This document shows, one piece after another, positions 1 through 64,000 of a stretch of 64,000 nt of DNA. The first letter of the stretch is position 1. Each line of letters opens with the position of its first letter. This DNA is from Candidatus Nitrosotenuis aquarius. Lineage in GTDB: Archaea; Thermoproteota; Nitrososphaeria; Nitrososphaerales; Nitrosopumilaceae. Made by a program: the position numbers and the translations under genes. The stretch is taken from positions 372,001 through 436,000 of the forward strand of contig NZ_CP024808.1 of NCBI RefSeq assembly GCF_002787055.1, given 5' to 3'. The notes under the pieces were generated by a model. That model did no database searches. It saw only the letters and a program-made list of their open reading frames with translations, and had not been told where the DNA came from.

Positions 1-43
1 CTATGCGGGACTCTAGGCAGAAAATCTACGAAATATCAAAGAC

Positions 44-1642
44 CTAGCTTGCCGAAGCCCGGACAAAGGCCTCAAAGGACTCTTCTGGAAAGCCTGGCCT
101 ACTGTTGAATTCCGGATGGAATTGCACACCAAAATAGAACTTGTGCGATGGAATCTCTAGCATTTCCATTCTCTTTGAATTATCAGATTCTGCTGAAAAT
201 ACTAGGCCTTTTTTCTCAAATTCCTGTAGGTATTTTGTGTTGATTTCGTATCTGTGTCTGTGTCGTCTTGAGACATGAGTTGCATTGTATGTTTTTGCTG
301 CAATTGTGTTTGGTTTTATTGTAATATCATGTGCACCTAGTCGTAGCGTTCCACCAAGATTTGACATTGTCTTTTGCTCTGGCAGCAAGTCCACAACTGG
401 ATGTGTAGTGTTTGGGTCTAGCTCTGTTGAGTTTGCATCGGAATAATTCAGCACATGTCTGCCAAACGCGACTGCAGCTAGCTGAAATCCAAAACAGATT
501 CCTAGGTATGGTATGTTTTTCTCTCGCGCAAAGTTTGCTGTTTTTATTATTCCTTCTACGCCACGTGATCCAAATCCTCCCGGCACTAAGATGCCGTTGT
601 ATTTTGATAGTGCATCGACGTTTCCGTTAATTCCTTCAGAGTCAATCCAGTCTATAGATATGGATTTTCCAATTTTAGCTCCTGCGTGCTTTAGTGCGTG
701 GTTTACGCTCACATAGCTGTCTGCTAATGTGACATATTTTCCAACCATTGCTATTTTGATCTCGCCGTCTTTTTGCTGCATTGACTGGACTATGCTATTC
801 CAGTTGTCCCAGTTTGCAGCCGAGTTTATCATGCCGACCTTGGCAAACTTTGTAAATATTTTATCGACTATACCCTGTTCGTAGAGAATTTGCGGAACTG
901 AAAATATTGATGACACGTCATGACATGAGAACACATCGCTTGCCGTAACGTTGGTGAACATGGAGATTTTCTTTTTTGTTGATTCCAAGAGTGGCTCTGT
1001 GCACCGAACTGCCATAAAGTCTGGCTGGATACCTATTCTTCGCAGCTCTTGGACGGAATGCTGCGTCGGCTTGGTCTTTTGCTCGCCTACTACATCCAGT
1101 GATGGAGCCAGGGTAACATGGACAAACAATACACCTTGCGGCCCTTCCTCTAGTCTCATCTGTCGCAATGCCTCTAGGAATGGCAGTGATTCAATGTCTC
1201 CTACCGTTCCACCACACTCTACGACAAGAAAGTCGAGCTTTTCATCTTCTGCTATTTTGTGGATTCTCTTTTTGATTTCGTCTGTAATGTGTGGAATAAT
1301 CTGGACGCATGCACCTAGGTATTCGCCTCGGCGTTCTGCCTCTATTACTGCGGAATAAATCTGGGCAGTCGTGATGTTGTGGGTTTTTTTGAGGTTTTGG
1401 TTTAGGAATCGCTCATAATTTCCAATGTCCATGTCGCACTCGCCCCCGTCATCTGTGACATATACTTCGCCGTGGGCTACTGGGTTCATTGTTCCTGCAT
1501 CATAGTTCAGGTATGGGTCTATTTTGACGCAAGAAACCCTCTGGTTTGATAATTGTAATAGTTTTGCAATAGAAGATGTGACTACGCCCTTGCCTAGGCC
1601 AGACATGACACCGCCTGTAACAAAAATGAACTTTGTCTGCAC
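44..1642 (-). CDS. pyrG: CTP synthase
   Basis: Makes CTP from UTP, ATP and glutamine in the cytoplasm, the last step of pyrimidine nucleotide synthesis. The 532-aa product has the usual full length and two-domain plan. The N-terminal synthetase domain opens with the nucleotide-binding stretch GGVMSGLGKG (about residues 10-19). The C-terminal class I glutamine amidotransferase domain carries PGGFGSRG, the nucleophile motif GICFGFQ (about residue 380) and a C-terminal HPEF histidine-glutamate pair. The start is GTG. The 43 bases between its stop and the window edge show nothing recognisable. Identification rests on family motifs along the whole length and is secure. Confidence 0.98.
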   Translation of the reverse strand: MQTKFIFVTGGVMSGLGKGVVTSSIAKLLQLSNQRVSCVKIDPYLNYDAGTMNPVAHGEVYVTDDGGECDMDIGNYERFLNQNLKKTHNITTAQIYSAVIEAERRGEYLGACVQIIPHITDEIKKRIHKIAEDEKLDFLVVECGGTVGDIESLPFLEALRQMRLEEGPQGVLFVHVTLAPSLDVVGEQKTKPTQHSVQELRRIGIQPDFMAVRCTEPLLESTKKKISMFTNVTASDVFSCHDVSSIFSVPQILYEQGIVDKIFTKFAKVGMINSAANWDNWNSIVQSMQQKDGEIKIAMVGKYVTLADSYVSVNHALKHAGAKIGKSISIDWIDSEGINGNVDALSKYNGILVPGGFGSRGVEGIIKTANFAREKNIPYLGICFGFQLAAVAFGRHVLNYSDANSTELDPNTTHPVVDLLPEQKTMSNLGGTLRLGAHDITIKPNTIAAKTYNATHVSRRHRHRYEINTKYLQEFEKKGLVFSAESDNSKRMEMLEIPSHKFYFGVQFHPEFNSRPGFPEESFEAFVRASAS

Positions 1643-1707
1643 ATTTGGATAAGGAAAATGATATTTTTATTTCTTTTTTTGCGGATATGCTTTAATCAGC
1701 ACGGTTT

Positions 1708-1986
1708 ATGTCTCAAAGAATGATCGAAGACGTCTGGGTGACAATTCTTGGGAGCGTGGCAGCAGCTCTTGTTACCGGAAGCTTTGTGCCACAAGTGATT
1801 CGTGGCTATAGGACAAAGAGCCTCAACGACGTGTCGTATTGGTTAATGATTACAATATGCGTTGGATTGTCTTTGTGGATTGGATATGGAATAATAAAAC
1901 AAGACTGGGTCATAATCGGCGCAAACATTAGCACTATAGCGCTAAACGTGATGTTGCTTGCCTTGAAGGTAAAATACTCAAAATAG
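1708..1986 (+). CDS. SemiSWEET / PQ-loop small transporter
   Basis: A 92-aa integral membrane protein with three predicted helices (about residues 10-30, 40-62 and 66-88) and the PQ-loop signature SFVPQVIRGYRTKS near residue 25. This matches the single three-helix-bundle SemiSWEET proteins, which dimerise to form a sugar-type transporter. The substrate in an ammonia oxidiser cannot be told from sequence. It is convergent with trpA and the two stop codons abut (1986/1987), leaving no spacer for separate terminators. Confidence 0.85.
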   Translation: MSQRMIEDVWVTILGSVAAALVTGSFVPQVIRGYRTKSLNDVSYWLMITICVGLSLWIGYGIIKQDWVIIGANISTIALNVMLLALKVKYSK

Positions 1987-2790
1987 CTATTTTGTAGCTG
2001 ATTTTAGCTGCCTTGTAAATTTGGCAATGGCGCTCTGGATTCTGGTAGAGGGTGTTTTTTCTATTAGTTTTATCAGAGCAGAACCAACAATTGCAGCATC
2101 CGCCCCATGTTTAATGTATGATTTGATGTCATTGGGGGTTGATATTCCAAATCCAATTCCTACTGGGACCTTGCCCCTTGCAATTTTCTTGGTGGCTTGG
2201 AGTGCAGATATTGTATATGACTGGATTTTGTTTTGAACGCCGGTTGTGCCAAACACTGCCACTAAATACAAAAATCCCGTAGTCTGCCTTACTATTTCTT
2301 GCAGTCTTGACTTGCTGGTGTTTGGTGATACCAGAAATATTGTATCCAAGTTGTGTTTTTTTGCAGCCTTGAGGTATTCTTTAGATTCTTCAACTGTCAT
2401 GTCTGGCGTAATAATCCCATCTAGTCCTGCCTCTTTTGCAAGCTTGAAGAATTTCTCATATCCTTTACTGTATAGAATGTTGGTGTATGTCATCAGTACC
2501 AGTGGAATTTGGCTTTCCTTGCGGATTTGTCTAACTAGGCTCAAAAATTGTGCCATCTTGGTTCCCCTTTCTAGCGATATGGTACTTGCATGCTGGATCA
2601 CTGGACCGTCAGCTAGTGGGTCTGAAAATGGAAATCCTAATTCTATAATATCTGCGCCACCCTCAATTAATCCGCGAACTGCTGACAGCGTGTCTTTGTG
2701 TGATGGGTACCCTACCATGACATAGGTGACCAGTGCCTTTTGTCCGGCTGATTCCAGCTCGGCAAACTTATTTTGAATTCTCGATGTAAT
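1987..2790 (-). CDS. trpA: Tryptophan synthase alpha chain, probable non-AUG start
   Basis: Cleaves indole-3-glycerol phosphate to indole and glyceraldehyde 3-phosphate and passes indole to TrpB. The family core [15 protein letters not shown], with the catalytic Glu and Asp, is present. The first ATG in frame (2718) gives 243 aa and cuts off the N-terminal helix and the first strand. The reading frame continues upstream for 24 more codons encoding [19 protein letters not shown], a typical TrpA N-terminus, without ATG, GTG or TTG before the TAG at 2803-2805. The ATT at 2788-2790 is the best start: it gives 267 aa, the normal family length, and has GAGGTG seven bases upstream. It would overlap the trpB end by 23 nt. 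The conservative alternative is 1987-2718. Function is certain; the start is inferred. Confidence 0.93.
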
Positions 2791-3958
2791 CTTGTACCAC
2801 CTCTACGTCCTTGTCTCCTCTGCCAGATAGTGTAACTACAATGCTGTCTGACTTTGATCTTTTCTTTGCAAGCTTGATTGCCTCTGCCACCGCATGCGAT
2901 GATTCCAGTGCCGGAATAATTCCCTCTGTTCTAGTTAGTATCAAAAATGCATCAATTACTTCCTTGTCTGTTGCAGAAACATATTGTATTCTTTTTTGGT
3001 CCTTGAAATAGGAATGCTCTGGGCCTACACCTGGATAGTCTAGTCCCGCGGAAATACTATGAGTTTCTTGGATTTGGCCTTCTGAATCTTGCAACAAATA
3101 TGTCATCATGCCGTGCAATACGCCTTTGGTTCCAGCAGACAGTGTTGCGGAATGGTGTCCTGACTTTAGGCCCTCCCCTGCAGCTTCAACACCAATTATT
3201 TCGGTGTCCGTGTCTACTAGTGGATAGAATGTTCCAATTGCGTTTGATCCTCCGCCGACACATGCAATTACGGTATCTGGAGTTTTTTTGCCAAAGGCCT
3301 TGATTTGCTGCTTTATCTCCTCGCCGATTACTGCTTGGAAATCACGCACCATTACTGGATATGGGTGTGGTCCAACTGCTGAGCCTAGCAAATAATAGGT
3401 ATCCTTGACGTTTGTAATCCAGTCGCGAATTGCCTCGTTTATTGCGTCTTTTAGTGTCTGCGAGCCTGCCTTGACTGCATGGACTTCGCATCCCAGCATG
3501 TTCATTCGAAATACGTTTAGCTTTTGTCGGATTGTGTCCTTGTAGCCCATGTATACTTCGGCTTTGAGGCCTAAGGCCGCACATGCCATTGCAGTAGCTA
3601 CTCCATGCTGGCCTGCACCAGTCTCTGCGATTATTCTTGTCTTTTTCATTCTCTTTGCAAGTAACGCTTGACCCAGAGTGTTGTTGATCTTGTGGGCCCC
3701 GCCGTGTAACAGATCTTCTCTTTTTAGGTAGATTTTAGCACCGCCGATTTTTTCTGATAGATTCCTTGCATAGTATAATGGGGTTGGGCGTCCTGCGTAT
3801 TCTGTTAGGTAATAGTTTAGCTCTTTTTTGAAGTCTGGGTCGTTTTTGTATTTGAGATAGCTTTGTTCTAGCTCTTCGATTGCTGGAACTAGGGTTTCTG
3901 GGATGTATTTTCCACCAAACTCGCCAAATCGACCGTCCTTAGGGAACTTAATTTTCAT
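2768..3958 (-). CDS. trpB: Tryptophan synthase beta chain (TrpB1 type)
   Basis: PLP enzyme that condenses indole with serine to give tryptophan, working as an alpha2-beta2 complex with TrpA. At 396 aa it has the length of the TrpB1 class. Diagnostic features are the N-terminal [15 protein letters not shown], the PLP-lysine motif GGAHKINNT (about residue 87), the GGGSNAIG phosphate-binding loop and a C-terminal SGRGDKD. The start ATG overlaps the trpC TGA stop as ATGA, so translation is probably coupled. It is the fifth gene of the trp operon. Confidence 0.98.
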
Positions 3959-4725
3959 ATCGCGTTGACCAAACTCCTTACGTTCTCTTTAATATCTTCT
4001 GACTTCATGATGCTAGAGCCAATCAAGAATGCCCCTGCGCCGCATTTTTTTAGGAATTGTATGTCTTGGGGGGTTTCAATTCCGCTCTCTGAGACTATGA
4101 TTCTATGATTATCGAATCCTTCCAGTAGTTTTTTTGTCGTATTGATGTCGATTTGTAGGGTGTCCAGGTTTCGATTGTTTATTCCGACCAGGTCTGCTTT
4201 TGTATTTAGCGAATTGACAAACTCTGATTTTGTGTGGGCCTCAACTAGCACCTTGAGTCCGTTTTTGTGCCCATAATCAATGTACTCGTCAATGTCTTTG
4301 AGTAATCCAATATCAAATAATGACTGGATTAGTAGCATGTAATCTGCGCCTATTTTTCTTGCCGCATCGATTTGCACCTTGTCCACTACGATATCTTTCA
4401 TCAGCATTGGGATTTTTACTTGCTTTCGAATTTGCATGAAATATTGCGGCGAGCCCTCAAAAAGATACGGCTGTGTGAGAACAGACAGTGCCTTGGCACC
4501 ACCCTCCACCATGGCCTGGGCAATCTGAACAGGATCTGATATTTTGCGTATTTTACCAAGCGACGGGGATGAGAACTTTACTTCGGTGATTAGTGATGCA
4601 TGCTTGTTTTCTTGGATAGATTGTATTAGATCTATTTCGGATTTTGGGATTTTTTCTGTTATCTCATATGTGCCGTCTGATATTGCCTTGTGGGAGTTGT
4701 CAAATAATTTCTGCAGCGTATTCAT
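3955..4725 (-). CDS. trpC: Indole-3-glycerol-phosphate synthase
   Basis: Closes the indole ring, converting CdRP to indole-3-glycerol phosphate. The 256-aa TIM-barrel protein shows [10 protein letters not shown] (catalytic Lys), MLMKDIVVD (catalytic Lys), [18 protein letters not shown] and VSESGI in the expected order. It is a single-function TrpC with no fused TrpF domain. Its ATG overlaps the trpD stop by one base (TAATG). Its substrate is made by TrpF, which has no gene in this operon. Confidence 0.97.
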
Positions 4726-5765
4726 TATGTAATCTCCTTTAGCTTGGAATAATCACCACAATCTTTGACAAAATTCTCAAAATGCGAAAATGCCTGGCCT
4801 GACTTGATTGATTCTAGTGACATTTCCAGGCCTTCCTCTAGGTCTTTGGCTACGTTTCCGACAACTAGGCCTGCAGCTGAATTTAGTGCGGTGATCTCTA
4901 TTTTGGCCTGGCTTGCCGTACCATCAAGTACTGTGACAAATGATTCGATTGCTTCCTGTTTTGTTGATATCTGCAAGTCCTTGATTGTTGCCTGATGCAG
5001 TCCGAACTTTAATGGGTCGATTGTCATTTTTCCTACGTTTCCGTCCCGCAGAAAGCAGATCTTGTTCTTTGATGTTGTGGATAGTTCGTCTAGGCCATCC
5101 TGAGAGTGAACAGTCATGATGTTTTGCGCGCCTCTTCTTTGCAAAATACTGACTATTCTTTCCAGGTAATCCTCGGAAAAGACACCTATTAGCTGGTGTT
5201 TTACGCGTGCCGGATTGCACAATGGTCCTAAAACATTGAATGCGGTTCTGGACTGGAGCAATTTTCTAGCAGCTGCGACATTTTTCATTGCAGGATGGAA
5301 TCGTTGTGCAAACAAAAATCCAATTCTGTGTTTTTCTATTATTGATGTTGCTTTGATTGGGTCTGCGTTTAGGTCATAGCCAAAATACTCGAAAATATCT
5401 GCACTGCCAGAAATCCCTGACGATGAACGGTTGCCGTGCTTTGCTACTATTCCCTTGCAGGATGCAATGACAAATGCCGCAGTGGTGGAGACATTGAATG
5501 TCTGTAGTTTGTCGCCTCCAGTTCCGCAGACATCAATTATTGTGCCCTTGCATTTTGGCGATATGTGTACTCCATGCTCTTCCATTTTACCAAGCATTGT
5601 TAGCAATTCGTCGTCCGTTTCGCCCTTGTTTGCCAAGTGTTGCAGAAAAACTGCCTTTACTTGGTCTGGCGTTCCCTCTGTTAGCAGTAATTCCATTGCC
5701 TTGCTCATCTCGTCATGCTTGAGATTTGCGCCGACTTCGAGCCTTGCGATATAGTCTTCTAGCAT
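4725..5765 (-). CDS. trpD: Anthranilate phosphoribosyltransferase
   Basis: Transfers phosphoribose from PRPP to anthranilate, the second step of the tryptophan branch. The 346-aa protein has the PRPP-binding GTGGD at residues 81-85, NVSTTAAFV, the KHGNRSSSG loop near residue 109, and the downstream NVLGPLCNPA and HSQDGLDE motifs of the family. It overlaps trpG by 7 nt and trpC by 1 nt, so it sits in a continuous coupled transcript. Confidence 0.98.
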   Translation of the reverse strand: MLEDYIARLEVGANLKHDEMSKAMELLLTEGTPDQVKAVFLQHLANKGETDDELLTMLGKMEEHGVHISPKCKGTIIDVCGTGGDKLQTFNVSTTAAFVIASCKGIVAKHGNRSSSGISGSADIFEYFGYDLNADPIKATSIIEKHRIGFLFAQRFHPAMKNVAAARKLLQSRTAFNVLGPLCNPARVKHQLIGVFSEDYLERIVSILQRRGAQNIMTVHSQDGLDELSTTSKNKICFLRDGNVGKMTIDPLKFGLHQATIKDLQISTKQEAIESFVTVLDGTASQAKIEITALNSAAGLVVGNVAKDLEEGLEMSLESIKSGQAFSHFENFVKDCGDYSKLKEIT

Positions 5766-6349
5766 TTTTTCACCTTGTTGATAAAATTCTGCAGGATCTT
5801 TTTTCCTTCTGTGGTCAGTATGGATTCTGGGTGGAACTGTACTCCTTCGATTAGATAGTCCTTGTGCGATACCCCCATTACTTCGCCGTCGTCTTCAGCT
5901 ATTGCGGTTATTTTTAGAACATCTGGTATGATGGTTTTATCGCCTACCAGAGAATGATATCTTGTTGCGCGAAACGGGTTTTGCACGCCAGAAAATAATG
6001 AATCGGAATAATGCTTGATCTGGCTTGTTTTGCCGTGCCTTGCGCAGCCCGCATTGACTACTTTGCCGCCAAATTCCTGTATGATTCCCTGGTGTCCAAG
6101 GCAAATTCCAAGAATCGGTGTCTTTGGTCCAAGCTCGCGAATCACATTGGAGCAGATTCCGAAATATCGCTTGTCTTCTGGCGTTCCGGGACCAGGCGAT
6201 ATGATTATCGCGTCATAGTTTTTCTTTTGTATTTCATCCAGTGTTATCTTGTCGTTGCGTATGACATCGGATTCTACTCCAAGCTCGCCTAATAATTGTG
6301 CAATATTGTATGTGAATGAATCGTAATTGTCGATAATTAGAAATTTCAT
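5759..6349 (-). CDS. trpG: Anthranilate synthase component II (glutamine amidotransferase)
   Basis: Releases ammonia from glutamine for anthranilate formation by TrpE. The 196-aa class I amidotransferase shows ISPGPGTPED, the nucleophile GICLGHQ (Cys83), RYHSL and the QFHPES His-Glu pair near residue 172. It is a stand-alone subunit, not fused to TrpE or TrpD. The ATG overlaps the trpE TGA stop as ATGA. The same type of subunit can also serve 4-amino-4-deoxychorismate synthase, but the operon position points to tryptophan. Confidence 0.96.
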   Translation of the reverse strand: MKFLIIDNYDSFTYNIAQLLGELGVESDVIRNDKITLDEIQKKNYDAIIISPGPGTPEDKRYFGICSNVIRELGPKTPILGICLGHQGIIQEFGGKVVNAGCARHGKTSQIKHYSDSLFSGVQNPFRATRYHSLVGDKTIIPDVLKITAIAEDDGEVMGVSHKDYLIEGVQFHPESILTTEGKKILQNFINKVKKC

Positions 6350-7695
6350 TTTGTGGACTCCTTTAGCGCTGCGATCATTGCACCTGCCTTGTGTTCTGTT
6401 TCCTTGAATTCTCCTTCGGGTGTCGAATCTATTACAATTCCCGCACCGGACTGGATGAAGCCTTTAGTGCCATCAAAGAAGATACTTCTAATTGCTATTG
6501 CAAAATCGCAACAACCATTGTTGGAAAAATACCCAACAGCCCCTGCGTATTGCTCTCTGATATCTGGTTCTAGCTCGTTGATTATCTCCATTGCCCGAAC
6601 CTTTGGCGCACCGGATACCGTTCCTGCAGGAAATACGGCCTCAAATGCAGAAAACATGTCATGCTTGTCATCTAGTGTCCCTACAACGTGGGTCACAATG
6701 TGCTGCACATGCGAGAATCGCTTTATCTGCATTAGTTCTGGTACTCGGACAGAGCCATATTTGCAGACTCGTCCCACATCGTTTCGCCCAAGGTCAACTA
6801 ACATTGTGTGCTCGGCGATTTCTTTTTGGTCAGATAGCAATTCCTGCTCTAGCTGTTTGTTTTTTGCCTCATCGTCTGTGATTTTGCGCGTGCCTGCAAT
6901 TGGAAATGTCTCTACTTCCTTACCTGTTACTCGGACCAGCATTTCTGGGCTGCAACCAATGTATGTTTTTTGTGCAAATTTCATGTGATAGAGATATGGT
7001 GATGGATTTAGCGTACGCAGTTCCTTGTATACGCGCAGAAAATCCCCCGATGCTGAAAAATTAAATTTTCTGGATAATACCACCTGGAAGATGTCGCCAG
7101 AGTACAGGTATTGCTTTGCCTTGTTTACTATACTTGCAAACTGGGATTCGTCCATGTTTGTTGTGATATCAGATAGAGTGATGTTGCCGAATTTTCTTTC
7201 AGCCTGTTTTATCTGGTTTATTCTGTTTTCATCATAATAGAAGTATAGTGATTGGTTTGTCTTGTTGTCGTATAATATTCCGTCCTGGTAGATTCCAAAT
7301 TCCATTATTGGTTTTGAATTGTCCTTGATTGGAATGTTTTCGTACAGTTTTATTGCGTCATAGTTTATGATTCCAACTGCGCCGCCCAAATATCGGTGTG
7401 ACTGGTCTTGGGTTGGTGTAATGAATTGTTTTAGCTCGGCTACTGGGTCTTTGGTTGGAATTGTTTTTGTGGTGCCGTCCTTGTATGATATTACGATTTT
7501 GTCTGGATATCCCTGGATGATTATTTTTGGATCAAAGCCGATGATTGATGATTCTGCCAGCTCTTCAGGTCCAGTTAGTGATTCAAAGAGAAATGTGTGG
7601 GTGTAATGTTGTTCTAAATTGGAATAGATTTCAAATTGCGTTCCAGGCAGGCCTAGGGGTATTACAGTACAAGTATGGTTACCAAAGGTGGCCAC
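6346..7695 (-). CDS. trpE: Anthranilate synthase component I, start reassigned
   Basis: Converts chorismate plus ammonia to anthranilate with TrpG; first gene of trpEGDCBA. The chorismate-binding domain is complete, with SRKFNF, LVDLGRNDVGRV, FPAGTVSGAPK, GAVGYF and QSGAGIV. FESLTG near the N-terminus resembles the LLES region that binds feedback tryptophan. The frame is open up to a TTG at 7767 (473 aa), but a strong TATA box lies inside that stretch at 7721-7730. It stands 26-31 nt before the in-frame GTG at 7695, as expected for a leaderless transcript. The 449-aa form also fits the family better, because residues before it have no counterpart in the TrpE fold. The start is inferred; the function is sure. 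Confidence 0.94.
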   Translation of the reverse strand: MATFGNHTCTVIPLGLPGTQFEIYSNLEQHYTHTFLFESLTGPEELAESSIIGFDPKIIIQGYPDKIVISYKDGTTKTIPTKDPVAELKQFITPTQDQSHRYLGGAVGIINYDAIKLYENIPIKDNSKPIMEFGIYQDGILYDNKTNQSLYFYYDENRINQIKQAERKFGNITLSDITTNMDESQFASIVNKAKQYLYSGDIFQVVLSRKFNFSASGDFLRVYKELRTLNPSPYLYHMKFAQKTYIGCSPEMLVRVTGKEVETFPIAGTRKITDDEAKNKQLEQELLSDQKEIAEHTMLVDLGRNDVGRVCKYGSVRVPELMQIKRFSHVQHIVTHVVGTLDDKHDMFSAFEAVFPAGTVSGAPKVRAMEIINELEPDIREQYAGAVGYFSNNGCCDFAIAIRSIFFDGTKGFIQSGAGIVIDSTPEGEFKETEHKAGAMIAALKESTK

Positions 7696-7720
7696 CCATG
7701 GAGTAGCTTGTTGATTTGGG

Positions 7721-7730
7721 ATATTTAATG
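7721..7730 (-). promoter_or_regulatory. TATA box of the trpEGDCBA operon
   Basis: On the minus strand this reads CATTAAATAT. It is the clearest TATA element upstream of trpE and its spacing to GTG 7695 matches the usual archaeal distance to a transcription start at the initiation codon. The region before TTG 7767 holds only a weak candidate placed too close to that codon. No attenuator or leader peptide is seen. Confidence 0.6.
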
Positions 7731-7833
7731 AGTTGTATTGTTGTTGGATTTTTAGTAATTTTTGCAAAAATTTGCGCCAATTTACGCACGATCAGGCTCA
7801 AATGTTGTAAGAATTACGGTATGGTACGGTACC

Positions 7834-7840
7834 TTTATAT
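7834..7840 (+). promoter_or_regulatory. TATA box for the 7863 gene cluster
   Basis: TTTATAT ends 22 bases before the ATG at 7863, which fits a leaderless transcript. Just upstream is the short repeat GGTATGGTACGGTACC (7818-7833), containing overlapping GGTA units; it could be a regulator site or chance. Confidence 0.55.
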
Positions 7841-7862
7841 GCGATCTTGATCTATTATAATT

Positions 7863-8063
7863 ATGAGTCAGATGCTTGCAAAGCCAAAATCACACATATT
7901 GTATTCGGAGATGTATTTTGGCAAGCCGCAAATTCCACTGAAAAGTTCGGCAACCGAAGTAATGTGTACATTGTGCAAGTCGGAGCTGATGGAAGGAATT
8001 GGAATTACTGCAAAAAAGATTGGTGACAGAACGGTCTTTGTTTGCAGTATACATGGATTCTAG
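7863..8063 (+). CDS. Small zinc-finger-like protein, unknown function
   Basis: A 66-aa protein with no recognised family. Its C-terminal half has CTLC near residue 36 and CSIHGF at the very end, a CxxC...CxxH arrangement likely to bind one zinc ion. It begins a plus-strand run of small genes (7863, 8102, 8452) divergent from the trp operon, and has a well placed TATA box 22-28 nt before the ATG. Confidence 0.7.
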   Translation: MSQMLAKPKSHILYSEMYFGKPQIPLKSSATEVMCTLCKSELMEGIGITAKKIGDRTVFVCSIHGF

Positions 8064-8101
8064 TTGTAAAACTGATAAAGCAGCACCAAAGATACCAATC
8101 C

Positions 8102-8452
8102 ATGACTGATTTTATCTACGAGCCGTACAAGAAAATCCACGTCCATGATTTGATAAAAATGAGTCTGGATGATCTAGTAAGCATGATTTCTACACTGGAA
8201 TCTGCAAATGCGTATTGGGCAGAAGGCGTTTTGTTTGTGAGCTTTTCGATTTCGGAATCAGATGAGCTGGGAAAAAAAGAGATTGAAGGTGAGACCTATT
8301 TGGATAGGGTGGTGTTTTGCAAGTATGACAGGTACACCAAAACAGCAAAATCAAGTACTAATGTGGAAATTAATGTGATTAATGTCCAGACCAGTCATCT
8401 GTATCGTGATTTGGTGTCCTGGCTCAAAAAACAATCGGTGTGGAATGAATAA
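8102..8452 (+). CDS. Conserved hypothetical protein, 116 aa
   Basis: I do not recognise this family. The frame opens at 8042, inside the preceding gene, but the ATG at 8102 gives a more sensible N-terminus (MTDFIYEPYKKIHV). The product is soluble, with no signal peptide or membrane segment. Its stop (TAA at 8450-8452) overlaps the next start as TAATG, so the 8452 gene is probably translated by coupling. Confidence 0.65.
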   Translation: MTDFIYEPYKKIHVHDLIKMSLDDLVSMISTLESANAYWAEGVLFVSFSISESDELGKKEIEGETYLDRVVFCKYDRYTKTAKSSTNVEINVINVQTSHLYRDLVSWLKKQSVWNE

Positions 8453-8655
8453 TGGATGAGAAATCAAACTATGTTGCCACTGACGGTAAAATTGCAAAAT
8501 CTGAGATTCCGATGGGGGATCTTATTGCATATTTTAGGGTAAAGTGTAGAAATTGTGGCCACCACAGAATAATGCATGATGGTATAGGTAAATGCGAAGG
8601 CGTAATGAACAAGCCGTGCAACTCTGGCTGCGATAATTTCAGCCCGGAAATCTGA
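8452..8655 (+). CDS. Small zinc-ribbon protein
   Basis: A 67-aa protein with CRNCGHHRIMH near the middle followed by KCEG and PCNSGCDNF, giving at least five cysteines and three histidines in a compact metal-binding pattern. Such small thaumarchaeal zinc proteins are common and mostly unstudied. It overlaps the upstream stop codon by one base and ends 36 bases before the ABM-domain gene. Confidence 0.7.
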   Translation: MDEKSNYVATDGKIAKSEIPMGDLIAYFRVKCRNCGHHRIMHDGIGKCEGVMNKPCNSGCDNFSPEI

Positions 8656-8691
8656 GAAATACTCTTAACTTGATTATATCTTGGTAAAATA

Positions 8692-8976
8692 ATGTATGTT
8701 GCAATAATAGACATGCCTCTAAAGGAGGAAAAAGAAGAGGAATTTGCGGCTTGGATTGCAGAAACCAACAAGATTCTTACCAAAAACCCTGGATTTGTAG
8801 GCAGAAGGCTGGGCAAGTCAAGTGACGGAAAGTACATTATGATTGCAGAGTTTGAAAATGAAGAGGCGCACCACAAGATACACCAGACACCAGAACATCA
8901 TCAGATATCGATGCAGTTGATGGGGTTTCTAAAGCAAGGGCCGTCTAGAAAGTTTTATGATATAATTTCACAATAG
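8692..8976 (+). CDS. ABM-type (antibiotic biosynthesis monooxygenase-like) protein
   Basis: A 94-aa dimeric alpha-beta barrel candidate. The pattern EEEFAAWIAETNKILTKNPGFVGRRL followed by a second half with YIMIAEFENEEAHHKIHQTPEHHQI is typical of the ABM superfamily. Members range from haem-degrading monooxygenases to proteins without known activity; nothing here fixes a substrate. It has its own upstream AT-rich promoter region. Confidence 0.7.
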   Translation: MYVAIIDMPLKEEKEEEFAAWIAETNKILTKNPGFVGRRLGKSSDGKYIMIAEFENEEAHHKIHQTPEHHQISMQLMGFLKQGPSRKFYDIISQ

Positions 8977-9097
8977 ATATTTTTCAAATAATACTGCGAA
9001 CCATTTTTTAGACGAATCTAATTATCTTTGAGGGAAACTGAATGGCCGTAACCTTTGAGAAATTTTACGTTGTAATGATTTTTGTGGTTTTTGAGGG

Positions 9098-9538
9098 TCA
9101 ATGCAAAAATATACTTGTCACAAAATATGCGAGAATAGAATAACCAATACTAACCAAAATAGCCAAAATAATACTCTTGACATTATTGCGGAATGTATCT
9201 TCAGTTTCAAAATTTTCTTTTCGAAGTCTTGATCTTAGTAATTCAATATTATAGAATTGGGCTACTGGAAGTCCAACAAATTGATAAAAGACATACGCTT
9301 GTACAGCAAAGTCATATTGGATTCTATCCACAATTGAGGACTGCCACAAGGTAGCTAGTATCATTCTTTGATCTATGAGAAAAATTGGAGCAAACATTAC
9401 GAATGTGCAATAAAGTAATACTTCATTGAGAATTTTCGTTTTCTTATCTTTTGTTTTGTAATACTCTTTTAGTCCTTTTTTTATTGGATACATTGCAATA
9501 ATAATTGCAACTGATTGAGTAAAGATGAAAATCGGCAA
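9098..9538 (-). CDS. Membrane protein, unknown, N-terminus uncertain
   Basis: The 146-aa reading frame from TTG 9538 encodes about four hydrophobic helices and no family I know. The same frame stays open for another 39 codons upstream (to TAA 9656-9658) and encodes a convincing extra transmembrane stretch (PFFIWSIIILIVTIFYS), but contains no ATG, GTG or TTG there. In a neighbouring frame an ATG at about 9676 starts MLTRFGKIIF, which would join this stretch after a one-base shift. So the gene is either frameshifted, started from a non-canonical codon, or annotated too short. Confidence 0.55.
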   Translation of the reverse strand: MPIFIFTQSVAIIIAMYPIKKGLKEYYKTKDKKTKILNEVLLYCTFVMFAPIFLIDQRMILATLWQSSIVDRIQYDFAVQAYVFYQFVGLPVAQFYNIELLRSRLRKENFETEDTFRNNVKSIILAILVSIGYSILAYFVTSIFLH

Positions 9539-9750
9539 GTATAGATTATCAATTAATAAAGATTGTAAGAACTTGTTTGCTTCTCTATTTGAGTAGAATA
9601 TAGTTACTATTAGAATAATTATGCTCCAGATGAAAAATGGACTTTGAAAATAATCTTACCAAACCTAGTTAACATAGATTATCTCGGATCATTAAGATCT
9701 TAAGGATTCTCCAACAAATCCTAACGTACGTCATTCTCTAGTCATAACGA

Positions 9751-9797
9751 AAAAGCGACACAAATCCCCGAACGAATGGGGGGCTTTGCATTTTTTA
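9751..9797 (-). terminator. Hairpin downstream of ilvD, terminator-like
   Basis: Read on the minus strand, after the ilvD stop, the sequence contains GCCCCCCATTCGTTCGGGG, able to form a stem of four G-C pairs with outer AAAGC/GCTTT pairing, followed by CGCTTTTTCG. A T-run also follows on the plus strand. It could end ilvD transcription or be part of a small structured RNA. The 283 bases between 9539 and 9821 otherwise hold only the unassigned coding stretch described for the 9098 gene. Confidence 0.4.
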
Positions 9798-9821
9798 TTG
9801 ATAATCAATTAACTCATTTGA

Positions 9822-11495
9822 TTACCAAACAGGACTAGTCACAGCACCCTGTGCTGCAGAACCTACTAGTGAGGCATATTTTGCCAAAGCACCCGATTCA
9901 TAGTTTGGTTTGCGTGGCTTCCAGGCTTTTCTCCTGTTTTCCATTTCATCAGATGAAATATGCAGATCAATCGTGTTGGTTTCTGTGTCTATGGTGATTT
10001 CATCACCGTCTTGAACCAAGGCAATGTTTCCACCAACAAAGGCTTCTGGCGCCACATGACCAATCATAAATCCTCGAGTTGCACCTGAAAACCTGCCATC
10101 TGTTACCATTGCCACTTTTTCTCCAAGGCCTTGGCCTACCAGTGCAGCAGTGACTGCCAACATCTCTCTCATCCCAGGACCGCCCTTTGGACCCTCATAT
10201 CTAATAACAACCACGTCTCCTTCCTTGATTTCATTCTGCGATACTGCATCAAATGCTAATTCCTCCCTATCAAAACACTTGGCTTTTCCAGTGAATTTAG
10301 TGATTTTTACACCAGACATCTTTACTACGGCGCCGTCTGGGGCCAGTGAACCTTTCAGAATTACAGCAGTTCCAGTATTGTGTAGTGGGTTTGCCATCGG
10401 CTTTACAATATCGTCATTTGATGGCGGCAACACAATAGAATCCAAGTTTTGTTTCATTGTTTTGCCGGTTATAGTCAGTACATTTTCGTGCAGTAACTTT
10501 CTGTCAAGCAATTTCTTTAGCATCAATGGAACGCCGCCAACTTTGTCCAGATCATTCATTACATACATTCCACCAGGTTTCAAATCCGCAACATGCGGTA
10601 CTTTTCTTCGAATTCTCTCAAAATCCTCATAGGTCAGCTTTACCTTGGCCTCATGAGATATTGCCAGCAAATGCAATATTGCATTTGTAGAGCCGCCAAT
10701 TGCGTTTAGTATTGTTATAGCATTCTCAAATGCCTCAAATGTCAAAATATCACGTGGTCGGATGTTGTTTTTCAAAGCCTGCACGCATGCAACGCCGGTA
10801 TCATACACCATCTTCTCTCGTCTTTCATCCTCAGCAGGCGGAGAAGCACTGCCAGGCAATGCAATTCCTAGTGCTTCAGAAATTGACGCCATTGTATTTG
10901 CAGTAAACATGCCGCCACAAGATCCTGCAGTGGGGCACGCATAGTTTTCAATATTTTTCAGAGACTCTAACGTAAGTTTGCCCGCATCATATGCGCCAAC
11001 TGCCTCATACACATCTTGTACTGTGAGCTGTTGCCCATTTAGCATTCCAGGCATTATGGTACCACCATACACAAAAATCGACGGCAGGTTTAGTCGCGCC
11101 ATTGCCATCATGGTGCCAGGCAGGCTCTTGTCACACCCGGCAATTCCTACAAATCCGTCATACTGGTGGGCGCGCACCATTATCTCTATTGAATCCGCAA
11201 TTATTTCTCGAGACACCAAAGACGACTTCATGCCCTCATGTCCCATCGCTATACCATCTGATACTGCTATGGTGGAAAATTCTCTTGGGGTAAATCCTGC
11301 ATCTGATACTCCTTGCTTTGCCCTAATTGCCAGTCTTGGCAGGTGAATGTTGCATGGCGTTGCCTCATTTCCAGTATGGCATACGCCAATAAACGGTTTA
11401 TCCAGATCATTATCAGTCAAACCCATTGCCTTGTACATTGCACGATGCGGGGCTCGCGCGGTTCCAGACACTACGTTTCGACTTGAAATCTCCAT
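9822..11495 (-). CDS. ilvD: Dihydroxy-acid dehydratase
   Basis: Dehydrates 2,3-dihydroxy-isovalerate and -methylvalerate in valine and isoleucine synthesis, using an iron-sulfur cluster. The 557-aa protein has full length and the three cluster cysteines in [21 protein letters not shown] and [16 protein letters not shown], plus the C-terminal GRFSGATRG and GHVAPEA motifs. The ATG start gives [19 protein letters not shown], the normal beginning. It is transcribed alone. Confidence 0.98.
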
Positions 11496-11544
11496 TATAC
11501 CACCATTTTATTCAATATAATATTAGAATTTGGTTGATTTTCGG

Positions 11545-12162
11545 CTATTGCTTTTCGATAAACAGGCCGTCTAGTTCCATTAGGTAGTTGTCCACCTGAG
11601 TCTGGTTTTCATTGCCGTATAGCACTAGGATTCTGTCGTCCTCTTTGAGAACATAGTCGCTCAGTGTTGGCACCTTTTCGTGGTTCACATAGAATTTGAG
11701 CGAATAATCCTCGTTATTGCAGAATGTGTGCTCTGGCTTTTTGTCTGGGAACACAAAGCATTCATCATCAAAGCCTATCTTGATTGACTTGAAGAGAAAG
11801 CCTAGTGGTACATTTGATGCGTGTCTGTGGATTGTGTCGCCATTTTGGCTCTCAAAGTGGATGTAGGGGCTCTTTACCTGATAGTCCGGCAGTGAAAAGT
11901 CAAACTTATCGCCAAATATTCTGACCAGAATTGCTGCGTGCTCGTGCTCATCACCCAGTTTTCCAGCGCCAGGTGGGCCTGACATTTGGGTGCCAGTTAA
12001 AGTGAGTTTTTCATAATAATGGTATGACGCAAATGCGATAATTGCAATTATTACGGCAAAAATGCCTGCTGCGATGAGCGTGTTTTTCTGTTTTTGTGAC
12101 TTTTGCTTGGAAGCATAGTTTTCCCGCTCTTTTTCACGTCGGGAGTCTCGGTTTTCGCCCAT
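11545..12162 (-). CDS. Membrane-anchored conserved protein with HEHA motif
   Basis: A 205-aa protein with a charged cytoplasmic N-terminus (about 26 residues, Lys/Arg/Glu rich), one transmembrane helix (about 28-48) and an extracytoplasmic domain containing DEHEHAAILVRIFG, IHRHASNVPLGF and a two-cysteine segment (CFVFP...HTFC). The clustered histidines could bind metal, but this is only inference. I recognise it as the kind of protein conserved in thaumarchaea without known function. Confidence 0.7.
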   Translation of the reverse strand: MGENRDSRREKERENYASKQKSQKQKNTLIAAGIFAVIIAIIAFASYHYYEKLTLTGTQMSGPPGAGKLGDEHEHAAILVRIFGDKFDFSLPDYQVKSPYIHFESQNGDTIHRHASNVPLGFLFKSIKIGFDDECFVFPDKKPEHTFCNNEDYSLKFYVNHEKVPTLSDYVLKEDDRILVLYGNENQTQVDNYLMELDGLFIEKQ

Positions 12163-12241
12163 GGTTATCCGTACTCCTATACCAGTACTAATTTAATCAA
12201 TCGCATAACCATAATAAAATCCAGATCGAATGATTCTCTAG

Positions 12242-12646
12242 TTGAGTTGCATCTTTTGCGATATCATATCAAAGAACAGGGAGGGCCATTTCATATACGA
12301 AGATGACAACCATGTAGTGTTTTTGGACAAGTATCCAATAGACAAGGGCCACGTCCTAGTCGTGCCAAAATACCACTATGAAAAGATAACAGACATGCCG
12401 GAAAACAAAGTAGGGGAACTATTCTCAAAAATTCCAAAAATTGCAAAAGCAATAATGACATCAACTGGCGCAGTTGCATTTTCTTTGGCGCAAAACAACG
12501 GACGGGCTGCAAAGCAGATAATCCCGCATGTTCATGTGCACATCATACCAAGATATGCCGAAATGGGAGCAGTCTGGACAAAGAGAACCATACCCAGCTC
12601 AGAAGAACTAGATGACCTAGCCAGCACAATAAAGCAAAATCTCTAG
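12242..12646 (+). CDS. HIT family nucleotide hydrolase
   Basis: A 134-aa histidine-triad protein, probably an AMP-lysine/dinucleotide hydrolase. The N-terminal CIFCDII, central LVVPKYHY and the triad HVHVHIIPR near residues 96-104 define the family. The start is TTG at 12242. It is convergent with the coiled-coil gene and the two ends overlap by 4 nt. Confidence 0.92.
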   Translation: MSCIFCDIISKNREGHFIYEDDNHVVFLDKYPIDKGHVLVVPKYHYEKITDMPENKVGELFSKIPKIAKAIMTSTGAVAFSLAQNNGRAAKQIIPHVHVHIIPRYAEMGAVWTKRTIPSSEELDDLASTIKQNL

Positions 12647-13332
12647 TCAGACATTTGCTCTTTTAGTCTGTCCAATAACGCATAGATTCTATCTGTTTCG
12701 GGAATTCCAGAGCGAACCAGTTCTACTTTGAGCCTAGTGATTGGGTCGGCCAGGGGCTCGTTTATGTCCATTTTTGTTTGTAGCTCCAGCTTTATCTTGT
12801 CTATTTGCTCTCGCTTTTTTGCAATTTCATCCTTGGTCCTCTGCACTATTAATTCCTGGTATAGCAGCCTGTCCTTCATTTTTTCGCATTCGTCTTCTAG
12901 TATGGTCAGCAGATTTTTCATATTGTCTATTGTGATGTGTTTTGGGTTTAGCTTTTCAAGCTCGTATCTTGTCTTGACCTTGTTTTGCAAGACACTTACC
13001 TCGCCCAAAAAGCGTTGCTCGTCTTGCTTTATTTTCTGTAATTTGTCAAGCCTTTCTTTTATCATGCCGTTTGCGAATTTGAAATACTGATCAGTGTTGG
13101 TCATCTGATCTGCAAATTCCTTTGATTTTGCACGGACCGCATCTTCTTTTGTGGTATTTTGGAATTTATTGGAAAACTCGATGATTCTCTCCTTTGGTGC
13201 CATTGGGTCCTGGGGCTCGGATTGCTTTATTTCGCCTGCAATGTGCGACCACTCGTCCTCAGATGAGATGTTCTTGTTGTACCTGTCAGGCCCGTCCCTG
13301 CTTGCGCGGTTCATGTGCTTGGTCATTATCAT
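12643..13332 (-). CDS. Coiled-coil protein, unknown
   Basis: A 229-aa soluble protein dominated by predicted coiled coil from about residue 80 to 200 (runs of KLQKIKQDEQ, KKREQIDKIKLELQTK). The N-terminal 60 residues are polar and probably disordered. No enzyme motif is visible. Similar archaeal coiled-coil proteins may be structural or chromosome-associated, but there is no direct evidence here. Confidence 0.6.
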   Translation of the reverse strand: MIMTKHMNRASRDGPDRYNKNISSEDEWSHIAGEIKQSEPQDPMAPKERIIEFSNKFQNTTKEDAVRAKSKEFADQMTNTDQYFKFANGMIKERLDKLQKIKQDEQRFLGEVSVLQNKVKTRYELEKLNPKHITIDNMKNLLTILEDECEKMKDRLLYQELIVQRTKDEIAKKREQIDKIKLELQTKMDINEPLADPITRLKVELVRSGIPETDRIYALLDRLKEQMSD

Positions 13333-13446
13333 ACAATTCCACAGAACGGCTTTTGACCCAAATGCTGTTTAATAGGACACCACGGTTTTGTTCGTTTAAA
13401 ACAGCAAGACGAGTCTTAAAAGAGATTTTTTGAGCCTAGAAAAACA

Positions 13447-13914
13447 ATGTTCAATATCCTGATTGCGGAGGACAATGACTTTACTGCAAAACAGTACAAA
13501 ACTGCACTCGAAAAGAGAAACCACAAGGTCACATTGACTAAAGATGGGGTAGAATGCGTTGATCTGTACACAAACGAGGTAAAATACGAGGAATTGTTCC
13601 GAAAGACAAGGACTCCGCCATACGATATCGTACTACTAGACCATGACATGCCAAGAATGACAGGAGCAGCTGCTGCCAAAGAAATCCTGGAGCAAAGGCC
13701 CAATCAGAGGCTGATATTTTTGTCTGCATACGGCAATGCCATAATGAGCAAGCTGGATACCGTCAGGGAAGATACAATCCAAATAGTGCAAAAACCGTTT
13801 TCGCTCAACTTTCTGATAAAAAAGATAGAGGGCTCGGCACTACGAAACAGGATAATCAACTCTCAGAACGGCAATGTATTGACTGCATCCCAGGATGCGG
13901 CGGCAATCAGATAG
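13447..13914 (+). CDS. Stand-alone response-regulator receiver protein
   Basis: A CheY-like receiver of 155 aa. The acidic pair E8-D9, phosphoacceptor D65 in IVLLDHDMP, a Ser in LIFLSAYG and the Lys in VQKPFS are all in place. The last 30 residues are not part of the fold and no output domain is attached, so it probably signals by protein contact. The insertion FRKTRTPP before the phosphoacceptor strand is longer than usual. Candidate partner kinases in this window are at 31224 and 44774, neither adjacent. An upstream TTAAAAGA at about 13414 fits a TATA box. Confidence 0.9.
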   Translation: MFNILIAEDNDFTAKQYKTALEKRNHKVTLTKDGVECVDLYTNEVKYEELFRKTRTPPYDIVLLDHDMPRMTGAAAAKEILEQRPNQRLIFLSAYGNAIMSKLDTVREDTIQIVQKPFSLNFLIKKIEGSALRNRIINSQNGNVLTASQDAAAIR

Positions 13915-13930
13915 TCCATTTTGATCATGT

Positions 13931-13940
13931 TTTTATAAAT
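13931..13940 (+). promoter_or_regulatory. TATA box of the HYR-domain protein gene
   Basis: TTTTATAAAT ends 19 bases before the GTG start. This spacing supports the GTG at 13960 rather than a later start, and a transcript with little or no leader. Confidence 0.55.
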
Positions 13941-13959
13941 TTGAACCAAGCCACATAAT

Positions 13960-16293
13960 GTGCTGGCAAGATCTTTTTTTGTGTTTTTAGCAATATCTCT
14001 GATGCTTGTATCCTCCCAATACGCGTCCGCGCACTGGGATGTTCCACCAGCTGGCAGCCCTTATCATATTACGGTAATTCTCAAGAGAATCGACTACAAC
14101 GAGGATGCCGATGATTGGGAAGACAATACAAGTGGTGCCGACTTGGTCATAGGCTGGAGAGTGGAGCTTTCAGGGCATGATCTTGCAACAAACTCTGGCA
14201 CAATAGCAAGAGACAACCTTTCATTGTCTGAAGGCGGAAAGCTAAGGCTTGATCTGACAATTCTGGATCATGACGAGTGTACTCCACTGAGTGATCTTAG
14301 GCTGTTTGCATGGGGAGTAGAGTCTGATCAAGACAACACGCTTGACACAAACCGCATCATGCGTTCTATAGTTCAAAATGGAGACATTTCTACAGGTCCG
14401 CTGGAAGCGCAAAATCGGTTTGACTCTGCGGGAGACCAGTGGATGGGATTTAGCTCCAAGGTATCGCGGGGAGTCAATGCAGAGGGAACCCATTTTGAGG
14501 GCGAGATGACACTTCCATTAGACGAGCAAAACAGGCTGGATGCCGAATTTCTAATCGAAAGACATTCTGTAACAAATACCGGACAATGCAACCAACCAGC
14601 AAACTCTAATCCCAAGACAGCAATAAAATCAGACACCGCAAAGAACGTCAAAACATCACAAACTAACAAAAAAACAGAATCAACATCTCAGATAACAAAT
14701 GAGCTCAAGGGAATATACCTAATCGCAAAACAAGACGAAAAATTCAACTCGATACTAAAGAAGGCAAACGATGCAGAATCTAAAGCACTAAAAAAGATAG
14801 CAGGCGATGCCAAATCATTCTATTCAAAAACGAAAAACTCTGATGTAAAGAAGCTAGGCGATAAAATCCAAGCACAGATCAAGGACGCAGAAGCAGACAA
14901 AAAACAGATATCTGCACTCGATGCCGACTCTAAAAAAATAACAAAGCAGATTCTTGCAGTTGCAAAGGAAAACAAGATTACAAAATCAGAGCTTGACAAG
15001 GCAGTCAGGGACAAAACAGATACAAAGAATCCAAAAGCCGAGGAAAATACGGCCAAGCTAGACCAAAACTCGCTTGGCAGACCACTTGACCTGAACACTC
15101 TGGACAAGCTGGCAGAGATATTGTTTAATGCAAAATCACACTACGAAGAGGAAGCAAAGATAAATGAAGAAGAGATAAGAAAATTTCTCCAAGTTCATAG
15201 GAAAGCATTAGAAGAAGCACGACAAAATTCAGAAAACAAGCCTAATGATTCCAAACAAAAAGACCAAGATGCCCCTCCAGAATCACTTCTTGATGACCTA
15301 GACCCAACAATTCGAGGGCCTGACGTCAATGAATCAAAGCCAAGCAAAGAAAAGCCAGGCCCAAAAACAGAAAAACCCAAGACAGACCAGCAGAACCCTG
15401 ACGCACCTCCAGAATCAATACTGGATGATATAGACACCAACTATGGGGCAGACATTGGTCCAAAACCAGACAAGCCAAAATCTGACCAAAAACCAAAACA
15501 AAACTCCGGCATAGATCATGCCAGAATTGCACAAGATGACATGAGAATAATCGAAGAATCACTACGACAAGAATTGTTGGACCAAGTTCGCGATACCCAG
15601 ATACAATTAGACCTAGAGCGCCAGCTAAAAGATTTAAAACAAAAAATCGTAATTGATGACACAAAAAAACCGATAATCCAAAAAGACCCAACAAAACTGC
15701 CTGAAACAAAAACCCAAAAGCCAAAAACAGAAGTCAAACCAAAAAGCACCATCCCAGAAAAGACAGAAAAACCAGTAATACAACAAGACCCAGTAATTAC
15801 AAAACCCAGCAACACAAAGCCAACATTATCAATACCAAAACAAGTGACACAAGAGGCAACAGGCCCAGCTGGTGCAAATGTCGCATTTTCCACATCAAGC
15901 CAGGACAAGGAAGACGGCTCACTGAGACCGGTGTGCAGTCCTGCATCCGGCTCAACATTTCCAATTGGAACAACATCAGTTAGCTGCACAGTCACAGACT
16001 CTAACAATAATTCCATATCTGGAACATTTACAGTAACTGTACGCGACACAACACCTCCCGCATTTGGTCCATTCCAGCCAACAGAGGGGGTAAAAGATGA
16101 CACTGGTGTGCAGGTGTTCTTTGATGTTACCGCAACTGACCTAGTGGATGGAAATACTCAGGTAAGCTGCAATTACCAGTCAGGCTACAAGTTTCCACCA
16201 GGAGTAACTGAGCTGAAATGCACTACATCTGATTCGCGAGGAAACCAATCCACAAAAACCGTGCAAATAACAGTTACAGTGTCAGAGCAATAA
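13960..16293 (+). CDS. Large secreted protein with two HYR domains
   Basis: A 777-aa exported protein. It has an N-terminal signal peptide (residues 1-25, cleavage after YASA), a beta-rich domain to about residue 210, a long Lys/Gln/Glu/Pro-rich low-complexity middle, and two C-terminal HYR (hyalin-type, Ig-like) domains at about 630-700 and 706-776. Each HYR domain has paired cysteines and the TFPIGTTSVSCTVTD or KFPPGVTELKCTTSD signature. The middle includes a repeated linker, DAPPES-LLDDLDP and DAPPES-ILDDID, about 40 residues apart. The start is GTG 13960 with TATA (TTTTATAAAT) at 13931-13940. A surface adhesion or matrix role is inferred. Confidence 0.8.
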   Translation: MLARSFFVFLAISLMLVSSQYASAHWDVPPAGSPYHITVILKRIDYNEDADDWEDNTSGADLVIGWRVELSGHDLATNSGTIARDNLSLSEGGKLRLDLTILDHDECTPLSDLRLFAWGVESDQDNTLDTNRIMRSIVQNGDISTGPLEAQNRFDSAGDQWMGFSSKVSRGVNAEGTHFEGEMTLPLDEQNRLDAEFLIERHSVTNTGQCNQPANSNPKTAIKSDTAKNVKTSQTNKKTESTSQITNELKGIYLIAKQDEKFNSILKKANDAESKALKKIAGDAKSFYSKTKNSDVKKLGDKIQAQIKDAEADKKQISALDADSKKITKQILAVAKENKITKSELDKAVRDKTDTKNPKAEENTAKLDQNSLGRPLDLNTLDKLAEILFNAKSHYEEEAKINEEEIRKFLQVHRKALEEARQNSENKPNDSKQKDQDAPPESLLDDLDPTIRGPDVNESKPSKEKPGPKTEKPKTDQQNPDAPPESILDDIDTNYGADIGPKPDKPKSDQKPKQNSGIDHARIAQDDMRIIEESLRQELLDQVRDTQIQLDLERQLKDLKQKIVIDDTKKPIIQKDPTKLPETKTQKPKTEVKPKSTIPEKTEKPVIQQDPVITKPSNTKPTLSIPKQVTQEATGPAGANVAFSTSSQDKEDGSLRPVCSPASGSTFPIGTTSVSCTVTDSNNNSISGTFTVTVRDTTPPAFGPFQPTEGVKDDTGVQVFFDVTATDLVDGNTQVSCNYQSGYKFPPGVTELKCTTSDSRGNQSTKTVQITVTVSEQ

Positions 16294-16294
16294 G

Positions 16295-16522
16295 TTACGG
16301 CTTTAGCTTTCCGCCAATCTTCCATTCTATTTCTGACCTTTCCTGAGCAATCACATCAAGCATTTTCGCCTCGGAGATTTCCACTTTTTGTATGCTGGAC
16401 TGAGTTGCCTCTTGTACAATATTTTCAGAATCTGAGAATGGCAGGGCCAGCAACGACACAGTAAACATGATGAGGCCAATTCCGACTAGGATTCCAATTT
16501 TTGTCTTGAGCGAATATTTCAC
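16295..16522 (-). CDS. Small single-span membrane protein
   Basis: A 75-aa protein with one hydrophobic segment (about residues 8-27) and a polar, probably external, C-terminal tail. No family is recognised. It is convergent with the HYR-domain gene, whose stop lies one base away, and lies upstream-to-downstream on the same strand as aRF1 but separated by 56 bases. Confidence 0.55.
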   Translation of the reverse strand: MKYSLKTKIGILVGIGLIMFTVSLLALPFSDSENIVQEATQSSIQKVEISEAKMLDVIAQERSEIEWKIGGKLKP

Positions 16523-16578
16523 GATATGATACTACGAAAAAACAACACAAGAACTAGTCTCTGATCAAAATACACAAG

Positions 16579-17862
16579 CTAGAGATTGGGATTATATCTA
16601 AGAATAGCAGCCACTTTTCCAAGACTGGAGAGCATCACGCCATATTCCGACAAACCGGATATGACCTCGATTTTTGTGCCAACAGGGATTGCTAATGTGG
16701 ATAGATAATCCACCAAATCCTGGGACGAATCAACCTGGTCCATTGATTTGCATGAAGGGCACGGTTTGTTTAGCATCTCTGTCTTTTTTGGTATTAGCTT
16801 TGCATGCTCTACTATTTCCTCTTGGATGTGTTTGCACCTATTGCAGGTAATCTCTAATCGGTACAGGTTTGTATCATCTGTGATTAGCAAAATATCGACA
16901 ACGTTGTTTTTGAGTAATTTCAGAATATCCTGGAGCCCGTACACCCCAAGGCCTGTCCTATTGTTTATCTCTCGGAACAATCTTTCTACTAGTTTTTTTT
17001 CTTCTGCCAGCCTGAAATCAGACAAAACATCCTGTGCCTTCATGAATGCTTCGCGAATTCCTTCAGAGCCGGAATATGAAGTGTCCAGCGTTGCAAGAAC
17101 CTTGTCTTGGAGCCTATACTCTAGATAGTTTTCTTTTAGAAAGTCCTCCTTTGTTGGGCCAGGCCCAGACACAATTAGGCCCTTAATCGGATAAATGTCT
17201 ATGAAAAACTCTTTTGTTACCTCTGCAACCCTGTTATAGTAATACGATAATTCCATTTCCCGCAGTCTTTCGAATCTTCTGGCAGACTGACCTCCCTGTC
17301 TGTGCTTTCCTGCAACACCAGAGCTTGTCTCGCGCAACACCTCGATTTTATCGCCGTGTAGCAAGCCCCATCCTGCGTCTTTGGTGTCAATTGCCAAAAA
17401 CCCAATGAGGTTGTCGTCCTTTAGCATGTCTTTGAGAATATCTACATGGAAATGATCATCGCATCTATACAATGATGTGGTAAGGTCCTTTGGCGGTTCC
17501 AGCTCCCAGACCTTGATTACCTCGCTTCCTATCGGCCCGCCCCCCTCTGGTGGAACGGCTCCACAAAATATGACTAGGCCGTGCTCTGGTGTGTCCTTGT
17601 ATAGCTTTAGTCTCTGCTGGACTCGACCCAGCGCATCCACAACATGACTCCTAGTCATGGCAGACTTGATGTTGTCTGCAGTTCCCTGCTCCTCTCGTAA
17701 TTGGTTGATGACTAGGTGTAGCTGCTTGCCCTTTGGAATGTATACTGTGATGAGCTCAGTCCCCCTGCCTGAAATTCTTGATAATTCGTCTAACGTTCTT
17801 TTAATTTTGTAAATCTTGACTGAATCTTGTTTTTCTACGTTGATTTTTCCCAATGAAGACAA
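16579..17862 (-). CDS. prf1: Peptide chain release factor aRF1
   Basis: Recognises all three stop codons in the ribosomal A site and triggers peptide release. The 427-aa protein has the stop-codon reading motif NIKS (residues 64-67), YxCxxxF (Y132, C134, F138), the peptidyl-tRNA hydrolysis motif GGQ (residues 190-192), and a C-terminal domain with a CNRC...CPSC zinc-binding insertion that is common in archaeal aRF1. The start is TTG 17862. It is transcribed without an obvious operon partner. Confidence 0.97.
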   Translation of the reverse strand: MSSLGKINVEKQDSVKIYKIKRTLDELSRISGRGTELITVYIPKGKQLHLVINQLREEQGTADNIKSAMTRSHVVDALGRVQQRLKLYKDTPEHGLVIFCGAVPPEGGGPIGSEVIKVWELEPPKDLTTSLYRCDDHFHVDILKDMLKDDNLIGFLAIDTKDAGWGLLHGDKIEVLRETSSGVAGKHRQGGQSARRFERLREMELSYYYNRVAEVTKEFFIDIYPIKGLIVSGPGPTKEDFLKENYLEYRLQDKVLATLDTSYSGSEGIREAFMKAQDVLSDFRLAEEKKLVERLFREINNRTGLGVYGLQDILKLLKNNVVDILLITDDTNLYRLEITCNRCKHIQEEIVEHAKLIPKKTEMLNKPCPSCKSMDQVDSSQDLVDYLSTLAIPVGTKIEVISGLSEYGVMLSSLGKVAAILRYNPNL

Positions 17863-17956
17863 GCTTTTTCGGATGCCATATTAAGATTCCAAAACGGCAC
17901 ACCAAAACACTGCAAAATGCCGCACTAGTCAATAACTATCATACAGCGCGCAATCC

Positions 17957-18331
17957 GTGGAAAAACAGCCCTACCAAATCCAAATGCAGGATTATCCAAA
18001 GCTATTCCGATACAGAATAACACAGCAAGGGCTCTATCACATTGAGGATTTGGTATCGCAGATCTATTTGGAAGAGCAAACCCCGACCATGTACACACTA
18101 GTCAAGCTGGGAATTTTACTGCGGGTAAACATGTGCCAGACGCAAAACCTGCAAAACGAAAGCCTGTTCCAGGATGTGTCTGCAAGGGCAAAAAAATTCG
18201 GCGGAGTGGAACCGCAATATATCCATGAATGCGTCAAGTCGCTGATTGCGAGGGGATTGTTGGAATCAAATCCAAAATACGACCGCAGTCTTGCAATGCG
18301 ACTGCATTTGTCGGGATTAAGTTCCGTCTAA
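17957..18331 (+). CDS. Conserved hypothetical, possibly winged-helix-like
   Basis: A 124-aa protein starting at GTG 17957. It is soluble and mainly helical by composition. The segment YIHECVKSLIARGLLESNP near residue 85 looks like the recognition part and wing approach of a winged-helix fold, but this is weak. It is divergent from aRF1 with a 94-base spacer. Confidence 0.55.
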   Translation: MEKQPYQIQMQDYPKLFRYRITQQGLYHIEDLVSQIYLEEQTPTMYTLVKLGILLRVNMCQTQNLQNESLFQDVSARAKKFGGVEPQYIHECVKSLIARGLLESNPKYDRSLAMRLHLSGLSSV

Positions 18332-18410
18332 TTTACGCTCAACATTCACAATTGTTATAATACTTACTCAAAGGAAGCTTAAATAATTAAAAAGATTATT
18401 TTAACATCAG

Positions 18411-18605
18411 ATGTCAGTCAAAATTAAAGACATTCAAACAAGGATGATCAAAGAAGATGATGGCTCTTATTCAATTACGTGCTCTGCGTTAGGAGTTTAC
18501 AGTTCGGGCAAAACTAAACAAGATGCCAAAAAGAACTTTGTGGAAGCACTTGAACTTCACTTGTCTGTTCTAAGAGAAAAGGCAACCAAAGTAATAACAG
18601 CTTGA
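18411..18605 (+). CDS. hicB: HicB-like antitoxin
   Basis: A 64-aa UPF0150/HicB-fold protein: residues 13-58 contain DDGSYSITCSALGVYSSGKT followed by an amphipathic helix with EALELHLSVLREKA. It consists of the toxin-binding partial RNase H-like fold only, with no C-terminal DNA-binding domain, so autoregulation would need another route. It precedes the toxin gene and overlaps it by 4 nt. A TATA-like CTTAAATAA is at about 18377-18385. Confidence 0.82.
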   Translation: MSVKIKDIQTRMIKEDDGSYSITCSALGVYSSGKTKQDAKKNFVEALELHLSVLREKATKVITA

Positions 18606-18817
18606 CAAAACTATCTCCAATTGCAGGAAAATTACTTGTCAAAATTTTATGCAATAAGTTTGGTTTTAGAGTCATACGGCAAAAAGGAAGTCATGTAACT
18701 ATTACTAATGATACAATATACGTTACCGTGCCACAAAAAGAAATTCGAGTTGGATTGTTGAGTGTGATTCTAAGAGATTGTGGCATTGCACGTGATGAGT
18801 TTCTAGAATATGTTTAA
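18602..18817 (+). CDS. hicA: HicA-like mRNA interferase toxin
   Basis: A 71-aa double-stranded-RNA-binding-fold toxin that cleaves mRNA in the family. Residues 1-35 (LLVKILCNKFGFRVIRQKGSH) end with the catalytic-histidine GSH motif, followed by ITVP-type strands and a final helix. The start TTG 18602 overlaps the hicB stop. The order antitoxin then toxin is the reverse of the E. coli hicAB arrangement but is known among archaeal pairs. Confidence 0.85.
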   Translation: MTKLSPIAGKLLVKILCNKFGFRVIRQKGSHVTITNDTIYVTVPQKEIRVGLLSVILRDCGIARDEFLEYV

Positions 18818-19458
18818 CCATCTAGAACCTTTCGGAACACTTCTAGCGGTTGGTTGCCAGTAATCTTGGTTATTTTATCACCAGATATTACCAAAAATGA
18901 CGGTGTCGCATCAATGTTGATTCCTTGAGCAAAATCATACGTCTCTAGCACCTTGTCTTGGTATTTCTTGGAGTCAAGGCACTGATTCATAGAATCGACA
19001 TCAACTCCTGCAGTCTGTGCGAACTGGGAGATTGAATCCCGATTAACCCAGCCGGTCCTCTCGCCGTTCCAGTTGTGGTATATTTCATCATGCATTGCCC
19101 AGAATTTTCCCTGGTCATTTGCGCAATGGGTCGCCTCTGCAGCAAGTACAGAGTCAGGGCCGTTTAGGGGAAAATCAACAAAAACCAGGCTTGCCTTGCC
19201 AGAGTCAATGTATTCTTTTTTGATCACATCAAGGCTGGATTGGTGGAATTTGAAGCAAAATGTGCACTGGTAATCGCCAAATTCCACTATTGTGATTGGC
19301 GCAGACGAATCCCCAACATATGGCGAGCCGCGCTCTGTCAAATCAGACAATGTAAAATCAGAATTATCCTGAGATGCGTTTCCGCCAAAAAACACTACCA
19401 CAAAGATTGCGGCAGCTATTCCAATTCCTGCAGGAATTGCAAGCATCACTTTGGACAT
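18814..19458 (-). CDS. DsbA-like exported thiol-disulfide oxidoreductase
   Basis: A 214-aa thioredoxin-fold protein anchored by an N-terminal helix (about residues 5-25) with its domain outside the membrane. The active site CTFC lies in FGDYQCTFCFKFH, and a cis-proline is found in IDATPSFLV. An all-helical insertion separates the two halves as in DsbA. Two further cysteines (THCAND, NQCLDS) may form a structural disulfide. It is convergent with hicA and overlaps it by 4 nt. A role in extracytoplasmic disulfide formation is likely. Confidence 0.9.
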   Translation of the reverse strand: MSKVMLAIPAGIGIAAAIFVVVFFGGNASQDNSDFTLSDLTERGSPYVGDSSAPITIVEFGDYQCTFCFKFHQSSLDVIKKEYIDSGKASLVFVDFPLNGPDSVLAAEATHCANDQGKFWAMHDEIYHNWNGERTGWVNRDSISQFAQTAGVDVDSMNQCLDSKKYQDKVLETYDFAQGINIDATPSFLVISGDKITKITGNQPLEVFRKVLDG

Positions 19459-19494
19459 GTTTTATGCGATTATACCACCAGACAAATAGTTTTG

Positions 19495-20133
19495 CTATCC
19501 GTGTGTTGCCAGGGTCCACAATGCCGAGTTTTTTGCGGCAATCTCTGCCACAAACGGGTCGTCTGCCGATGCTATAATGATAAGATCGCCGTTCTTTGGG
19601 CGCATGTTATCTACTAGAATTTTCTTGGTTTTGGGGTCGCCTGCTAAACAATCGATGTTTTCCTTTGGAAACATAAACTGGTCGTCCTTGTATTGGATTG
19701 TGGTGGCCCCGCTTGCCCCGTACAATATGGCATAGTCTCGCTGTTCCATGCCAGATTTTGTGGCACTAGAATATTTTCGCAGAATCACCCCATAGTTGAA
19801 CTTGCTTCGCGCAATGTTGCACTTGGGTATGACACATTCCGAATCCATGACATCGTGAAGCGATTTTACAAAATTCCTGCCCTTGTTGGTAAGAAAGGTG
19901 CCTGATTTTGTAGAATCCACAAACGATTCCTCCCTTAGATGTGCAATCATGGTTTTGACTGCGCCCTCACCCATGTGCAACTGTGCACAAAATGTTGCCC
20001 TGGATACAAACTGATCCAAATACAACAATTGCAAGGCCTTGAAGACATGTGGAACAGAAAATGTCAGGACCTTGGCAGATCCTTTTCTTGATACAATATT
20101 TTGTATGGTTTGGACCTTTGACTGCATGCTCAT
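19495..20133 (-). CDS. Winged-helix protein with DUF4443-like C-terminal domain
   Basis: A 212-aa regulator candidate. Residues 25-95 form a helix-turn-helix/winged-helix (LLYLDQFVSRATFCAQLHMGEGAVKTMI in two parts, then FLTNKGRNFV). The rest resembles the DUF4443 domain, with conserved C53-type cysteines (SECVIPKCNIA) that could sense metal or redox state. It is divergent from cbtBA and shares with it a promoter that holds a perfect palindrome, so it may control cobalt uptake and itself. The family call is from memory and less certain than the HTH. Confidence 0.72.
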   Translation of the reverse strand: MSMQSKVQTIQNIVSRKGSAKVLTFSVPHVFKALQLLYLDQFVSRATFCAQLHMGEGAVKTMIAHLREESFVDSTKSGTFLTNKGRNFVKSLHDVMDSECVIPKCNIARSKFNYGVILRKYSSATKSGMEQRDYAILYGASGATTIQYKDDQFMFPKENIDCLAGDPKTKKILVDNMRPKNGDLIIIASADDPFVAEIAAKNSALWTLATHG

Positions 20134-20139
20134 TAAATA

Positions 20140-20156
20140 TTGGATGATTCATCCAA
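20140..20156. promoter_or_regulatory. Palindromic operator candidate in the cbtBA divergent promoter
   Basis: TTGGATGATTCATCCAA is a perfect 8-bp inverted repeat with one central base. It lies 7 bases upstream of the winged-helix gene ATG and next to the sequence CTTAAATA (about 20160-20167), which can act as a TATA element for both strands. A regulator bound here would be placed to affect both genes. Confidence 0.6.
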
Positions 20157-20188
20157 GAACTTAAATACATTGCATCGAAGGCTTTTGC

Positions 20189-20404
20189 ATGTCTCAATCC
20201 AAAGAGATTGCAATCTCAAAGTCAGCCATTCCAAGAACGGCAATCATTGCACTAGCTGCAGTGTTTGTGCTTGGATTGTTTGTAGTAGGCTTTGATCAAG
20301 GACACATGTTCTCAGTGGTGTTTGGCGAGCAAGCATATGAGGACCTGTACATTCACGAACTAACTCATGACATGAGACATGCAGCTGGCTTTCCATGCCA
20401 CTAG
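20189..20404 (+). CDS. cbtB: Cobalt transporter subunit CbtB
   Basis: A 71-aa single-span protein. The hydrophobic helix is at about residues 18-38, and the C-terminus holds the family metal-binding motif with HELTHDMRHAAGFPCH. CbtB works with CbtA in proposed cobalt import for cobalamin synthesis. Thaumarchaea make B12-type cofactors, which fits, and a PduO adenosyltransferase is encoded at 47416. The ATG is 22-29 nt after a TATA-like box. Confidence 0.9.
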   Translation: MSQSKEIAISKSAIPRTAIIALAAVFVLGLFVVGFDQGHMFSVVFGEQAYEDLYIHELTHDMRHAAGFPCH

Positions 20405-20416
20405 GGTGAATCAGTC

Positions 20417-21142
20417 ATGAAGACGTCTCTTTTTATTGCGATAATCTTGGTTTCCGGCGCAATAGCAGGAACAGTCCACGGCCTAGTCAATTTGGCGCTA
20501 GTGGAACCATACCTTGATACTGCCATAGGAATTGAAAACCAAAATCTGTTTGATTCCGGAGAAGAGCAAGACACGCCGGAATTCTGGGCAAACTACAACT
20601 CATATAGAATATGGCAAAAGGGAGGCCAAATCCTAGCTGGCGCAATACTTGGCACATCAATGGGTGCGTTATTTGGAATTGTCTATGCGTTATCAAAGAA
20701 TGTGCTGCCGGGATCCAGTCCTGCCAAAAAGGCACTATTTCTGTCATTATTAATGTGGGCAACATTATACATCATTCCATTTGCAAAATATCCTGCAAAT
20801 CCGCCAACAGTTGGAGACCCAGAGACCATCATTTTACGCCAGACATTATACCTGGCGTTCTCTGCAATTTCAGGCCTGGGCGCAGTTGGATTCTACCAGA
20901 TATACAAAAAAACAAGCAAAAAGGCAATTGCGTTTGCAGGCTATGCTATATTCATTGCAGCCGTGTTTTTTGCAATGCCGCAAAACCCAGACCCAGTAGA
21001 AATCGATTCCGGGCTACTTGTGGGCTTTAGGGTGACATCCGCAATAGGCATGTCCGTGTTTTGGGCATCAGTGGCACTGGTTTTGGGTGCACTGTGGGCC
21101 AAGCTAAACCTGGACCAAACATACCAGAAAAAATACCAATAA
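20417..21142 (+). CDS. cbtA: Cobalt transporter subunit CbtA
   Basis: A 241-aa multi-span membrane protein of the CbtA family, with about six hydrophobic segments and the family start IAGTVHGLVNLALVEPYLDTAI in which His and Glu may contact metal. It begins 12 bases after cbtB and is certainly cotranscribed. No B12 riboswitch of the kind that controls bacterial cbtAB is seen; the palindrome at 20140 is the likely control site. Confidence 0.88.
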   Translation: MKTSLFIAIILVSGAIAGTVHGLVNLALVEPYLDTAIGIENQNLFDSGEEQDTPEFWANYNSYRIWQKGGQILAGAILGTSMGALFGIVYALSKNVLPGSSPAKKALFLSLLMWATLYIIPFAKYPANPPTVGDPETIILRQTLYLAFSAISGLGAVGFYQIYKKTSKKAIAFAGYAIFIAAVFFAMPQNPDPVEIDSGLLVGFRVTSAIGMSVFWASVALVLGALWAKLNLDQTYQKKYQ

Positions 21143-21158
21143 CATCATTATCTGTTCT

Positions 21159-21178
21159 CATTCCATATAACTAGAACA
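21159..21178. promoter_or_regulatory. Shared inverted-repeat site, upstream of winged-helix pair
   Basis: CATTCCA-TATAAC-TAGAACA. It matches the site at 21891 in the frame CATTCYA-N6-TAGAAYR and, like it, lies roughly 10 bases upstream of a TATA box (TTATTTAAAG, 21187-21196). The TTG start at 21220 follows. The arrangement suggests autoregulation by the winged-helix proteins encoded just downstream. Confidence 0.55.
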
Positions 21179-21219
21179 ATAACATTTTATTTAAAGAGCA
21201 GAAAACGTAACACAGCAAC

Positions 21220-21552
21220 TTGACTAGACGATTCACATTGCCACAGCTGAAAAAATACGACGTCACGCAAAAGGTAATCGAGGCGTTGGCCGATGCGGAA
21301 TCTCGAACCATACTGTTCTCTGTAATTAAACAAGGAAAAACCGCTGCAGAAATAGCAGACAAGTACAAAATTCCACTATCTTCTGTTTACAAAAAGCTGG
21401 CAGACCTAGAGGATCTTACCCTGGTGCACGTGGAGCGCTGGATGATATCTGACAAGGGCAGAAAATTCAAGGTGTACCGCTCCAGAATCAGCAAAGCAGA
21501 CATTTCAATCAAAAAGCCAGAGCCAGTTCTGAGTCTTGCGCCAAACCTGTGA
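21220..21552 (+). CDS. Winged-helix regulator, first of a tandem pair
   Basis: A 110-aa DNA-binding protein starting at TTG. The helix-turn-helix is clear (TAAEIADKYKIPLSSVYKKLADLEDL, in two parts, about residues 45-70) with a wing before VYRSRISKAD. It resembles archaeal ArsR-like regulators without a ligand domain. The downstream gene is a paralog overlapping by 4 nt, so the two may form a heterodimer. Position before the FTR1 gene suggests iron-linked control. Confidence 0.85.
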   Translation: MTRRFTLPQLKKYDVTQKVIEALADAESRTILFSVIKQGKTAAEIADKYKIPLSSVYKKLADLEDLTLVHVERWMISDKGRKFKVYRSRISKADISIKKPEPVLSLAPNL

Positions 21553-21887
21553 GTGTTATGCTGGACAAAAAGTCAATCTACAACCTCAGCCAGTATGACG
21601 TAACCCAGCAAATTATAGAGACACTTGCAAATGTGTATTCCCGCGCAGTCCTGTTTTGTATTATAGACAAGGCAAAGGATGCGCAGACAATAGCAGATGA
21701 TCAGAAAATGTCCATTTCAACCGTATACAAGATACTATCCCAGCTTGAAGACCTCACACTAATTGAGGTTGACAGGTACGAGATATCCGATGCTGGCAAG
21801 AAAATCAAATACTACAAGTCCAGAATCAAAAAGGCCGAAATCATCGTCGGCGGCAACACGCCTGTTTTGAATCTCCAATCAAACTAG
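21549..21887 (+). CDS. Winged-helix regulator, second of a tandem pair
   Basis: A 112-aa paralog of the 21220 product. The two align over their whole length: QYDVTQQIIETLAN versus KYDVTQKVIEALAD, DAQTIADDQKMSISTVYKIL versus TAAEIADKYKIPLSSVYKKL, and YKSRIKKAEI versus YRSRISKADI. The start is GTG 21549, overlapping the upstream stop. This is a local duplication retained as a coupled pair directly upstream of an iron permease gene. Confidence 0.85.
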   Translation: MSVMLDKKSIYNLSQYDVTQQIIETLANVYSRAVLFCIIDKAKDAQTIADDQKMSISTVYKILSQLEDLTLIEVDRYEISDAGKKIKYYKSRIKKAEIIVGGNTPVLNLQSN

Positions 21888-21890
21888 ACT

Positions 21891-21910
21891 CATTCTAGAA
21901 TCGTAGAATG
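21891..21910. promoter_or_regulatory. Shared inverted-repeat site, upstream of FTR1 gene
   Basis: CATTCTA-GAATCG-TAGAATG is a perfect 7-bp inverted repeat with a 6-base spacer. It lies about 10 bases upstream of the TATA box CTTTAAATAAA (about 21919-21929), which itself is about 25 nt before the TTG start of the permease gene. It has the same layout as the site at 21159. A terminator reading is less likely because no T-run follows. Confidence 0.6.
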
Positions 21911-21951
21911 GCGTTGCCCTTTAAATAAAGTTAGGCGGACCTATCAAAACA

Positions 21952-24171
21952 TTGAAACAGTTTTTGGTATTGTTTTTGGCCCTATCGGTGATTTTTTCCG
22001 CAATTCCATACTCGTATTCGCAAACACAGGACGGAGCACTAGTTGAAGCAATTTTTGAAGTCACGCAGATAGGAACCAATCTCACAAAAGAATCAATGCA
22101 GAATGGCGATATAGAATCCGCAAGGCATTATTCCAAGTTTACTGCTGATTTTTATGCGCACCAAATCAACATTTTGCGTTCTGCAAACGTGGAATCTGCA
22201 GACGACCTGCATCTTTTGCTAATTGATATTCACTCCAAGACCGTCAGTGGAAGTTTTGATGCGGCAGATGACTTTAACATGCTTCCCAATTATTTGGATA
22301 ATTTTGCAAAATCCGGTCAGGCATCACTTGTTGCCTCAAATATTTTATCTGTTGCAGACCAGACGTATCAGACCGCATCAGCTCAGAATATTCCACAATA
22401 CTATACAGTATCCGACAGCCTAGTAAAGCGCGCAGAGGAGATTTTTGAGTCAGATGGTACCATGGATGCAAGACAAAAGGGCGAGATACAGTCATTTTTT
22501 GTCGATTTAAAATCCCAAATTGCCAACAAAAAGGAGTTTGTCACAGTCGGCAAGCTGATCACCACAATACAACGCGACCTGACTGGAGCAGACACCATAA
22601 TTACAGACTCGGCAAATTTGTATGATGTTATACGACAACTATACCAGCAGACGAACTCTGCACTACAGGCAGGCGACTACAATAAAGCAGAAGAGCTGGC
22701 GATTGCGGCATATTTGGATAATTTCGAGTATCTAGAAGCAGACATTGAGATCGTAGACGTTGATTTGCTCCATACAATGGAAATAAACATGAGAGAGGAA
22801 CTGCGTGCAATGATACAAGAAAGAAAAACACCAGAGGAAATTGCCGCATTCATAAAAAACCCAATACTTGTAGACTTGGACAGGGCAGAAGGCCTAGTTG
22901 CAAACCTAAAGCGTGATACAACCCAATCTGAAAATCCCCCGCCCGTCCAGCCAAAACTGCTCAACCCAATGGGCTCTGCAACAGAAGATCAAAAGTCCGG
23001 CGTGCGGGGAGAAATTGACTTTATTCGAGCCACGCTAGAGACAATGCTGGTACAATACCAAAATGGCGACTATTCCGCGGCATTTACTTCGGCTAGGACT
23101 GCATATTTGGATAGCTATGAGCATGTAGAGATCCCACTTCGAAGCATAGACCCAGACTTTACACTAGAAGTAGAATTACAATTTGCGCAGCTGCGACAAT
23201 TAATCAACGAAAAGGCCGAGTTCTCCAAAGTGCAGGAGGCAGCAATCCAGGTCCGACGAAGCCTTGATGAATCAGAAAGACTAGTCACGGGAACCGGACA
23301 GCTTGCACCGGCAATTGCATTTACATCATCATTTGCGGTTATCTTCAGGGAGGGACTTGAATCTGTCTTGATCTTGGGTGCAATTCTGACGTATCTAGAG
23401 GCATCAAGAAACACGAAATACAAAAAATACGTATACCATGGGATAATACTTGCAATAGCTGCAACGGCGATTACTTGGGTTATTGCGTCATATATTATCA
23501 AAATCTCTGGTGCAAACCGGGAGCTAATCGAGGCAGTGGCTGCTCTGTCTGCTACCGCAGTCTTGTTTTATGTCAGCTTTTGGATCCTAAACAAAATAGA
23601 GCACAAAAAATGGATGGAGTTTGTCAAGGCAAAGGTCTGGCAGGCATCCACCACCGGCGGCGTCATGGTCTTTGTGTTGTTGTCGTTCTTTACTGTGTAT
23701 AGAGAGGGATTTGAAACCGTATTGTTCTATGAAGCAATGTTTGGATTTGCAAAATACATGGAGCTCTATGTTGGTTTAGGATTTGTCTTGGGAATCGGAG
23801 TATTGCTTGCGGTGTATTACACCACAAGGAAGCTTGGAAAAAGACTGCCGCTCAAGATGCTCTTTGGCCTTACAATGGGTGTTGGCGCATACCTATCCAT
23901 AGCATTTTTGGGAAATGCAATACGGGAACTACAAACACTGGACATCTTGCCGTTTACATCCATGATAGGCACAATCCCAAGACTGGACATCAACCTTGCA
24001 AAGATGACCGGAATCTACCCTACACTAGAGACAGTAATAGGCCAAATCATACTGCTTGCCGTGTATCTGATAGCCTCCACATATGTCCTAGTGATTAGGC
24101 CAAAGCGAGAGGAAAAAATAGCATCTCTGCGCAAGTCCAGAAAAGAGATTGACGAGTTTGAGGCGCATTAG
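21952..24171 (+). CDS. FTR1-family iron permease with long extracytoplasmic domain
   Basis: A 739-aa protein proposed to import iron. Residues 1-23 are a signal peptide. About residues 25-440 form an external region with two related helical repeats (each ending in a segment like AAYLDNFEYLEADI or ARTAYLDSYEHVEI, acidic and typical of EfeO/FTR1-associated domains). The C-terminal seven-helix FTR1 domain has the two REGLE/REGFE iron motifs at about residues 466 and 583. No ferroxidase gene is adjacent, though cupredoxins occur in the island at 52.7 and 57.3 kb. The start is TTG 21952. Confidence 0.9.
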   Translation: MKQFLVLFLALSVIFSAIPYSYSQTQDGALVEAIFEVTQIGTNLTKESMQNGDIESARHYSKFTADFYAHQINILRSANVESADDLHLLLIDIHSKTVSGSFDAADDFNMLPNYLDNFAKSGQASLVASNILSVADQTYQTASAQNIPQYYTVSDSLVKRAEEIFESDGTMDARQKGEIQSFFVDLKSQIANKKEFVTVGKLITTIQRDLTGADTIITDSANLYDVIRQLYQQTNSALQAGDYNKAEELAIAAYLDNFEYLEADIEIVDVDLLHTMEINMREELRAMIQERKTPEEIAAFIKNPILVDLDRAEGLVANLKRDTTQSENPPPVQPKLLNPMGSATEDQKSGVRGEIDFIRATLETMLVQYQNGDYSAAFTSARTAYLDSYEHVEIPLRSIDPDFTLEVELQFAQLRQLINEKAEFSKVQEAAIQVRRSLDESERLVTGTGQLAPAIAFTSSFAVIFREGLESVLILGAILTYLEASRNTKYKKYVYHGIILAIAATAITWVIASYIIKISGANRELIEAVAALSATAVLFYVSFWILNKIEHKKWMEFVKAKVWQASTTGGVMVFVLLSFFTVYREGFETVLFYEAMFGFAKYMELYVGLGFVLGIGVLLAVYYTTRKLGKRLPLKMLFGLTMGVGAYLSIAFLGNAIRELQTLDILPFTSMIGTIPRLDINLAKMTGIYPTLETVIGQIILLAVYLIASTYVLVIRPKREEKIASLRKSRKEIDEFEAH

Positions 24172-26272
24172 AGTAGGAATCGATGTTGGTGGCACCTTTA
24201 CCAAGGCCGTTGCAATCGACATCAAAACCGGGCAAATCATAGGCAAGTCGACTGTTCCCACTACTCACAAGGCGCAAAAAGGAGTGTCGGAAGGAATTGT
24301 ATCCGCACTATCCAAGATGTTATTGGAGTCAAAAATCGACATTTCAGAAATTGAGCTAATCGCGCACTCTACAACACAAGCAATCAACGCATTACTAGAA
24401 TCAGATACAGCAAAGGTTGGAATAATAGCAATGGGTGTCACTCCAGAAAAAAGCAACATTATCAAGAGGACCAGTCTGTCTGATGCAAAATTCAATTCAG
24501 ATCAAGCGCTAAAGACAGAGCACGCTTTTTTGGACACGGCGCATTTGATTTCAGAATCCGAAGTATCCAATACAATATCGCACCTAAAGGAAAAGGGGGC
24601 TCAGGTCATAGTGGCCACAGAGGCATTTGGTGTTGACGACCCGTCAAATGAAATGTTTGTAATGAAAAACGCCATTTTGCACAATATTCCAGCTACTGCA
24701 TCGCATGAAATCTCTGGAATTTACGGCCTAGAAATCAGAACGCTGACTGCAGCAATCAATGCAAGTGTTCTGCCAAAGACATTTGAGGTGGCAAACTTTG
24801 TCGAAGATGCAATCAAGGGGGCCGGAGTGTCGGCACCAGTCATGATAATGAAAGGAGACGGTGGCGTTACCAGCATGGACACATTTAGGACAAAGCCGAT
24901 TCTGACAATATTGTCTGGTCCTGCTGCCAGTGTTGCAGGTGCCTTACTATATCTCAAAGTGTCAAATGGAATATTTGTCGAAGTTGGCGGCACCAGCACC
25001 AACATTTGTATCATAAAAAATGGCAGGCCTGAAATCCGCTATGTTACAATAAAGGACCATCCCACATGCATCAGATCGATGGATGTGAGAATTCTTGGAG
25101 TGGCAGGCGGCTCTATGATAAAGCTCAAAGACAGGCGAGTCTGGAAGGTGGGGCCTCGAAGTGCACACATTGCAGGCATGCGCTATTCCTGCTTTGCCGC
25201 ACCCGAAGTCCTCAAAAAAGGCAAAATAATAGAAGTAAAGCCAAAGCAAAGCGATATCGAACCTTACATTGCAATACAATGCGAGGGTGAGACATTTGCA
25301 ATCACCAACACCTGTGCCGCAAACGCGCTAGGCCTAATAGACAAGGACGACTATTCCTATGCAGACCAGACATCTGCCAAAATTGCAATGGAGTTGCTTG
25401 GCAGGGAAATTGGAGTCACGGGACCAGAAGTGGCAATGTCCGTAATCCAGACAGCATCATTTGAGATAACAAAGACAGTATCCAAGATTCTAAAAGAGTT
25501 CAAAATGGACAAGACAAAAACCCAGATAATTGGAGGTGGTGGGGGGGCATCTGTACTGGTACCGTTTGTTGCAAAGCAGCTAGGAATCCAGTACAAAAAG
25601 GCAGAGCATGCCGAGGTCATATCTTCAATTGGCGTTGCGTCATCTATGATCCAAGAGGAAATTGAACACACCATAACAAACCCAACACCAGAGCAGATAT
25701 CAGATTTGCACAAAAAAATCCATCAATTGATGATAGACAGGGGTGCAGTGCCTGAATCCATTACAATAAACTCGGAATATATTTCTGAGAAATCACTGCT
25801 TCGGGTATCTGCCACTGGAAACGTGGAAATGGACAGTGCGGATAATGCCAAAAACGTATTTACGCTAGAAGAGGCAAAAAACAGAGCAAGCGAAATCCTG
25901 AATGTCGGAACTGACCTAGTGGACCTGTCATTTGAGACTGATCATTATTTTGTGTTTACTGGACACATATCAGAAAAAAAACTGTTCAGCAAGAAAAACA
26001 GGCATCCTGTTTTGGTGTTGGATCGGTTTGGGCGCCAAAAGCTGGCATTAAACAATGCAAAACTGTTCTTGGGAGGCAAAATATCCATACTAGAAGAGCT
26101 GGATGACTTTTTGGAATCGCGAAACAGCGAGATTGCGCCTCAGGTCTATCTGCTGAATAATCTAAAGCTAATTGACTTTTCCAGCCTCACCTCAGTGTCT
26201 CACATCCTAAATGCCGTGCATGAGGAGCTGGACTCGTCTGATAAGGCAGCCGTAATAGTGGAATTGGCCTAG
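24149..26272 (+). CDS. Hydantoinase A/oxoprolinase-like protein
   Basis: A 707-aa ASKHA-fold protein. The N-terminal phosphate-binding motif IDVGGTFTKAVAID and the TTQAINALLE segment define the HyuA family, and VEVGGTSTNICII with GGGGGASVLVPF complete the actin-like core. Family enzymes open five-membered rings with ATP, usually together with HyuB; no hyuB gene is present here, and the C-terminal 200 residues differ from typical HyuA. The TTG start overlaps the permease end by 23 nt (a second TTG is at 24158). Substrate is unknown. Confidence 0.8.
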   Translation: MTSLRRIRVGIDVGGTFTKAVAIDIKTGQIIGKSTVPTTHKAQKGVSEGIVSALSKMLLESKIDISEIELIAHSTTQAINALLESDTAKVGIIAMGVTPEKSNIIKRTSLSDAKFNSDQALKTEHAFLDTAHLISESEVSNTISHLKEKGAQVIVATEAFGVDDPSNEMFVMKNAILHNIPATASHEISGIYGLEIRTLTAAINASVLPKTFEVANFVEDAIKGAGVSAPVMIMKGDGGVTSMDTFRTKPILTILSGPAASVAGALLYLKVSNGIFVEVGGTSTNICIIKNGRPEIRYVTIKDHPTCIRSMDVRILGVAGGSMIKLKDRRVWKVGPRSAHIAGMRYSCFAAPEVLKKGKIIEVKPKQSDIEPYIAIQCEGETFAITNTCAANALGLIDKDDYSYADQTSAKIAMELLGREIGVTGPEVAMSVIQTASFEITKTVSKILKEFKMDKTKTQIIGGGGGASVLVPFVAKQLGIQYKKAEHAEVISSIGVASSMIQEEIEHTITNPTPEQISDLHKKIHQLMIDRGAVPESITINSEYISEKSLLRVSATGNVEMDSADNAKNVFTLEEAKNRASEILNVGTDLVDLSFETDHYFVFTGHISEKKLFSKKNRHPVLVLDRFGRQKLALNNAKLFLGGKISILEELDDFLESRNSEIAPQVYLLNNLKLIDFSSLTSVSHILNAVHEELDSSDKAAVIVELA

Positions 26273-26466
26273 TCTTGCTGCTTTATCTTTGATTTAAACT
26301 CGAGAATTTCCAGTTCTTTTCCGTCCTGTATTATTTTAGTTATCTTTGGTTTGAAGTTTGGCTCATCAAGCGGCGAGAGCTTTCCTTCTGCACTAGCCTG
26401 ATTCAGCTCAAAGATAACAAATGCAGAGGCCGCTACAAGCAATACAAGCGCAAGTGCTGTCATCAT
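26269..26466 (-). CDS. Small single-span membrane protein
   Basis: A 65-aa protein with one N-terminal hydrophobic helix (about residues 3-25) and a charged tail ending KSKIKQQD. No family is recognised. It is convergent with the HyuA-like gene and overlaps it by 4 nt. Confidence 0.5.
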   Translation of the reverse strand: MMTALALVLLVAASAFVIFELNQASAEGKLSPLDEPNFKPKITKIIQDGKELEILEFKSKIKQQD

Positions 26467-26536
26467 GGGCGCTCTGCTGTACGGTATGATTAAAGAAAGC
26501 TGGAACTATAGCGTGATTTTTGGTTCCAAAAAGGAA

Positions 26537-27667
26537 CTAGTTTGGAGCCTTTAAAACAAACTGGTTGTTCATCTCGTCCCATTCCCCATCAATTACAGCA
26601 GAGATCACAGCCCCTTCAGAGATTATTATCTCCATTATGTGTGGCGTTAGGACCTGTGTTACTACTTGGTCCGTTCTGTCTCCATATCCTCCATGTGATG
26701 ATGTAAATGTCGCATCAATCACATGTTGCTCTGGAAACGATTCAAGTATAGTAATTGAGCCAAATTCAAGTGTTTCTTCCATTCCATCAAATGCAAATGT
26801 TGGTGATGACACAACAAACTCTCTTGCAATTTCCGTAATTGTCTCTTCATCATATATTGGAATGTCTACTGGCATTGGGATGTTTTCTTCGCCTATAACC
26901 CAGATGGTGTTTTGTAATTCCCTTAGAATTTCTGGTGCGCCGTCAGATGCATCAGTCCAGGTGAATTGTTTTTGAAATATTCCTTGGTCGAGAGTTAAAC
27001 TATATGCAAAATAATCCGCAGAGCCTTCATTTGCAGGATAATCCCCGGAATCCATGTTGAGAAGCTTGCTTTTCTGAAAAATTTGATCAATTTCTTGGAT
27101 GGTGTCTTCATCCAGTGGCACGTTTGTCTCTGATTCTCCTTCTGTGATAATTATCATGCCTGCTTCTGAATCAAATGTCATTGTCTTTTGGGCAAATCCA
27201 GCAAATCCTCCCTCCCTTGATACTGAAATGGAATATGGTTCAAGGGATTTGATGTTCATTCTGTCAATGTTCATCGTTACAGTCATGCCAGTCATCGGCC
27301 CTGATTTTGCAGTGCCGATTTGCTTTTTGTTTGTAAAGTCTATGATAAATGATATCAGGTCACCTACCTGGTGAATTTGTGGATTTTTCACCTCAGTGAC
27401 CCCACCATCAAAGCACAAAGTAGATTCCGTCTGGATACACATCTCGCTTGGAGCAATATCCATTCGAACTATTTCCAGGCCTGATGCGCCCGCCGATACT
27501 ACGGTTGCCTTGTCACCATTAATGATAAAGTGAAATGCAGAGCCTGCAAATTCCGGCGGGGATTCAATTACGTTTTTGCCATGATACACTAGGTCTTCTG
27601 CAAATGCCGAACCAGTCTGAACTAGTATTGTTAGTGCGACTAATCCTAGTGTAATGGCTAATTTCAT
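26537..27667 (-). CDS. Secreted protein, unknown
   Basis: A 376-aa exported protein with a signal peptide (residues 1-23, cleavage after SAFA). The mature part is beta-rich and acidic, with one short disulfide-capable pair in MCIQTESTLCFDGG. No domain is recognised and no membrane anchor is seen at the C-terminus. Its promoter shares the 13-base sequence TTTAATCAAAGGT, at identical spacing to the ATG, with the SIMPL protein gene at 30465. Confidence 0.7.
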   Translation of the reverse strand: MKLAITLGLVALTILVQTGSAFAEDLVYHGKNVIESPPEFAGSAFHFIINGDKATVVSAGASGLEIVRMDIAPSEMCIQTESTLCFDGGVTEVKNPQIHQVGDLISFIIDFTNKKQIGTAKSGPMTGMTVTMNIDRMNIKSLEPYSISVSREGGFAGFAQKTMTFDSEAGMIIITEGESETNVPLDEDTIQEIDQIFQKSKLLNMDSGDYPANEGSADYFAYSLTLDQGIFQKQFTWTDASDGAPEILRELQNTIWVIGEENIPMPVDIPIYDEETITEIAREFVVSSPTFAFDGMEETLEFGSITILESFPEQHVIDATFTSSHGGYGDRTDQVVTQVLTPHIMEIIISEGAVISAVIDGEWDEMNNQFVLKAPN

Positions 27668-27694
27668 GATTATTTCAGAAAAGATTTTGATATA

Positions 27695-27707
27695 ACCTTT
27701 GATTAAA
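27695..27707 (-). promoter_or_regulatory. Shared promoter element before the 27667 start
   Basis: On the minus strand TTTAATCAAAGGT, followed by TATATC, lies 27 bases before the ATG at 27667. AAAGGTTATAT is a plausible BRE plus TATA box; the TTTAATC part is additional. The identical 13 bases at the identical distance precede the 30465 gene. Confidence 0.55.
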
Positions 27708-27767
27708 TCTGGTTTTAATCATATGGAATTAGAAAAGACCTATAATGGAAAATTACACCAAAAAATC

Positions 27768-28238
27768 ATGAAATCATTGCTAATTTTGGCAATAGTTGCG
27801 GCAATCTCGACAATTCCCATGTCCTTTGCGGATGAGGGAGTCCAGACAATAGATGCTGAAGGAGAGTCATTTGATGTCTCTTATAGCGTTGATGGAGAAT
27901 TGCTTGCAATAGCTATTGACCAGGAATCAACATCACTACTTGTTGGATTGGATGGCGTACGTGAATCTGAATTTACAATATCATTCCCATCGGAATTACT
28001 TGCAGCAGAAAATGCAAGTTTTGTGGTTCTGGTGGATGGATTGGAAACAGATTACACCATATCATACAATGATAACAATCCTACCATATCAGTGCAAATC
28101 CCAGAGGCAACCGAAGAAATTGAAATAATCGGAACAAGCGTTGTGCCGGAATTCCCGCTAGGTGTACTGGCAACAATGGGAGTGCTGTCTGCAGTTGTAC
28201 TGGTCTTTTCAAAGTCAAGACTTGCTATCTTCAAGTAG
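27768..28238 (+). CDS. Secreted protein with PEFG-CTERM-type sorting tail
   Basis: A 156-aa exported protein if started at the ATG 27768, which opens directly into a signal peptide (MKSLLILAIVAAISTIPMSF). The frame is open from TTG 27699 but the extra 23 residues are polar and would spoil the signal. The mature domain is a small acidic beta-sandwich. The C-terminus, VVPEFPLG followed by a hydrophobic helix and KSR, is the tripartite PEFG-CTERM signal of thaumarchaeal surface proteins, thought to be processed by an archaeosortase. Confidence 0.78.
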   Translation: MKSLLILAIVAAISTIPMSFADEGVQTIDAEGESFDVSYSVDGELLAIAIDQESTSLLVGLDGVRESEFTISFPSELLAAENASFVVLVDGLETDYTISYNDNNPTISVQIPEATEEIEIIGTSVVPEFPLGVLATMGVLSAVVLVFSKSRLAIFK

Positions 28239-29256
28239 TGATTTTATCTAATTTTTTTATTTTTGCAGCCTGCTTTATCTCTCGAGCAATTCGCCTTCCC
28301 ATGCTCATTGGGATGTCATATAGCAAGGTAGAGTATGGCGAGCCGTCCATGTAGATGTTGGTTCCAGCAACTATTCTTGCAGAAAATTCAAAGCTCCAGA
28401 ATTTTCCGTCTTGATCATATACTCCCTCTATACAGAATGGGCCGTTCATGCCTGGCTTTACCAGCCTTCTTGATGCGGACACAAATCTCTCACCCATCTG
28501 GTATACTTCATCTAGTAGCGATTCTCGCAACACCATCGGGCTATTGCCTATGACATTAAACGAGGAAATGTAATCCATTCCAAGTTGTTGTTGTGATGGG
28601 ATTCTTGCTAGACCCTCAATGTCTGATTCATGTCTTTTGTCAACACCAAAGAATTCCAGCTCGTTTTTGAGTGGAGAATAGAAAAACTGCAGATACGCCA
28701 ACACTCCCATGACATATTCTTGTATGTATAGGTCAGAGTCGCCCTTGATTAGGCCTTGTTTTACCAAGATGTTGCGCTTTTTGATGTAATCCTTCTCAGA
28801 GCTTGCTAAAAAGTAGCCCTTGCCGCCAGCTGCGCCGTGCCTTTTTGCTATTACTAGGCGCTTGATTTTCTTTGGGCTCGATACTGCCTGCGGGACATTA
28901 AGCTTGGATTCTATCATGAGTTGCTCCTTTAGCTTTCTGTCAGATTCCCATCTCAGAATCCACTTGTTGCCAAACACCGGAGTCGTGATGGACTCGATTT
29001 GTTTTGTCGACATTTGCGCAATCAGAGTACCGTGTGGAATCAATACTGCGTTGTTCTTGTTCAGTATGGTAGTGCATTTTTTGTCCAGTATTTCTTCAAA
29101 GGAATCAACCAAAATCATTTCATCAATAAAATCAAATCTTTTGTATAGTCGCTCTCTCTTTTTTTCCGACACTAGAATGGTCTTGAGGCCCTCATCCTTT
29201 GCTCCTTTGAGAACCTGTAGTGCACAGTGTGAGCCCAGGGTTGCTACAGAGACCAT
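28231..29256 (-). CDS. purP: FAICAR synthetase PurP
   Basis: ATP- and formate-dependent formylation of AICAR to FAICAR in archaeal purine synthesis, replacing the bacterial PurH transformylase. The 341-aa ATP-grasp protein shows SVATLGSHCALQ at the N-terminus, AKRHGAAGGKGYF, IQEYVMGV, GMDYISSFNVIGN and SFEFSARIVAGTN, all characteristic of PurP. The ATG start omits the short helix found before SVATLGSH in some relatives; eight upstream codons are open but contain no usual start. It overlaps the convergent 27768 gene by 8 nt. Confidence 0.95.
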   Translation of the reverse strand: MVSVATLGSHCALQVLKGAKDEGLKTILVSEKKRERLYKRFDFIDEMILVDSFEEILDKKCTTILNKNNAVLIPHGTLIAQMSTKQIESITTPVFGNKWILRWESDRKLKEQLMIESKLNVPQAVSSPKKIKRLVIAKRHGAAGGKGYFLASSEKDYIKKRNILVKQGLIKGDSDLYIQEYVMGVLAYLQFFYSPLKNELEFFGVDKRHESDIEGLARIPSQQQLGMDYISSFNVIGNSPMVLRESLLDEVYQMGERFVSASRRLVKPGMNGPFCIEGVYDQDGKFWSFEFSARIVAGTNIYMDGSPYSTLLYDIPMSMGRRIAREIKQAAKIKKLDKITT

Positions 29257-29279
29257 AATATTTTGGATAAATTCAGCCT

Positions 29280-29498
29280 TTATGAAAGTTCAGCTTGGGT
29301 CTTGGAGACAAAGGCAAAGACTTCGTCTATCAAATCCATGGTGAGGTCTTTTTTGAGATCCTCGGGGGTTGCCTTGAGAATAAAGTCAATCATGGTGGTA
29401 TTTTTTGGCATTGTATCTGGGTTTTTTGTATACATGGAATAAACCGAAATTGCATTAGATATTACAACTAGGAGTTTTTCTCTGTCAGATAAGACCAT
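29280..29498 (-). CDS. Conserved small hypothetical protein
   Basis: A 72-aa, mostly helical soluble protein (LSDREKLLVVISNAISVYSM at the start in two helices, then DLIDEVFAFVSKTQ). No motif is recognised. It lies between the membrane-bound regulator (7 bases upstream) and purP (23 bases downstream) on the same strand and may be cotranscribed with both. Confidence 0.6.
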   Translation of the reverse strand: MVLSDREKLLVVISNAISVYSMYTKNPDTMPKNTTMIDFILKATPEDLKKDLTMDLIDEVFAFVSKTQAELS

Positions 29499-29505
29499 GA
29501 TGATA

Positions 29506-30372
29506 TTATTGGGCCTGGTAATTTCTAGTCTTTTTCCGCCTAGAGGAGAGGATTCTCTCTATTATGAGGCCGATTATTCCCACAGACAGGGCAATTATTA
29601 TTGATAGATACAGGTCAGATATCGGCTCGCCAAGAATTGGAGTGTCTGGAGTCATGTAAGAAAATGTATCTCCATCCATCGGCATTGCCGGCGGTTCCGG
29701 GGAGGGAGATGTCTCCTGTGCAAAGTTCGCATACTCATCAGCTGTGTCTTGCGCCGGTACAGATTCAACACTCTCAAGTGATTCTGCACCAGTAGGTTCT
29801 GCCTGTTCTTGTACGGGGGCTGATTTCATTGCCATTTCCGGACTGGATGCAGTGAATGCCGATTCTGGCTGAGCATCCATTGCCAAATTACCCGAATTTG
29901 CACGCGCATTACTAATTGCGATTCGATTGTTTTGCTGGATGAACTGCGATGAAAACCATGCTGCAAGAGATACACCTCCGATTGTTGCGAATCGGTATAT
30001 TCGATTAAACGAGTTGAACAACGACTTGGATGTCTTTGCCTTTTCTGTCATGCCAGACGGCAGTATTACTATGGCGAACTTATCGACGGTATAGTATTTC
30101 ATGTCGTGCGATTTTGTGTTTTTTCCAGTCTGTGATATTTTGACTACGTTTGCATCCTGCATTTTTTTTAGATGGTACATCACAAGTGGAAGTGAAATCT
30201 CTGTTTTTTGCGCAATTTGGTTTGCAGTCATTTCCTCGTTGAACAATAATTTTAGAATGGCACGCGACGAGTCGGAGCTGAGCAATTCCCCTACCGCTTT
30301 GATACGATCATCATCAGTAGATAGAATCTCTATTTTGTCGTTAATTCCCATTGGATCTTCCGAGTCGCCCAT
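29506..30372 (-). CDS. Membrane-anchored winged-helix regulator
   Basis: A 288-aa protein. About residues 20-105 form an ArsR-like winged helix (SSDSSRAILKLLF, MTANQIAQKTEISLPLVMYHLKKMQ in two parts). A first hydrophobic stretch is at about 132-150, followed by a Pro/Ser/Glu-rich linker and a C-terminal helix (about 255-275) and basic tail. DNA-binding regulators held at the membrane are frequent in thaumarchaea and suggest direct sensing of envelope conditions. It is divergent from the SIMPL gene. Confidence 0.82.
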   Translation of the reverse strand: MGDSEDPMGINDKIEILSTDDDRIKAVGELLSSDSSRAILKLLFNEEMTANQIAQKTEISLPLVMYHLKKMQDANVVKISQTGKNTKSHDMKYYTVDKFAIVILPSGMTEKAKTSKSLFNSFNRIYRFATIGGVSLAAWFSSQFIQQNNRIAISNARANSGNLAMDAQPESAFTASSPEMAMKSAPVQEQAEPTGAESLESVESVPAQDTADEYANFAQETSPSPEPPAMPMDGDTFSYMTPDTPILGEPISDLYLSIIIALSVGIIGLIIERILSSRRKKTRNYQAQ

Positions 30373-30424
30373 GATTCAATGACGCTTGCTCAAATAGATA
30401 TTAAAATTTTCGATTCAATTCTAT

Positions 30425-30437
30425 TTTAATCAAAGGT
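30425..30437 (+). promoter_or_regulatory. Shared promoter element before the SIMPL gene
   Basis: TTTAATCAAAGGT followed by AATAAG, 27 bases before the ATG at 30465. It matches the element before 27667 in all 13 positions and in spacing. AAAGGTAATA may serve as BRE plus TATA box. Confidence 0.55.
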
Positions 30438-30464
30438 AATAAGCAAACCATCCTACTATACTCC

Positions 30465-31241
30465 ATGAACAAAGCAATCACAGTCGCAGCCGCGATAGGA
30501 GTTGTTCTTGCATTAGGATTCTCGCTAGGAGCAATCCCAACAGGTCTTGATGCACAGGCACAAACAGAGCCAACTCCGTTTCCTTCACGGGAAAAAACAA
30601 TCTCAGTGACGGGACAAGCAAACACCTTTGTTGAACCAGACAGACTCAACATCCGCTTTGGAGTAGAGGTACAAAAGCCAACTGCCAAAGAAGCACTGGA
30701 TGAAAACAGTGAGCAGATGAACAAGGTAATTGAGGCAATCAAAGCAGCTGGAATAAACGATGACGAAATAACCACATCCCAGTTCTCAATTTACCCAGTC
30801 TACGAGTCATATCAGGAAAAAGAGACAGGCATCTACAAGCAAAGACTCACAGGCTACAGCGTATCTAACATCATCCAGGTCAAGACCCCAAAACTGGACT
30901 TGGTCTCTGAAATAATTGATGCTGCAGTAGATTCTGGAGTAAACCGAGTAGATAGTGTCTGGTTCTCTTTGTCTGAGAAGAAGCAACAGCAAGTCAGCGA
31001 TGATCTGCTAGCAGAGGCAATCACAAACGCAAGATCCAAGGCAGAAAAGGCACTTGTTCCACTGGACTACCAAATAGTCGGAGTCAAGTATGTCAGCCTA
31101 GATGGGGGATACTATCCACCACCGATGCCATACTATGGAGCAATGGACTTTGCAATGGAAAAATCTGCAACTCCAATCTTCTCGTCTGACCAACAGGTAA
31201 CAGCATCCGCAACCGTCGTCTTCCTAATTGGAAGCAACTAA
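30465..31241 (+). CDS. Secreted SIMPL (DUF541) domain protein
   Basis: A 258-aa exported protein with a signal peptide (about residues 1-26) and a SIMPL/DUF541 domain. The opening ISVTGQANTFVEPDRLNIRFGVE, the middle GYSVSNIIQV and the end QQVTASATVVFLI follow the family. Function of the family outside the cell is poorly defined (oral-cavity and stress-related proteins in bacteria). Its last 18 bases overlap the convergent histidine kinase gene. Confidence 0.85.
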   Translation: MNKAITVAAAIGVVLALGFSLGAIPTGLDAQAQTEPTPFPSREKTISVTGQANTFVEPDRLNIRFGVEVQKPTAKEALDENSEQMNKVIEAIKAAGINDDEITTSQFSIYPVYESYQEKETGIYKQRLTGYSVSNIIQVKTPKLDLVSEIIDAAVDSGVNRVDSVWFSLSEKKQQQVSDDLLAEAITNARSKAEKALVPLDYQIVGVKYVSLDGGYYPPPMPYYGAMDFAMEKSATPIFSSDQQVTASATVVFLIGSN

Positions 31242-32162
31242 TTTTTCTATTTTTTTAGATACAAACTGTTTTGGCAAAATTATTGTGAACGTGGTTCCTT
31301 GGTTTTCTCTGCTTGTGGCGGAAATTAGGCCCCCGTGTTGTTCTATGATTTTTTTGCAGCTGGCAAGGCCTAGACCTGTCCCTGTCTGTTTTGTGGTAAA
31401 TAGCGGCTCAAAGATTTTTGGCAAAATGTTTTCTGGAATGCCGCATCCAGTATCCGATACTTGAATCACCACGTCATTTGGTGTATCAGACAATACTATT
31501 TTGATCGTGCCTGTACCAGACATTGCCTGAATTGAATTCATAATCAGATTTGCCAAAACTATCTCTATTTTTGTCTGATCACAAATACAATAAACAAATG
31601 TTGTTGGCAGAATTACCTCAACGTCATCCGGCCTGACAATTTTTTCTAATGCTGAATTTATTATATCGTTGAGCAGATATTTTTGGAATTTCATTTGAGT
31701 CGGCCTAACAAAATCCAGAACATCTTCTATTTGGTGCGATATTCTATCTATTGCGCGCCTGAGTCTTCCATAATAGATAATTTTTTCTTCAATGTGTAAA
31801 ACCTGTTTTGATTCCATGATTTCTACGGTGTTTTTGATTACTGATAGTGGGTTTCTCAGATCATGTGCAAGTCTTGCAGCTAATTCTCCTATTGCTCGCA
31901 GTCGCTCTGATTTTTCACCAATTTTAGTGTCGATTCTCTCAATTGGTGCGATGTATCCACAGACTAGGCCTGCATTGGTGTAATGATTTTTGATTGCCTC
32001 TTGACTTGGTGCCTCCAAAATGCAACACATCTCCTCGGTTTTATGAACATAGAACATCTCTATTGTGCTGACACCGAATTCGTCGATTTCATTATTTACA
32101 GTGTCAATTATTCTATCTAGGCCTATCTCTACGACTCTATGTCGTGCAATAAATTCTGGCAC
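31224..32162 (-). CDS. Histidine kinase with N-terminal DUF4242-like domain
   Basis: A 312-aa soluble sensor kinase. Residues 1-78 resemble DUF4242, a small ferredoxin-like domain seen in nickel-binding proteins (TIEMFYVHKTEEMCCILEAPSQEAIKNH in two parts). Then come HisKA with phosphoacceptor H100 in AHDLRNPLSV, and HATPase_c with N box NLIMNSIQAM, DTGCGIP, and GTGLGLASC. No transmembrane segment is present, so it probably senses a cytoplasmic signal, perhaps a metal bound by the conserved Cys/His residues. The start is GTG. Confidence 0.88.
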   Translation of the reverse strand: MPEFIARHRVVEIGLDRIIDTVNNEIDEFGVSTIEMFYVHKTEEMCCILEAPSQEAIKNHYTNAGLVCGYIAPIERIDTKIGEKSERLRAIGELAARLAHDLRNPLSVIKNTVEIMESKQVLHIEEKIIYYGRLRRAIDRISHQIEDVLDFVRPTQMKFQKYLLNDIINSALEKIVRPDDVEVILPTTFVYCICDQTKIEIVLANLIMNSIQAMSGTGTIKIVLSDTPNDVVIQVSDTGCGIPENILPKIFEPLFTTKQTGTGLGLASCKKIIEQHGGLISATSRENQGTTFTIILPKQFVSKKIEKLVASN

Positions 32163-32252
32163 GCCTAGACTTGAATATTATATGATATGAAAACTATGAT
32201 ATCTGATTCAAACATACAAGTAGGAATCCGGGATGATATTCATACAGGAATA

Positions 32253-32633
32253 CTAATCATTGAAGAGTTTTTCATATTGCGACAGCTCCTCGATTGCGCT
32301 AATCTTCCCTCTTGTAATGTGCATTAGGCGTTTTTTGTAGGATAGATCAATTCGGGTTCGTCGTTCTAGTTGCTCTATTATTTTTTTTGTCATATATCTT
32401 CCCTTTCTATCAGAATCAAACAGCAAAATCAAGTTTTTGTGTGATGAAACAGAATCTGCAAATTTTGTCAGACCGCCAAATCTATGAAATTCCAATATTT
32501 TTTGCTGGTAACCTAGGTTTTTTAGTGCTGCCGAGTCGCGTTTTCCCTCCACCACTATGACACTTTCAGAAGCCAAATTCAGGGACACAATAAAGTCACG
32601 CAGTTCAGAAATCTCATCATATGAAATCTCCAC
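32253..32633 (-). CDS. Small Toprim-domain protein
   Basis: A 126-aa protein consisting of one Toprim fold. The acidic motif VVEGKRD (about residues 27-33) and LFDSDRKGR (about 70-78) supply the Glu and Asp-x-Asp metal ligands. Single Toprim proteins of this size include RNase M5-like and archaeal orphans; substrate is unknown. Its beginning overlaps the 32579 reading frame by 55 nt, so one of the two boundaries may be shorter in reality. Confidence 0.8.
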   Translation of the reverse strand: MEISYDEISELRDFIVSLNLASESVIVVEGKRDSAALKNLGYQQKILEFHRFGGLTKFADSVSSHKNLILLFDSDRKGRYMTKKIIEQLERRTRIDLSYKKRLMHITRGKISAIEELSQYEKLFND

Positions 32634-32896
32634 AATTCTGCAAATATCTCATCGGCTAATTTGCCTTTGAGCAAATGATCATGACAAAAAGATGGATAAA
32701 TTCTCTGCATGCACGCGTAAAATCTGGATCTTTTGTACGCAAGTGTTTTAATAATTTCTGAGTATTCTCCATTAAGAATCCCCCAAAGGTGAACAATCAG
32801 GTTCACTGTGCCAGCAAAGGACTTGTGGAGTGTTTTTTTTTTTGCTCCACAGGTCACTTTTTGCTGAAATTGTTTGTTCGTTTTGATTTTGCACAC
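32579..32896 (-). CDS. Possible small protein upstream of the Toprim gene
   Basis: A 105-aa frame from GTG 32896 with a biased, protein-like composition (KTLAYKRSRFYACMQRIYPSF, then LLKGKLADEIFAELWRFHM, shown in parts). No family is recognised. It overlaps the Toprim gene by 55 nt in another frame, and its first 25 residues contain an A/T-rich stretch, so it could begin later. Kept as a candidate because nothing else explains 32634-32896. Confidence 0.4.
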   Translation of the reverse strand: MCKIKTNKQFQQKVTCGAKKKTLHKSFAGTVNLIVHLWGILNGEYSEIIKTLAYKRSRFYACMQRIYPSFCHDHLLKGKLADEIFAELWRFHMMRFLNCVTLLCP

Positions 32897-32927
32897 AGAT
32901 TAATCATTATTTTGTATTGGAAAAATT

Positions 32928-33647
32928 ATGGCAAAGACCCAGCAGTATTTGGATTATTTTGTGGATTTGGCGCATCTGGCGTCTAAAATCCAGTCATATC
33001 TAATAGAGAGGCATTTTGAGGTGGGGTTTTCTTCTGAGAAAGGCTATTTCATCCAGGCATCAAAGCGAGGGGCACTACGAACTACAACAGGAACTAGGAG
33101 AAGTATTGACATTACCATAAAAGGAGTCCCAGATGATTTTGAGATAAAAATCTCCAGCGGTGAGTGGGGAAATAATCTGCTAGTGTCTGCACCATTATTT
33201 GTCGTTCCTGTGGTCGGAATTGCTGCAACTGCCGCACGAGTATATACTGCTAAAAAGCTAGAATCAGACTTGTGGAAATACATCAAATCCGAGGTGGAAT
33301 CATTACGAAACACAATGCAGTCCCAAAAGAAAAGTGTGCAGACCCAGTACGACTGTGATTATATTGAAGGCTATCCAGGATGGCAGAGCGTCGTTGGCGG
33401 CAAGCTAATCATTGAACAAAGCAATGGCAGGGAAAGACTGGTCTTTGAGGCACCAGACGGCGAGCAAATAACAATCCCATCTACAAAAATCCTCAAGGCA
33501 TCCGTCGTATTAGGCAGAAAAGGACTGGGGCAAAACGACCAACTGCTAGAAATCACATGTACCGACAGGGATGGAAGCCAGATTCACCCTATCTTTAATC
33601 TGCAAAACGGTTCAATACTGAAAATTCTAGTCCAGATGAATCGCTAG
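32928..33647 (+). CDS. Conserved hypothetical protein, 239 aa
   Basis: A soluble or peripherally membrane-bound protein. About residues 78-105 (LLVSAPLFVVPVVGIAATAA) are hydrophobic and could insert. The N-terminal part has a beta-rich ITIKGVPDDFEIKISSGEWG segment, and the C-terminal 90 residues form a second beta-rich domain. No family is recognised. It is convergent with the 33644 gene, overlapping by 4 nt. Confidence 0.65.
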   Translation: MAKTQQYLDYFVDLAHLASKIQSYLIERHFEVGFSSEKGYFIQASKRGALRTTTGTRRSIDITIKGVPDDFEIKISSGEWGNNLLVSAPLFVVPVVGIAATAARVYTAKKLESDLWKYIKSEVESLRNTMQSQKKSVQTQYDCDYIEGYPGWQSVVGGKLIIEQSNGRERLVFEAPDGEQITIPSTKILKASVVLGRKGLGQNDQLLEITCTDRDGSQIHPIFNLQNGSILKILVQMNR

Positions 33648-34024
33648 AATGGATCTCGCTTTATGTAATCGTCTTGAGCGGATTTTATTTTCTGTTCGTA
33701 TGCAATGTCGTATGTGATGTCGACTAGCTCGGCCTTGCTTGTAATAGGAGTTATGGTTTCGTCTTGCTCTAGTGTTATGTCTGCTTGCAGATTCAGCAAT
33801 GTGTCTATGCTGTCGGCTAGAATCATGCGCACTTCTTTGATATAGTCAACAATGTCCTCATTTGCGCTCATAGTAATACTGTCCAAGATTTGTCTAATTA
33901 ATTTTTCAAGTGTTCGCTCCAAACACTCAGGCTCAAATTCATGGATTTTGTTTGGTTTTTGCAAACAGACTAGGGCTTTAGCCCATCCTGATAATAACAG
34001 CAAGCATGCACTATACCAGAGCAA
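33644..34024 (-). CDS. Hypothetical protein, start uncertain
   Basis: The open frame encodes 126 aa. The first 25 residues (MLWYSACLLLLSGWAKALVCL) look unlike the helical, acidic remainder, so the true start may be the ATG at residue 52 (MSANEDIVDYIKEV) or a codon near residue 28. The rest is helical with no recognised motif. Real gene likely; length uncertain. Confidence 0.5.
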   Translation of the reverse strand: MLWYSACLLLLSGWAKALVCLQKPNKIHEFEPECLERTLEKLIRQILDSITMSANEDIVDYIKEVRMILADSIDTLLNLQADITLEQDETITPITSKAELVDITYDIAYEQKIKSAQDDYIKRDPF

Positions 34025-34183
34025 GCCCTAGTGGAATCTGCTCATTTTATGTAATAACAGTAAAAAACACGACTAGAATTTTTGGGATTTTACTTACTAG
34101 AAAAAACAAGGTCCTGTTCTCGCACCAGGTGTTTGACGACACATATCGTACAACCTACATCATACAAAAAAGAGATAGAAAAA

Positions 34184-35536
34184 TTGCAATCTGCTAAAAA
34201 AATTCTGATTTTGGGTGGCGGATTTGCAGGAATCTCAGTGTTACAGGAATTAGAGTCTAGCTTCAAGCACAATGACAATGTCCAAATCACTCTGGTAAAT
34301 GAAGACAATTTCTTTTTGTTCACGCCAATGCTGCCGGAGTTGGCATCTGGCATGATTAGGCCTAGCGCAATCTCAATTCCATTGCGAATGGTCTGCAAGA
34401 AAACCGAATTCATCCAGGCCAAAGTATCATCAATTGATCTGAAGAGTAAGCTTGTGGCCATCACTAGGCCGTTTGATGGGATGGTCAAGGTGCTATCTTA
34501 TGATTATTTGGTGATTGCTATGGGGGGCACAACCAACTTCTTTGGCAACAAAAAAATCGAAAAGCATGCATTCACAATCAAAACAATACAGGATGCAATA
34601 GGAATCAAAACTCATTTGATCCACATGCTGGAAATTGCAGACACTGAAAAAAATCCAGCACTACAGGAAAAATTGCTGACAGTGGTGGTGGTGGGTGCAG
34701 GCTTTGCAGGAGTTGAAACGATTGGGGAGCTAAACGACTTTGTGCGCGATTCCGTCAAATCATACTATCACAATATCAATCCAGAAAACATCAGGATGAT
34801 TTTGGTTTCTGCCAAGGATACCATACTGCCGGAGCTTGGAGAGGAATTGGGCAAAAAGGCATACGAGTCACTGCAAAAGGCAGGAATTAGAATCATACCA
34901 AATACAAAAGCGGTGGATGCAGGCGAGGATTTTGTATTTTTGGGAAATGGTGAGACCATACCATGCGATACTATGATCTGGACTGCCGGCGTCACAATAG
35001 ACTCCGTCATAACAGATTTGGACTGCGAGCACAAGTCAGGCAGAATTGCAGTGGACCAGTACCTCAAGCTTGCTAACGACGATACCGTGTTTGCCCTAGG
35101 AGACTGTGCAGCAATTACTGATACAAAGACCGGAGGGTTGTATCCACCCACTGCCCAGCATGCACTAAGGCAAAGCAAAATAGTGTCACACAATCTAAAA
35201 TCAACGATTCTTGGCAAGGTAGACCTCAAGCCGTTTAACTTTGAAAGCAAGGGCATGATGGCAATAATAGGAAAACGGGATGGAATTGCAAAGATCTCAG
35301 GTTATTCCCTGACCGGACTGCCTGCATGGTTGATTTGGAAAACATACTATCTAATGATGCTCCCGACATTTGAGAAAAAGCTCAAAGTTGCAATGGATTG
35401 GACTGTAAATTCGCTGTTTACGCGAGACATAACACTGGTCCGCAAAATAAAGAGAAAGAGCGTAAACCACCTAGACGGAATAGAAAGCCTTGATCAAGTA
35501 TTGTTTAGATCAGAGGCGCAGGCCAAGACAAATTGA
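34184..35536 (+). CDS. Type II NADH dehydrogenase (NDH-2-like flavoprotein)
   Basis: A membrane-peripheral FAD enzyme that passes electrons from NAD(P)H to quinone. The FAD-binding Rossmann motif ILILGGGFAGISVL opens the protein, the second dinucleotide site is VVVVGAGFAGVE, and the C-terminal FAD motif is FALGDCAA followed by TAQHALRQ. The frame is open from TTG 34082 (484 aa), but those first 34 residues lack any family resemblance; TTG 34184 gives 450 aa and a normal beginning. Quinone selectivity cannot be read from sequence. Confidence 0.92.
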   Translation: MQSAKKILILGGGFAGISVLQELESSFKHNDNVQITLVNEDNFFLFTPMLPELASGMIRPSAISIPLRMVCKKTEFIQAKVSSIDLKSKLVAITRPFDGMVKVLSYDYLVIAMGGTTNFFGNKKIEKHAFTIKTIQDAIGIKTHLIHMLEIADTEKNPALQEKLLTVVVVGAGFAGVETIGELNDFVRDSVKSYYHNINPENIRMILVSAKDTILPELGEELGKKAYESLQKAGIRIIPNTKAVDAGEDFVFLGNGETIPCDTMIWTAGVTIDSVITDLDCEHKSGRIAVDQYLKLANDDTVFALGDCAAITDTKTGGLYPPTAQHALRQSKIVSHNLKSTILGKVDLKPFNFESKGMMAIIGKRDGIAKISGYSLTGLPAWLIWKTYYLMMLPTFEKKLKVAMDWTVNSLFTRDITLVRKIKRKSVNHLDGIESLDQVLFRSEAQAKTN

Positions 35537-35599
35537 GCATATTGGACGCAAAAGCGAATTTTTCATTAAAATAAATACCGAATCCCAAGCAAACATACC

Positions 35600-36910
35600 A
35601 TGATAGGAACAGACCTAGAGAAATGGCGCAGAACTCATTATTCTAACCAATTATCTGCCAAGCTTGAAAACACTGATGTTACAGTAATGGGCTGGGTCTT
35701 ATCAGTTCGAGGTCACGGCAATATTTCATTTATGGCACTAAAAGACAAAGAGGGCGAAATCCAGATAGTTGCAAAGGCCGGAAGCTGTCCTGATGATGTG
35801 CGAGAAAAAATCTCACATCTTAAGGCTCACTCGTCAGTTGGAGTACTAGGTACGATAAAGCCGTCTGAAAAGGCGCCAAACGGAGTAGAGATAATACCCA
35901 AAGAACTCAAGGTATTTTCCGAAGTGGAAAAGATTCCACCATTTGAGCCATACGCAAAAACTGTCAAAAACATCGACACCAGGCTGGAAATTCGACCAAT
36001 TGATCTGAAAAGAAAGCCACTGCAACATGTATTCAAGGCGCGAAGCCTGGTTCTCAAATCAATTAGGGATTATTTTTATGAGAAAGGATTTTTGGAAATC
36101 AACACGCCAAAAATGATTGCAACTGCAACAGAGGGCGGAGCTGCACTGTTTCCGATATTTTACTATAACAAAGAGGCGTTTTTGGCCCAGTCCCCCCAGT
36201 TGTACAAAGAGCAGCTAACTATGAGCTTTGAAAAAGTGTTTGAGATTGCACCGATATTTAGGGCGGAGCCGTCCAGAACTAATCGACATCTCTCAGAGGC
36301 AATCTCAATAGACCTAGAAGAGGCATATGTAGACTATAACGACATAATGCAGAGAATAGAGGATTTGATTAAAGCCTCAATTAGAACAGTATCTGAATAT
36401 GCCAAGAACAACCCTGAATCCGAATTTGTCGTGCCGGAATTGCCAGACAAAATCCCGCAATACACATACGCAGAACTAGTCGATAAAATGCAAAAAGTAG
36501 GCGCAAAGACAGAATGGGGCGATGACTTGTACCCATCAAATCTTAAAAAAATCGGCCTGGGTGGATTTTACTTTATCAAGGATTGGCCTACTGGACCCAA
36601 GCCATTCTATGTCAAGATAAACAAATTAGACCCGAAAATATCTGAATCCTTTGACCTGATGTTTGGCGATTTGGAATTATCCTCTGGCAGCACTAGGGTT
36701 GAGAAAAAGGCAGAGCTTGAAGAGCGAATGAAGAACAAAGGACTCAAAGTGGATGCCTTTGAGTATCACCTTCGGGCGTTTGATTATGGAGTTCCGCCAC
36801 ACGCAGGCTGTGGAATAGGCCTAGAAAGACTAATCATGGCTCTGACTGGAACTGAAAACATAAGAGACACCACACTATACCCAAGAGACGTAGACAGGCT
36901 AACGCCTTAG
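35600..36910 (+). CDS. aspS: Aspartyl-tRNA synthetase, probably non-discriminating
   Basis: Charges tRNA-Asp, and probably also tRNA-Asn, with aspartate. The 436-aa archaeal-type class IIb enzyme has the N-terminal OB fold (VTVMGWVLSVRGHG), motif 2 (IFRAEPSRTNRHL) and motif 3 (GCGIGLERLIM). At the two positions known to govern tRNA-Asn rejection in archaeal AspRS (Trp26 and Lys85 of Thermococcus kodakarensis) this protein has Leu34 and Pro93. The gatCAB genes follow directly, supporting the indirect Asn-tRNA route. The ATG at 35600 is well placed. Confidence 0.95.
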   Translation: MIGTDLEKWRRTHYSNQLSAKLENTDVTVMGWVLSVRGHGNISFMALKDKEGEIQIVAKAGSCPDDVREKISHLKAHSSVGVLGTIKPSEKAPNGVEIIPKELKVFSEVEKIPPFEPYAKTVKNIDTRLEIRPIDLKRKPLQHVFKARSLVLKSIRDYFYEKGFLEINTPKMIATATEGGAALFPIFYYNKEAFLAQSPQLYKEQLTMSFEKVFEIAPIFRAEPSRTNRHLSEAISIDLEEAYVDYNDIMQRIEDLIKASIRTVSEYAKNNPESEFVVPELPDKIPQYTYAELVDKMQKVGAKTEWGDDLYPSNLKKIGLGGFYFIKDWPTGPKPFYVKINKLDPKISESFDLMFGDLELSSGSTRVEKKAELEERMKNKGLKVDAFEYHLRAFDYGVPPHAGCGIGLERLIMALTGTENIRDTTLYPRDVDRLTP

Positions 36911-36918
36911 GTGAAACC

Positions 36919-37185
36919 TTGGTAACAAAAGAAGACATTGAGCACATTGCAAAGCTAATGAGAATAGATATTGAGAGTTCTGACGAGTATTTTGAGCGGG
37001 TAAAAAAAATCCTTGGCTATTTTGACATTTTAGACAAGGCAGACATTGAGGGTGAAGAAGTACCGGTACAACAAGTAACAATCGATGATCTTAGAGAAGA
37101 CAAGTATGTCGCGTTTGATGATCCTCTAATACAACAACTCAAAAACTACAAGGGCAGATACGTCCGCGCACCCAAGATGAATTAG
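36919..37185 (+). CDS. gatC: Asp/Glu-tRNA amidotransferase subunit C
   Basis: An 88-aa GatC that holds GatA and GatB together. The N-terminal helix DIEHIAKLMRIDI and the later ILDKADIEGEEVP and RVDRPxED-like tail region match the family. The start is TTG 36919, 8 bases after the aspS stop, and its stop abuts the gatA start. Confidence 0.92.
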   Translation: MVTKEDIEHIAKLMRIDIESSDEYFERVKKILGYFDILDKADIEGEEVPVQQVTIDDLREDKYVAFDDPLIQQLKNYKGRYVRAPKMN

Positions 37186-38634
37186 ATGGACCTTGGAATC
37201 TCTGCCATAGAATACATCAATGGCATCAAAAACGGCACAATCACTGTAGAGGAATTTGTAGCAAAAACTCTGGAGCATATCAAAAAAGTAGAGCCAAAAC
37301 TGCACGCCTTTATCTCATTAAATGATGATGCTCTAGAGCAGGCACAAGCAATAGACAAAAAGGTAAAGGCAGGCCAAAACGTCGGTGCATTTTATGGAAT
37401 TCCAATATCAATCAAGGACAATATCTGCATCAAGGGCGGCAAGACAACATGTGCATCAAAGATGCTTGCAAATTACACGTCCCCATATGATGCAACCGTA
37501 GTATCCAAGCTAAAATCCCAAGATGCAGTAATAATTGGCAAGACAAACCTAGATGAATTTGCAATGGGCGTTGCAACGGAATTTTCCGCATTTGGTCCAA
37601 GCAAAAACCCATGGAACATAGATTATGTTCCAGGAGGATCGTCTGGCGGAAGCGCAGTATCTGTTGCAGGCCTAGAATCGATACTATCGCTGGGATCTGA
37701 TACCGGAGGCTCTGTTAGAAATCCCGCCAGCTTTTGTAGTATCGTTGGACTAAAGCCGACATATGGTTTGGTATCTAGGTATGGCCTAGTGTCATATGCA
37801 AACAGCATTGAACAAATCGGTCCGATGGGGAGGCGAGTGGAAGATGTTGCGTTATTGCTAAACCACATTGCAGGAAAAGATCCGCATGATCCTACAACAA
37901 TAGACAACAAAAACCAGGACTATCTTTCTGGAATTGATGCTGGAATCTCTGGCAAAAAAATCGGAATCATAAAAGAGATGAGTTCCGGTGCCGGATTAGA
38001 TGATACAGTAGCATCCGTATTCAAAAATGCAGTGTCTGCATTTGAGAAATTGGGCACCAAAATAGAAGAAGTGTCACTAGACATGGTGGAATATACCGTT
38101 GCGACGTACTATGTGCTTACTACTGCAGAGGCTGGAAGCAACCTGTCCAGGTATGACAACTTGCGATATGGGTACGATTTGGATTCCGAGGGATATGAAT
38201 TCAAATCGTACATTTCAAAGGCAAGACGCAATTTTGGACCAGAGGTAACGCGAAGAATGATTCTTGGTGGATTTGTGCCGTCTGCGGGATTTGCAGGAAA
38301 ATACCTACTCAAGGCGCTAAAAGTAAAAAGCAAGCTCAAAAAACAAATCCAATCGGCATTTTCAAAATGCGACTTTTTAATATCCCCCACAGTACCCGTA
38401 CTGCCTTTCAAGTTTGGAGAAAAAATAGACGATCCGCTTGCAATGTATATGGCTGACATCAACACAGTTACTGCCAATTTGACTGGAGTGCCAGCCATTT
38501 CAGTACCATATGAAGTCAAAAATGGATTGCCAGTAGGAATACAAATTCATGCCAATATCCTACAGGAAAAACAATTGTTACAGGCCGCATATGCTCTACA
38601 AAGCACAACCAAGCTACCGGAGATTCCGCTATGA
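37186..38634 (+). CDS. gatA: Asp/Glu-tRNA amidotransferase subunit A
   Basis: The glutaminase subunit, releasing ammonia for transamidation of misacylated tRNA. The 482-aa amidase-signature protein has the catalytic lysine in ISIKDNIC, the GGSSGGSA loop and the catalytic serine in DTGGSVRNPAS. It follows gatC without a gap and overlaps gatB by 4 nt (ATGA). Confidence 0.97.
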   Translation: MDLGISAIEYINGIKNGTITVEEFVAKTLEHIKKVEPKLHAFISLNDDALEQAQAIDKKVKAGQNVGAFYGIPISIKDNICIKGGKTTCASKMLANYTSPYDATVVSKLKSQDAVIIGKTNLDEFAMGVATEFSAFGPSKNPWNIDYVPGGSSGGSAVSVAGLESILSLGSDTGGSVRNPASFCSIVGLKPTYGLVSRYGLVSYANSIEQIGPMGRRVEDVALLLNHIAGKDPHDPTTIDNKNQDYLSGIDAGISGKKIGIIKEMSSGAGLDDTVASVFKNAVSAFEKLGTKIEEVSLDMVEYTVATYYVLTTAEAGSNLSRYDNLRYGYDLDSEGYEFKSYISKARRNFGPEVTRRMILGGFVPSAGFAGKYLLKALKVKSKLKKQIQSAFSKCDFLISPTVPVLPFKFGEKIDDPLAMYMADINTVTANLTGVPAISVPYEVKNGLPVGIQIHANILQEKQLLQAAYALQSTTKLPEIPL

Positions 38635-40031
38635 TAGGCCTAGAAATTCACTGTCAGCTGACCAAGCTAGAAAGCAAGCTGTTCTGTACTTGCAAGGCAA
38701 ACTATCGCGGATTTGAGCCAAACACAAACATCTGTCCCGTATGCATGGGAATGCCAGGTACTTTGCCAAGGCTGAACAAAAAGGCAGTAGAAAAGGCAAC
38801 AATGATTGCAATGGCACTCAACTGCAAGACGCCGCAAAGCCTTGGCTTTTTTAGAAAAAATTACTTTTATCCAGACCTGCCAAAAAACTTCCAAATAACC
38901 CAGCTAAACTTGTATGGACCTACCAGCATTGGCGAGCAAGGCAAAGTTTCCATAGAAGGAAAAGAGATTCGAATCAGGCGGATCCAAATAGAAGAAGACC
39001 CAGGCAGGCTAATCTATGAGGGAGCATCGGAGAGAACAGCAATCACCCTGGTGGACTATAACCGTGCAGGCACACCTCTAGTGGAAATAGTGACAGAGCC
39101 TGATTTTGACAACCCGCGACAGGTGCGAATCTTTCTTAATGTGTTGTCGGACTTGCTTGAAAACCTTGGCGTATCAGACCCAACACTGGAAGGCGCCATG
39201 CGTGCAGACGCAAACGTCTCCATCGAGGGCGGAAACAGAGTAGAGGTCAAAAACATTGGCTCTTTTCATGATTTAGAAAAGGCAATCCACTTTGAGCTCA
39301 CACGCCAGACAAGCCTCAAAGAAAGAGGAATTGAAATTGCACAGGAGACTCGTCACTGGGACGATAAGCGAAAGATAACAATATCATCCAGATCCAAAGA
39401 AGAGGATGAGGACTACCGGTATATCCTCGAAGGTGATATACCGTGGGTGATAATGGATGAGGCATCACTGCAATCATGGAAGAAAAACATGCCAGAGAGT
39501 ATCAGCTCCAAAAAGGAAAGATACGTCACAAAATACGGCATCCCAGCACAGGTAGCAGAGGTGTTATCATCTGACAAGTATTATTCGGATTTGTTTGAGC
39601 AGGCCCATGATGAATCAAATGCCAAAGAAGTTGCAAATATGATCACAACTGATCTGATGGGCCTAGTTGACACCAGAGAAAAACGAGAGCAATCTAAACT
39701 AGTACCAAAACACCTCTCTGATCTAGTATCAATGATAAGTTCCGGCAAAGTAACTCGAAGCTCGGCAAAAAATGCACTTCAGGAAATTGTCAAGACCGGA
39801 AAATCCGTATCAGATATCATATCCAGTACTGGTTTGGCAAAAATCTCTGACGAATCAGAGTTGGGTAAAATAATCGATGAGATAATATCGCAAGAAGGCA
39901 CAGCTGTTCAGCAGGCACGGGAGAATCCTCAAACCATAAACTATCTTGTTGGAAAGGTAATGCAGAAAACCAAAGGAAAAGCAGACCCAACAATAACGCT
40001 AAATCTATTCAAGAAAAAAATTGGAATCTGA
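38631..40031 (+). CDS. gatB: Asp/Glu-tRNA amidotransferase subunit B
   Basis: The kinase/amidation subunit that activates the misacylated Asp or Glu and joins the ammonia. The 466-aa protein has GLEIHCQL, the CxC...CPVCMGMPG zinc-binding motif, YFYPDLPKNFQITQ, the ATP-site EEDPGRL, and a C-terminal YqeY-like tRNA-binding helical domain ending in GKADP. With aspS, gatC and gatA it forms a single operon that could assemble as a transamidosome. Confidence 0.97.
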   Translation: MIGLEIHCQLTKLESKLFCTCKANYRGFEPNTNICPVCMGMPGTLPRLNKKAVEKATMIAMALNCKTPQSLGFFRKNYFYPDLPKNFQITQLNLYGPTSIGEQGKVSIEGKEIRIRRIQIEEDPGRLIYEGASERTAITLVDYNRAGTPLVEIVTEPDFDNPRQVRIFLNVLSDLLENLGVSDPTLEGAMRADANVSIEGGNRVEVKNIGSFHDLEKAIHFELTRQTSLKERGIEIAQETRHWDDKRKITISSRSKEEDEDYRYILEGDIPWVIMDEASLQSWKKNMPESISSKKERYVTKYGIPAQVAEVLSSDKYYSDLFEQAHDESNAKEVANMITTDLMGLVDTREKREQSKLVPKHLSDLVSMISSGKVTRSSAKNALQEIVKTGKSVSDIISSTGLAKISDESELGKIIDEIISQEGTAVQQARENPQTINYLVGKVMQKTKGKADPTITLNLFKKKIGI

Positions 40032-40290
40032 GATTAACGCCGACGAGGCAGAGATTATACGAATAATATCCAGTCTTCCGGAATTTTCATGGCTGATCAC
40101 TGCAGAATTGGCCAAAATTAGGCACGAAATCAGGGGTAAAATAGCAAAAACCCTGCACGAATACTATCTAGAAAACACAAGAAATGAAAAAGGAGTCTGG
40201 ACTGCCAAATTTGCATCTGTTGGCATAAGCGAGGACGATGGAAAGACGATGATCTCATGTGCAAGGCGCCTTGGAATGGAGATGTTCTGA
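40021..40290 (+). CDS. Hypothetical protein at the end of the gatCAB operon
   Basis: An 89-aa soluble helical protein starting at TTG 40021, overlapping gatB by 11 nt. No family is recognised. The tail [23 protein letters not shown] could be a nucleic-acid-binding helix pair. Its placement suggests cotranscription with gatCAB but its relation to tRNA metabolism is only inferred. Confidence 0.6.
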
Positions 40291-40292
40291 CC

Positions 40293-42215
40293 ATGTCTTT
40301 TGTGTTTATTCCAACAAAAGAACAAACGGAAAACTCTAACATTTTTCGATTCATGCAAAAACACAACATTTCGTCTTTGCAGGAATTGCACAAAAAATCC
40401 GTATCCGATGTAAATTGGTACTGGAATGCAGTAAACGATGACATCGGCATAGTCTGGGACAAAAAATATACAGTTGTTTCTGATTTTTCTGCAGGAAAAC
40501 CATGGGCAAAGTGGTTTACTAATGGCAAGCTAAACATCATAAATTCCACACTGTCAAAATTTGCCAAAAAAATACCAGACAAGATTGCATATTATTTTGT
40601 ATCAGAAAATAATATTGAACAAAAAATCACCTACCTACAATTAGAAAATCATGTAAACAAACTTGCAAATGCGTTGATATCATTAGGTGTACAAAAAGGA
40701 GATGTTGTCGCAATCTATATGCCGATGATCCTAGAATCAATCATCACAATATTGGCATGTGCAAAAATAGGTGCAATCCAGACAACAATATTTTCCGGAT
40801 ATAGTTCAGACGCACTAAACGTCAGATTGCAAGATTCAAATGCAAAAATCTTGTTTGTATCTGACGGATTTAATCGTAGGGGAAAATCAGTGTCACAAAT
40901 AGATGCAGCACAAAATGCACTAGAGCAAACCAGTATTGAAAAAATAGTCATAGTACCATATCGCGATACAGACAAGTACGAGTTTTCTGACAAAATTCTA
41001 GACTATGTAAAACTAGTATCCAATCAATCAGAGACATGCCAGACAAGAACACTAGATTCAGAAGATCCATTGTTCATACTATACACCTCTGGCACGACTG
41101 GCAAGCCAAAAGGAGTCATTCACACGCATGGCGGATTTACAGTTTTTGCGGGCCATCAAGCATCATACTTGATTGATTTGACGCCGGATGATGTTTTGTT
41201 TTGGCCTGCTGATATTGGTTGGATTACTGGCCAAGTGTGGAATGTATACGGATTGCTCGAAATTGGTGCAACAGCAGTAATCTATGATGGTGCAATTGAT
41301 TATCCAAATCAAGGCAGAGTCTGGGAATTGCTCTCAAAATATGGAGTGACAATTTTTGGAATTTCTCCTACTGCTACTAGGATGTTTAGAAAATCCGGAA
41401 TTAATCCAAGGGAAAAATACAATCTGAATAAAATTAGAATTATTCCAACCACAGGCGAGCCAATTGATGAGGAGTCATGGTGGTGGTTATATGAAAAAAT
41501 TGGTAACAAAAAAATCCCAATCATGAATTTGGCTGGAGGAACTGAGATAGGCGGTGCAATGCTATCAGTATTTCCAGGAATGAAATTAAAACCAACCACA
41601 GTCGGTATGCCATGCCCCGGTTTTGATCTTGATGTCATAGACGAAAACCAAAACTCACTGACAGACCAAAAAGGCTTTCTTGTAATAAGGACGCCATGGC
41701 CTAGCATGACACGCGGCTTACTTGGTGATAACACCAGATACATTCAGACCTATTGGAGTCAATACAAAGACCTCTGGTTTCATGGAGATTACGTTATTTG
41801 TGACTCTAATGGATTGTGGTACATGCATGGCCGAGTAGATGATGTGATCAATGTATCAGGACACAGATTAAGTACAGTGGAAATTGAGCGAGTTGTTTCC
41901 ACACATCCACAAATCGCAGACTCTGCCGCAATATCAATCCCAGACGACATCACAGGTGAGGCAATCGTAGTATTTGTCGTACTCAAGGATAAGTCATCCC
42001 AAGACATTCAAAAACAAATTCAGGACCATGTCTCTGATAAAATAGGCAAGCTTGCACGTCCAAAACTGATATACGCAATATCAGAAATGCCTAAAACACG
42101 CACCGGTAAAGTAATGAGAAGACTGCTAAAAGCAAAATTACTTGTGGAGTCACTAGGGGATTTGTCGGGATTGGAAAATCCTCACGTCCTAGATGAGATT
42201 ATCGGACCCAAATAA
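40293..42215 (+). CDS. AMP-forming acyl-CoA synthetase (acetyl/acetoacetyl-CoA synthetase-like)
   Basis: Activates a carboxylic acid to its CoA thioester through an acyl-AMP. The 640-aa protein has the ACS-type N-terminal WFTNGKLNI segment, the P-loop [38 protein letters not shown] and the C-terminal lysine in [10 protein letters not shown]. In acetate-specific Acs two tryptophans precede the TETGG motif; here the stretch is [10 protein letters not shown], with small residues, as in enzymes with larger acyl pockets such as acetoacetyl-CoA synthetase. The ATG 40293 is preferred to the upstream 40257 codon. Confidence 0.9.
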
Positions 42216-42223
42216 CATCCAAA

Positions 42224-42436
42224 ATGCTTTTTGATTGGAAAATTCTAATTCGCAAACGCCATCGTATGCAAATTACAGAATCACTTGATTGTGTCGAATC
42301 TATCCCGGTATTATCTGGATTAAACAAAATCCACAACATTGTTCGACATTATTGTGTGATTCCCTTTGACATAAACAAGACATTCGTAGCTTAAACTAGT
42401 CTGGATGAAAAAACAAAAGAAGAGTTGGAAAAATAG
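42224..42436 (+). pseudogene. Possible decayed small gene with in-frame stop
   Basis: An ATG at 42224 opens a 56-codon frame (with CVESIPVLSGLNKIHN and HYCVIPFDINKT) ending in TAA at 42392-42394. The same frame resumes with TSLDEKTKEELEK and a TAG at 42434-42436, a typical helical protein ending. The whole 222-base spacer between the acyl-CoA synthetase and the TIGR00300 gene is covered. It may be a remnant, a genuine 56-aa peptide, or chance. Confidence 0.3.
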
Positions 42437-42438
42437 GA

Positions 42439-43665
42439 TTATTTTCGTATTTTTTTTATCTCTTGAGCAACCAGAGGCAAAAATGCACCAACATCAGTGA
42501 CTATTCCCAGCGCCTGCCATGTACCTCTGTCCATCAGCTTTGTAACGGTTGGCTGGTTGATGTCCACCACAATTACCTTGACGTGTGCTGGAAGCATGTT
42601 GCCAGTAGCAATAGAATGAAGCATCGTAGAGACCATGATTACCATTTTTGCGTCCTTGAGCACCTTTTTGTATTCACGCTGGGCAATTGCTGTATCCGTA
42701 ATTACGTCCGGCAATGGCCCGTCATCCCTAATAGATCCTGCCAAAACGAATGGAATTTTATTTTTGATGCACTCGTACATTATTCCGCGCCTGAGTATTC
42801 CTTTCTTTACCATCTCGGAAATAGAGCCTGCCCGAAACACCGCGTTTATTGTGTCCATATGGTTTCTATGTCCCTTTATTGCAAGTGAGCCATCATGTAC
42901 ATTCATGCCAAGCGATGTTCCAAGTGTTGCATATTCTATGTCGTGTACCGCCAAAGCATTTCCAGCAAGCACGCCATCAAGGTATCCAAGTTTGATCAGC
43001 TCTGCAATTGAATCAGCCGCGCCGGTATGAACAATGGCAGGACCGCCAACTAGAATAATTTTGCCACCAGATTTTTTTGTCTTGAAAATGTCTTCTGCTA
43101 CCTTTTTTGCTATATGCTGAGTTGGACGCTCTGATGAACTACTACTTCCCATAAACGCAAATACGTTAGAGCCCTCTCGCGGTCGCTCCGGCGGAGTGAT
43201 CTTGACTCCTGTTTCCCCAACTACAATTAGGTCGCCTTTTCGAACATCGCGGATTGGCGTGCAGCTTGCCCTGTTTCCTTTTACTACAATGCACTTGTCC
43301 ATCATCATGTTATCTACTGTGATCCACTTGCCTGAAAGCAAAATCTCCGTAGTGTTATTGGTAGTGGAGTAGAAATCCTCTGGCATCACCATGTCCTTTG
43401 GCGCTGCCTTGAGCACTACATTTTTGCCAACGGTTGGAGTTGCGCCTTCGCGATAGACCTGTTCCAGTATCTTGTCCAGGTGTTCTTGATTTTTGCCCTG
43501 GATTTGCAGCTTGGCATAGCTTGGCTCTTTTTTCTTTTTGCCAACGGTCATCTGCAGGACCTCAAACTCGCCTCCCAGGTCCATTATCACATCAAAAATC
43601 TTGGTCAGTATCATGGAATCAATTAGGTGTCCGCGTACCTCTACTTCAGATGAAAATTTTGCCAT
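42439..43665 (-). CDS. TIGR00300 family protein, possible ornithine cyclodeaminase
   Basis: A 408-aa protein of the family formerly called LOR/SDH conserved region and now linked to archaeal ornithine cyclodeaminase and to the C-terminal domain of AgrE/ArgZ. The N-terminal domain has VEVRGHLIDSMILTKIFD; the C-terminal domain has VGGPAIVHTGA, DGVLAGNALAVHDIEYA, and MVIMVSTMLHSIATGN. If the activity holds, it makes proline from ornithine. Substrate assignment is by family knowledge, not by residues I can verify. Confidence 0.82.
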   Translation of the reverse strand: MAKFSSEVEVRGHLIDSMILTKIFDVIMDLGGEFEVLQMTVGKKKKEPSYAKLQIQGKNQEHLDKILEQVYREGATPTVGKNVVLKAAPKDMVMPEDFYSTTNNTTEILLSGKWITVDNMMMDKCIVVKGNRASCTPIRDVRKGDLIVVGETGVKITPPERPREGSNVFAFMGSSSSSERPTQHIAKKVAEDIFKTKKSGGKIILVGGPAIVHTGAADSIAELIKLGYLDGVLAGNALAVHDIEYATLGTSLGMNVHDGSLAIKGHRNHMDTINAVFRAGSISEMVKKGILRRGIMYECIKNKIPFVLAGSIRDDGPLPDVITDTAIAQREYKKVLKDAKMVIMVSTMLHSIATGNMLPAHVKVIVVDINQPTVTKLMDRGTWQALGIVTDVGAFLPLVAQEIKKIRK

Positions 43666-43747
43666 GTCCTTGCTGTCTCCTTAGTATTTAGTACCAACTC
43701 CGTACGAATTTAAAATATATTCCATGCACAAAATTTGACAAACCCCG

Positions 43748-44104
43748 CTATACAGGCAGGATTACCTTGCCCACGAATTTGGGAATGCCGTCCTTTTCAA
43801 ACTGGGCCACTAGTTGCTCGCATTGCTCCTTTTGGACTCCCTGCACTATGGCCTTGGAAAATCCACCCTTGTCGCAAATTGCAACAATATACCCAGATGT
43901 GTCAGTTAGGACAAATCCGCTGGACTCATCCACTACAGCATAGAGGTTTTCCTCACCTACAGGTTCCCAGACATCGGATTTTGAGTTTTGTAGTGCAAGT
44001 GCTGGCATTGCCCTGTTGTTTGTCAGCTTGTTGAGATATTCTCGCGACGCCGCGACTCGCTTCTGTCCCAATTTTAGTGCAACAAAATACTGCAACAATA
44101 CCAA
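43748..44104 (-). CDS. Conserved hypothetical protein, 118 aa
   Basis: Starts at TTG 44104. The first 12 residues are hydrophobic but short. The central segment YAVVDESSGFVLTDTSGYIVAICDKGG resembles small PAS- or roadblock-like strands without a clear match. No family is recognised. Confidence 0.55.
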   Translation of the reverse strand: MVLLQYFVALKLGQKRVAASREYLNKLTNNRAMPALALQNSKSDVWEPVGEENLYAVVDESSGFVLTDTSGYIVAICDKGGFSKAIVQGVQKEQCEQLVAQFEKDGIPKFVGKVILPV

Positions 44105-44147
44105 TCAATGCGATAATTATTAAAATGTAAAGAATTCACCACAATTC

Positions 44148-44450
44148 ATGCCGCTGACAAACCAGGTAATCATTTTGCTAAACGAGATTACCGCAAATGT
44201 GCAAAACAAAAAGACGCTAAGCCCACAGGATGAAATCTTCATCAAGGACACATTTAACAAGATTCTAAATTCAGGCCAACGATACGACGTAGACGAGATA
44301 GAGTCATGGTTTGACAATGAGGGAAGCTGGACTCACAAACCCACGATAGTTCGCATAACAAACATGTCGCATTACGTCCAGTCACGATTTGAGCAGGCGC
44401 CAAAAAAGCTCAAAATGATATCAGGCCACGACAGCTGCGGGTACGACTAG
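44148..44450 (+). CDS. Conserved hypothetical protein, 100 aa
   Basis: A soluble 100-aa protein with a helical N-terminal half (LLNEITANVQNKK, DTFNKILNSGQRYDVDEIESWF in two parts). The C-terminal end SGHDSCGYD is unusual. Divergent from the 43748 gene and convergent with the 44447 gene, which it overlaps by 4 nt. No family is recognised. Confidence 0.6.
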   Translation: MPLTNQVIILLNEITANVQNKKTLSPQDEIFIKDTFNKILNSGQRYDVDEIESWFDNEGSWTHKPTIVRITNMSHYVQSRFEQAPKKLKMISGHDSCGYD

Positions 44451-44677
44451 GACTCGATTTTCTCCAACAGTTTTGATATTGTCCTGCTGTTTTCCTCTCT
44501 TTCCGATAAAATCTCATCCAGTCTTTTTTTTCCAGATTCTCCCGGGTTGCCAGAGATTATCTGGAAATATTCATCATCCAGTGTGTGGTTTGCCTGGAAT
44601 CTCTTGATTATCTCAAATAATATGCCGATTAGTTCGTTTTGCGCCCGGATGAGCTCGTCTTTTTCTTGTGATGACAT
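44447..44677 (-). CDS. Small helical protein
   Basis: A 76-aa charged helical protein, probably coiled coil at both ends (EKDELIRAQNELIGILFEII; LDEILSEREENSRTISKLLE). No known family. Overlaps the convergent 44148 gene by 4 nt. Confidence 0.5.
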   Translation of the reverse strand: MSSQEKDELIRAQNELIGILFEIIKRFQANHTLDDEYFQIISGNPGESGKKRLDEILSEREENSRTISKLLEKIES

Positions 44678-44773
44678 ATAGGCGGATCCGCATATTCCAC
44701 TATAAAACCATCCAATGTTTGTTCGATTATCTCAGACTAGAGATTAACTTGCAAAATTTGACAGTTCCAGACA

Positions 44774-46702
44774 TTGCACAGGTTAGGAATTGCATTCGCT
44801 AGTGTGACGTGGCTAGTAATTGCTGTATTTTTGTTTGGGGCATACAGCAACGAAGAGACTGCGCTTTGGACAATAGGTGCGCAAAACATTGTTTTGCCCG
44901 GCATCCTAGTTGGCGCCATAATTGCAAAGACTAGAACCGAGGATCCCAAATCAAGAAAACTCTTGCTGTGGTTGGGAATATTTGCGGTGTTTTCTGTTGT
45001 TGCAGAATCGTATGCGTTTTTGGACGAAGCATATTTTGGAATAGGTGCATTTCCAAGCATTGCAGATGTGTTTTGGCTTGCAGGCTATGGAGGATTATTT
45101 GTATTCTTTTGGAAAAACTTTAGACAGTTTCAGAAAATCATCAACAAAAGCATTTCATTATTGTCAATCGGAATTGCGGCAATATTTCTGATTCCAGCTG
45201 TGCTTGTAGCATTTCAGCTTGGTGCAGAAGAAAACATGCTAGGCCTTGCGACCACGTTGAGTTATCCAGTGTCTGATGCCATAATCATGATACCATTATC
45301 ACTAGGACTGATGATATTCATCAAAGGAATCAGAAACAACTCCTGGGTATTTTTGTTCATGGCAACATCTGCGTTTATGGTTGGTGACTTTGTCTATCCA
45401 TATTATGAGTTGGATGGGACATACCATACTGGCCATCCAATAGACATAACGTGGGTTTTAGGATACTTGTTTTTTGCATTTGCCGCAATAACATTTGATG
45501 GTAAAAAACTACAGCACATATCAAAACTAAAACAAGATGTCGAGTTTTTCAAATTCGAGAACATCCACAGAATAATTGTGCCACTAATGCTTGGTGCCAT
45601 ATTTGCGGTAACGTTGACTACAATTTACCAAACCCAGACATTATCAGAGACTGGCAGCGATGACCATTCCATAACATATTGGTTGATTGGCATAATGGCT
45701 GCATTCACAGGCGCTATTTTGACAATAAATCACAATCTATCAAAAATAGTCAAGACCAGAACGGTGGAGCTTAGGAGTCAAACAGAAAAACTAGAGAATG
45801 AGATAAGACGCAAAAACAACCTAATCCAATTACAAAAACAACTAGAAACCGAAATTGCGCACAAAAGCCGAGAGCTAGCTCAAAAATCAGCAATATTAGA
45901 AAAGCAAAACGATGCATTGATGGCCCAGAGCGTGGAACTTGAAGCGCAGCGGGAGGAATTGCGAATGCAGAATCAGCAACTGCTCGAAGTAGACAAGCAA
46001 AAGGCAGAGTTTGCATCGATGGTCACTCACGAGCTCAAGACACCGCTTACGCCAATTATGAGTTGGTGTGAAGTTCTATTAGATCACAGTGTTCTAGGCC
46101 AGCTAAACGAAGGTCAAAAAAACGCAGTCCTCAAAATCAGACACAATGCGACAAAAGAGCTTAATCTGATATCCGATATTTTAGATGCAGAAAAACTAGG
46201 CCTAAACCAAATGAAGTTCAACTTTAGAAATGTAGATGTGACATCTTTTGTAAAGGAATTATCAGAAAACTATTCCCCAGTTCTGGCAGAAAAACAAATT
46301 CTCTATATGATATCTTGCCCCAAGAATCTAACCATACATGTGGATGAGGCAAGGCTTGCCCAGGTTCTCAAGAACTTTATCAACAATTCAATGGACTTTG
46401 TTCCAAAGCAAAACGGCACAATAACACTTAGAATAGAACAGGAAGAAAATCACGCCAAGTTTTCAGTAACTGACAACGGTGTCGGAATACCAAAGGAAAA
46501 GCAACAAAACTTGTTCAAAAAATTCTACCAAATAGACACATCACCCACAAGAAAGCACGGTGGAAGCGGCCTCGGTCTTGCAATCTGCAAGGGAATAATC
46601 GAGTCCTTTGGTGGATCAATAGGCGTGGAAAGCGAGCCTGGAATAGGCTCTACATTTTATTTTAGAATACCATTAAAATCAGATGCTGTCGCAGTTGCCT
46701 AG
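44774..46702 (+). CDS. Multi-span membrane histidine kinase
   Basis: A 642-aa sensor kinase. About nine hydrophobic helices cover residues 5-325, resembling an integral membrane sensory domain rather than a periplasmic loop. A coiled coil (about 328-410) leads to HisKA with the phosphoacceptor near residue 419 in VTHELKTPLTP, and HATPase_c with NFINNSMDF, DNGVGIP and GSGLGLAICKG. The start is TTG 44774. The lone receiver at 13447 is a possible but unproven partner. Ligand unknown. Confidence 0.88.
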   Translation: MHRLGIAFASVTWLVIAVFLFGAYSNEETALWTIGAQNIVLPGILVGAIIAKTRTEDPKSRKLLLWLGIFAVFSVVAESYAFLDEAYFGIGAFPSIADVFWLAGYGGLFVFFWKNFRQFQKIINKSISLLSIGIAAIFLIPAVLVAFQLGAEENMLGLATTLSYPVSDAIIMIPLSLGLMIFIKGIRNNSWVFLFMATSAFMVGDFVYPYYELDGTYHTGHPIDITWVLGYLFFAFAAITFDGKKLQHISKLKQDVEFFKFENIHRIIVPLMLGAIFAVTLTTIYQTQTLSETGSDDHSITYWLIGIMAAFTGAILTINHNLSKIVKTRTVELRSQTEKLENEIRRKNNLIQLQKQLETEIAHKSRELAQKSAILEKQNDALMAQSVELEAQREELRMQNQQLLEVDKQKAEFASMVTHELKTPLTPIMSWCEVLLDHSVLGQLNEGQKNAVLKIRHNATKELNLISDILDAEKLGLNQMKFNFRNVDVTSFVKELSENYSPVLAEKQILYMISCPKNLTIHVDEARLAQVLKNFINNSMDFVPKQNGTITLRIEQEENHAKFSVTDNGVGIPKEKQQNLFKKFYQIDTSPTRKHGGSGLGLAICKGIIESFGGSIGVESEPGIGSTFYFRIPLKSDAVAVA

Positions 46703-47253
46703 GGTTTTTTTTCTAATAGTTTTTTGACATCAGAATCCACAATGTACATTTTTGCAGAATCAAAAAACTGCTCCAGTTTCTTCTTTGGGTGTGATTTAGA
46801 GTAGACTTTAGCTTGTAGTGCCATTTCAAGCTTGTCCACATCATGGAGCAGTCTTGCTTCGCGCGTGGTGTTTTTTTGGTATTGCATCCAAATAGACCAG
46901 TACTGTTTTTGCGTTTTTGCATCCAAATGAGATATGATTTTTTTCATCGCAGAGTTTTCTAGTCGGATTTTTTTGGATTTTGGGCCGTCTTCCGGCGTCA
47001 AATCACCAGTTATGGACTCTGCTAGGTCGTGCAGTATTGCCATTTTGAGGATTTTGCCGGTATCGAGTTTTTTGGCATCAGAGATAATCATTGCAATTGC
47101 CGCAACAGAATAAGTATGATCGGCTACCGATTCGGGCCGAGCAATTCCTACCTTTTTTTGCCAGCCAGTCCTGGGAATTGTCTTTAGTCTTAAAATAAAT
47201 TCAAAGAGGGATTCAGAATTTTCGAGTGTCGCCTTCAAGCAGGCCTGATCCAT
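46699..47253 (-). CDS. HD-domain phosphohydrolase (YfbR/HDDC2-like)
   Basis: A 184-aa metal-dependent phosphohydrolase, probably a 5'-deoxynucleotidase. The HD superfamily ligands are H46 in ESVADHTYSVA, the HD pair in AILHDLAES (about residue 75) and the late D in LLHDVDKLEMA. The ATG lies inside the upstream mini zinc-finger gene in another frame (41-nt overlap), so translation of the two is probably coupled. It is convergent with the 44774 kinase, overlapping by 4 nt. Confidence 0.88.
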   Translation of the reverse strand: MDQACLKATLENSESLFEFILRLKTIPRTGWQKKVGIARPESVADHTYSVAAIAMIISDAKKLDTGKILKMAILHDLAESITGDLTPEDGPKSKKIRLENSAMKKIISHLDAKTQKQYWSIWMQYQKNTTREARLLHDVDKLEMALQAKVYSKSHPKKKLEQFFDSAKMYIVDSDVKKLLEKKP

Positions 47254-47335
47254 GATGAACCCTGTCTATATGCTTTGAGAGCTCATCCTTTGTACCAAAT
47301 TCGGATTGGCAGTACGGACATGAAACTTTGCTCAT
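47213..47335 (-). CDS. 40-aa C2H2 zinc-finger protein
   Basis: A very short gene starting at ATG 47335 and ending at TGA 47213. It encodes one complete classical C2H2 finger: CPYC, twelve residues, then HIDRVH, preceded only by MSKVS and followed by a 19-residue tail. A TATA box AATTTAAA (47358-47365, minus strand) is 23-30 nt before the ATG, as for a leaderless gene. It overlaps the HD hydrolase start by 41 nt and is the first gene of that operon. Single-finger proteins of this kind occur in archaea and can bind DNA, RNA or protein. Confidence 0.8.
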   Translation of the reverse strand: MSKVSCPYCQSEFGTKDELSKHIDRVHHGSGLLEGDTRKF

Positions 47336-47415
47336 ATTTTCCTACATTCGATGCTTCTTTTAAATTATTAGCGATAATCAAAAGATAATAATTCCACGTG
47401 TGATTACCACACAAG

Positions 47416-47952
47416 TTGAAAATCTACACCAAGACAGGCGATGATGGAACAACTGGCCTGCAGGGAGGCATCAGGATTTCAAAATCGGATCTTCGAATCC
47501 AGGCATATGGCGCAGTAGACGAAATCAACTCGGTTTTAGGCATAATTCTCACACAAGACCTTGACTCTGATGTAAAATCATTGCTGGTGCAAATCCAAAA
47601 CGATCTTTTTGTGGCAGGCTCGGATCTGTCCAACCCGGATCTATCAGACCAAAAAACTCGAATCACGGAATCCATGATACTAAACCTTGAATCACATATA
47701 GACAGATTTGAATCAGAATTAGCGCCGCTTGCGAATTTTATTCTGCCCGGTGGAAATACGGTTGCGGCATTTTTGCATCTGGCTCGAACCACGACAAGGC
47801 GGGCAGAGACAATTCTGGTGGAATTATCAAAAAAAGAAGCAATAAACATTTCATGCCAAAAATACCTAAACCGATTATCAGATCTTTTCTTTGTCATGGC
47901 TCGCTTGGCAAACAAGCGCACTAACACGCCAGACGTTATTTGGAAGCCGTAA
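47416..47952 (+). CDS. pduO: PduO-type ATP:cob(I)alamin adenosyltransferase
   Basis: Adenosylates cob(I)alamin to the coenzyme form needed, for example, by methylmalonyl-CoA mutase of the 3-hydroxypropionate/4-hydroxybutyrate carbon fixation cycle. The 178-aa protein has the ATP-binding N-terminus KIYTKTGDDGTTGLQGG, AYGAVDEINSVLG, and RTTTRRAE with the catalytic arginines. The start is TTG 47416, with a TATA-like AGATAATAATT at 47381-47391. It lies 41 bases before the tRNA-Phe gene. Confidence 0.95.
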   Translation: MKIYTKTGDDGTTGLQGGIRISKSDLRIQAYGAVDEINSVLGIILTQDLDSDVKSLLVQIQNDLFVAGSDLSNPDLSDQKTRITESMILNLESHIDRFESELAPLANFILPGGNTVAAFLHLARTTTRRAETILVELSKKEAINISCQKYLNRLSDLFFVMARLANKRTNTPDVIWKP

Positions 47953-47993
47953 TCAAAAGACACTTTAATTCCTGAATTTGGAGCAAGTTTGAC

Positions 47994-48067
47994 GCCAAGG
48001 TAGCTCAGCCTGGGAGAGCACTCCGCTGAAGACGGAGCCGTCGTGGATTCAAGTCCCACCCTTGGCA
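47994..48067 (+). tRNA. tRNA-Phe (anticodon GAA)
   Basis: A 74-base cloverleaf: acceptor GCCAAGG/CCTTGGC, D-stem GCTC/GAGC, anticodon stem CTCCG/CGGAG with loop CTGAAGA (anticodon GAA), discriminator A and no encoded CCA. All stems pair except the top of the T-stem: GTGGA/CCCAC leaves an A53-C61 mismatch where G-C is nearly universal. The T-loop TTCAAGT is normal. The tyrosine integrase gene starts 43 bases downstream, so this tRNA is the presumed attachment site of the integrated element. Confidence 0.95.
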
Positions 48068-48110
48068 CATTTCATTTTATTTAATACCCCGCCCAACGTA
48101 GTTATTTGCT

Positions 48111-49439
48111 ATGGTAAAGGCAAGGGCCGAAAACAAGCCCAGATTAACCACAGAGAGAAGATATGATGTTTACAATTATGAAAAAAGAATAGAATACGTT
48201 TTCAAACAAACCCAGAAAGAGTTTTCGCCTGAAAATCTATCATTAGTTCAAAAATATGATAAACTAATGGTTTCACTCTCTATGGCCAAGGCTACCAGAG
48301 AAAAACACCTAAAGACAATATTGAACCTAAATCGATTCTATGAAAACAAGAATTGGGAAAAAATCACCAAGGATGATGTTATGGATTTAGTCTACAAAAT
48401 AATGAAGACTTATTCCATAGATGGTCAGGAAACCAACACTACTTGGGACCATAAGAAGATCCTCAAAATTTTTGTTAGATGGATAAAGCTAGGCTCTAGA
48501 GAATTCAGTGAAGTCGGAGACCCCGAAGAGACCAAGCTTGTCAAACTCAAGAAGGTTAGAGATACCATATCTAGAGAAAATCTCCTAACTGAAAGCGATA
48601 GAACTAGACTACTCCATGTTGCAACACATCCAAGAGATAAAGCATTGATTGATGTGCAATTTGAGGCTGGTACAAGACCTGGAGAACTATTAAGTCTAAA
48701 GGTAAAACACGTCAAATTCGACAAATATGGAGCCATAATCAAAGTTGATGGAAAGACAGGGTCTAGAACAGTCAGACTAGTCAGATCTGCAGTGACGCTC
48801 AATGCTTGGCTAAATGTGCATCCTTTCAAAGATGATCCAGAAGCTCCATTTTGGCCAATACTTACAAAACAAAAATATGGTCAGGCATTATCATATTACT
48901 CAGCTAGACAGTTAGTTGCAAAAATATGTGAAAGGGCCTATTTAGAAAAACGAGTTTATCTCAATTTATTCAGACATTCTGAAGCAACAGAAACAGCCAA
49001 TTTTATGACTGAAGCTCAGATGAAGTTACGACATGGATGGACAAATGCATCAAAAATGCCAGCCAGATATGTTCACCTAGTTCAATCTGATGTTGACAAG
49101 GTCATCTTGGAGAGATACGGACTAAAAAATAATGAAAAACCAGATCTAAAGGTACCAAAGAAATGCCCATTTTGTGATCAAATGAACAGTCCAGATGTAG
49201 ACAGATGTGAAAAGTGCCTCAAACCACTTGACCTACAGGCAGCAATGGAAAAAGACGAAGAACAGGAATTACAAAAGGACGAACTGACTAGACTAGGTCA
49301 AATAGTAGATAATCTGACTCATCAGAAAGAAGCCGAAGTACAGTTACAAAACGACCAGATTGCAAGACAGAATCAGATAATTGAAAACATGTTAAATGAA
49401 ATCAAAGAGATGAAAAAGGCACTATCAGAATCGCTTTAG
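48111..49439 (+). CDS. Tyrosine recombinase/integrase with C-terminal zinc ribbon
   Basis: A 442-aa integrase. An N-terminal SAM-like core-binding region spans to about residue 160. The catalytic domain has Arg in EAGTRPGELLSL (about 189), Lys in KTGSRTVRL, the box LFRHSEAT, a second LRHGW, and the nucleophile Tyr in ARYVHL (about 319). The first His of the usual HxLRH box is replaced by Asn (NLFRH). After the catalytic domain come CPFC...CEKC, a zinc ribbon, and a coiled coil to the end. It ends 15 bases inside the convergent 49425 gene. Confidence 0.93.
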   Translation: MVKARAENKPRLTTERRYDVYNYEKRIEYVFKQTQKEFSPENLSLVQKYDKLMVSLSMAKATREKHLKTILNLNRFYENKNWEKITKDDVMDLVYKIMKTYSIDGQETNTTWDHKKILKIFVRWIKLGSREFSEVGDPEETKLVKLKKVRDTISRENLLTESDRTRLLHVATHPRDKALIDVQFEAGTRPGELLSLKVKHVKFDKYGAIIKVDGKTGSRTVRLVRSAVTLNAWLNVHPFKDDPEAPFWPILTKQKYGQALSYYSARQLVAKICERAYLEKRVYLNLFRHSEATETANFMTEAQMKLRHGWTNASKMPARYVHLVQSDVDKVILERYGLKNNEKPDLKVPKKCPFCDQMNSPDVDRCEKCLKPLDLQAAMEKDEEQELQKDELTRLGQIVDNLTHQKEAEVQLQNDQIARQNQIIENMLNEIKEMKKALSESL

Positions 49440-50582
49440 GTTTCCACTATAAGATTCGCCTTCAATCTTTTTCTGTACAGTAGCCCTGAAAAATATTATT
49501 CTCATAATATCCAGCTCAGTTACTGAGAATATCTTTAATGAAATTAGCCAATTCAGATAATATTCCACAATCCCAGTGGGATCATTATAATCATCATCAT
49601 AAAATCCAGCCATGAATTTTTGACCCAAAGATGCCCTTACTTCTTCAACAACCCCAGGCACATTTAGTGGTGGTGGAGGTATATTTGCACTATTTAATTG
49701 ACGCATAGAAAGATAATCGTAATCATAAAGACCCTCACGTTGAATTTGGAGTCTTTTTCTAGGATAAAAGATCCTGACAAAATCCGAGATTATACGTTGT
49801 TGTGGTGATGAGTCAGGCTTGAATTTAGGTGCAAATTCAGCACTCACTAAGAAATAATATCTACAGATAGTTTTCAAAAAATCTGCCTCTATTCCAGGAA
49901 TTTTCTGGCCGCAAGAATACCATACATGGAGATTTGATTCAACATTATCATTAAATTCATTAGAGAAGAATGGAGATTCAGAATAACTTTTTTGCAACAT
50001 ACTTACGCTTCTAGCTATTGCATCATTACATAGACTTAGACACTCAGCTTTAACTGAATCCAACTCGGTTCTTGGATCACTTATGTAATCATGAAGAAAA
50101 GCAGGTATTTTTTCTAGAATGTCATGCCTTGCTTCTAATGTGTAGACATCCGAATACTGCTCTGATTCAAAAAATATTCGAATCACTTCTGCTTCTCTGT
50201 GAAAATATGGTACAAATCTATTTGAAAAATGAGTCGGGCAGTTCTTAATCTCAGTATAACAATCTCCGATCAGGGGATATTCTTCGATTAAATCCAGCAA
50301 GTTATTTACTGTCAAAATTTTTCTCTTAAAATCAGCTAGTTTTTTAGCAGAGTCTGTAGGAAACAGCGTTTCTTGTTGTTTATTTGGTGGAATTATTCTT
50401 GCTTCAATTTTGTTTCCCCCCTCACTACTTAGAAGATAATCAAAGCTTTTCCAATACGTGCTTCTTGAACCACCGAATTTATTCATCAGTATTCTACAGG
50501 CTTCACTCTTTGTTATGCCACCTTTACCCTCATACTCTTTCACAATATCGATAATCTTTTGATTTGTCTCTTCTAGCCTCAA
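49425..50582 (-). CDS. Element protein with N-terminal helix-turn-helix, unknown
   Basis: A 385-aa protein, TTG start. Residues 1-60 look like a helix-turn-helix (GGITKSEACRILMNKFGG, SRSTYWKSFDYLLSS), the rest is helical without a recognised family. It is the only minus-strand gene of the integrated module and is divergent from the zinc-ribbon/rep pair, across a shared TATATA and two GTACACT repeats. A role in copy control or in control of rep and int is suggested only by position. Confidence 0.6.
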   Translation of the reverse strand: MRLEETNQKIIDIVKEYEGKGGITKSEACRILMNKFGGSRSTYWKSFDYLLSSEGGNKIEARIIPPNKQQETLFPTDSAKKLADFKRKILTVNNLLDLIEEYPLIGDCYTEIKNCPTHFSNRFVPYFHREAEVIRIFFESEQYSDVYTLEARHDILEKIPAFLHDYISDPRTELDSVKAECLSLCNDAIARSVSMLQKSYSESPFFSNEFNDNVESNLHVWYSCGQKIPGIEADFLKTICRYYFLVSAEFAPKFKPDSSPQQRIISDFVRIFYPRKRLQIQREGLYDYDYLSMRQLNSANIPPPPLNVPGVVEEVRASLGQKFMAGFYDDDYNDPTGIVEYYLNWLISLKIFSVTELDIMRIIFFRATVQKKIEGESYSGNLKRF

Positions 50583-50587
50583 AAGTA

Positions 50588-50606
50588 GTACACTAGTCTG
50601 TACACT
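50588..50606. repeat. Two direct GTACACT repeats, operator candidate
   Basis: GTACACT occurs at 50588-50594 and 50600-50606, 12 bases apart and so close to one helical turn. They lie between the start of the 49425 gene and the TATATA at about 50613-50619 that can serve both directions. They are placed to control the divergent pair. Confidence 0.5.
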
Positions 50607-50643
50607 TGTTCAATATATAATAAAAATTTCTACCATTAGTCAA

Positions 50644-50844
50644 ATGTCAAAAATTACAGAAAAAATTCTCTCTTGTTGTGGCAATACGCCATCTTTTCTG
50701 ATCACATATAAGATTGGGACTAAATTCTACGTATGCGATTCTTGTATTAACATAGACTACTGGTCAAGAGGCATCAAAGAGAAGGCAATAATCAAAACGG
50801 ACAGCGTGAATCCAGAGACAGCTCTGAAACAGATTCAATTTTAA
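50644..50844 (+). CDS. Small zinc-ribbon protein of the element
   Basis: A 66-aa protein with CC near residue 11 and CDSC near residue 31, a probable zinc-binding pair on either side of a beta hairpin (LITYKIGTKFYVCDSC). ATG start, 25-31 nt after the TATATA. It ends one base before the rep start codon and is probably an accessory of rep expression or function. Confidence 0.65.
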   Translation: MSKITEKILSCCGNTPSFLITYKIGTKFYVCDSCINIDYWSRGIKEKAIIKTDSVNPETALKQIQF

Positions 50845-50845
50845 A

Positions 50846-51841
50846 TTGACCCATAAAGATGTACAAGCACATAAGAAAAATCACACGTTACTTGAATTTC
50901 TCCGTCCCGCCTCTAAGCGAACTAATTCCATTCTGCCCAACACGGCAGATTTTGTAGATGAATACAAGGTTCTTACCAACTGGGAAACTGTAGAATATCA
51001 GGGTTGGAAATTACCATCTACATCTGATCCTCACTACTGGTGTGGGTTCTTCACAACTCGTGGTTGCTTGAATGTAGAGGCACATAAGAAGCTAGGAAAA
51101 GAAAATTTCATCTATATCAAGAGATTTCAACGTTCATGTTACAGAGCAGTGTGCAAAACGTGTTATCTGAAATGGATTGCAAGACAATCAAATAATGCCA
51201 CTAGGAGAATTGAGACTTACGCCAATAAATCTAGAAGAAAACCAATTCATCTAATCTTGATTGTTAATCCTAATCAGCAGGATACACCAGTAAAGATACT
51301 ACGGCAACGAATGAGCCATATTTTGCGGATTGCAAAGATTACAGGAGCAGCTGCTGTTTTTCATCCATTTAGATTCAATCGTGAGAAAAGGCTGTTTTAT
51401 CCAGCACCTCATTTTCATCTGGTCGGATTTGGATCGGAGGCACAAATCAAGCAGGCTTTTGGTAAGTATGGTTGGTATGTAAAGAATGAAAATGAGCGAG
51501 AATCAGTATTCCAGACCTTCTGCTATATTTTATCTCATTGTGGGATAAAAAAAGGTCATCAAGCGCTTACCTGGTTTGGGGATTTGTCATATAGCAAATT
51601 GCATGTCGAAAAAGAATCTAAAATAACGAAATGTCCCGTCTGTGGAGGAGATTTTGAGGAGGTTGAGTACGAAGATCTGTTTCATCCAGTGATTCCGCCT
51701 GACAAACCCTATGAAGGATTAGTATTAGCTGATGGATGGCATACAGTGAAAACTGAAGTATTGGAAAACAACTATCAGTTTACTTATGCATCCTCTCGAT
51801 TTTTAAATGAAATTATTAAAGGAATCACAATCATAAATTAA
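50846..51841 (+). CDS. HUH-type replication initiator (Rep)
   Basis: A 331-aa protein starting at TTG 50846. It has the HUH motif in APHFHLVGFG (about residue 190), a conserved tyrosine in FCYILSHCGI (about 228) that fits the nicking residue, and zinc-binding pairs in the N-terminal part (ACKTCYLKW region) and the C-terminal part (CPVCGGDF). It should nick one strand to start rolling-circle replication of the excised element. The closest relatives I know are Rep proteins of haloarchaeal plasmids and pleolipoviruses; this placement is not confirmed. Confidence 0.85.
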   Translation: MTHKDVQAHKKNHTLLEFLRPASKRTNSILPNTADFVDEYKVLTNWETVEYQGWKLPSTSDPHYWCGFFTTRGCLNVEAHKKLGKENFIYIKRFQRSCYRAVCKTCYLKWIARQSNNATRRIETYANKSRRKPIHLILIVNPNQQDTPVKILRQRMSHILRIAKITGAAAVFHPFRFNREKRLFYPAPHFHLVGFGSEAQIKQAFGKYGWYVKNENERESVFQTFCYILSHCGIKKGHQALTWFGDLSYSKLHVEKESKITKCPVCGGDFEEVEYEDLFHPVIPPDKPYEGLVLADGWHTVKTEVLENNYQFTYASSRFLNEIIKGITIIN

Positions 51842-52019
51842 CAAATATTAGAACAAATTGTTTGTTGAGTGGATAATCAAACGAGAATAGCGGTGAGCCA
51901 ATAACATTGATTCAGAGTATAAGCAGATAGTAAAGAAATTCAACAAACTGAGTTTCAAGATAACCTTGATTGTTATTTGATTATTTGATTTAAAATAACG
52001 GTTTGATCCTCAAAACTCA
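51842..52019. other. 178-base spacer between rep and the YnfA pair
   Basis: AT-rich and without an open frame of note. It includes TTGTTTGTTGAGTGGATAATC and ends with the TATA box TTTAAAATAA (51989-51998) placed 22-31 nt before the TTG of the first YnfA gene. A nicking origin for Rep could lie here, but no stem-loop is clear. Confidence 0.3.
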
Positions 52020-52379
52020 TTGAACTTTAGACAGGTATCAGTATCTGCATTTCTCTTCTTTTTGGCAGGACTATGTGAGATAGGAGGGGGCTACTTGGTC
52101 TGGTTATGGTTGCGAGATAGTTTTGCATGGTGGGTTGGCGCTGTTGGCGGCTTTGTCTTGTTTTTGTACGGAATTGTCCCGACATTTCAGAAGGCCAATT
52201 TTCATAGAATCTATGCAGCATATGGTGGAGTCTTTGTAGTCATGTCAATTTTATGGGGATGGTTAATCGACGATGTACCACCTGATAATTATGATGTAAT
52301 TGGAACGCTGATTGCTGTTGTTGGTGTTTTGATCATATACTATTATCCAAGAAAGAAGGAAAGGATTTGGAAATCATAG
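52020..52379 (+). CDS. YnfA/UPF0060 family membrane protein, first of a pair
   Basis: A 119-aa four-helix protein of the YnfA family, distantly related to small multidrug resistance proteins. Family residues are AGLCEIGGGYLVWLWLRD in helix 1, VYAAYGGVFVV-like FHRIYAAYGGVFVVMS in helix 3 and YDVIGTLIAVVGVLII in helix 4. TTG start. It overlaps the second copy by 13 nt. Paired SMR-like genes often form heterodimers with opposite orientation; here both proteins are similar in length. Confidence 0.85.
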   Translation: MNFRQVSVSAFLFFLAGLCEIGGGYLVWLWLRDSFAWWVGAVGGFVLFLYGIVPTFQKANFHRIYAAYGGVFVVMSILWGWLIDDVPPDNYDVIGTLIAVVGVLIIYYYPRKKERIWKS

Positions 52380-52696
52380 TCACCACACTGACAGCTTTCT
52401 TTTTAGCCGCATTGTTGGAGATTGGGGGTGGATATCTGGTTTGGAAGTGGTTGCGAGAACACAAAGGAAAGATATTTGGTTTGATTGGAGGTCTAGTTCT
52501 ATTTGTATATGGAATAATTCCAACACTGCAACCAGCCGAATTTGGACGTGTGTATGCAACGTATGGCGGAATATTTGTCGTTTCATCGGTATTGTGGGGT
52601 TATTGGGTTGACAAGAAAAAACCAGACAGGTTTGAGATCATAGGCTCTATCATAGTTCTGATTGGTGTTACAATAATCTTCTATTTTCCACGCTGA
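52367..52696 (+). CDS. YnfA/UPF0060 family membrane protein, second of a pair
   Basis: A 109-aa paralog of the 52020 product: ALLEIGGGYLVWKWLRE, RVYATYGGIFVVSSVLWG and IIGSIIVLIGVTIIF match position by position. TTG start at 52367 overlapping the upstream gene. Lies 64 bases before the cupredoxin gene, which has its own promoter element, so the pair is likely a separate transcription unit. Confidence 0.85.
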   Translation: MEIIVTTLTAFFLAALLEIGGGYLVWKWLREHKGKIFGLIGGLVLFVYGIIPTLQPAEFGRVYATYGGIFVVSSVLWGYWVDKKKPDRFEIIGSIIVLIGVTIIFYFPR

Positions 52697-52706
52697 TTTA
52701 CTTTGA

Positions 52707-52719
52707 TGATTTTACCAGT
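52707..52719 (+). promoter_or_regulatory. Cassette motif TGATTTTACCAGT, copy A
   Basis: Begins 54 bases before the ATG of the cupredoxin gene (52761) and lies just upstream of the TATA-like ATTTTTATT (about 52727-52735). Identical copies at 58778-58790 (reverse) and 60732-60744 precede two other cassette genes at the same distance. Confidence 0.6.
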
Positions 52720-52760
52720 TTGTTGTGGATTTTTATTCATCAAAGATCAAAATCACAACA

Positions 52761-53645
52761 ATGAAAACAATAGTACTAGGCTCCATTTTAGCAGTTTTTG
52801 CTTTCATGGTAGCTGTTCCAGCATTTGCAGATCACCCAACCACCGAAATAAGCGTACCAGTCGGCTCCTCAACACCAGGATGTGAGGAAACCAATGAATG
52901 CTATATCCCATCCGAAGTAACAGTTGACGTCGGCGGTGAAGTGATGTGGTCAAATGATGACAGTGCTTCACACACTGTAACAAGCGGAACTCCAAAGGAT
53001 GGTCCAGATGGAACCTTTGACAGCGGATTATTCCTCTCAGGTCAGACATTTTCCCATAAATTTGAGGAATCTGGTGAATTTCCCTACTTTTGCCTAGTGC
53101 ATCCATGGATGCAAGGCACGGTAATTGCTCAAGCATCAGAAGAAGAGCATGATGAAACGGCCGAGGAAGATCATGACGAATCAAATGATGATACATTTGA
53201 TGAAGGTACTGGCGCAACAGTAATGTCTCAGGATGGTTCCATTATGATTCGAATCAATTCTGACGTACCAACACGGGGGGAAGAAGCTGCAGTATCAGTA
53301 GAATTCACTGATGCTGAGAAAAATCCAGTCGAACACGTAAACTTTGAGATCACAGCAATGCAGAACGAAGAACAAGTTCTTGCAGAAACAAAACAACACG
53401 CAATGTCGGGAATCATGGAATTCACAACAGCTGCTCTAGGATCAGATAGTCCACTAGATGTCCAAGTCACAATTCTAGGAATAGGATTGCCAGATGATGA
53501 GGCAAACTGGACAGGTCCAAAGGGAGAAGCAGTATCTGCTTCAGTGGTTCCAGAATTTGGCCCACTTGCAATGATCATCTTGGCATCTGCCATAGTAAGC
53601 ATTGTTGCCATAACAGCACGATCTAAAGTAATTCCAAGACTTTAG
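52761..53645 (+). CDS. Plastocyanin-like cupredoxin with PEFG-CTERM tail
   Basis: A 294-aa surface copper protein. The ATG 52761 starts a clean signal peptide (MKTIVLGSILAVFAFMVAVP). Residues about 35-110 form a type I copper domain: His in SASHTVTSG, Cys-His-Met in YFCLVHPWMQG. An acidic linker follows (Glu/Asp/His rich), then an Ig-like module similar to those in other island proteins, and the sorting tail VVPEFGPLAMIILAS plus basic end. It probably handles electrons or copper at the cell surface. An upstream in-frame codon at 52725 is unlikely to be the start. Confidence 0.9.
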   Translation: MKTIVLGSILAVFAFMVAVPAFADHPTTEISVPVGSSTPGCEETNECYIPSEVTVDVGGEVMWSNDDSASHTVTSGTPKDGPDGTFDSGLFLSGQTFSHKFEESGEFPYFCLVHPWMQGTVIAQASEEEHDETAEEDHDESNDDTFDEGTGATVMSQDGSIMIRINSDVPTRGEEAAVSVEFTDAEKNPVEHVNFEITAMQNEEQVLAETKQHAMSGIMEFTTAALGSDSPLDVQVTILGIGLPDDEANWTGPKGEAVSASVVPEFGPLAMIILASAIVSIVAITARSKVIPRL

Positions 53646-53646
53646 A

Positions 53647-53673
53647 GTTTCTTTTCTTTTTTATTTTGACATG
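53647..53673 (+). terminator. Pyrimidine-rich terminator after the cupredoxin gene
   Basis: TTTCTTTTCTTTTTTATTTTG directly follows the stop. Archaeal termination commonly uses such T-runs without a hairpin. Confidence 0.45.
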
Positions 53674-53706
53674 TTGACATTCTAACTAATACGCATTCTG
53701 AAATAA

Positions 53707-54579
53707 TCAGGTCTTTTTCTTATCTGGACTGATAAGATCATGCTCGATCTGAACAGTGCAGTGATTGATGCCAAATTTTTCTTTCATGGTTTCGTTTATT
53801 CTTCGTAATAGACTGTTGGTTTGTGCAATAAATTCGGGCTGGATTTTGACATGTGCAGACATTGCAAATACGTTTGATGTTAGAGTCCAAATATGCAGAT
53901 CGTGAACCTCGGAGACACCTTCAAATGCCTCGATTTCATCTGAGACTGACTCTAGTTTAATCTCCCTTGGCGTTCCTTCCATGAATATGTGCATACATTC
54001 CTTACACAACAATATGCCAGACCGTATTATCAGTATGCCAATTCCTACACTTACTATTGGATCAATTATTGGATAATCAGTAAGGCTGATGAGTATTCCA
54101 CCCACGATCACACCGATGGAGGACAACATATCACCAATTACGTGGGTGTAGGATCCTTTGATGTTAAGATTCGAATGACTTTCTTTTTTGAGTACGAACA
54201 TCATTATCAAATTTGCTACAAATCCAGCTATTGCAAATCCAAGCAGTGTGTTTGTTTCTATTTCTTGAGGATCTAAGAATCGTTTGTATGACTCATAGAA
54301 GATAAAACCAGAAACAAGAATGAGTGTAATTCCGTTTATCAGTGCGGCCACTATTTCTACTCGGTGAAACCCAAATGAGAGCTTGGCAGAGTGCGGTCTT
54401 TTTGCAATCCTAAATGCAATCAGAGACACTCCAATTGCAGAAAAATCCAACATTACATGAAACGAGTCAGAAATTAAAGCAAGGCTGTTGCTCAGGATTC
54501 CCCCTACAACTTCCATCACAAAAACGGATATTGAAATTACAAAGACAAGCCAAAGTTTGTGTTCCGTGTGATTATGCAA
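53707..54579 (-). CDS. Cation diffusion facilitator (CDF) exporter
   Basis: A 290-aa proton-coupled divalent metal exporter with six helices. The transport-site pattern is His-x3-Asp in TM2 (DSFHVMLDF) and His-x3-Asp in TM5 (HVIGDMLSS), the HD-HD arrangement of zinc exporters. A C-terminal cytoplasmic ferredoxin-like domain (HDLHIWTLTSNVFAMSAHV in part) follows. The N-terminus HNHTEH is His-rich. TTG start overlaps the upstream gene by 8 nt, indicating coupling. Zinc is the likely substrate, though cobalt or others are possible. Confidence 0.92.
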   Translation of the reverse strand: MHNHTEHKLWLVFVISISVFVMEVVGGILSNSLALISDSFHVMLDFSAIGVSLIAFRIAKRPHSAKLSFGFHRVEIVAALINGITLILVSGFIFYESYKRFLDPQEIETNTLLGFAIAGFVANLIMMFVLKKESHSNLNIKGSYTHVIGDMLSSIGVIVGGILISLTDYPIIDPIVSVGIGILIIRSGILLCKECMHIFMEGTPREIKLESVSDEIEAFEGVSEVHDLHIWTLTSNVFAMSAHVKIQPEFIAQTNSLLRRINETMKEKFGINHCTVQIEHDLISPDKKKT

Positions 54580-56293
54580 TTAGTCGATTCCTCACAAAAG
54601 AGAATAAAGGAATCAGAGAAAAAACAGCTGCAAGCACAATCAAAGATAGTGGAAATTCAGGGGTGACAGAAATTGGAATCTCAACGTATTCGGAGCTTTT
54701 ATCAATATTTTCTATTCGCAGTGTGGCCTGGCCAACATTTGGCTCTGAAAACCTGAAATTGACAAAATCTCCCCCAGCCTGTGCAATTCCCGAGTGTCGA
54801 AATATTTCGTTGTTATTTTGAAGTACAACAAAATCATATTCTGCCTTTGGAATGGGCAACAGAGTTTCCTGGTCATATATCGTGATGATAAATTCAGATT
54901 CCTCCTGCGTGGTGAGATCTAACGGAATCCAAGTAAGATCAACAAAATACCGTCCATCTTCTGCAGTTCCAGGCTCATTTGTGGTACTAGACAATCGGAT
55001 TGGGAATGTCTGTGGGGGTTTTTCTATTGGTTTTACAACTGCAACAAAATCAGCATTTGCATATTGGTTGTCACCTATTTGTTTGATTGAAACTATGATT
55101 GGCCCAAGATCATCGGATGAGAATGTATAGCTTTCAGTATTTGTTTTTGTAGGTGAATTTGTAAGTCCAGTTGACTTTTTTCTGAATATTTCGTTTCCGT
55201 GTTGAGACAGTACAAAATCATATGTTGTACTTTTTGGCTTTTTGTCAGTAAACAATTCATTAAAATCTACATAAAAATCCACATTTTGGCCTGGATAAAT
55301 CACTGGAGGATCCCACGAGAGTCCAACCTGAAACTGTGCATTGCCAGTGGTCGCTTGCAATGGAAACTGGACATTCTTTGATGGCATGACTGTAAAACGC
55401 ATTTGATGCTCGTTTGTCTTGTCAGTCATTTCCAAGAGATCCTTTTGATTTATCACCAAATGCACTATTCGTGCCTCCTCTGAATAATCATCTATGGTTA
55501 CAGAGGATTCCTTTAAGGGAATGTCATTAAGTGTGGCGTCATATTTGGTCACAAGCATTTCTGCGAACGTTTTTGGTATGTGGATTTCTTGATGCACTAC
55601 ACTGGTTTGATTGATGTTCTGGTAGCTCCAATCAAACGGCATATCAAAACTTACCATGCTGTTTTTTGTATCAAATGCAAAATTATTGATTCGGTCATAG
55701 TATGATGTGACGCCTACAGCATACTTTTTCTGATCAATTCCAGTCACGGAATGACTTGTCTTTTCGGCTATGCTTATTGCCCCATTAAGATTAGGTGGTT
55801 CAGCAAGGAAGTTCTGATCAGAGTCTATTCCAATGATCTCTATGTGAAACTTGTACAATCCGCCTGAAGTAAATATTGGACCTTCCATTGCCAAGGATGA
55901 AAACATCTTTCTAGTCCAGCCCCCACTAGCAGATTCCTTATCGCCGTCAATTTTGAGTTGCCCAGAGTCTTTTGAGATTACTTTAATGTTGACATTCCCC
56001 AGATCATCGTGAAATGTTTCCTTAAAGATTTGCTTTCCGTCCTTTGTTAATTCCATCACAAACGTAACATGTTCTATTACAGCTTCCGTCTTTCCATCGG
56101 TTAGCTTGACTGTCAGATAACTTTCATTGTTTGTAGGATCAAAGACAGACGGCTGCACACCAACAAACAGAGTTGCATTTCTACCACCTACAGATACAGG
56201 CAGATTCTCACCGCCTATACCGTGCCCAAATGCAGAATCTGCCACAGTCATAGAAACGACCAGCATGAGTACAATTCCTAGAATTATTTTCAA
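54572..56293 (-). CDS. Surface protein with three Ig-like modules and PEFG-CTERM tail
   Basis: A 573-aa exported protein. The frame is open from 56350, but TTG 56293 follows the stop of the upstream gene by 4 bases and opens directly into a signal peptide ending DSAFGHG. The mature part includes repeated beta-sandwich modules: an N-terminal one (EHVTFVMELTKDGKQIF), one at about 340-440 (TYDFVLSQHGNEIFR) and one at about 455-545 (EYDFVVLQNNNEIFR). The end VTPEFPLSLIVLAAVF plus basic residues is a sorting tail. The same module occurs in the 57319, 60788 and 52761 products. Confidence 0.75.
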   Translation of the reverse strand: MKIILGIVLMLVVSMTVADSAFGHGIGGENLPVSVGGRNATLFVGVQPSVFDPTNNESYLTVKLTDGKTEAVIEHVTFVMELTKDGKQIFKETFHDDLGNVNIKVISKDSGQLKIDGDKESASGGWTRKMFSSLAMEGPIFTSGGLYKFHIEIIGIDSDQNFLAEPPNLNGAISIAEKTSHSVTGIDQKKYAVGVTSYYDRINNFAFDTKNSMVSFDMPFDWSYQNINQTSVVHQEIHIPKTFAEMLVTKYDATLNDIPLKESSVTIDDYSEEARIVHLVINQKDLLEMTDKTNEHQMRFTVMPSKNVQFPLQATTGNAQFQVGLSWDPPVIYPGQNVDFYVDFNELFTDKKPKSTTYDFVLSQHGNEIFRKKSTGLTNSPTKTNTESYTFSSDDLGPIIVSIKQIGDNQYANADFVAVVKPIEKPPQTFPIRLSSTTNEPGTAEDGRYFVDLTWIPLDLTTQEESEFIITIYDQETLLPIPKAEYDFVVLQNNNEIFRHSGIAQAGGDFVNFRFSEPNVGQATLRIENIDKSSEYVEIPISVTPEFPLSLIVLAAVFSLIPLFSFVRNRLIA

Positions 56294-56297
56294 GTTG

Positions 56298-56813
56298 TTA
56301 AAAATATGAAAACGAATCTGCAAATCTGTCTTGAATAGTGTCAGATACATTCAGGGTCATCTGCTCTAACGCTTTAGTAGTGGACTCCCTATCTACTATA
56401 CGGTATTTTTTCATCACGCCAGGTTCTGCAATCACAAGATTAACCTTGGAAAGATTAGATAATGTAATTGAGATAGTTGATGGGCTCTTTTTTATGTGAT
56501 CCAGGATTTCCGCAAATGTCGCATCACCATTCAAAAGAAAGGATAGGATTTTCTTGCTTGTCTCTTTACGCAAATGGATGAAAAGAAAATCCTTGGACTC
56601 ATCAGACGTAGACGCAAAATACCAATCCTGATTCTTTATTTTTCTTGATCTAATGATCCCCATCTTTTCCATCATTTTCAAATAATGACTTACGACGCCG
56701 TTTTTTAGACCCGAGCCATTCATTAGATCCGTAAACCTAGAAGCTGGTTTTTCCTCCAATATTGTGAGAAGATGATTCACCCTAGGATTATACTTGTAAT
56801 TTGGATATCTCAT
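56298..56813 (-). CDS. Tandem winged-helix regulator
   Basis: A 171-aa regulator with two winged-helix domains: the first at about residues 10-75 (RFTDLMNGSGLKNGVVSHYL), the second at about 85-150 (TFAEILDHIKKSPSTISITLSNL). No ligand domain or metal-binding cluster is evident. It lies in an operon with a membrane protein (3 bases upstream), the PEFG surface protein and the CDF exporter. It is a candidate regulator of the TGATTTTACCAGT sites. Confidence 0.82.
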   Translation of the reverse strand: MRYPNYKYNPRVNHLLTILEEKPASRFTDLMNGSGLKNGVVSHYLKMMEKMGIIRSRKIKNQDWYFASTSDESKDFLFIHLRKETSKKILSFLLNGDATFAEILDHIKKSPSTISITLSNLSKVNLVIAEPGVMKKYRIVDRESTTKALEQMTLNVSDTIQDRFADSFSYF

Positions 56814-56816
56814 GAC

Positions 56817-57200
56817 TTAATCAGACCTGAATATCCCAATGACAAAAAACGTCAACATTAGCAGTATTAGTGTATGGGATATTAATCCATCAAGACCAAC
56901 ATTGGATGGAACAAACGGAAAGACCATGTTCAAAAAAGAAAATGTCTCCGCTGCAGTCACGGCATAAAATGCGCACATCATCAAAAACAGCCTTGTGGTC
57001 TTGAATGATTTGTAAGTATACAGACCAATCACTGAGAGAAAGGTTCCAAGAGCTATGCTGATTATGTGAATTGCGGCATGGAGTCCATGACCTACTAAAA
57101 TATGAGGAATTGCAAAGGGTAGCGTCGCACCACAAATGCTAATTGACAGGATCACAAGCAGTCTAGATTTAGAGCGGGTTGTGGAGAACGTCCTTTGCAA
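56817..57200 (-). CDS. Four-helix membrane protein, operon leader
   Basis: A 127-aa membrane protein with four predicted helices, no known family. The frame continues up to TTG 57282 minus one codon (57281), but TTG 57200 is better: a TATA-like CTTTAATTAC lies 24-31 nt before it on the minus strand (57224-57231 region) and the longer N-terminus (FSCGFAQFCNF) is unlike a protein start. The core ATTTTACCA of the cassette motif lies upstream of that TATA. It heads an operon with the wHTH, surface and CDF genes. Confidence 0.65.
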   Translation of the reverse strand: MQRTFSTTRSKSRLLVILSISICGATLPFAIPHILVGHGLHAAIHIISIALGTFLSVIGLYTYKSFKTTRLFLMMCAFYAVTAAETFSFLNMVFPFVPSNVGLDGLISHTLILLMLTFFVIGIFRSD

Positions 57201-57237
57201 TTTGTGATCAATGAACTTGGCCCTGTAATTAAAGAAG

Positions 57238-57250
57238 TTGGTAAAATTGC
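57238..57250 (-). promoter_or_regulatory. Cassette motif, partial copy D
   Basis: On the minus strand GCAATTTTACCAA carries the 9-base core ATTTTACCA of the motif found intact at 52707, 58778 and 60732. It lies upstream of the TATA-like element of the 57200 gene, in the same orientation relative to its gene and about 5 bases closer to the start. Confidence 0.4.
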
Positions 57251-57318
57251 AAAACTGGGCAAAACCACAACTGAAAGTCAATTAGTCATTAAAATACGAG
57301 AATGACCTAACAAATTTT

Positions 57319-58239
57319 GTGCGTCTATTATTATTGATTTTCTTAATATCCACATCATTTGGGTATGCATTTGCAGAATCAAACTATGATGTTATAATTC
57401 CAAAAGGTGCTGGGAATCCGTCATATGATCCACAGTTCAAAAAAGACCTGTTTGCTGAAGAATGGTACATACCAACAAAGATTACAGTACTAGTCAACGA
57501 TACCATTACTTGGACAAATCAAGATACAGACAGACACACAGTTACCAGCGGACAGTCAAGCGGCAGGGCAGGTGGTGTGACTGGAACACCGGGGATTTTC
57601 TTTGGAATATTCGACAGTGGTCTTTTTGGACAAGGCGAGGTCTGGTCTTACAAGTTCATCAGGCCAGGAACATTTCCATATTTTTGCACAATTCATCCTT
57701 GGATGTATGGGGTGGTTGTAGTAGATGGCCCAATTCCACCATATTCACATAATGCTGCAGGATACGAGCTAAAACTTCCTGCAATGACGGTAAGTACAGA
57801 CAAGAAATACCATAACGGCTTGTATTGGGATCCAGTTGTGATAAAAACTGGGGAGCAGATACTCTTTACGCTTGATTTTTTCAAAATTGATGGTGCTACA
57901 AAACTACATGCTTTTGAATATGACTTTGTTCTAGTTCAAAACGGAAAAGAAATTCACCGCTCAAATGGGTTTTCTGAGGGCGGTAGCGATACAAAATATT
58001 TTGTGTTTACAGAACCAGGCCCACTAAAAATACGACTGGAGAACATGGGTAAAGACAAGTTCAGTGTATCTGAGTTCGATACTGTTGTTTATGGAAACAG
58101 TACAAAACTGAGTGCCGATGCCATAATATCCCAAAACAAGGGTGAGCCAATCATTTATCAGGTGAGTCTTTGGGTAATCTTGGCAGCACCTGCGATTTTA
58201 ATAATAGGCATAATTTGGACAGTGAAGAAGAAGCACTAG
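57319..58239 (+). CDS. Membrane-anchored cupredoxin with Ig-like module
   Basis: A 306-aa protein, GTG start, signal peptide to about residue 20. The type I copper domain (about 25-140) has His in TDRHTVTSG and Cys-His-Met in YFCTIHPWMYG, with an extended Gly-rich loop between them. A second Ig-like module follows (about 150-265; FEYDFVLVQNGKEIHR). The C-terminus is an ordinary transmembrane anchor (about 278-300) with Lys-Lys tail, not a sorting signal. It is divergent from the 57200 operon. Confidence 0.88.
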   Translation: MRLLLLIFLISTSFGYAFAESNYDVIIPKGAGNPSYDPQFKKDLFAEEWYIPTKITVLVNDTITWTNQDTDRHTVTSGQSSGRAGGVTGTPGIFFGIFDSGLFGQGEVWSYKFIRPGTFPYFCTIHPWMYGVVVVDGPIPPYSHNAAGYELKLPAMTVSTDKKYHNGLYWDPVVIKTGEQILFTLDFFKIDGATKLHAFEYDFVLVQNGKEIHRSNGFSEGGSDTKYFVFTEPGPLKIRLENMGKDKFSVSEFDTVVYGNSTKLSADAIISQNKGEPIIYQVSLWVILAAPAILIIGIIWTVKKKH

Positions 58240-58448
58240 ATTATCTTCTCTGATTCTGTTCTTAGTTTTTGCTTGTAAAATGAATTTCGTGGTACCTTTC
58301 TAAGCTTCATACCACAACATGGACAATACGTCCCATCCCAGTTTACAAACATCTCACATACTTGGCATCTTTTTTGTCCTGCGGCATATCTTCCAATACC
58401 TTTTGGCTTTATTGCTCGATAACTCTTGCAGATCTCCTTGCAGCTCAT
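58236..58448 (-). CDS. Small zinc-ribbon protein
   Basis: A 70-aa protein with nine cysteine-class positions: SCKEICKSY at the start, CQVCEMF and CPCCGMKLRK. The pattern of two CxxC pairs indicates zinc binding. Small proteins of this type are frequent in thaumarchaea. Convergent with the 57319 gene, overlapping by 4 nt, and 6 bases after the 58455 gene on the same strand. Confidence 0.75.
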   Translation of the reverse strand: MSCKEICKSYRAIKPKGIGRYAAGQKRCQVCEMFVNWDGTYCPCCGMKLRKVPRNSFYKQKLRTESEKII

Positions 58449-58454
58449 CTTCGC

Positions 58455-58736
58455 TTATTTCACAATCTCTGCAGTAGGCAATGCCTTTTGATAGAGAACT
58501 GTGACTTTGGTTCCAACCATTAGATCACAATTTTCAATTTTTTTCGAAGACATTACGGAATCATTTGTTTCGACGACACAAGAATTGTCTATTTTGCCAT
58601 TGATGGTGACTTCTTCGGTTATTTGTTCTCGTATCAGCGGTGCATCTTTGAACATGGAAAACGCAATGAATGCAACGACTGCAATTCCTGCAACAATAAA
58701 CAGAACAGTTAGATTTCGTTTTCCTTCAAAAGACAA
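58455..58736 (-). CDS. Small membrane-anchored protein with OB-like domain
   Basis: A 93-aa protein with a helix at about residues 8-26 and a small external beta-rich domain (EEVTINGKIDNSCVV, NCDLMVGTKVTVLYQ) with two cysteines. The shape is reminiscent of CcmE-like or other small OB domains but the haem-binding histidine is absent, so no family is assigned. TTG start at 58736; motif copy C begins 54 bases upstream. Confidence 0.6.
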   Translation of the reverse strand: MSFEGKRNLTVLFIVAGIAVVAFIAFSMFKDAPLIREQITEEVTINGKIDNSCVVETNDSVMSSKKIENCDLMVGTKVTVLYQKALPTAEIVK

Positions 58737-58777
58737 TATTGGACAGCAAGATGAACTGTTATTATGTCTTATAGATA

Positions 58778-58790
58778 ACTGGTAAAATCA
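58778..58790 (-). promoter_or_regulatory. Cassette motif TGATTTTACCAGT, copy C
   Basis: On the minus strand the 13 bases are identical to copies A and B. The first base is 54 bases before the start codon of the 58455-58736 gene, matching copy A (54) and close to copy B (56). An AT-rich TATA-like region (TCTATAAG, CATAATAAC) follows. Confidence 0.6.
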
Positions 58791-58844
58791 TAAAACAACA
58801 GATAACTAAATTACAGAAATATTTTGAATGTATCTTGAATTATT

Positions 58845-59534
58845 GTGGAATCAGAATGTGAAGTCAGAATTGTAAAATTTGCCCTAATCGGATTGTTTGT
58901 TGCATCAATTATCGGATTAGCCGTCTGGGAGATCAAATTCAACCCATACTCGGACATTAAAACAAGCGCTTCGGATTGGGCGGAAGTCAAATCTGGATTC
59001 GGTACGATTCGGCTGTATGAACAAAAACAGATTGGGGGTTTTTCAAGCATTAAAAATGATCTCACGTATGTAGATGGTTCTCTTGGCTTTCAAATATCAA
59101 AACCAAACCAACGGTGGGAATTTGATTCTAACATAGATGATGTGTTGGGCTCACAAACAGTCTCAAGTAAAAAATTTCTTGGCGGAATGTATGTGAAAAA
59201 AGTTGATGAAAAGGCCATATTCATCGCAGTCTTTGATTTGACACAATTTGACAACTTTGATCTAGATGCTTACGTACAATCACAGAAAGATGCGATAGCC
59301 AAATTTGATTCAAATATCATAATAGATGAAATATCACCGCAAAATAACTGGTCGATATTTGGCGCAGAAATCACACTCCAGAACAAAACAAGAACCTATG
59401 GTGAGCAGATCTTGGAAATACATAACAACAAACTATACATGCTTCAATATAGCGGTGATCCGCCATATCTCATGCTATCGCAAACAAGAGATGAGATCAG
59501 AGACATAATGGATTCATTCAGGCCACTAGGCTGA
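58845..59534 (+). CDS. Membrane-anchored extracytoplasmic protein, unknown
   Basis: A 229-aa protein with one N-terminal helix (about residues 12-30) and an external domain with PsbP-like features: SLGFQISKPNQRWEF near residue 75, and a later SQTRDEIRDIMDSFRP. PsbP/Mog1-type domains are a possible fold. GTG start. Followed 4 bases later by the SpoIIM-family gene, so cotranscribed. Confidence 0.6.
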   Translation: MESECEVRIVKFALIGLFVASIIGLAVWEIKFNPYSDIKTSASDWAEVKSGFGTIRLYEQKQIGGFSSIKNDLTYVDGSLGFQISKPNQRWEFDSNIDDVLGSQTVSSKKFLGGMYVKKVDEKAIFIAVFDLTQFDNFDLDAYVQSQKDAIAKFDSNIIIDEISPQNNWSIFGAEITLQNKTRTYGEQILEIHNNKLYMLQYSGDPPYLMLSQTRDEIRDIMDSFRPLG

Positions 59535-59538
59535 TAGT

Positions 59539-60096
59539 ATGCTAAAACGAAGAATAATTCTGTTTTTTGTCTTTTTGGTAGTATTTTCTGCAACATTTTC
59601 CATTGGGGCTACCGTTGATGTCCCAGAAGACGAGGCAAAGGCATTCTTGGAAGAATTTGAGAAAATGATTGCCGAAATACAAAACGAGAATTTTGGAGTG
59701 CAGATCTTTTTGCACAATGTTCAGCTAGCATTACCCATGTTCATTCCAGGGTTTGGCGTTGCATGGGGAATTTTTTCAGCATATTCGACAGGCTTTGCTT
59801 TTTCCGCATTATCCACCACAATAGATTCGCTTTTTGTAAAAATCCCACCGATTGCTATGATTTTCTCTACGCCATTTGGAATAATGGAGCTTGGCGCATA
59901 TGCACTTGCCATGTCACGTAGTTGCATTTTGATTGTACACATAATCAAAAAAATACCAATCAGACCTCAATGGAAGGTCATTCTCTACGAGATGGGAATT
60001 TTGATTGGATTATTGCTCGCAGGTGGGATCATTGAGGCATACATGATTGAAACATTTTCCGAATCAACACCAAAAATAAAGTGGGTGAGAGAATAA
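59539..60096 (+). CDS. SpoIIM/DUF95 family membrane protein
   Basis: A 185-aa protein with about five helices. The segments IFLHNVQLALPMFIPGFGV and FSTPFGIMELGAYALAMSRS match the stage II sporulation protein M family (DUF95), whose members in non-sporulating prokaryotes are of unknown, probably transport-related, function. Confidence 0.78.
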   Translation: MLKRRIILFFVFLVVFSATFSIGATVDVPEDEAKAFLEEFEKMIAEIQNENFGVQIFLHNVQLALPMFIPGFGVAWGIFSAYSTGFAFSALSTTIDSLFVKIPPIAMIFSTPFGIMELGAYALAMSRSCILIVHIIKKIPIRPQWKVILYEMGILIGLLLAGGIIEAYMIETFSESTPKIKWVRE

Positions 60097-60114
60097 CTAC
60101 AACAAAAGTGCAGG

Positions 60115-60672
60115 TTATTTTTTAGGCTCTACCTTTTCTGGATGGAATGTGGCTTCAATATCAACACCTTTTATCTTTCCTGCAATGTGCACTGTAGGGT
60201 GACCAGATTCACTTGGTGTGTATTCACCATGATACGCTCCCTTGTTTTTTGGGTCTTCTACCAAAGTAAGAAAGGTTTTTTGACCATTCAGCGTCACATC
60301 TACTTCGACATTCTTACTTAAACCAGATATTCCGTTTGTAATTTTTTTTGGTTTAGAGTTTTTCTTTGAATCATAATGATGATTTTTCTTTGATTTTTCA
60401 TCATGTGTTGATTTTTTGGCATTGGTCTTTTTATGATCGTCTTTGTGGCCGTCATCTTTGTGTTCTCCTTTACTGACGATTTTCTTTTCAGACATTGATG
60501 CTTTAGTAATTATTACTTCAATAGCATTGGATTTACCAGCTATTGGTGGCTCGTTTTTCCAACCCGCATCGATTTTGTAATCACCTACAATTTGTCCTTT
60601 GTGCGCATAAGCACTACCTAGCAGGCTGACAGATAGTATTGCCATTGTCAGTAATCCGAGTTTTTTATTCAT
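60115..60672 (-). CDS. Exported His/Lys-rich protein, likely metal binding
   Basis: A 185-aa exported protein, ATG start, signal peptide to about residue 23 (cleavage near SAYA). A central insert (about residues 64-110) is dominated by Lys, Asp and His (KGEHKDDGHKDDHKK, then NHHYDSKK), a probable metal chelator. On both sides lie halves of a beta-sandwich: DYKIDAGWKNEPPIAGKSNAIEV-type start and HGEYTPSESGHPTVHIAG end, as in exported copper-resistance or gas-transport accessory domains. It faces the 60788 gene across motif copy B. Confidence 0.72.
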   Translation of the reverse strand: MNKKLGLLTMAILSVSLLGSAYAHKGQIVGDYKIDAGWKNEPPIAGKSNAIEVIITKASMSEKKIVSKGEHKDDGHKDDHKKTNAKKSTHDEKSKKNHHYDSKKNSKPKKITNGISGLSKNVEVDVTLNGQKTFLTLVEDPKNKGAYHGEYTPSESGHPTVHIAGKIKGVDIEATFHPEKVEPKK

Positions 60673-60731
60673 TGTGAAAAGAATTCCAGCTGTTCTTAAA
60701 ATATTTCTGGTAGAGAGACCAAACCACTTTA

Positions 60732-60744
60732 TTGATTTTACCAG
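60732..60744 (+). promoter_or_regulatory. Cassette motif TGATTTTACCAGT, copy B
   Basis: Identical to copies A and C. It begins 56 bases before the ATG of the CFI-box protein gene (60788) and precedes the TATA-like AAGTATTAATAC (about 60754-60765). In the other direction it lies 60 bases upstream of the 60672 start, so it could influence both genes. Confidence 0.6.
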
Positions 60745-60787
60745 TATTGAATCTAAGTATTAATACATTACAAATACTTCTCATTCT

Positions 60788-61591
60788 ATGAAATTTTTAT
60801 TATTACTATTTTCAGTTTGTTTGTTGCCAGTTTTTGCACAAGAGATTCAGCAATTACCAACAGACAAAGGCACGTTACTTGTGGATATATCCACAGAACC
60901 TGCAAACCCAATAACTGATCAACAATCTAAATTAAAAATTGATTTCATAAATCCAGTAACAAAGAAAATACAGGAACATGTTGACTACAAGGTCACTGTT
61001 GTTAAAGACGAAAGCACAATTTTTGGACCTATTCCTTTAACCCACACGTCCACAGGCTCAGTTACTCTACCCGTGGTGTTCAGGGAAAACGGAGAACACA
61101 AAATCACCATAGAAATTGAGGGCATTCTGTTTAAACCACTTCCTACAGAGACAGTCACATTTACCAAGACGATTGGAATGGCTACTGCTCAAACCACAAA
61201 CGGGGCTAAAGATGGCGGCGGATGTTTGATTGCAACCGCTACTTTTGGAACAGAAATAGCACCACAAGTACAGCAGCTACGAGAACTTAGAGATGGTGTT
61301 TTGTATAACACAAGTATAGGAACTACATTTATGTCAGGATTCAATGAATTTTACTATTCATTCAGTCCCAGTGTAGCAGATTTAGAAAGACAAAACCCAT
61401 TATTTCGAGAAATAGTAAAGACTACAATAACACCAATGCTTTCCACGTTATCTATTCTGAACTATGTTGATATTGACTCTGAGCAGGAAATGCTAGGATA
61501 TGGAATCGGAATTCTATTATTCAATGTAGGAATTTACTTTGTTGCGCCAGCCATTGCAATTCTAAAAATAAGGCAAAAAATACAAAATTAG
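60788..61591 (+). CDS. Secreted Ig-like plus CFI-box C-terminal protein
   Basis: A 267-aa exported protein. Signal peptide residues 1-17. An Ig-like module (about 25-130; VDYKVTVVKDESTIF) resembles those of the other island surface proteins. A linker leads to GGGCLIATATFGTEIAPQV (about 142-160), the CFI-box motif with a single conserved cysteine followed by a helical domain; the CFI-box-CTERM family is found in surface proteins of bacteria and archaea. A final transmembrane helix (about 238-258) follows. Confidence 0.75.
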   Translation: MKFLLLLFSVCLLPVFAQEIQQLPTDKGTLLVDISTEPANPITDQQSKLKIDFINPVTKKIQEHVDYKVTVVKDESTIFGPIPLTHTSTGSVTLPVVFRENGEHKITIEIEGILFKPLPTETVTFTKTIGMATAQTTNGAKDGGGCLIATATFGTEIAPQVQQLRELRDGVLYNTSIGTTFMSGFNEFYYSFSPSVADLERQNPLFREIVKTTITPMLSTLSILNYVDIDSEQEMLGYGIGILLFNVGIYFVAPAIAILKIRQKIQN

Positions 61592-61612
61592 AGCAAATTT
61601 CAGTTGTGACAC

Positions 61613-62530
61613 TTACAATTCTTTGTTGGTTGCAATCAAATTCCAGTTATTGCCATCATCTAAGCTTCTATAGGCCTCTTGAAATCCATCGGAAGAATAG
61701 CCTGCAACGTAGATTATCTTGTTATACGGATCTGCAGCTATACTCATAATAGTTAAATCAGGTTTGTTGATTTTCTGCCAAGATTGTCCCATATCAATAG
61801 ATTTTGCAAGACCTGATTCAGACGTATGAGTGTACAAGATACCGTTATCATCGAAATACAACGTGAAAATTGTTAGTCCATTGTAGCCATCAAGCATCAT
61901 CCAACTTGTTCCACCATCCGTTGATTTTGCTATTCCTTTTTGAGTACCAGCAAATCCTGCAAATACCACATTAACATCATTAGGATCAATGGCAAGAGTG
62001 GTGATGTAATCTGGTATGGGTAGTGATTCCCAAGTCCTACCAGCATCATTAGTCTTGAACAGTCCTCTACCAGCGCTATCATAACCAATTATCACATTGG
62101 AATCGGATTTACTTACTGACATTGCATGAAAATCAACTGGTGGTTCTAGTATTGTAGCAACTTGTTGCCAAGTTTTACCACCATCCGTGCTTTTGATTAG
62201 CCCAGTATTTCCGCCAGTTGCAGGATGTCCACTTGCGTATAGAGGTGTTCCTCGTGAGTATGGTGCATTAAATGCCATGTAATCGGCTCGCTGTTCATCC
62301 ACCTTTATTGGTGCGCCACCGTTTACGCTCTGGTAAAAATCACCATGGGTCGCAATGTACAAAACAGTCCTATCTACAGGATCAATTCCCAATCCATGGA
62401 TGTGTCGCCAGAATATTGTTCTAGGATTTTGTGTTGAGACATCCGAATCGGGAGCTCTGAGATCAGTCAAAAAAGATGCACCAATCCCTATTGCCACTGC
62501 AATGACTGATACTATGACGATCTTCTTCAT
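61613..62530 (-). CDS. Membrane-anchored BNR-repeat beta-propeller protein
   Basis: A 305-aa protein starting at ATG 62530 (an upstream TTG at 62548 adds six residues). N-terminal anchor about residues 4-24. The rest is a sialidase-type propeller with repeats of the form KSTDGGKTWQQ, KTNDAGRTWES, KSTDGGTSWMM, KSIDMGQSWQK and RSLDDGNNWNL. It belongs to the F510_1955-type glycosylhydrolase-like proteins and YCF48-like photosystem assembly relatives; catalytic residues of sialidases are not evident. Adjacent to the P1B-ATPase gene on the same strand. Confidence 0.8.
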   Translation of the reverse strand: MKKIVIVSVIAVAIGIGASFLTDLRAPDSDVSTQNPRTIFWRHIHGLGIDPVDRTVLYIATHGDFYQSVNGGAPIKVDEQRADYMAFNAPYSRGTPLYASGHPATGGNTGLIKSTDGGKTWQQVATILEPPVDFHAMSVSKSDSNVIIGYDSAGRGLFKTNDAGRTWESLPIPDYITTLAIDPNDVNVVFAGFAGTQKGIAKSTDGGTSWMMLDGYNGLTIFTLYFDDNGILYTHTSESGLAKSIDMGQSWQKINKPDLTIMSIAADPYNKIIYVAGYSSDGFQEAYRSLDDGNNWNLIATNKEL

Positions 62531-62657
62531 TCTGCCTATTTGATTCAACTACGCCTTGTCCTCTCTGTATGAATAAAACAATTTGTCCAGATCAATTAAT
62601 TTGAAAATCTGATATTTGAATTCCATACTTTACAACTGTAAACTGTTCTTAACATAT

Positions 62658-64000
62658 CTAGTGTTTGAATTTGAATTTTTTAACAAGTAAGGAATTTCCA
62701 AACACAGATGAATCACTTACTATCCACCCAAGTGCTGCAAGCGCTGGCGTCAGAACCAGTGATTGGGTCATCCAATATAGAATTCCTGCGGCTATTGGAA
62801 TGGTTATGGAATTGTAGGCAAATGAAATAGCTAAATTCTGCTTTATTTTTAGCAGTGAATATCTGCCTATTTTCAGAGCATAAAGAACATCATGCAAATC
62901 GTTCTTCATCAGTACGACGTGTCCTGCAGCCATCGCAACATCTGTTCCAGATCCCATTGCGATTCCAATGTTGGCTTGTGTTAATGCTGGCGCATCATTG
63001 ATTCCGTCACCAACCATGACAACTTTATTCCCTTGTTCCTGAAGGGCTCTTATTTGTCCTGATTTTTCAGCAGGGAGAACGTTTGCCAGAACTGTTGATA
63101 TGCCAAGCTTTTGGGCAACGAATTTTGCCGTTCTTTGGTTATCACCGCTTAAGAGTATCACATTTAATCCGAGATGTTTAATTTCATCTATTACATGCTT
63201 TGCGTTTTCTCTCACACTATCAGATACAGCTATTATGCCAGCTACATCATTCTCGATACATACCAAGACTACGGTTTTTCCCTCTGATTCAAGACTTTGT
63301 ATTTTCTTTTGAAATGATTCTGAAATTATGTTGTTTGCGTTTGGTTTTCCAACAAAGATTTTTCTTTGCTGATAGACACCAGTTATGCCATAACCTGACA
63401 ATGCAGAAAATTCAGAAACATCAAGATTTTGGGATTTCTGTTCTAAAGATTTTGATACTATGGCGTGCGCTATTGGATGTTCTGATTTTGACTCTATGGA
63501 AGATGCAATCTGTAGAACGGTTTTTTCATCATACGTATTGTTTGGAATAATGTCAGTAACTGTTGGTTTTCCTGTAGTAAGCGTGCCAGTTTTGTCAAAA
63601 ACTACTGTGTCTATTGTAGCAAGTTTCTCTAGATATTCCCCGCCTTTTAGCAAAACCCCTTGTCTTGCTGCCTTGTCTATTCCCAAAGATACCACCATAG
63701 GTGTAGCAATCCCCAATGCGCACGGACACGACACTACAAGAATAGTTGCAAACACAGTCAGAGAAAACGCATGATCCTGTCCTAGGGCAAGCCACAATAA
63801 CGCCGAGCCAGTCGCAATAACAAGCACGATTGGAATAAAATAGTGTGCAGCTCTGTCGGCTGTTCTCTGAATTGGTGCTCTTGAGCTTCTTGCCTTTTCT
63901 ACCATTTCTATAATGCTGGAAAGGACAGTATCGGTACCAACACTTGTTGCCCTGAATTTCAAATATCCATTTCTGTTAATTGTTGCGCCAATTACTTGAT
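62658..64000 (-). CDS. copA: Cu(I)-type P1B-ATPase, N-terminal part outside the window
   Basis: ATP-driven heavy-metal exporter. The visible 447 codons run off the window edge inside the actuator domain (QVIGATINRNGYLKFRATS). Present are the transmembrane metal motif CPCALGIATPM, the phosphorylated Asp in FDKTGTLTTGKP, SEHPIAHAI in the nucleotide domain, and GDGINDAPAL. The C-terminal helix pair has the usual length. Metal-binding domains, if any, lie beyond 64000. An internal TTG at 63962 is not a start. The copper specificity fits the CPC motif and the cupredoxins nearby. Confidence 0.95.
   Translation of the reverse strand, partial: QVIGATINRNGYLKFRATSVGTDTVLSSIIEMVEKARSSRAPIQRTADRAAHYFIPIVLVIATGSALLWLALGQDHAFSLTVFATILVVSCPCALGIATPMVVSLGIDKAARQGVLLKGGEYLEKLATIDTVVFDKTGTLTTGKPTVTDIIPNNTYDEKTVLQIASSIESKSEHPIAHAIVSKSLEQKSQNLDVSEFSALSGYGITGVYQQRKIFVGKPNANNIISESFQKKIQSLESEGKTVVLVCIENDVAGIIAVSDSVRENAKHVIDEIKHLGLNVILLSGDNQRTAKFVAQKLGISTVLANVLPAEKSGQIRALQEQGNKVVMVGDGINDAPALTQANIGIAMGSGTDVAMAAGHVVLMKNDLHDVLYALKIGRYSLLKIKQNLAISFAYNSITIPIAAGILYWMTQSLVLTPALAALGWIVSDSSVFGNSLLVKKFKFKH

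Follow-up and report, generated by a model that had tools for sequence, protein, structure and literature searches.

A two-box promoter element of copper-type genes in ammonia-oxidizing archaea, with a tandem winged-helix protein as its candidate regulator

In a 64,000-nucleotide stretch of the Candidatus Nitrosotenuis aquarius genome (the window, analysed over its full length), the same 13-base sequence stands ahead of three genes of a metal cassette, which raises the question of what this sequence is and which protein would read it. Ammonia monooxygenase and the electron carriers of ammonia-oxidizing archaea (AOA) are copper proteins, and copper therefore sets the niche of these organisms. 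A window search located exact copies of TGATTTTACCAGT at 52707-52719 (+), 58778-58790 (-) and 60733-60745 (+). A preliminary description had placed the first two identically and the third one base too early, at 60732-60744. The distance from the first base to the start codon is 54 nt (ATG 52761), 54 nt (TTG 58736) and 55 nt (ATG 60788), the last value replacing an earlier 56. As had been described, each copy points toward its own gene and is followed by a TATA-like sequence. Across the genome, a single contig of 1,697,207 bases, the search gave 4 exact and 15 one-mismatch copies, with 2 for the reversed-pattern control; the exact copy outside the window and every one-mismatch copy are inside coding frames. 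As genomic copies are few and the others coding, three exact promoter copies inside 8 kb are far beyond chance, in agreement with the earlier claim, and the 13-mer is not common at random positions. The window copies have only the 13-mer in common and diverge immediately outside it; such unlike flanks argue against a recently duplicated promoter block. The 9-base core ATTTTACCA, reported ahead of the gene starting at 57200, is present there at 57239-57247 (-), but with 7 occurrences in the window it is weak evidence taken alone.

Judged from the sequence, the 13-mer forms the 3′ portion of a longer promoter element, 19 bases in length, that is bipartite and non-palindromic. Its pattern is [G/C]TT[T/C]-N8-[T/A]ACCA[G/A]T, with a stricter form [GC]TTT-N8-TACCA[GA]T, and it lies directly upstream of the BRE/TATA region, a few bases from the TATA. 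Site A, CTTTGATGATTTTACCAGT (52701..52719, +), is found 60 nt before the ATG of a secreted plastocyanin/azurin-like cupredoxin with a PEFG-CTERM anchor (52761..53645, +; Pfam Copper-bind 3.4e-6, NCBIfam PEFG-CTERM). Site B, GTTTTATGATTTTACCAGT (58778..58796, -), identical in the relative G002, precedes the small one-TM protein TM93 (58455..58736, -) and, downstream of it, the small zinc-ribbon-like protein Zn70 (58236..58448, -). TM93 was discarded as a tracer of the system, since it belongs to a widespread small-protein family and is uninformative. Site C, CTTTATTGATTTTACCAGT (60727..60745, +; CTTTATCGATCTTACCAGT in G002), is upstream of a CFI-box-CTERM protein gene (60788..61591, +; NF041770 3.4e-19). 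Two further sites are weaker copies of the element: site D, GTTTTGCAATTTTACCAAC (57237..57255, -), and site E, GTTTGGTCTCTCTACCAGA (60706..60724, -; GTTTGGCATATCTACCAGA in G002), which is divergent from site C and precedes the gene of His185, a His-rich secreted protein (60115..60672, -) whose relatives in other AOA also have the element. All five sites are asymmetric, lie upstream of the TATA, face the regulated gene in a common orientation, and start 52-61 nt ahead of the start codons.

Site D occupies the promoter, an autoregulatory position, of an operon encoding four proteins. The first, TM154 (56817..57200, -), is a small membrane protein with four TM segments; His and Glu are conserved in its alignment, and no Pfam family was matched. 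Its likely start is TTG 57200, in an open frame that begins at 57281. TM154 is followed by a tandem ArsR-type winged-helix (wHTH) regulator (56298..56813, -; Pfam HTH_5, PF01022, 2.1e-15, two stretches), by sec592, a secreted or anchored 592-aa protein of uncertain start codon (54572..56350, -), and by a CDF cation-efflux transporter as the last gene (53707..54579, -; TIGR01297 2e-82). A second cupredoxin gene (57319..58239, +), divergent from TM154, showed no element in its own orientation. The pattern TTTNNNNNTYNTACCAR gave 33 matches in the genome and 7 for the reversed control. Those followed by a gene on the same strand comprise the window sites, one match at CopC/CopD-His206 and three at the core TM-wHTH locus. 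Copies of promoter type thus appear in this genome only ahead of the copper-type gene class.

Of 44 AOA loci with a membrane-protein/tandem-wHTH operon, 40 have the element ahead of it, compared with 0/44 for the reversed pattern and 1 on the opposite strand, and it forms a conserved footprint between poorly conserved flanks in these promoters. Within the genus it also precedes a CopC/CopD-linked gene, and the targets that recur in other genomes are His185/206/217, CopC/CopD and cupredoxin. A similar site was also seen in G001 ahead of a fumarase gene. In one candidate N. maritimus genome all 4 matches of the marine-form element are within 14 kb at the TM-wHTH locus (control 0), and a candidate N. 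viennensis genome has the exact membrane-protein/wHTH pair with the element. Conservation ahead of orthologous genes was found in related genomes and also in other families. As the strict family-wide pattern GTTTGNNNNTTNTACCAR is not enriched above its control in some genera, the evidence was restricted to orthologous positions. Taken together, these comparisons point to a genuine cis-element of ancient origin that belongs to a copper-related regulon in AOA of sea and soil.

The tandem wHTH, named earlier as a candidate binder, is the best candidate, with the site at its own operon and at those of its relatives. The AlphaFold2 model (pLDDT 87.7) predicts two wHTH domains, at residues 10-67 and 72-139, with per-domain PDB fold matches to HlyU, CzrA and SmtB (TM about 0.7-0.78 on target), while the closest PDB sequence matches are HlyU activators. 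Its score of 39.5 bits is below the cut-off of 55 for the NF033788 metalloregulators. Among 24 sequences there is no invariant or near-invariant Cys, hence no conserved Cys/His metal motif, and the sole conserved His (H43) is in the first recognition-helix region. The protein thus resembles ArsR/SmtB/HlyU by an HTH_5-type winged helix in both domains, but it carries two domains per chain instead of single-domain subunits, has no conserved Cys/His metal site, and belongs to a system with an asymmetric rather than palindromic operator and a co-encoded membrane protein. CopT/CopR of Sulfolobus (SSO2652) is likewise an archaeal copper-gene regulator encoded beside copper genes, but it is linked to copA/copZ, and a distinct CopT homologue is encoded next to copA2 in N. 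viennensis (PMC7785015). Single-protein scans with the window wHTH over genome contigs and viral contigs found no relatives. The co-occurrence of site and regulator is not complete. In G015, which lacks the wHTH, the His206 site has, as expected, been lost, and in G011 the site is kept and the contig ends where the undetected wHTH is expected. The incomplete G004, G010 and G014 keep the site with no wHTH detected, and the same result in G001, which is 98% complete, is the main counter-evidence.

The element can be aligned base for base with TTCSGSMTTTGWACYANT, a motif in the promoters of N. viennensis genes whose expression rises when copper is limiting (Reyes 2020, PMC7785015). That motif is located at -35 to -70 from start codons and precedes NVIE_014290, presumably co-transcribed with the ArsR gene NVIE_014280; Reyes 2020 compared terrestrial species, regarded the motif as terrestrial, gave no binder and called cop-gene regulation 'an open question' (PMC7785015). 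The likeness comprises a length of 18-19 nt, the WACYANT end, a TT[T/C] box equally far before TACCA and an equal distance to the start codon, the window sites falling in the same -35 to -70 range. The neighbourhoods also agree, with a CopC/D cluster and a pairing of ArsR and membrane-protein genes, and here the context recurs at the TM154-wHTH operon and, elsewhere in the genome, at CopC/CopD-His206 and the core TM-wHTH loci. The island form differs by TTT versus TTC and by ATTTTACCAGT versus TTTGWACYANT; the island sites keep TTT-N8-TACCA[GA]T and not every position of TTCSGSMTTTGWACYANT, whereas marine core forms (e.g. TTCGAGAATTGAACCAGT) fit closely, and intermediate forms bridge the two. 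The present sites come from marine members of the Nitrosopumilaceae, and some lie on an integrated island. The motif family is already known in N. viennensis; the additions here are that it also occurs in marine AOA and is consistently linked to the membrane-protein/wHTH pair. Since the N. viennensis genes are induced by limitation (PMC7785015), copper excess, proposed before as the relevant condition, is probably wrong. When copper is limiting, N. maritimus lowers copC/D, and the response of marine species may therefore have a different sign.

An activator site of a mobile copper/metal regulon had been proposed; a regulatory site upstream of the TATA at copper-type genes is upheld, exclusive mobility is not. 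A putative tyrosine-recombinase-type integrase, assigned by sequence (48111..49439, +), adjoins the tRNA-Phe gene (47994..48068, +), the likely island integration site, and a 51% homologue adjoins a relative cluster in L072. No exact copy of at least 16 bases of the tRNA-Phe 3′ end (attR) was found within about 32 kb. The core chromosome of the same genome also carries a regulator-pair copy with a site at contig position 55995, its wHTH paralogue lying at contig 55077-55571, and a target-gene copy with a site at 1381993. As these core copies exist and the site is common to AOA families, a purely mobile regulon was rejected. In G054 and G191, which have core and island loci, the form of the site goes with the regulator locus rather than with the genome. 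With a profile trained on foreign sites, sites B and A rank first and third in the 64 kb with scores of 16.4 and 14.5; simulated sequence reaches 10.8-17.3, so the island sites are a diverged form whose identification rests on gene context. In the favoured reading the island carries a diverged regulator copy with matching near-identical sites A-E, and the core the ancestral system.

We consider it probable that the element is an operator for a copper-related AOA regulon, with the tandem wHTH as its most likely regulator. Whereas the element, its positions, its conservation and its gene linkage are read directly from the genomes, we infer that the wHTH binds there, that it activates rather than represses, that copper limitation is the signal and that TM154 is the sensor. 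One polypeptide with two DNA-binding domains would read the asymmetric two-box site, may help to recruit TFB/TBP or RNA polymerase, and would turn on its own operon and the genes of cupredoxin, CopC/CopD and His-rich secreted proteins. A likely sensor or co-regulator would be TM154, in which membrane His/Glu residues are conserved. More speculatively, and with greater doubt, this may be an AOA-wide membrane-coupled switch, in which a four-helix His/Glu copper sensor controls a tandem-wHTH activator at a BRE-side two-box site and islands are insulated sub-regulons with diverged sensor, regulator and cognate sites. In marine and soil organisms alike, the motif is tied to a single conserved gene pair, which names a candidate regulator; this link would allow copper regulons to be predicted from uncultured AOA genomes and points to a specific candidate master switch for copper genes in globally important nitrifiers.

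The same regulator could instead repress in the manner of ArsR, coming off the DNA upon a change in copper status. The resemblance of its domains to the ArsR family, including the repressors CzrA and SmtB, and the position of TACCA a few bases upstream of the TATA, at which protein binding could keep TFB away, agree with derepression. This reading is nevertheless rather unlikely, as the asymmetric sites have one direction in all five window promoters, do not cover the TATA or the start site, and the nearest sequence matches are activators (HlyU). Most likely, the tandem wHTH binds the element and activates.

Two other readings take the wHTH for a mere member or target of the regulon, and the retained site of G001, with no wHTH detected, speaks for both. 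A special promoter class with an unusual BRE for an alternative TFB would also explain TACCA at roughly the BRE position, and AOA encode several TFBs (PMC12448741); we regard it as quite improbable, given a conserved GTTT/TTC box 12 nt farther upstream than a BRE, genome-wide matches confined to few copper-type promoters, the near-universal association with the TM-wHTH operon and a site variant that follows the regulator locus inside one genome. Binding by another copper regulator (CsoR-, CopT- or another ArsR-type) is about equally doubtful: a CsoR-like gene adjoins TM154 in G005 (L058), but among the loci examined the wHTH is the one regulator gene found repeatedly next to the sites. The CsoR sites described elsewhere are, moreover, palindromic. 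As to chance or a recently duplicated promoter, the 13-mers are identical, and about 30 bases (AGTTATCTGTTGTTTT-TGATTTTACCA) are common to site B and the TM154 promoter of G005; this explanation, of very low probability given that the window copies share nothing beyond the 13-mer, is refuted by the conservation of the element at orthologous genes across other genomes and families.

We searched the single contig of 1,697,207 bases, of which the window is 372001-436000. The 13-mer TGATTTTACCAGT is present at 52707-52719 (+), 54 bases before the ATG of the cupredoxin gene (52761), at 58778-58790 (-), 54 bases before the TTG of TM93 (58736), and at 60733-60745 (+), 55 bases before the ATG of the CFI-box gene (60788). 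Two positions of the preliminary description are thus retained, while the third is shifted one base to the right. Genome-wide, 4 exact and 15 one-mismatch copies were found, compared to 2 for the reversed pattern. The copies beyond the window cluster all lie within coding frames. The 13-mer is not common at random positions.

Comparison with close relatives, in which the tandem winged-helix regulator (wHTH, 56298-56813, -) is 84% (G002), 74% (G005) or 49% (G009) identical, revealed an element longer than the 13-mer. In G002, the TM93 site is identical, and variants stand ahead of TM154 (a 4-TM membrane protein, 56817-57200, -), of the His-rich secreted His185 (60115-60672, -) and at the CFI position. 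G005 has GTTTTGTGATTTTACCAAT ahead of TM154, and G009 has GTTTTATCATTGTACCAGT ahead of the His185 homologue and GTTTTACATTCATACCAGT ahead of TM154. When aligned on TACCA, all sites share a further box, [G/C]TTT, which starts exactly 12 nt before TACCA. This two-box alignment led to two further window sites, D (57237-57255) in the TM154-wHTH operon promoter and E (60706-60724) ahead of His185, back to back with site C (60727-60745). The loose pattern STTTNNNNNNNNTACCAR gave 42 matches in the own genome, 5 inside this 8 kb, and 32 in G002, 5 within 2.2 kb. Upstream of the His206 homologue of several relatives (L301, L302, L303, L304, L305, L306), a 17-nt direct repeat, AAATTACCACTTTGGTAGTTCTACCACT, consists of two overlapping site copies, which suggests cooperative or tandem binding.

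The membrane protein/wHTH pair occurs widely across the class. The pattern [N]TT[TC]N8[TA]ACCA was found within 130 nt upstream in 40 of the 44 operon promoters examined, in most cases 44-60 nt ahead of the inferred start (controls in the same promoters: reversed pattern 0, opposite strand 1), so that the element is conserved before orthologous genes. In the column profile, TTGTTTGA-A-TT-TACCA stands out as a sharp footprint; TATA-like sequence comes next, and the flanks on both sides are poorly conserved. Its form differs by clade: GTTTGATAGTTNTACCAAT is the island-type form of other genera, TTTTGATAGTTCTACCAGT the core-copy form in this genus, GTTCGAGAATTGAACCAGT the Nitrosopumilus-type form, also present in a 1,645,259-base genome, the size of that of N. 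maritimus SCM1, GTTCGTATGTTGTACCACT that of Nitrosotalea sp. TS (L181), and ATTCTGGCTTTGTACCAAT that of a 2,527,938-base genome taken as N. viennensis from its size and gene order. Where a genome has two pairs, each regulator locus has its own site variant: G054 has CTTCGAAACATGAACCAGT at the core and GTTTGATAGTTCTACCAAT on the island, G191 GTTCGATTGATGAACCAGT at the core and ATTTGAGAGTTCTACCAAT on the island.

In N. viennensis, TTCSGSMTTTGWACYANT occurs 12 times, at -35 to -70 from the start codons of genes that copper limitation induces (Reyes et al. 2020, PMC7785015). This consensus can be aligned base by base with the element described here. NVIE_014290 carries TTCSGSMTTTGWACYANT and presumably shares a transcript with NVIE_014280, an ArsR gene next to copC/D (PMC7785015); the two are the same gene pair as the membrane protein/wHTH here, and a later paper describes NVIE_014290 as a putative cation channel (PMC12448741). 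Judged by sequence, the element is genuinely regulatory and represents a diverged marine/island version of the published copper-limitation motif. Of the "activator site of a mobile copper/metal regulon" proposed earlier, the regulatory element is upheld, mobility is plausible only and activation is inferred. A profile trained on foreign sites only, and scored on the 64-kb window and on simulated 64-kb sequences, gave 16.4 and 14.5 for island sites (ranks 1 and 3), values that the simulated sequences also reach (10.8-17.3); 28.6 and 25.5 were obtained for the two best core sites. The island form is therefore a diverged one, assigned by its position and gene context. In a literature search without most subscription papers, no paper found names the motif binder. 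As copC/D is lowered in N. maritimus under copper limitation, marine and soil species may respond differently.

The wHTH is a strong, testable candidate regulator. It contains two HTH_5 stretches, and its AlphaFold2 model (mean pLDDT 87.7) shows one winged helix at residues 10-67, another at 72-139 and a helix at the C-terminus; its single domains resemble HlyU, CzrA and SmtB. The asymmetric two-box site would suit one chain with two unequal DNA-binding domains. Since the wHTH has no conserved Cys/His metal site and TM154 proteins conserve His and Glu residues within membrane segments, sensing would provisionally be assigned to TM154, a candidate membrane copper sensor. The fixed site orientation upstream of TATA would favour activation. 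Within the genus, G015 has neither the wHTH nor an intact His206 site, but G001 (98% complete) keeps this site with no wHTH detected. So do G004, G010 and G014, with a completeness of 70-83%, and G011, in which a contig breaks off in the expected position. TM154 belongs to an unnamed 4-TM family without Pfam model that adjoins the wHTH in nearly every ammonia-oxidizing archaeal locus examined. In G005, TM154 is immediately preceded by a CsoR-like gene (L058:4879-5136).

As to the island, an integrase-type gene (48111-49439) comes after tRNA-Phe (47994-48068). Its product, a tyrosine recombinase, and/or the rep-like 331-aa protein of the island have homologues adjacent to related copper clusters of other genera, in G231 and G109 (L072, L062), which suggests a recurrent mobile copper island. 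A search for a second attachment repeat found none, and mobility of the island is plausible. A copper-type P-type ATPase and an upstream ArsR-family gene close the island side (62658-64000, on to 64966 in L077); with no copy of the element ahead of them, these two genes are probably controlled separately.

The pattern TTTNNNNNTYNTACCAR gave 33 matches in the own genome (control 7). Besides the window sites, the promoter-placed ones comprise three from the core TM-wHTH locus elsewhere on the chromosome (55045, ahead of a His185 homologue; 55995, ahead of TM-wHTH; 57261, ahead of the gene for a secreted protein of 406 aa) and a single one at 1381993, ahead of His206 and divergent from a CopC/CopD fusion protein. 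This last site is kept in G002, G003, G007, G011, G012 and other relatives. The core CopC/CopD locus (L160:9682-11458, contig about 1.382 Mb) holds homologues of the window cupredoxin (75% identical) and CFI-box protein (63%); by these identities, the two island genes are paralogues of copper genes in the core of the same genome. The N. maritimus-sized genome has only four TTCGNNNNNTGWACCANT matches (control 0), all in a 14-kb stretch at the TM-wHTH locus and one directly ahead of TM-wHTH; the sister genomes G099 and G134 have an equivalent outlying site ahead of a His206-like gene. A very similar site, GTTTGAGACTTCTACCAACCTATATAATAATTC, is conserved with variants in the genus (L162:7691, L166:7440, L172:7960, L220:7037); an 18-mer matching it occurs also in G001, which has no detectable wHTH, and the site is flanked by a fumarase-type gene and by a divergent gene, possibly for a multicopper oxidase.
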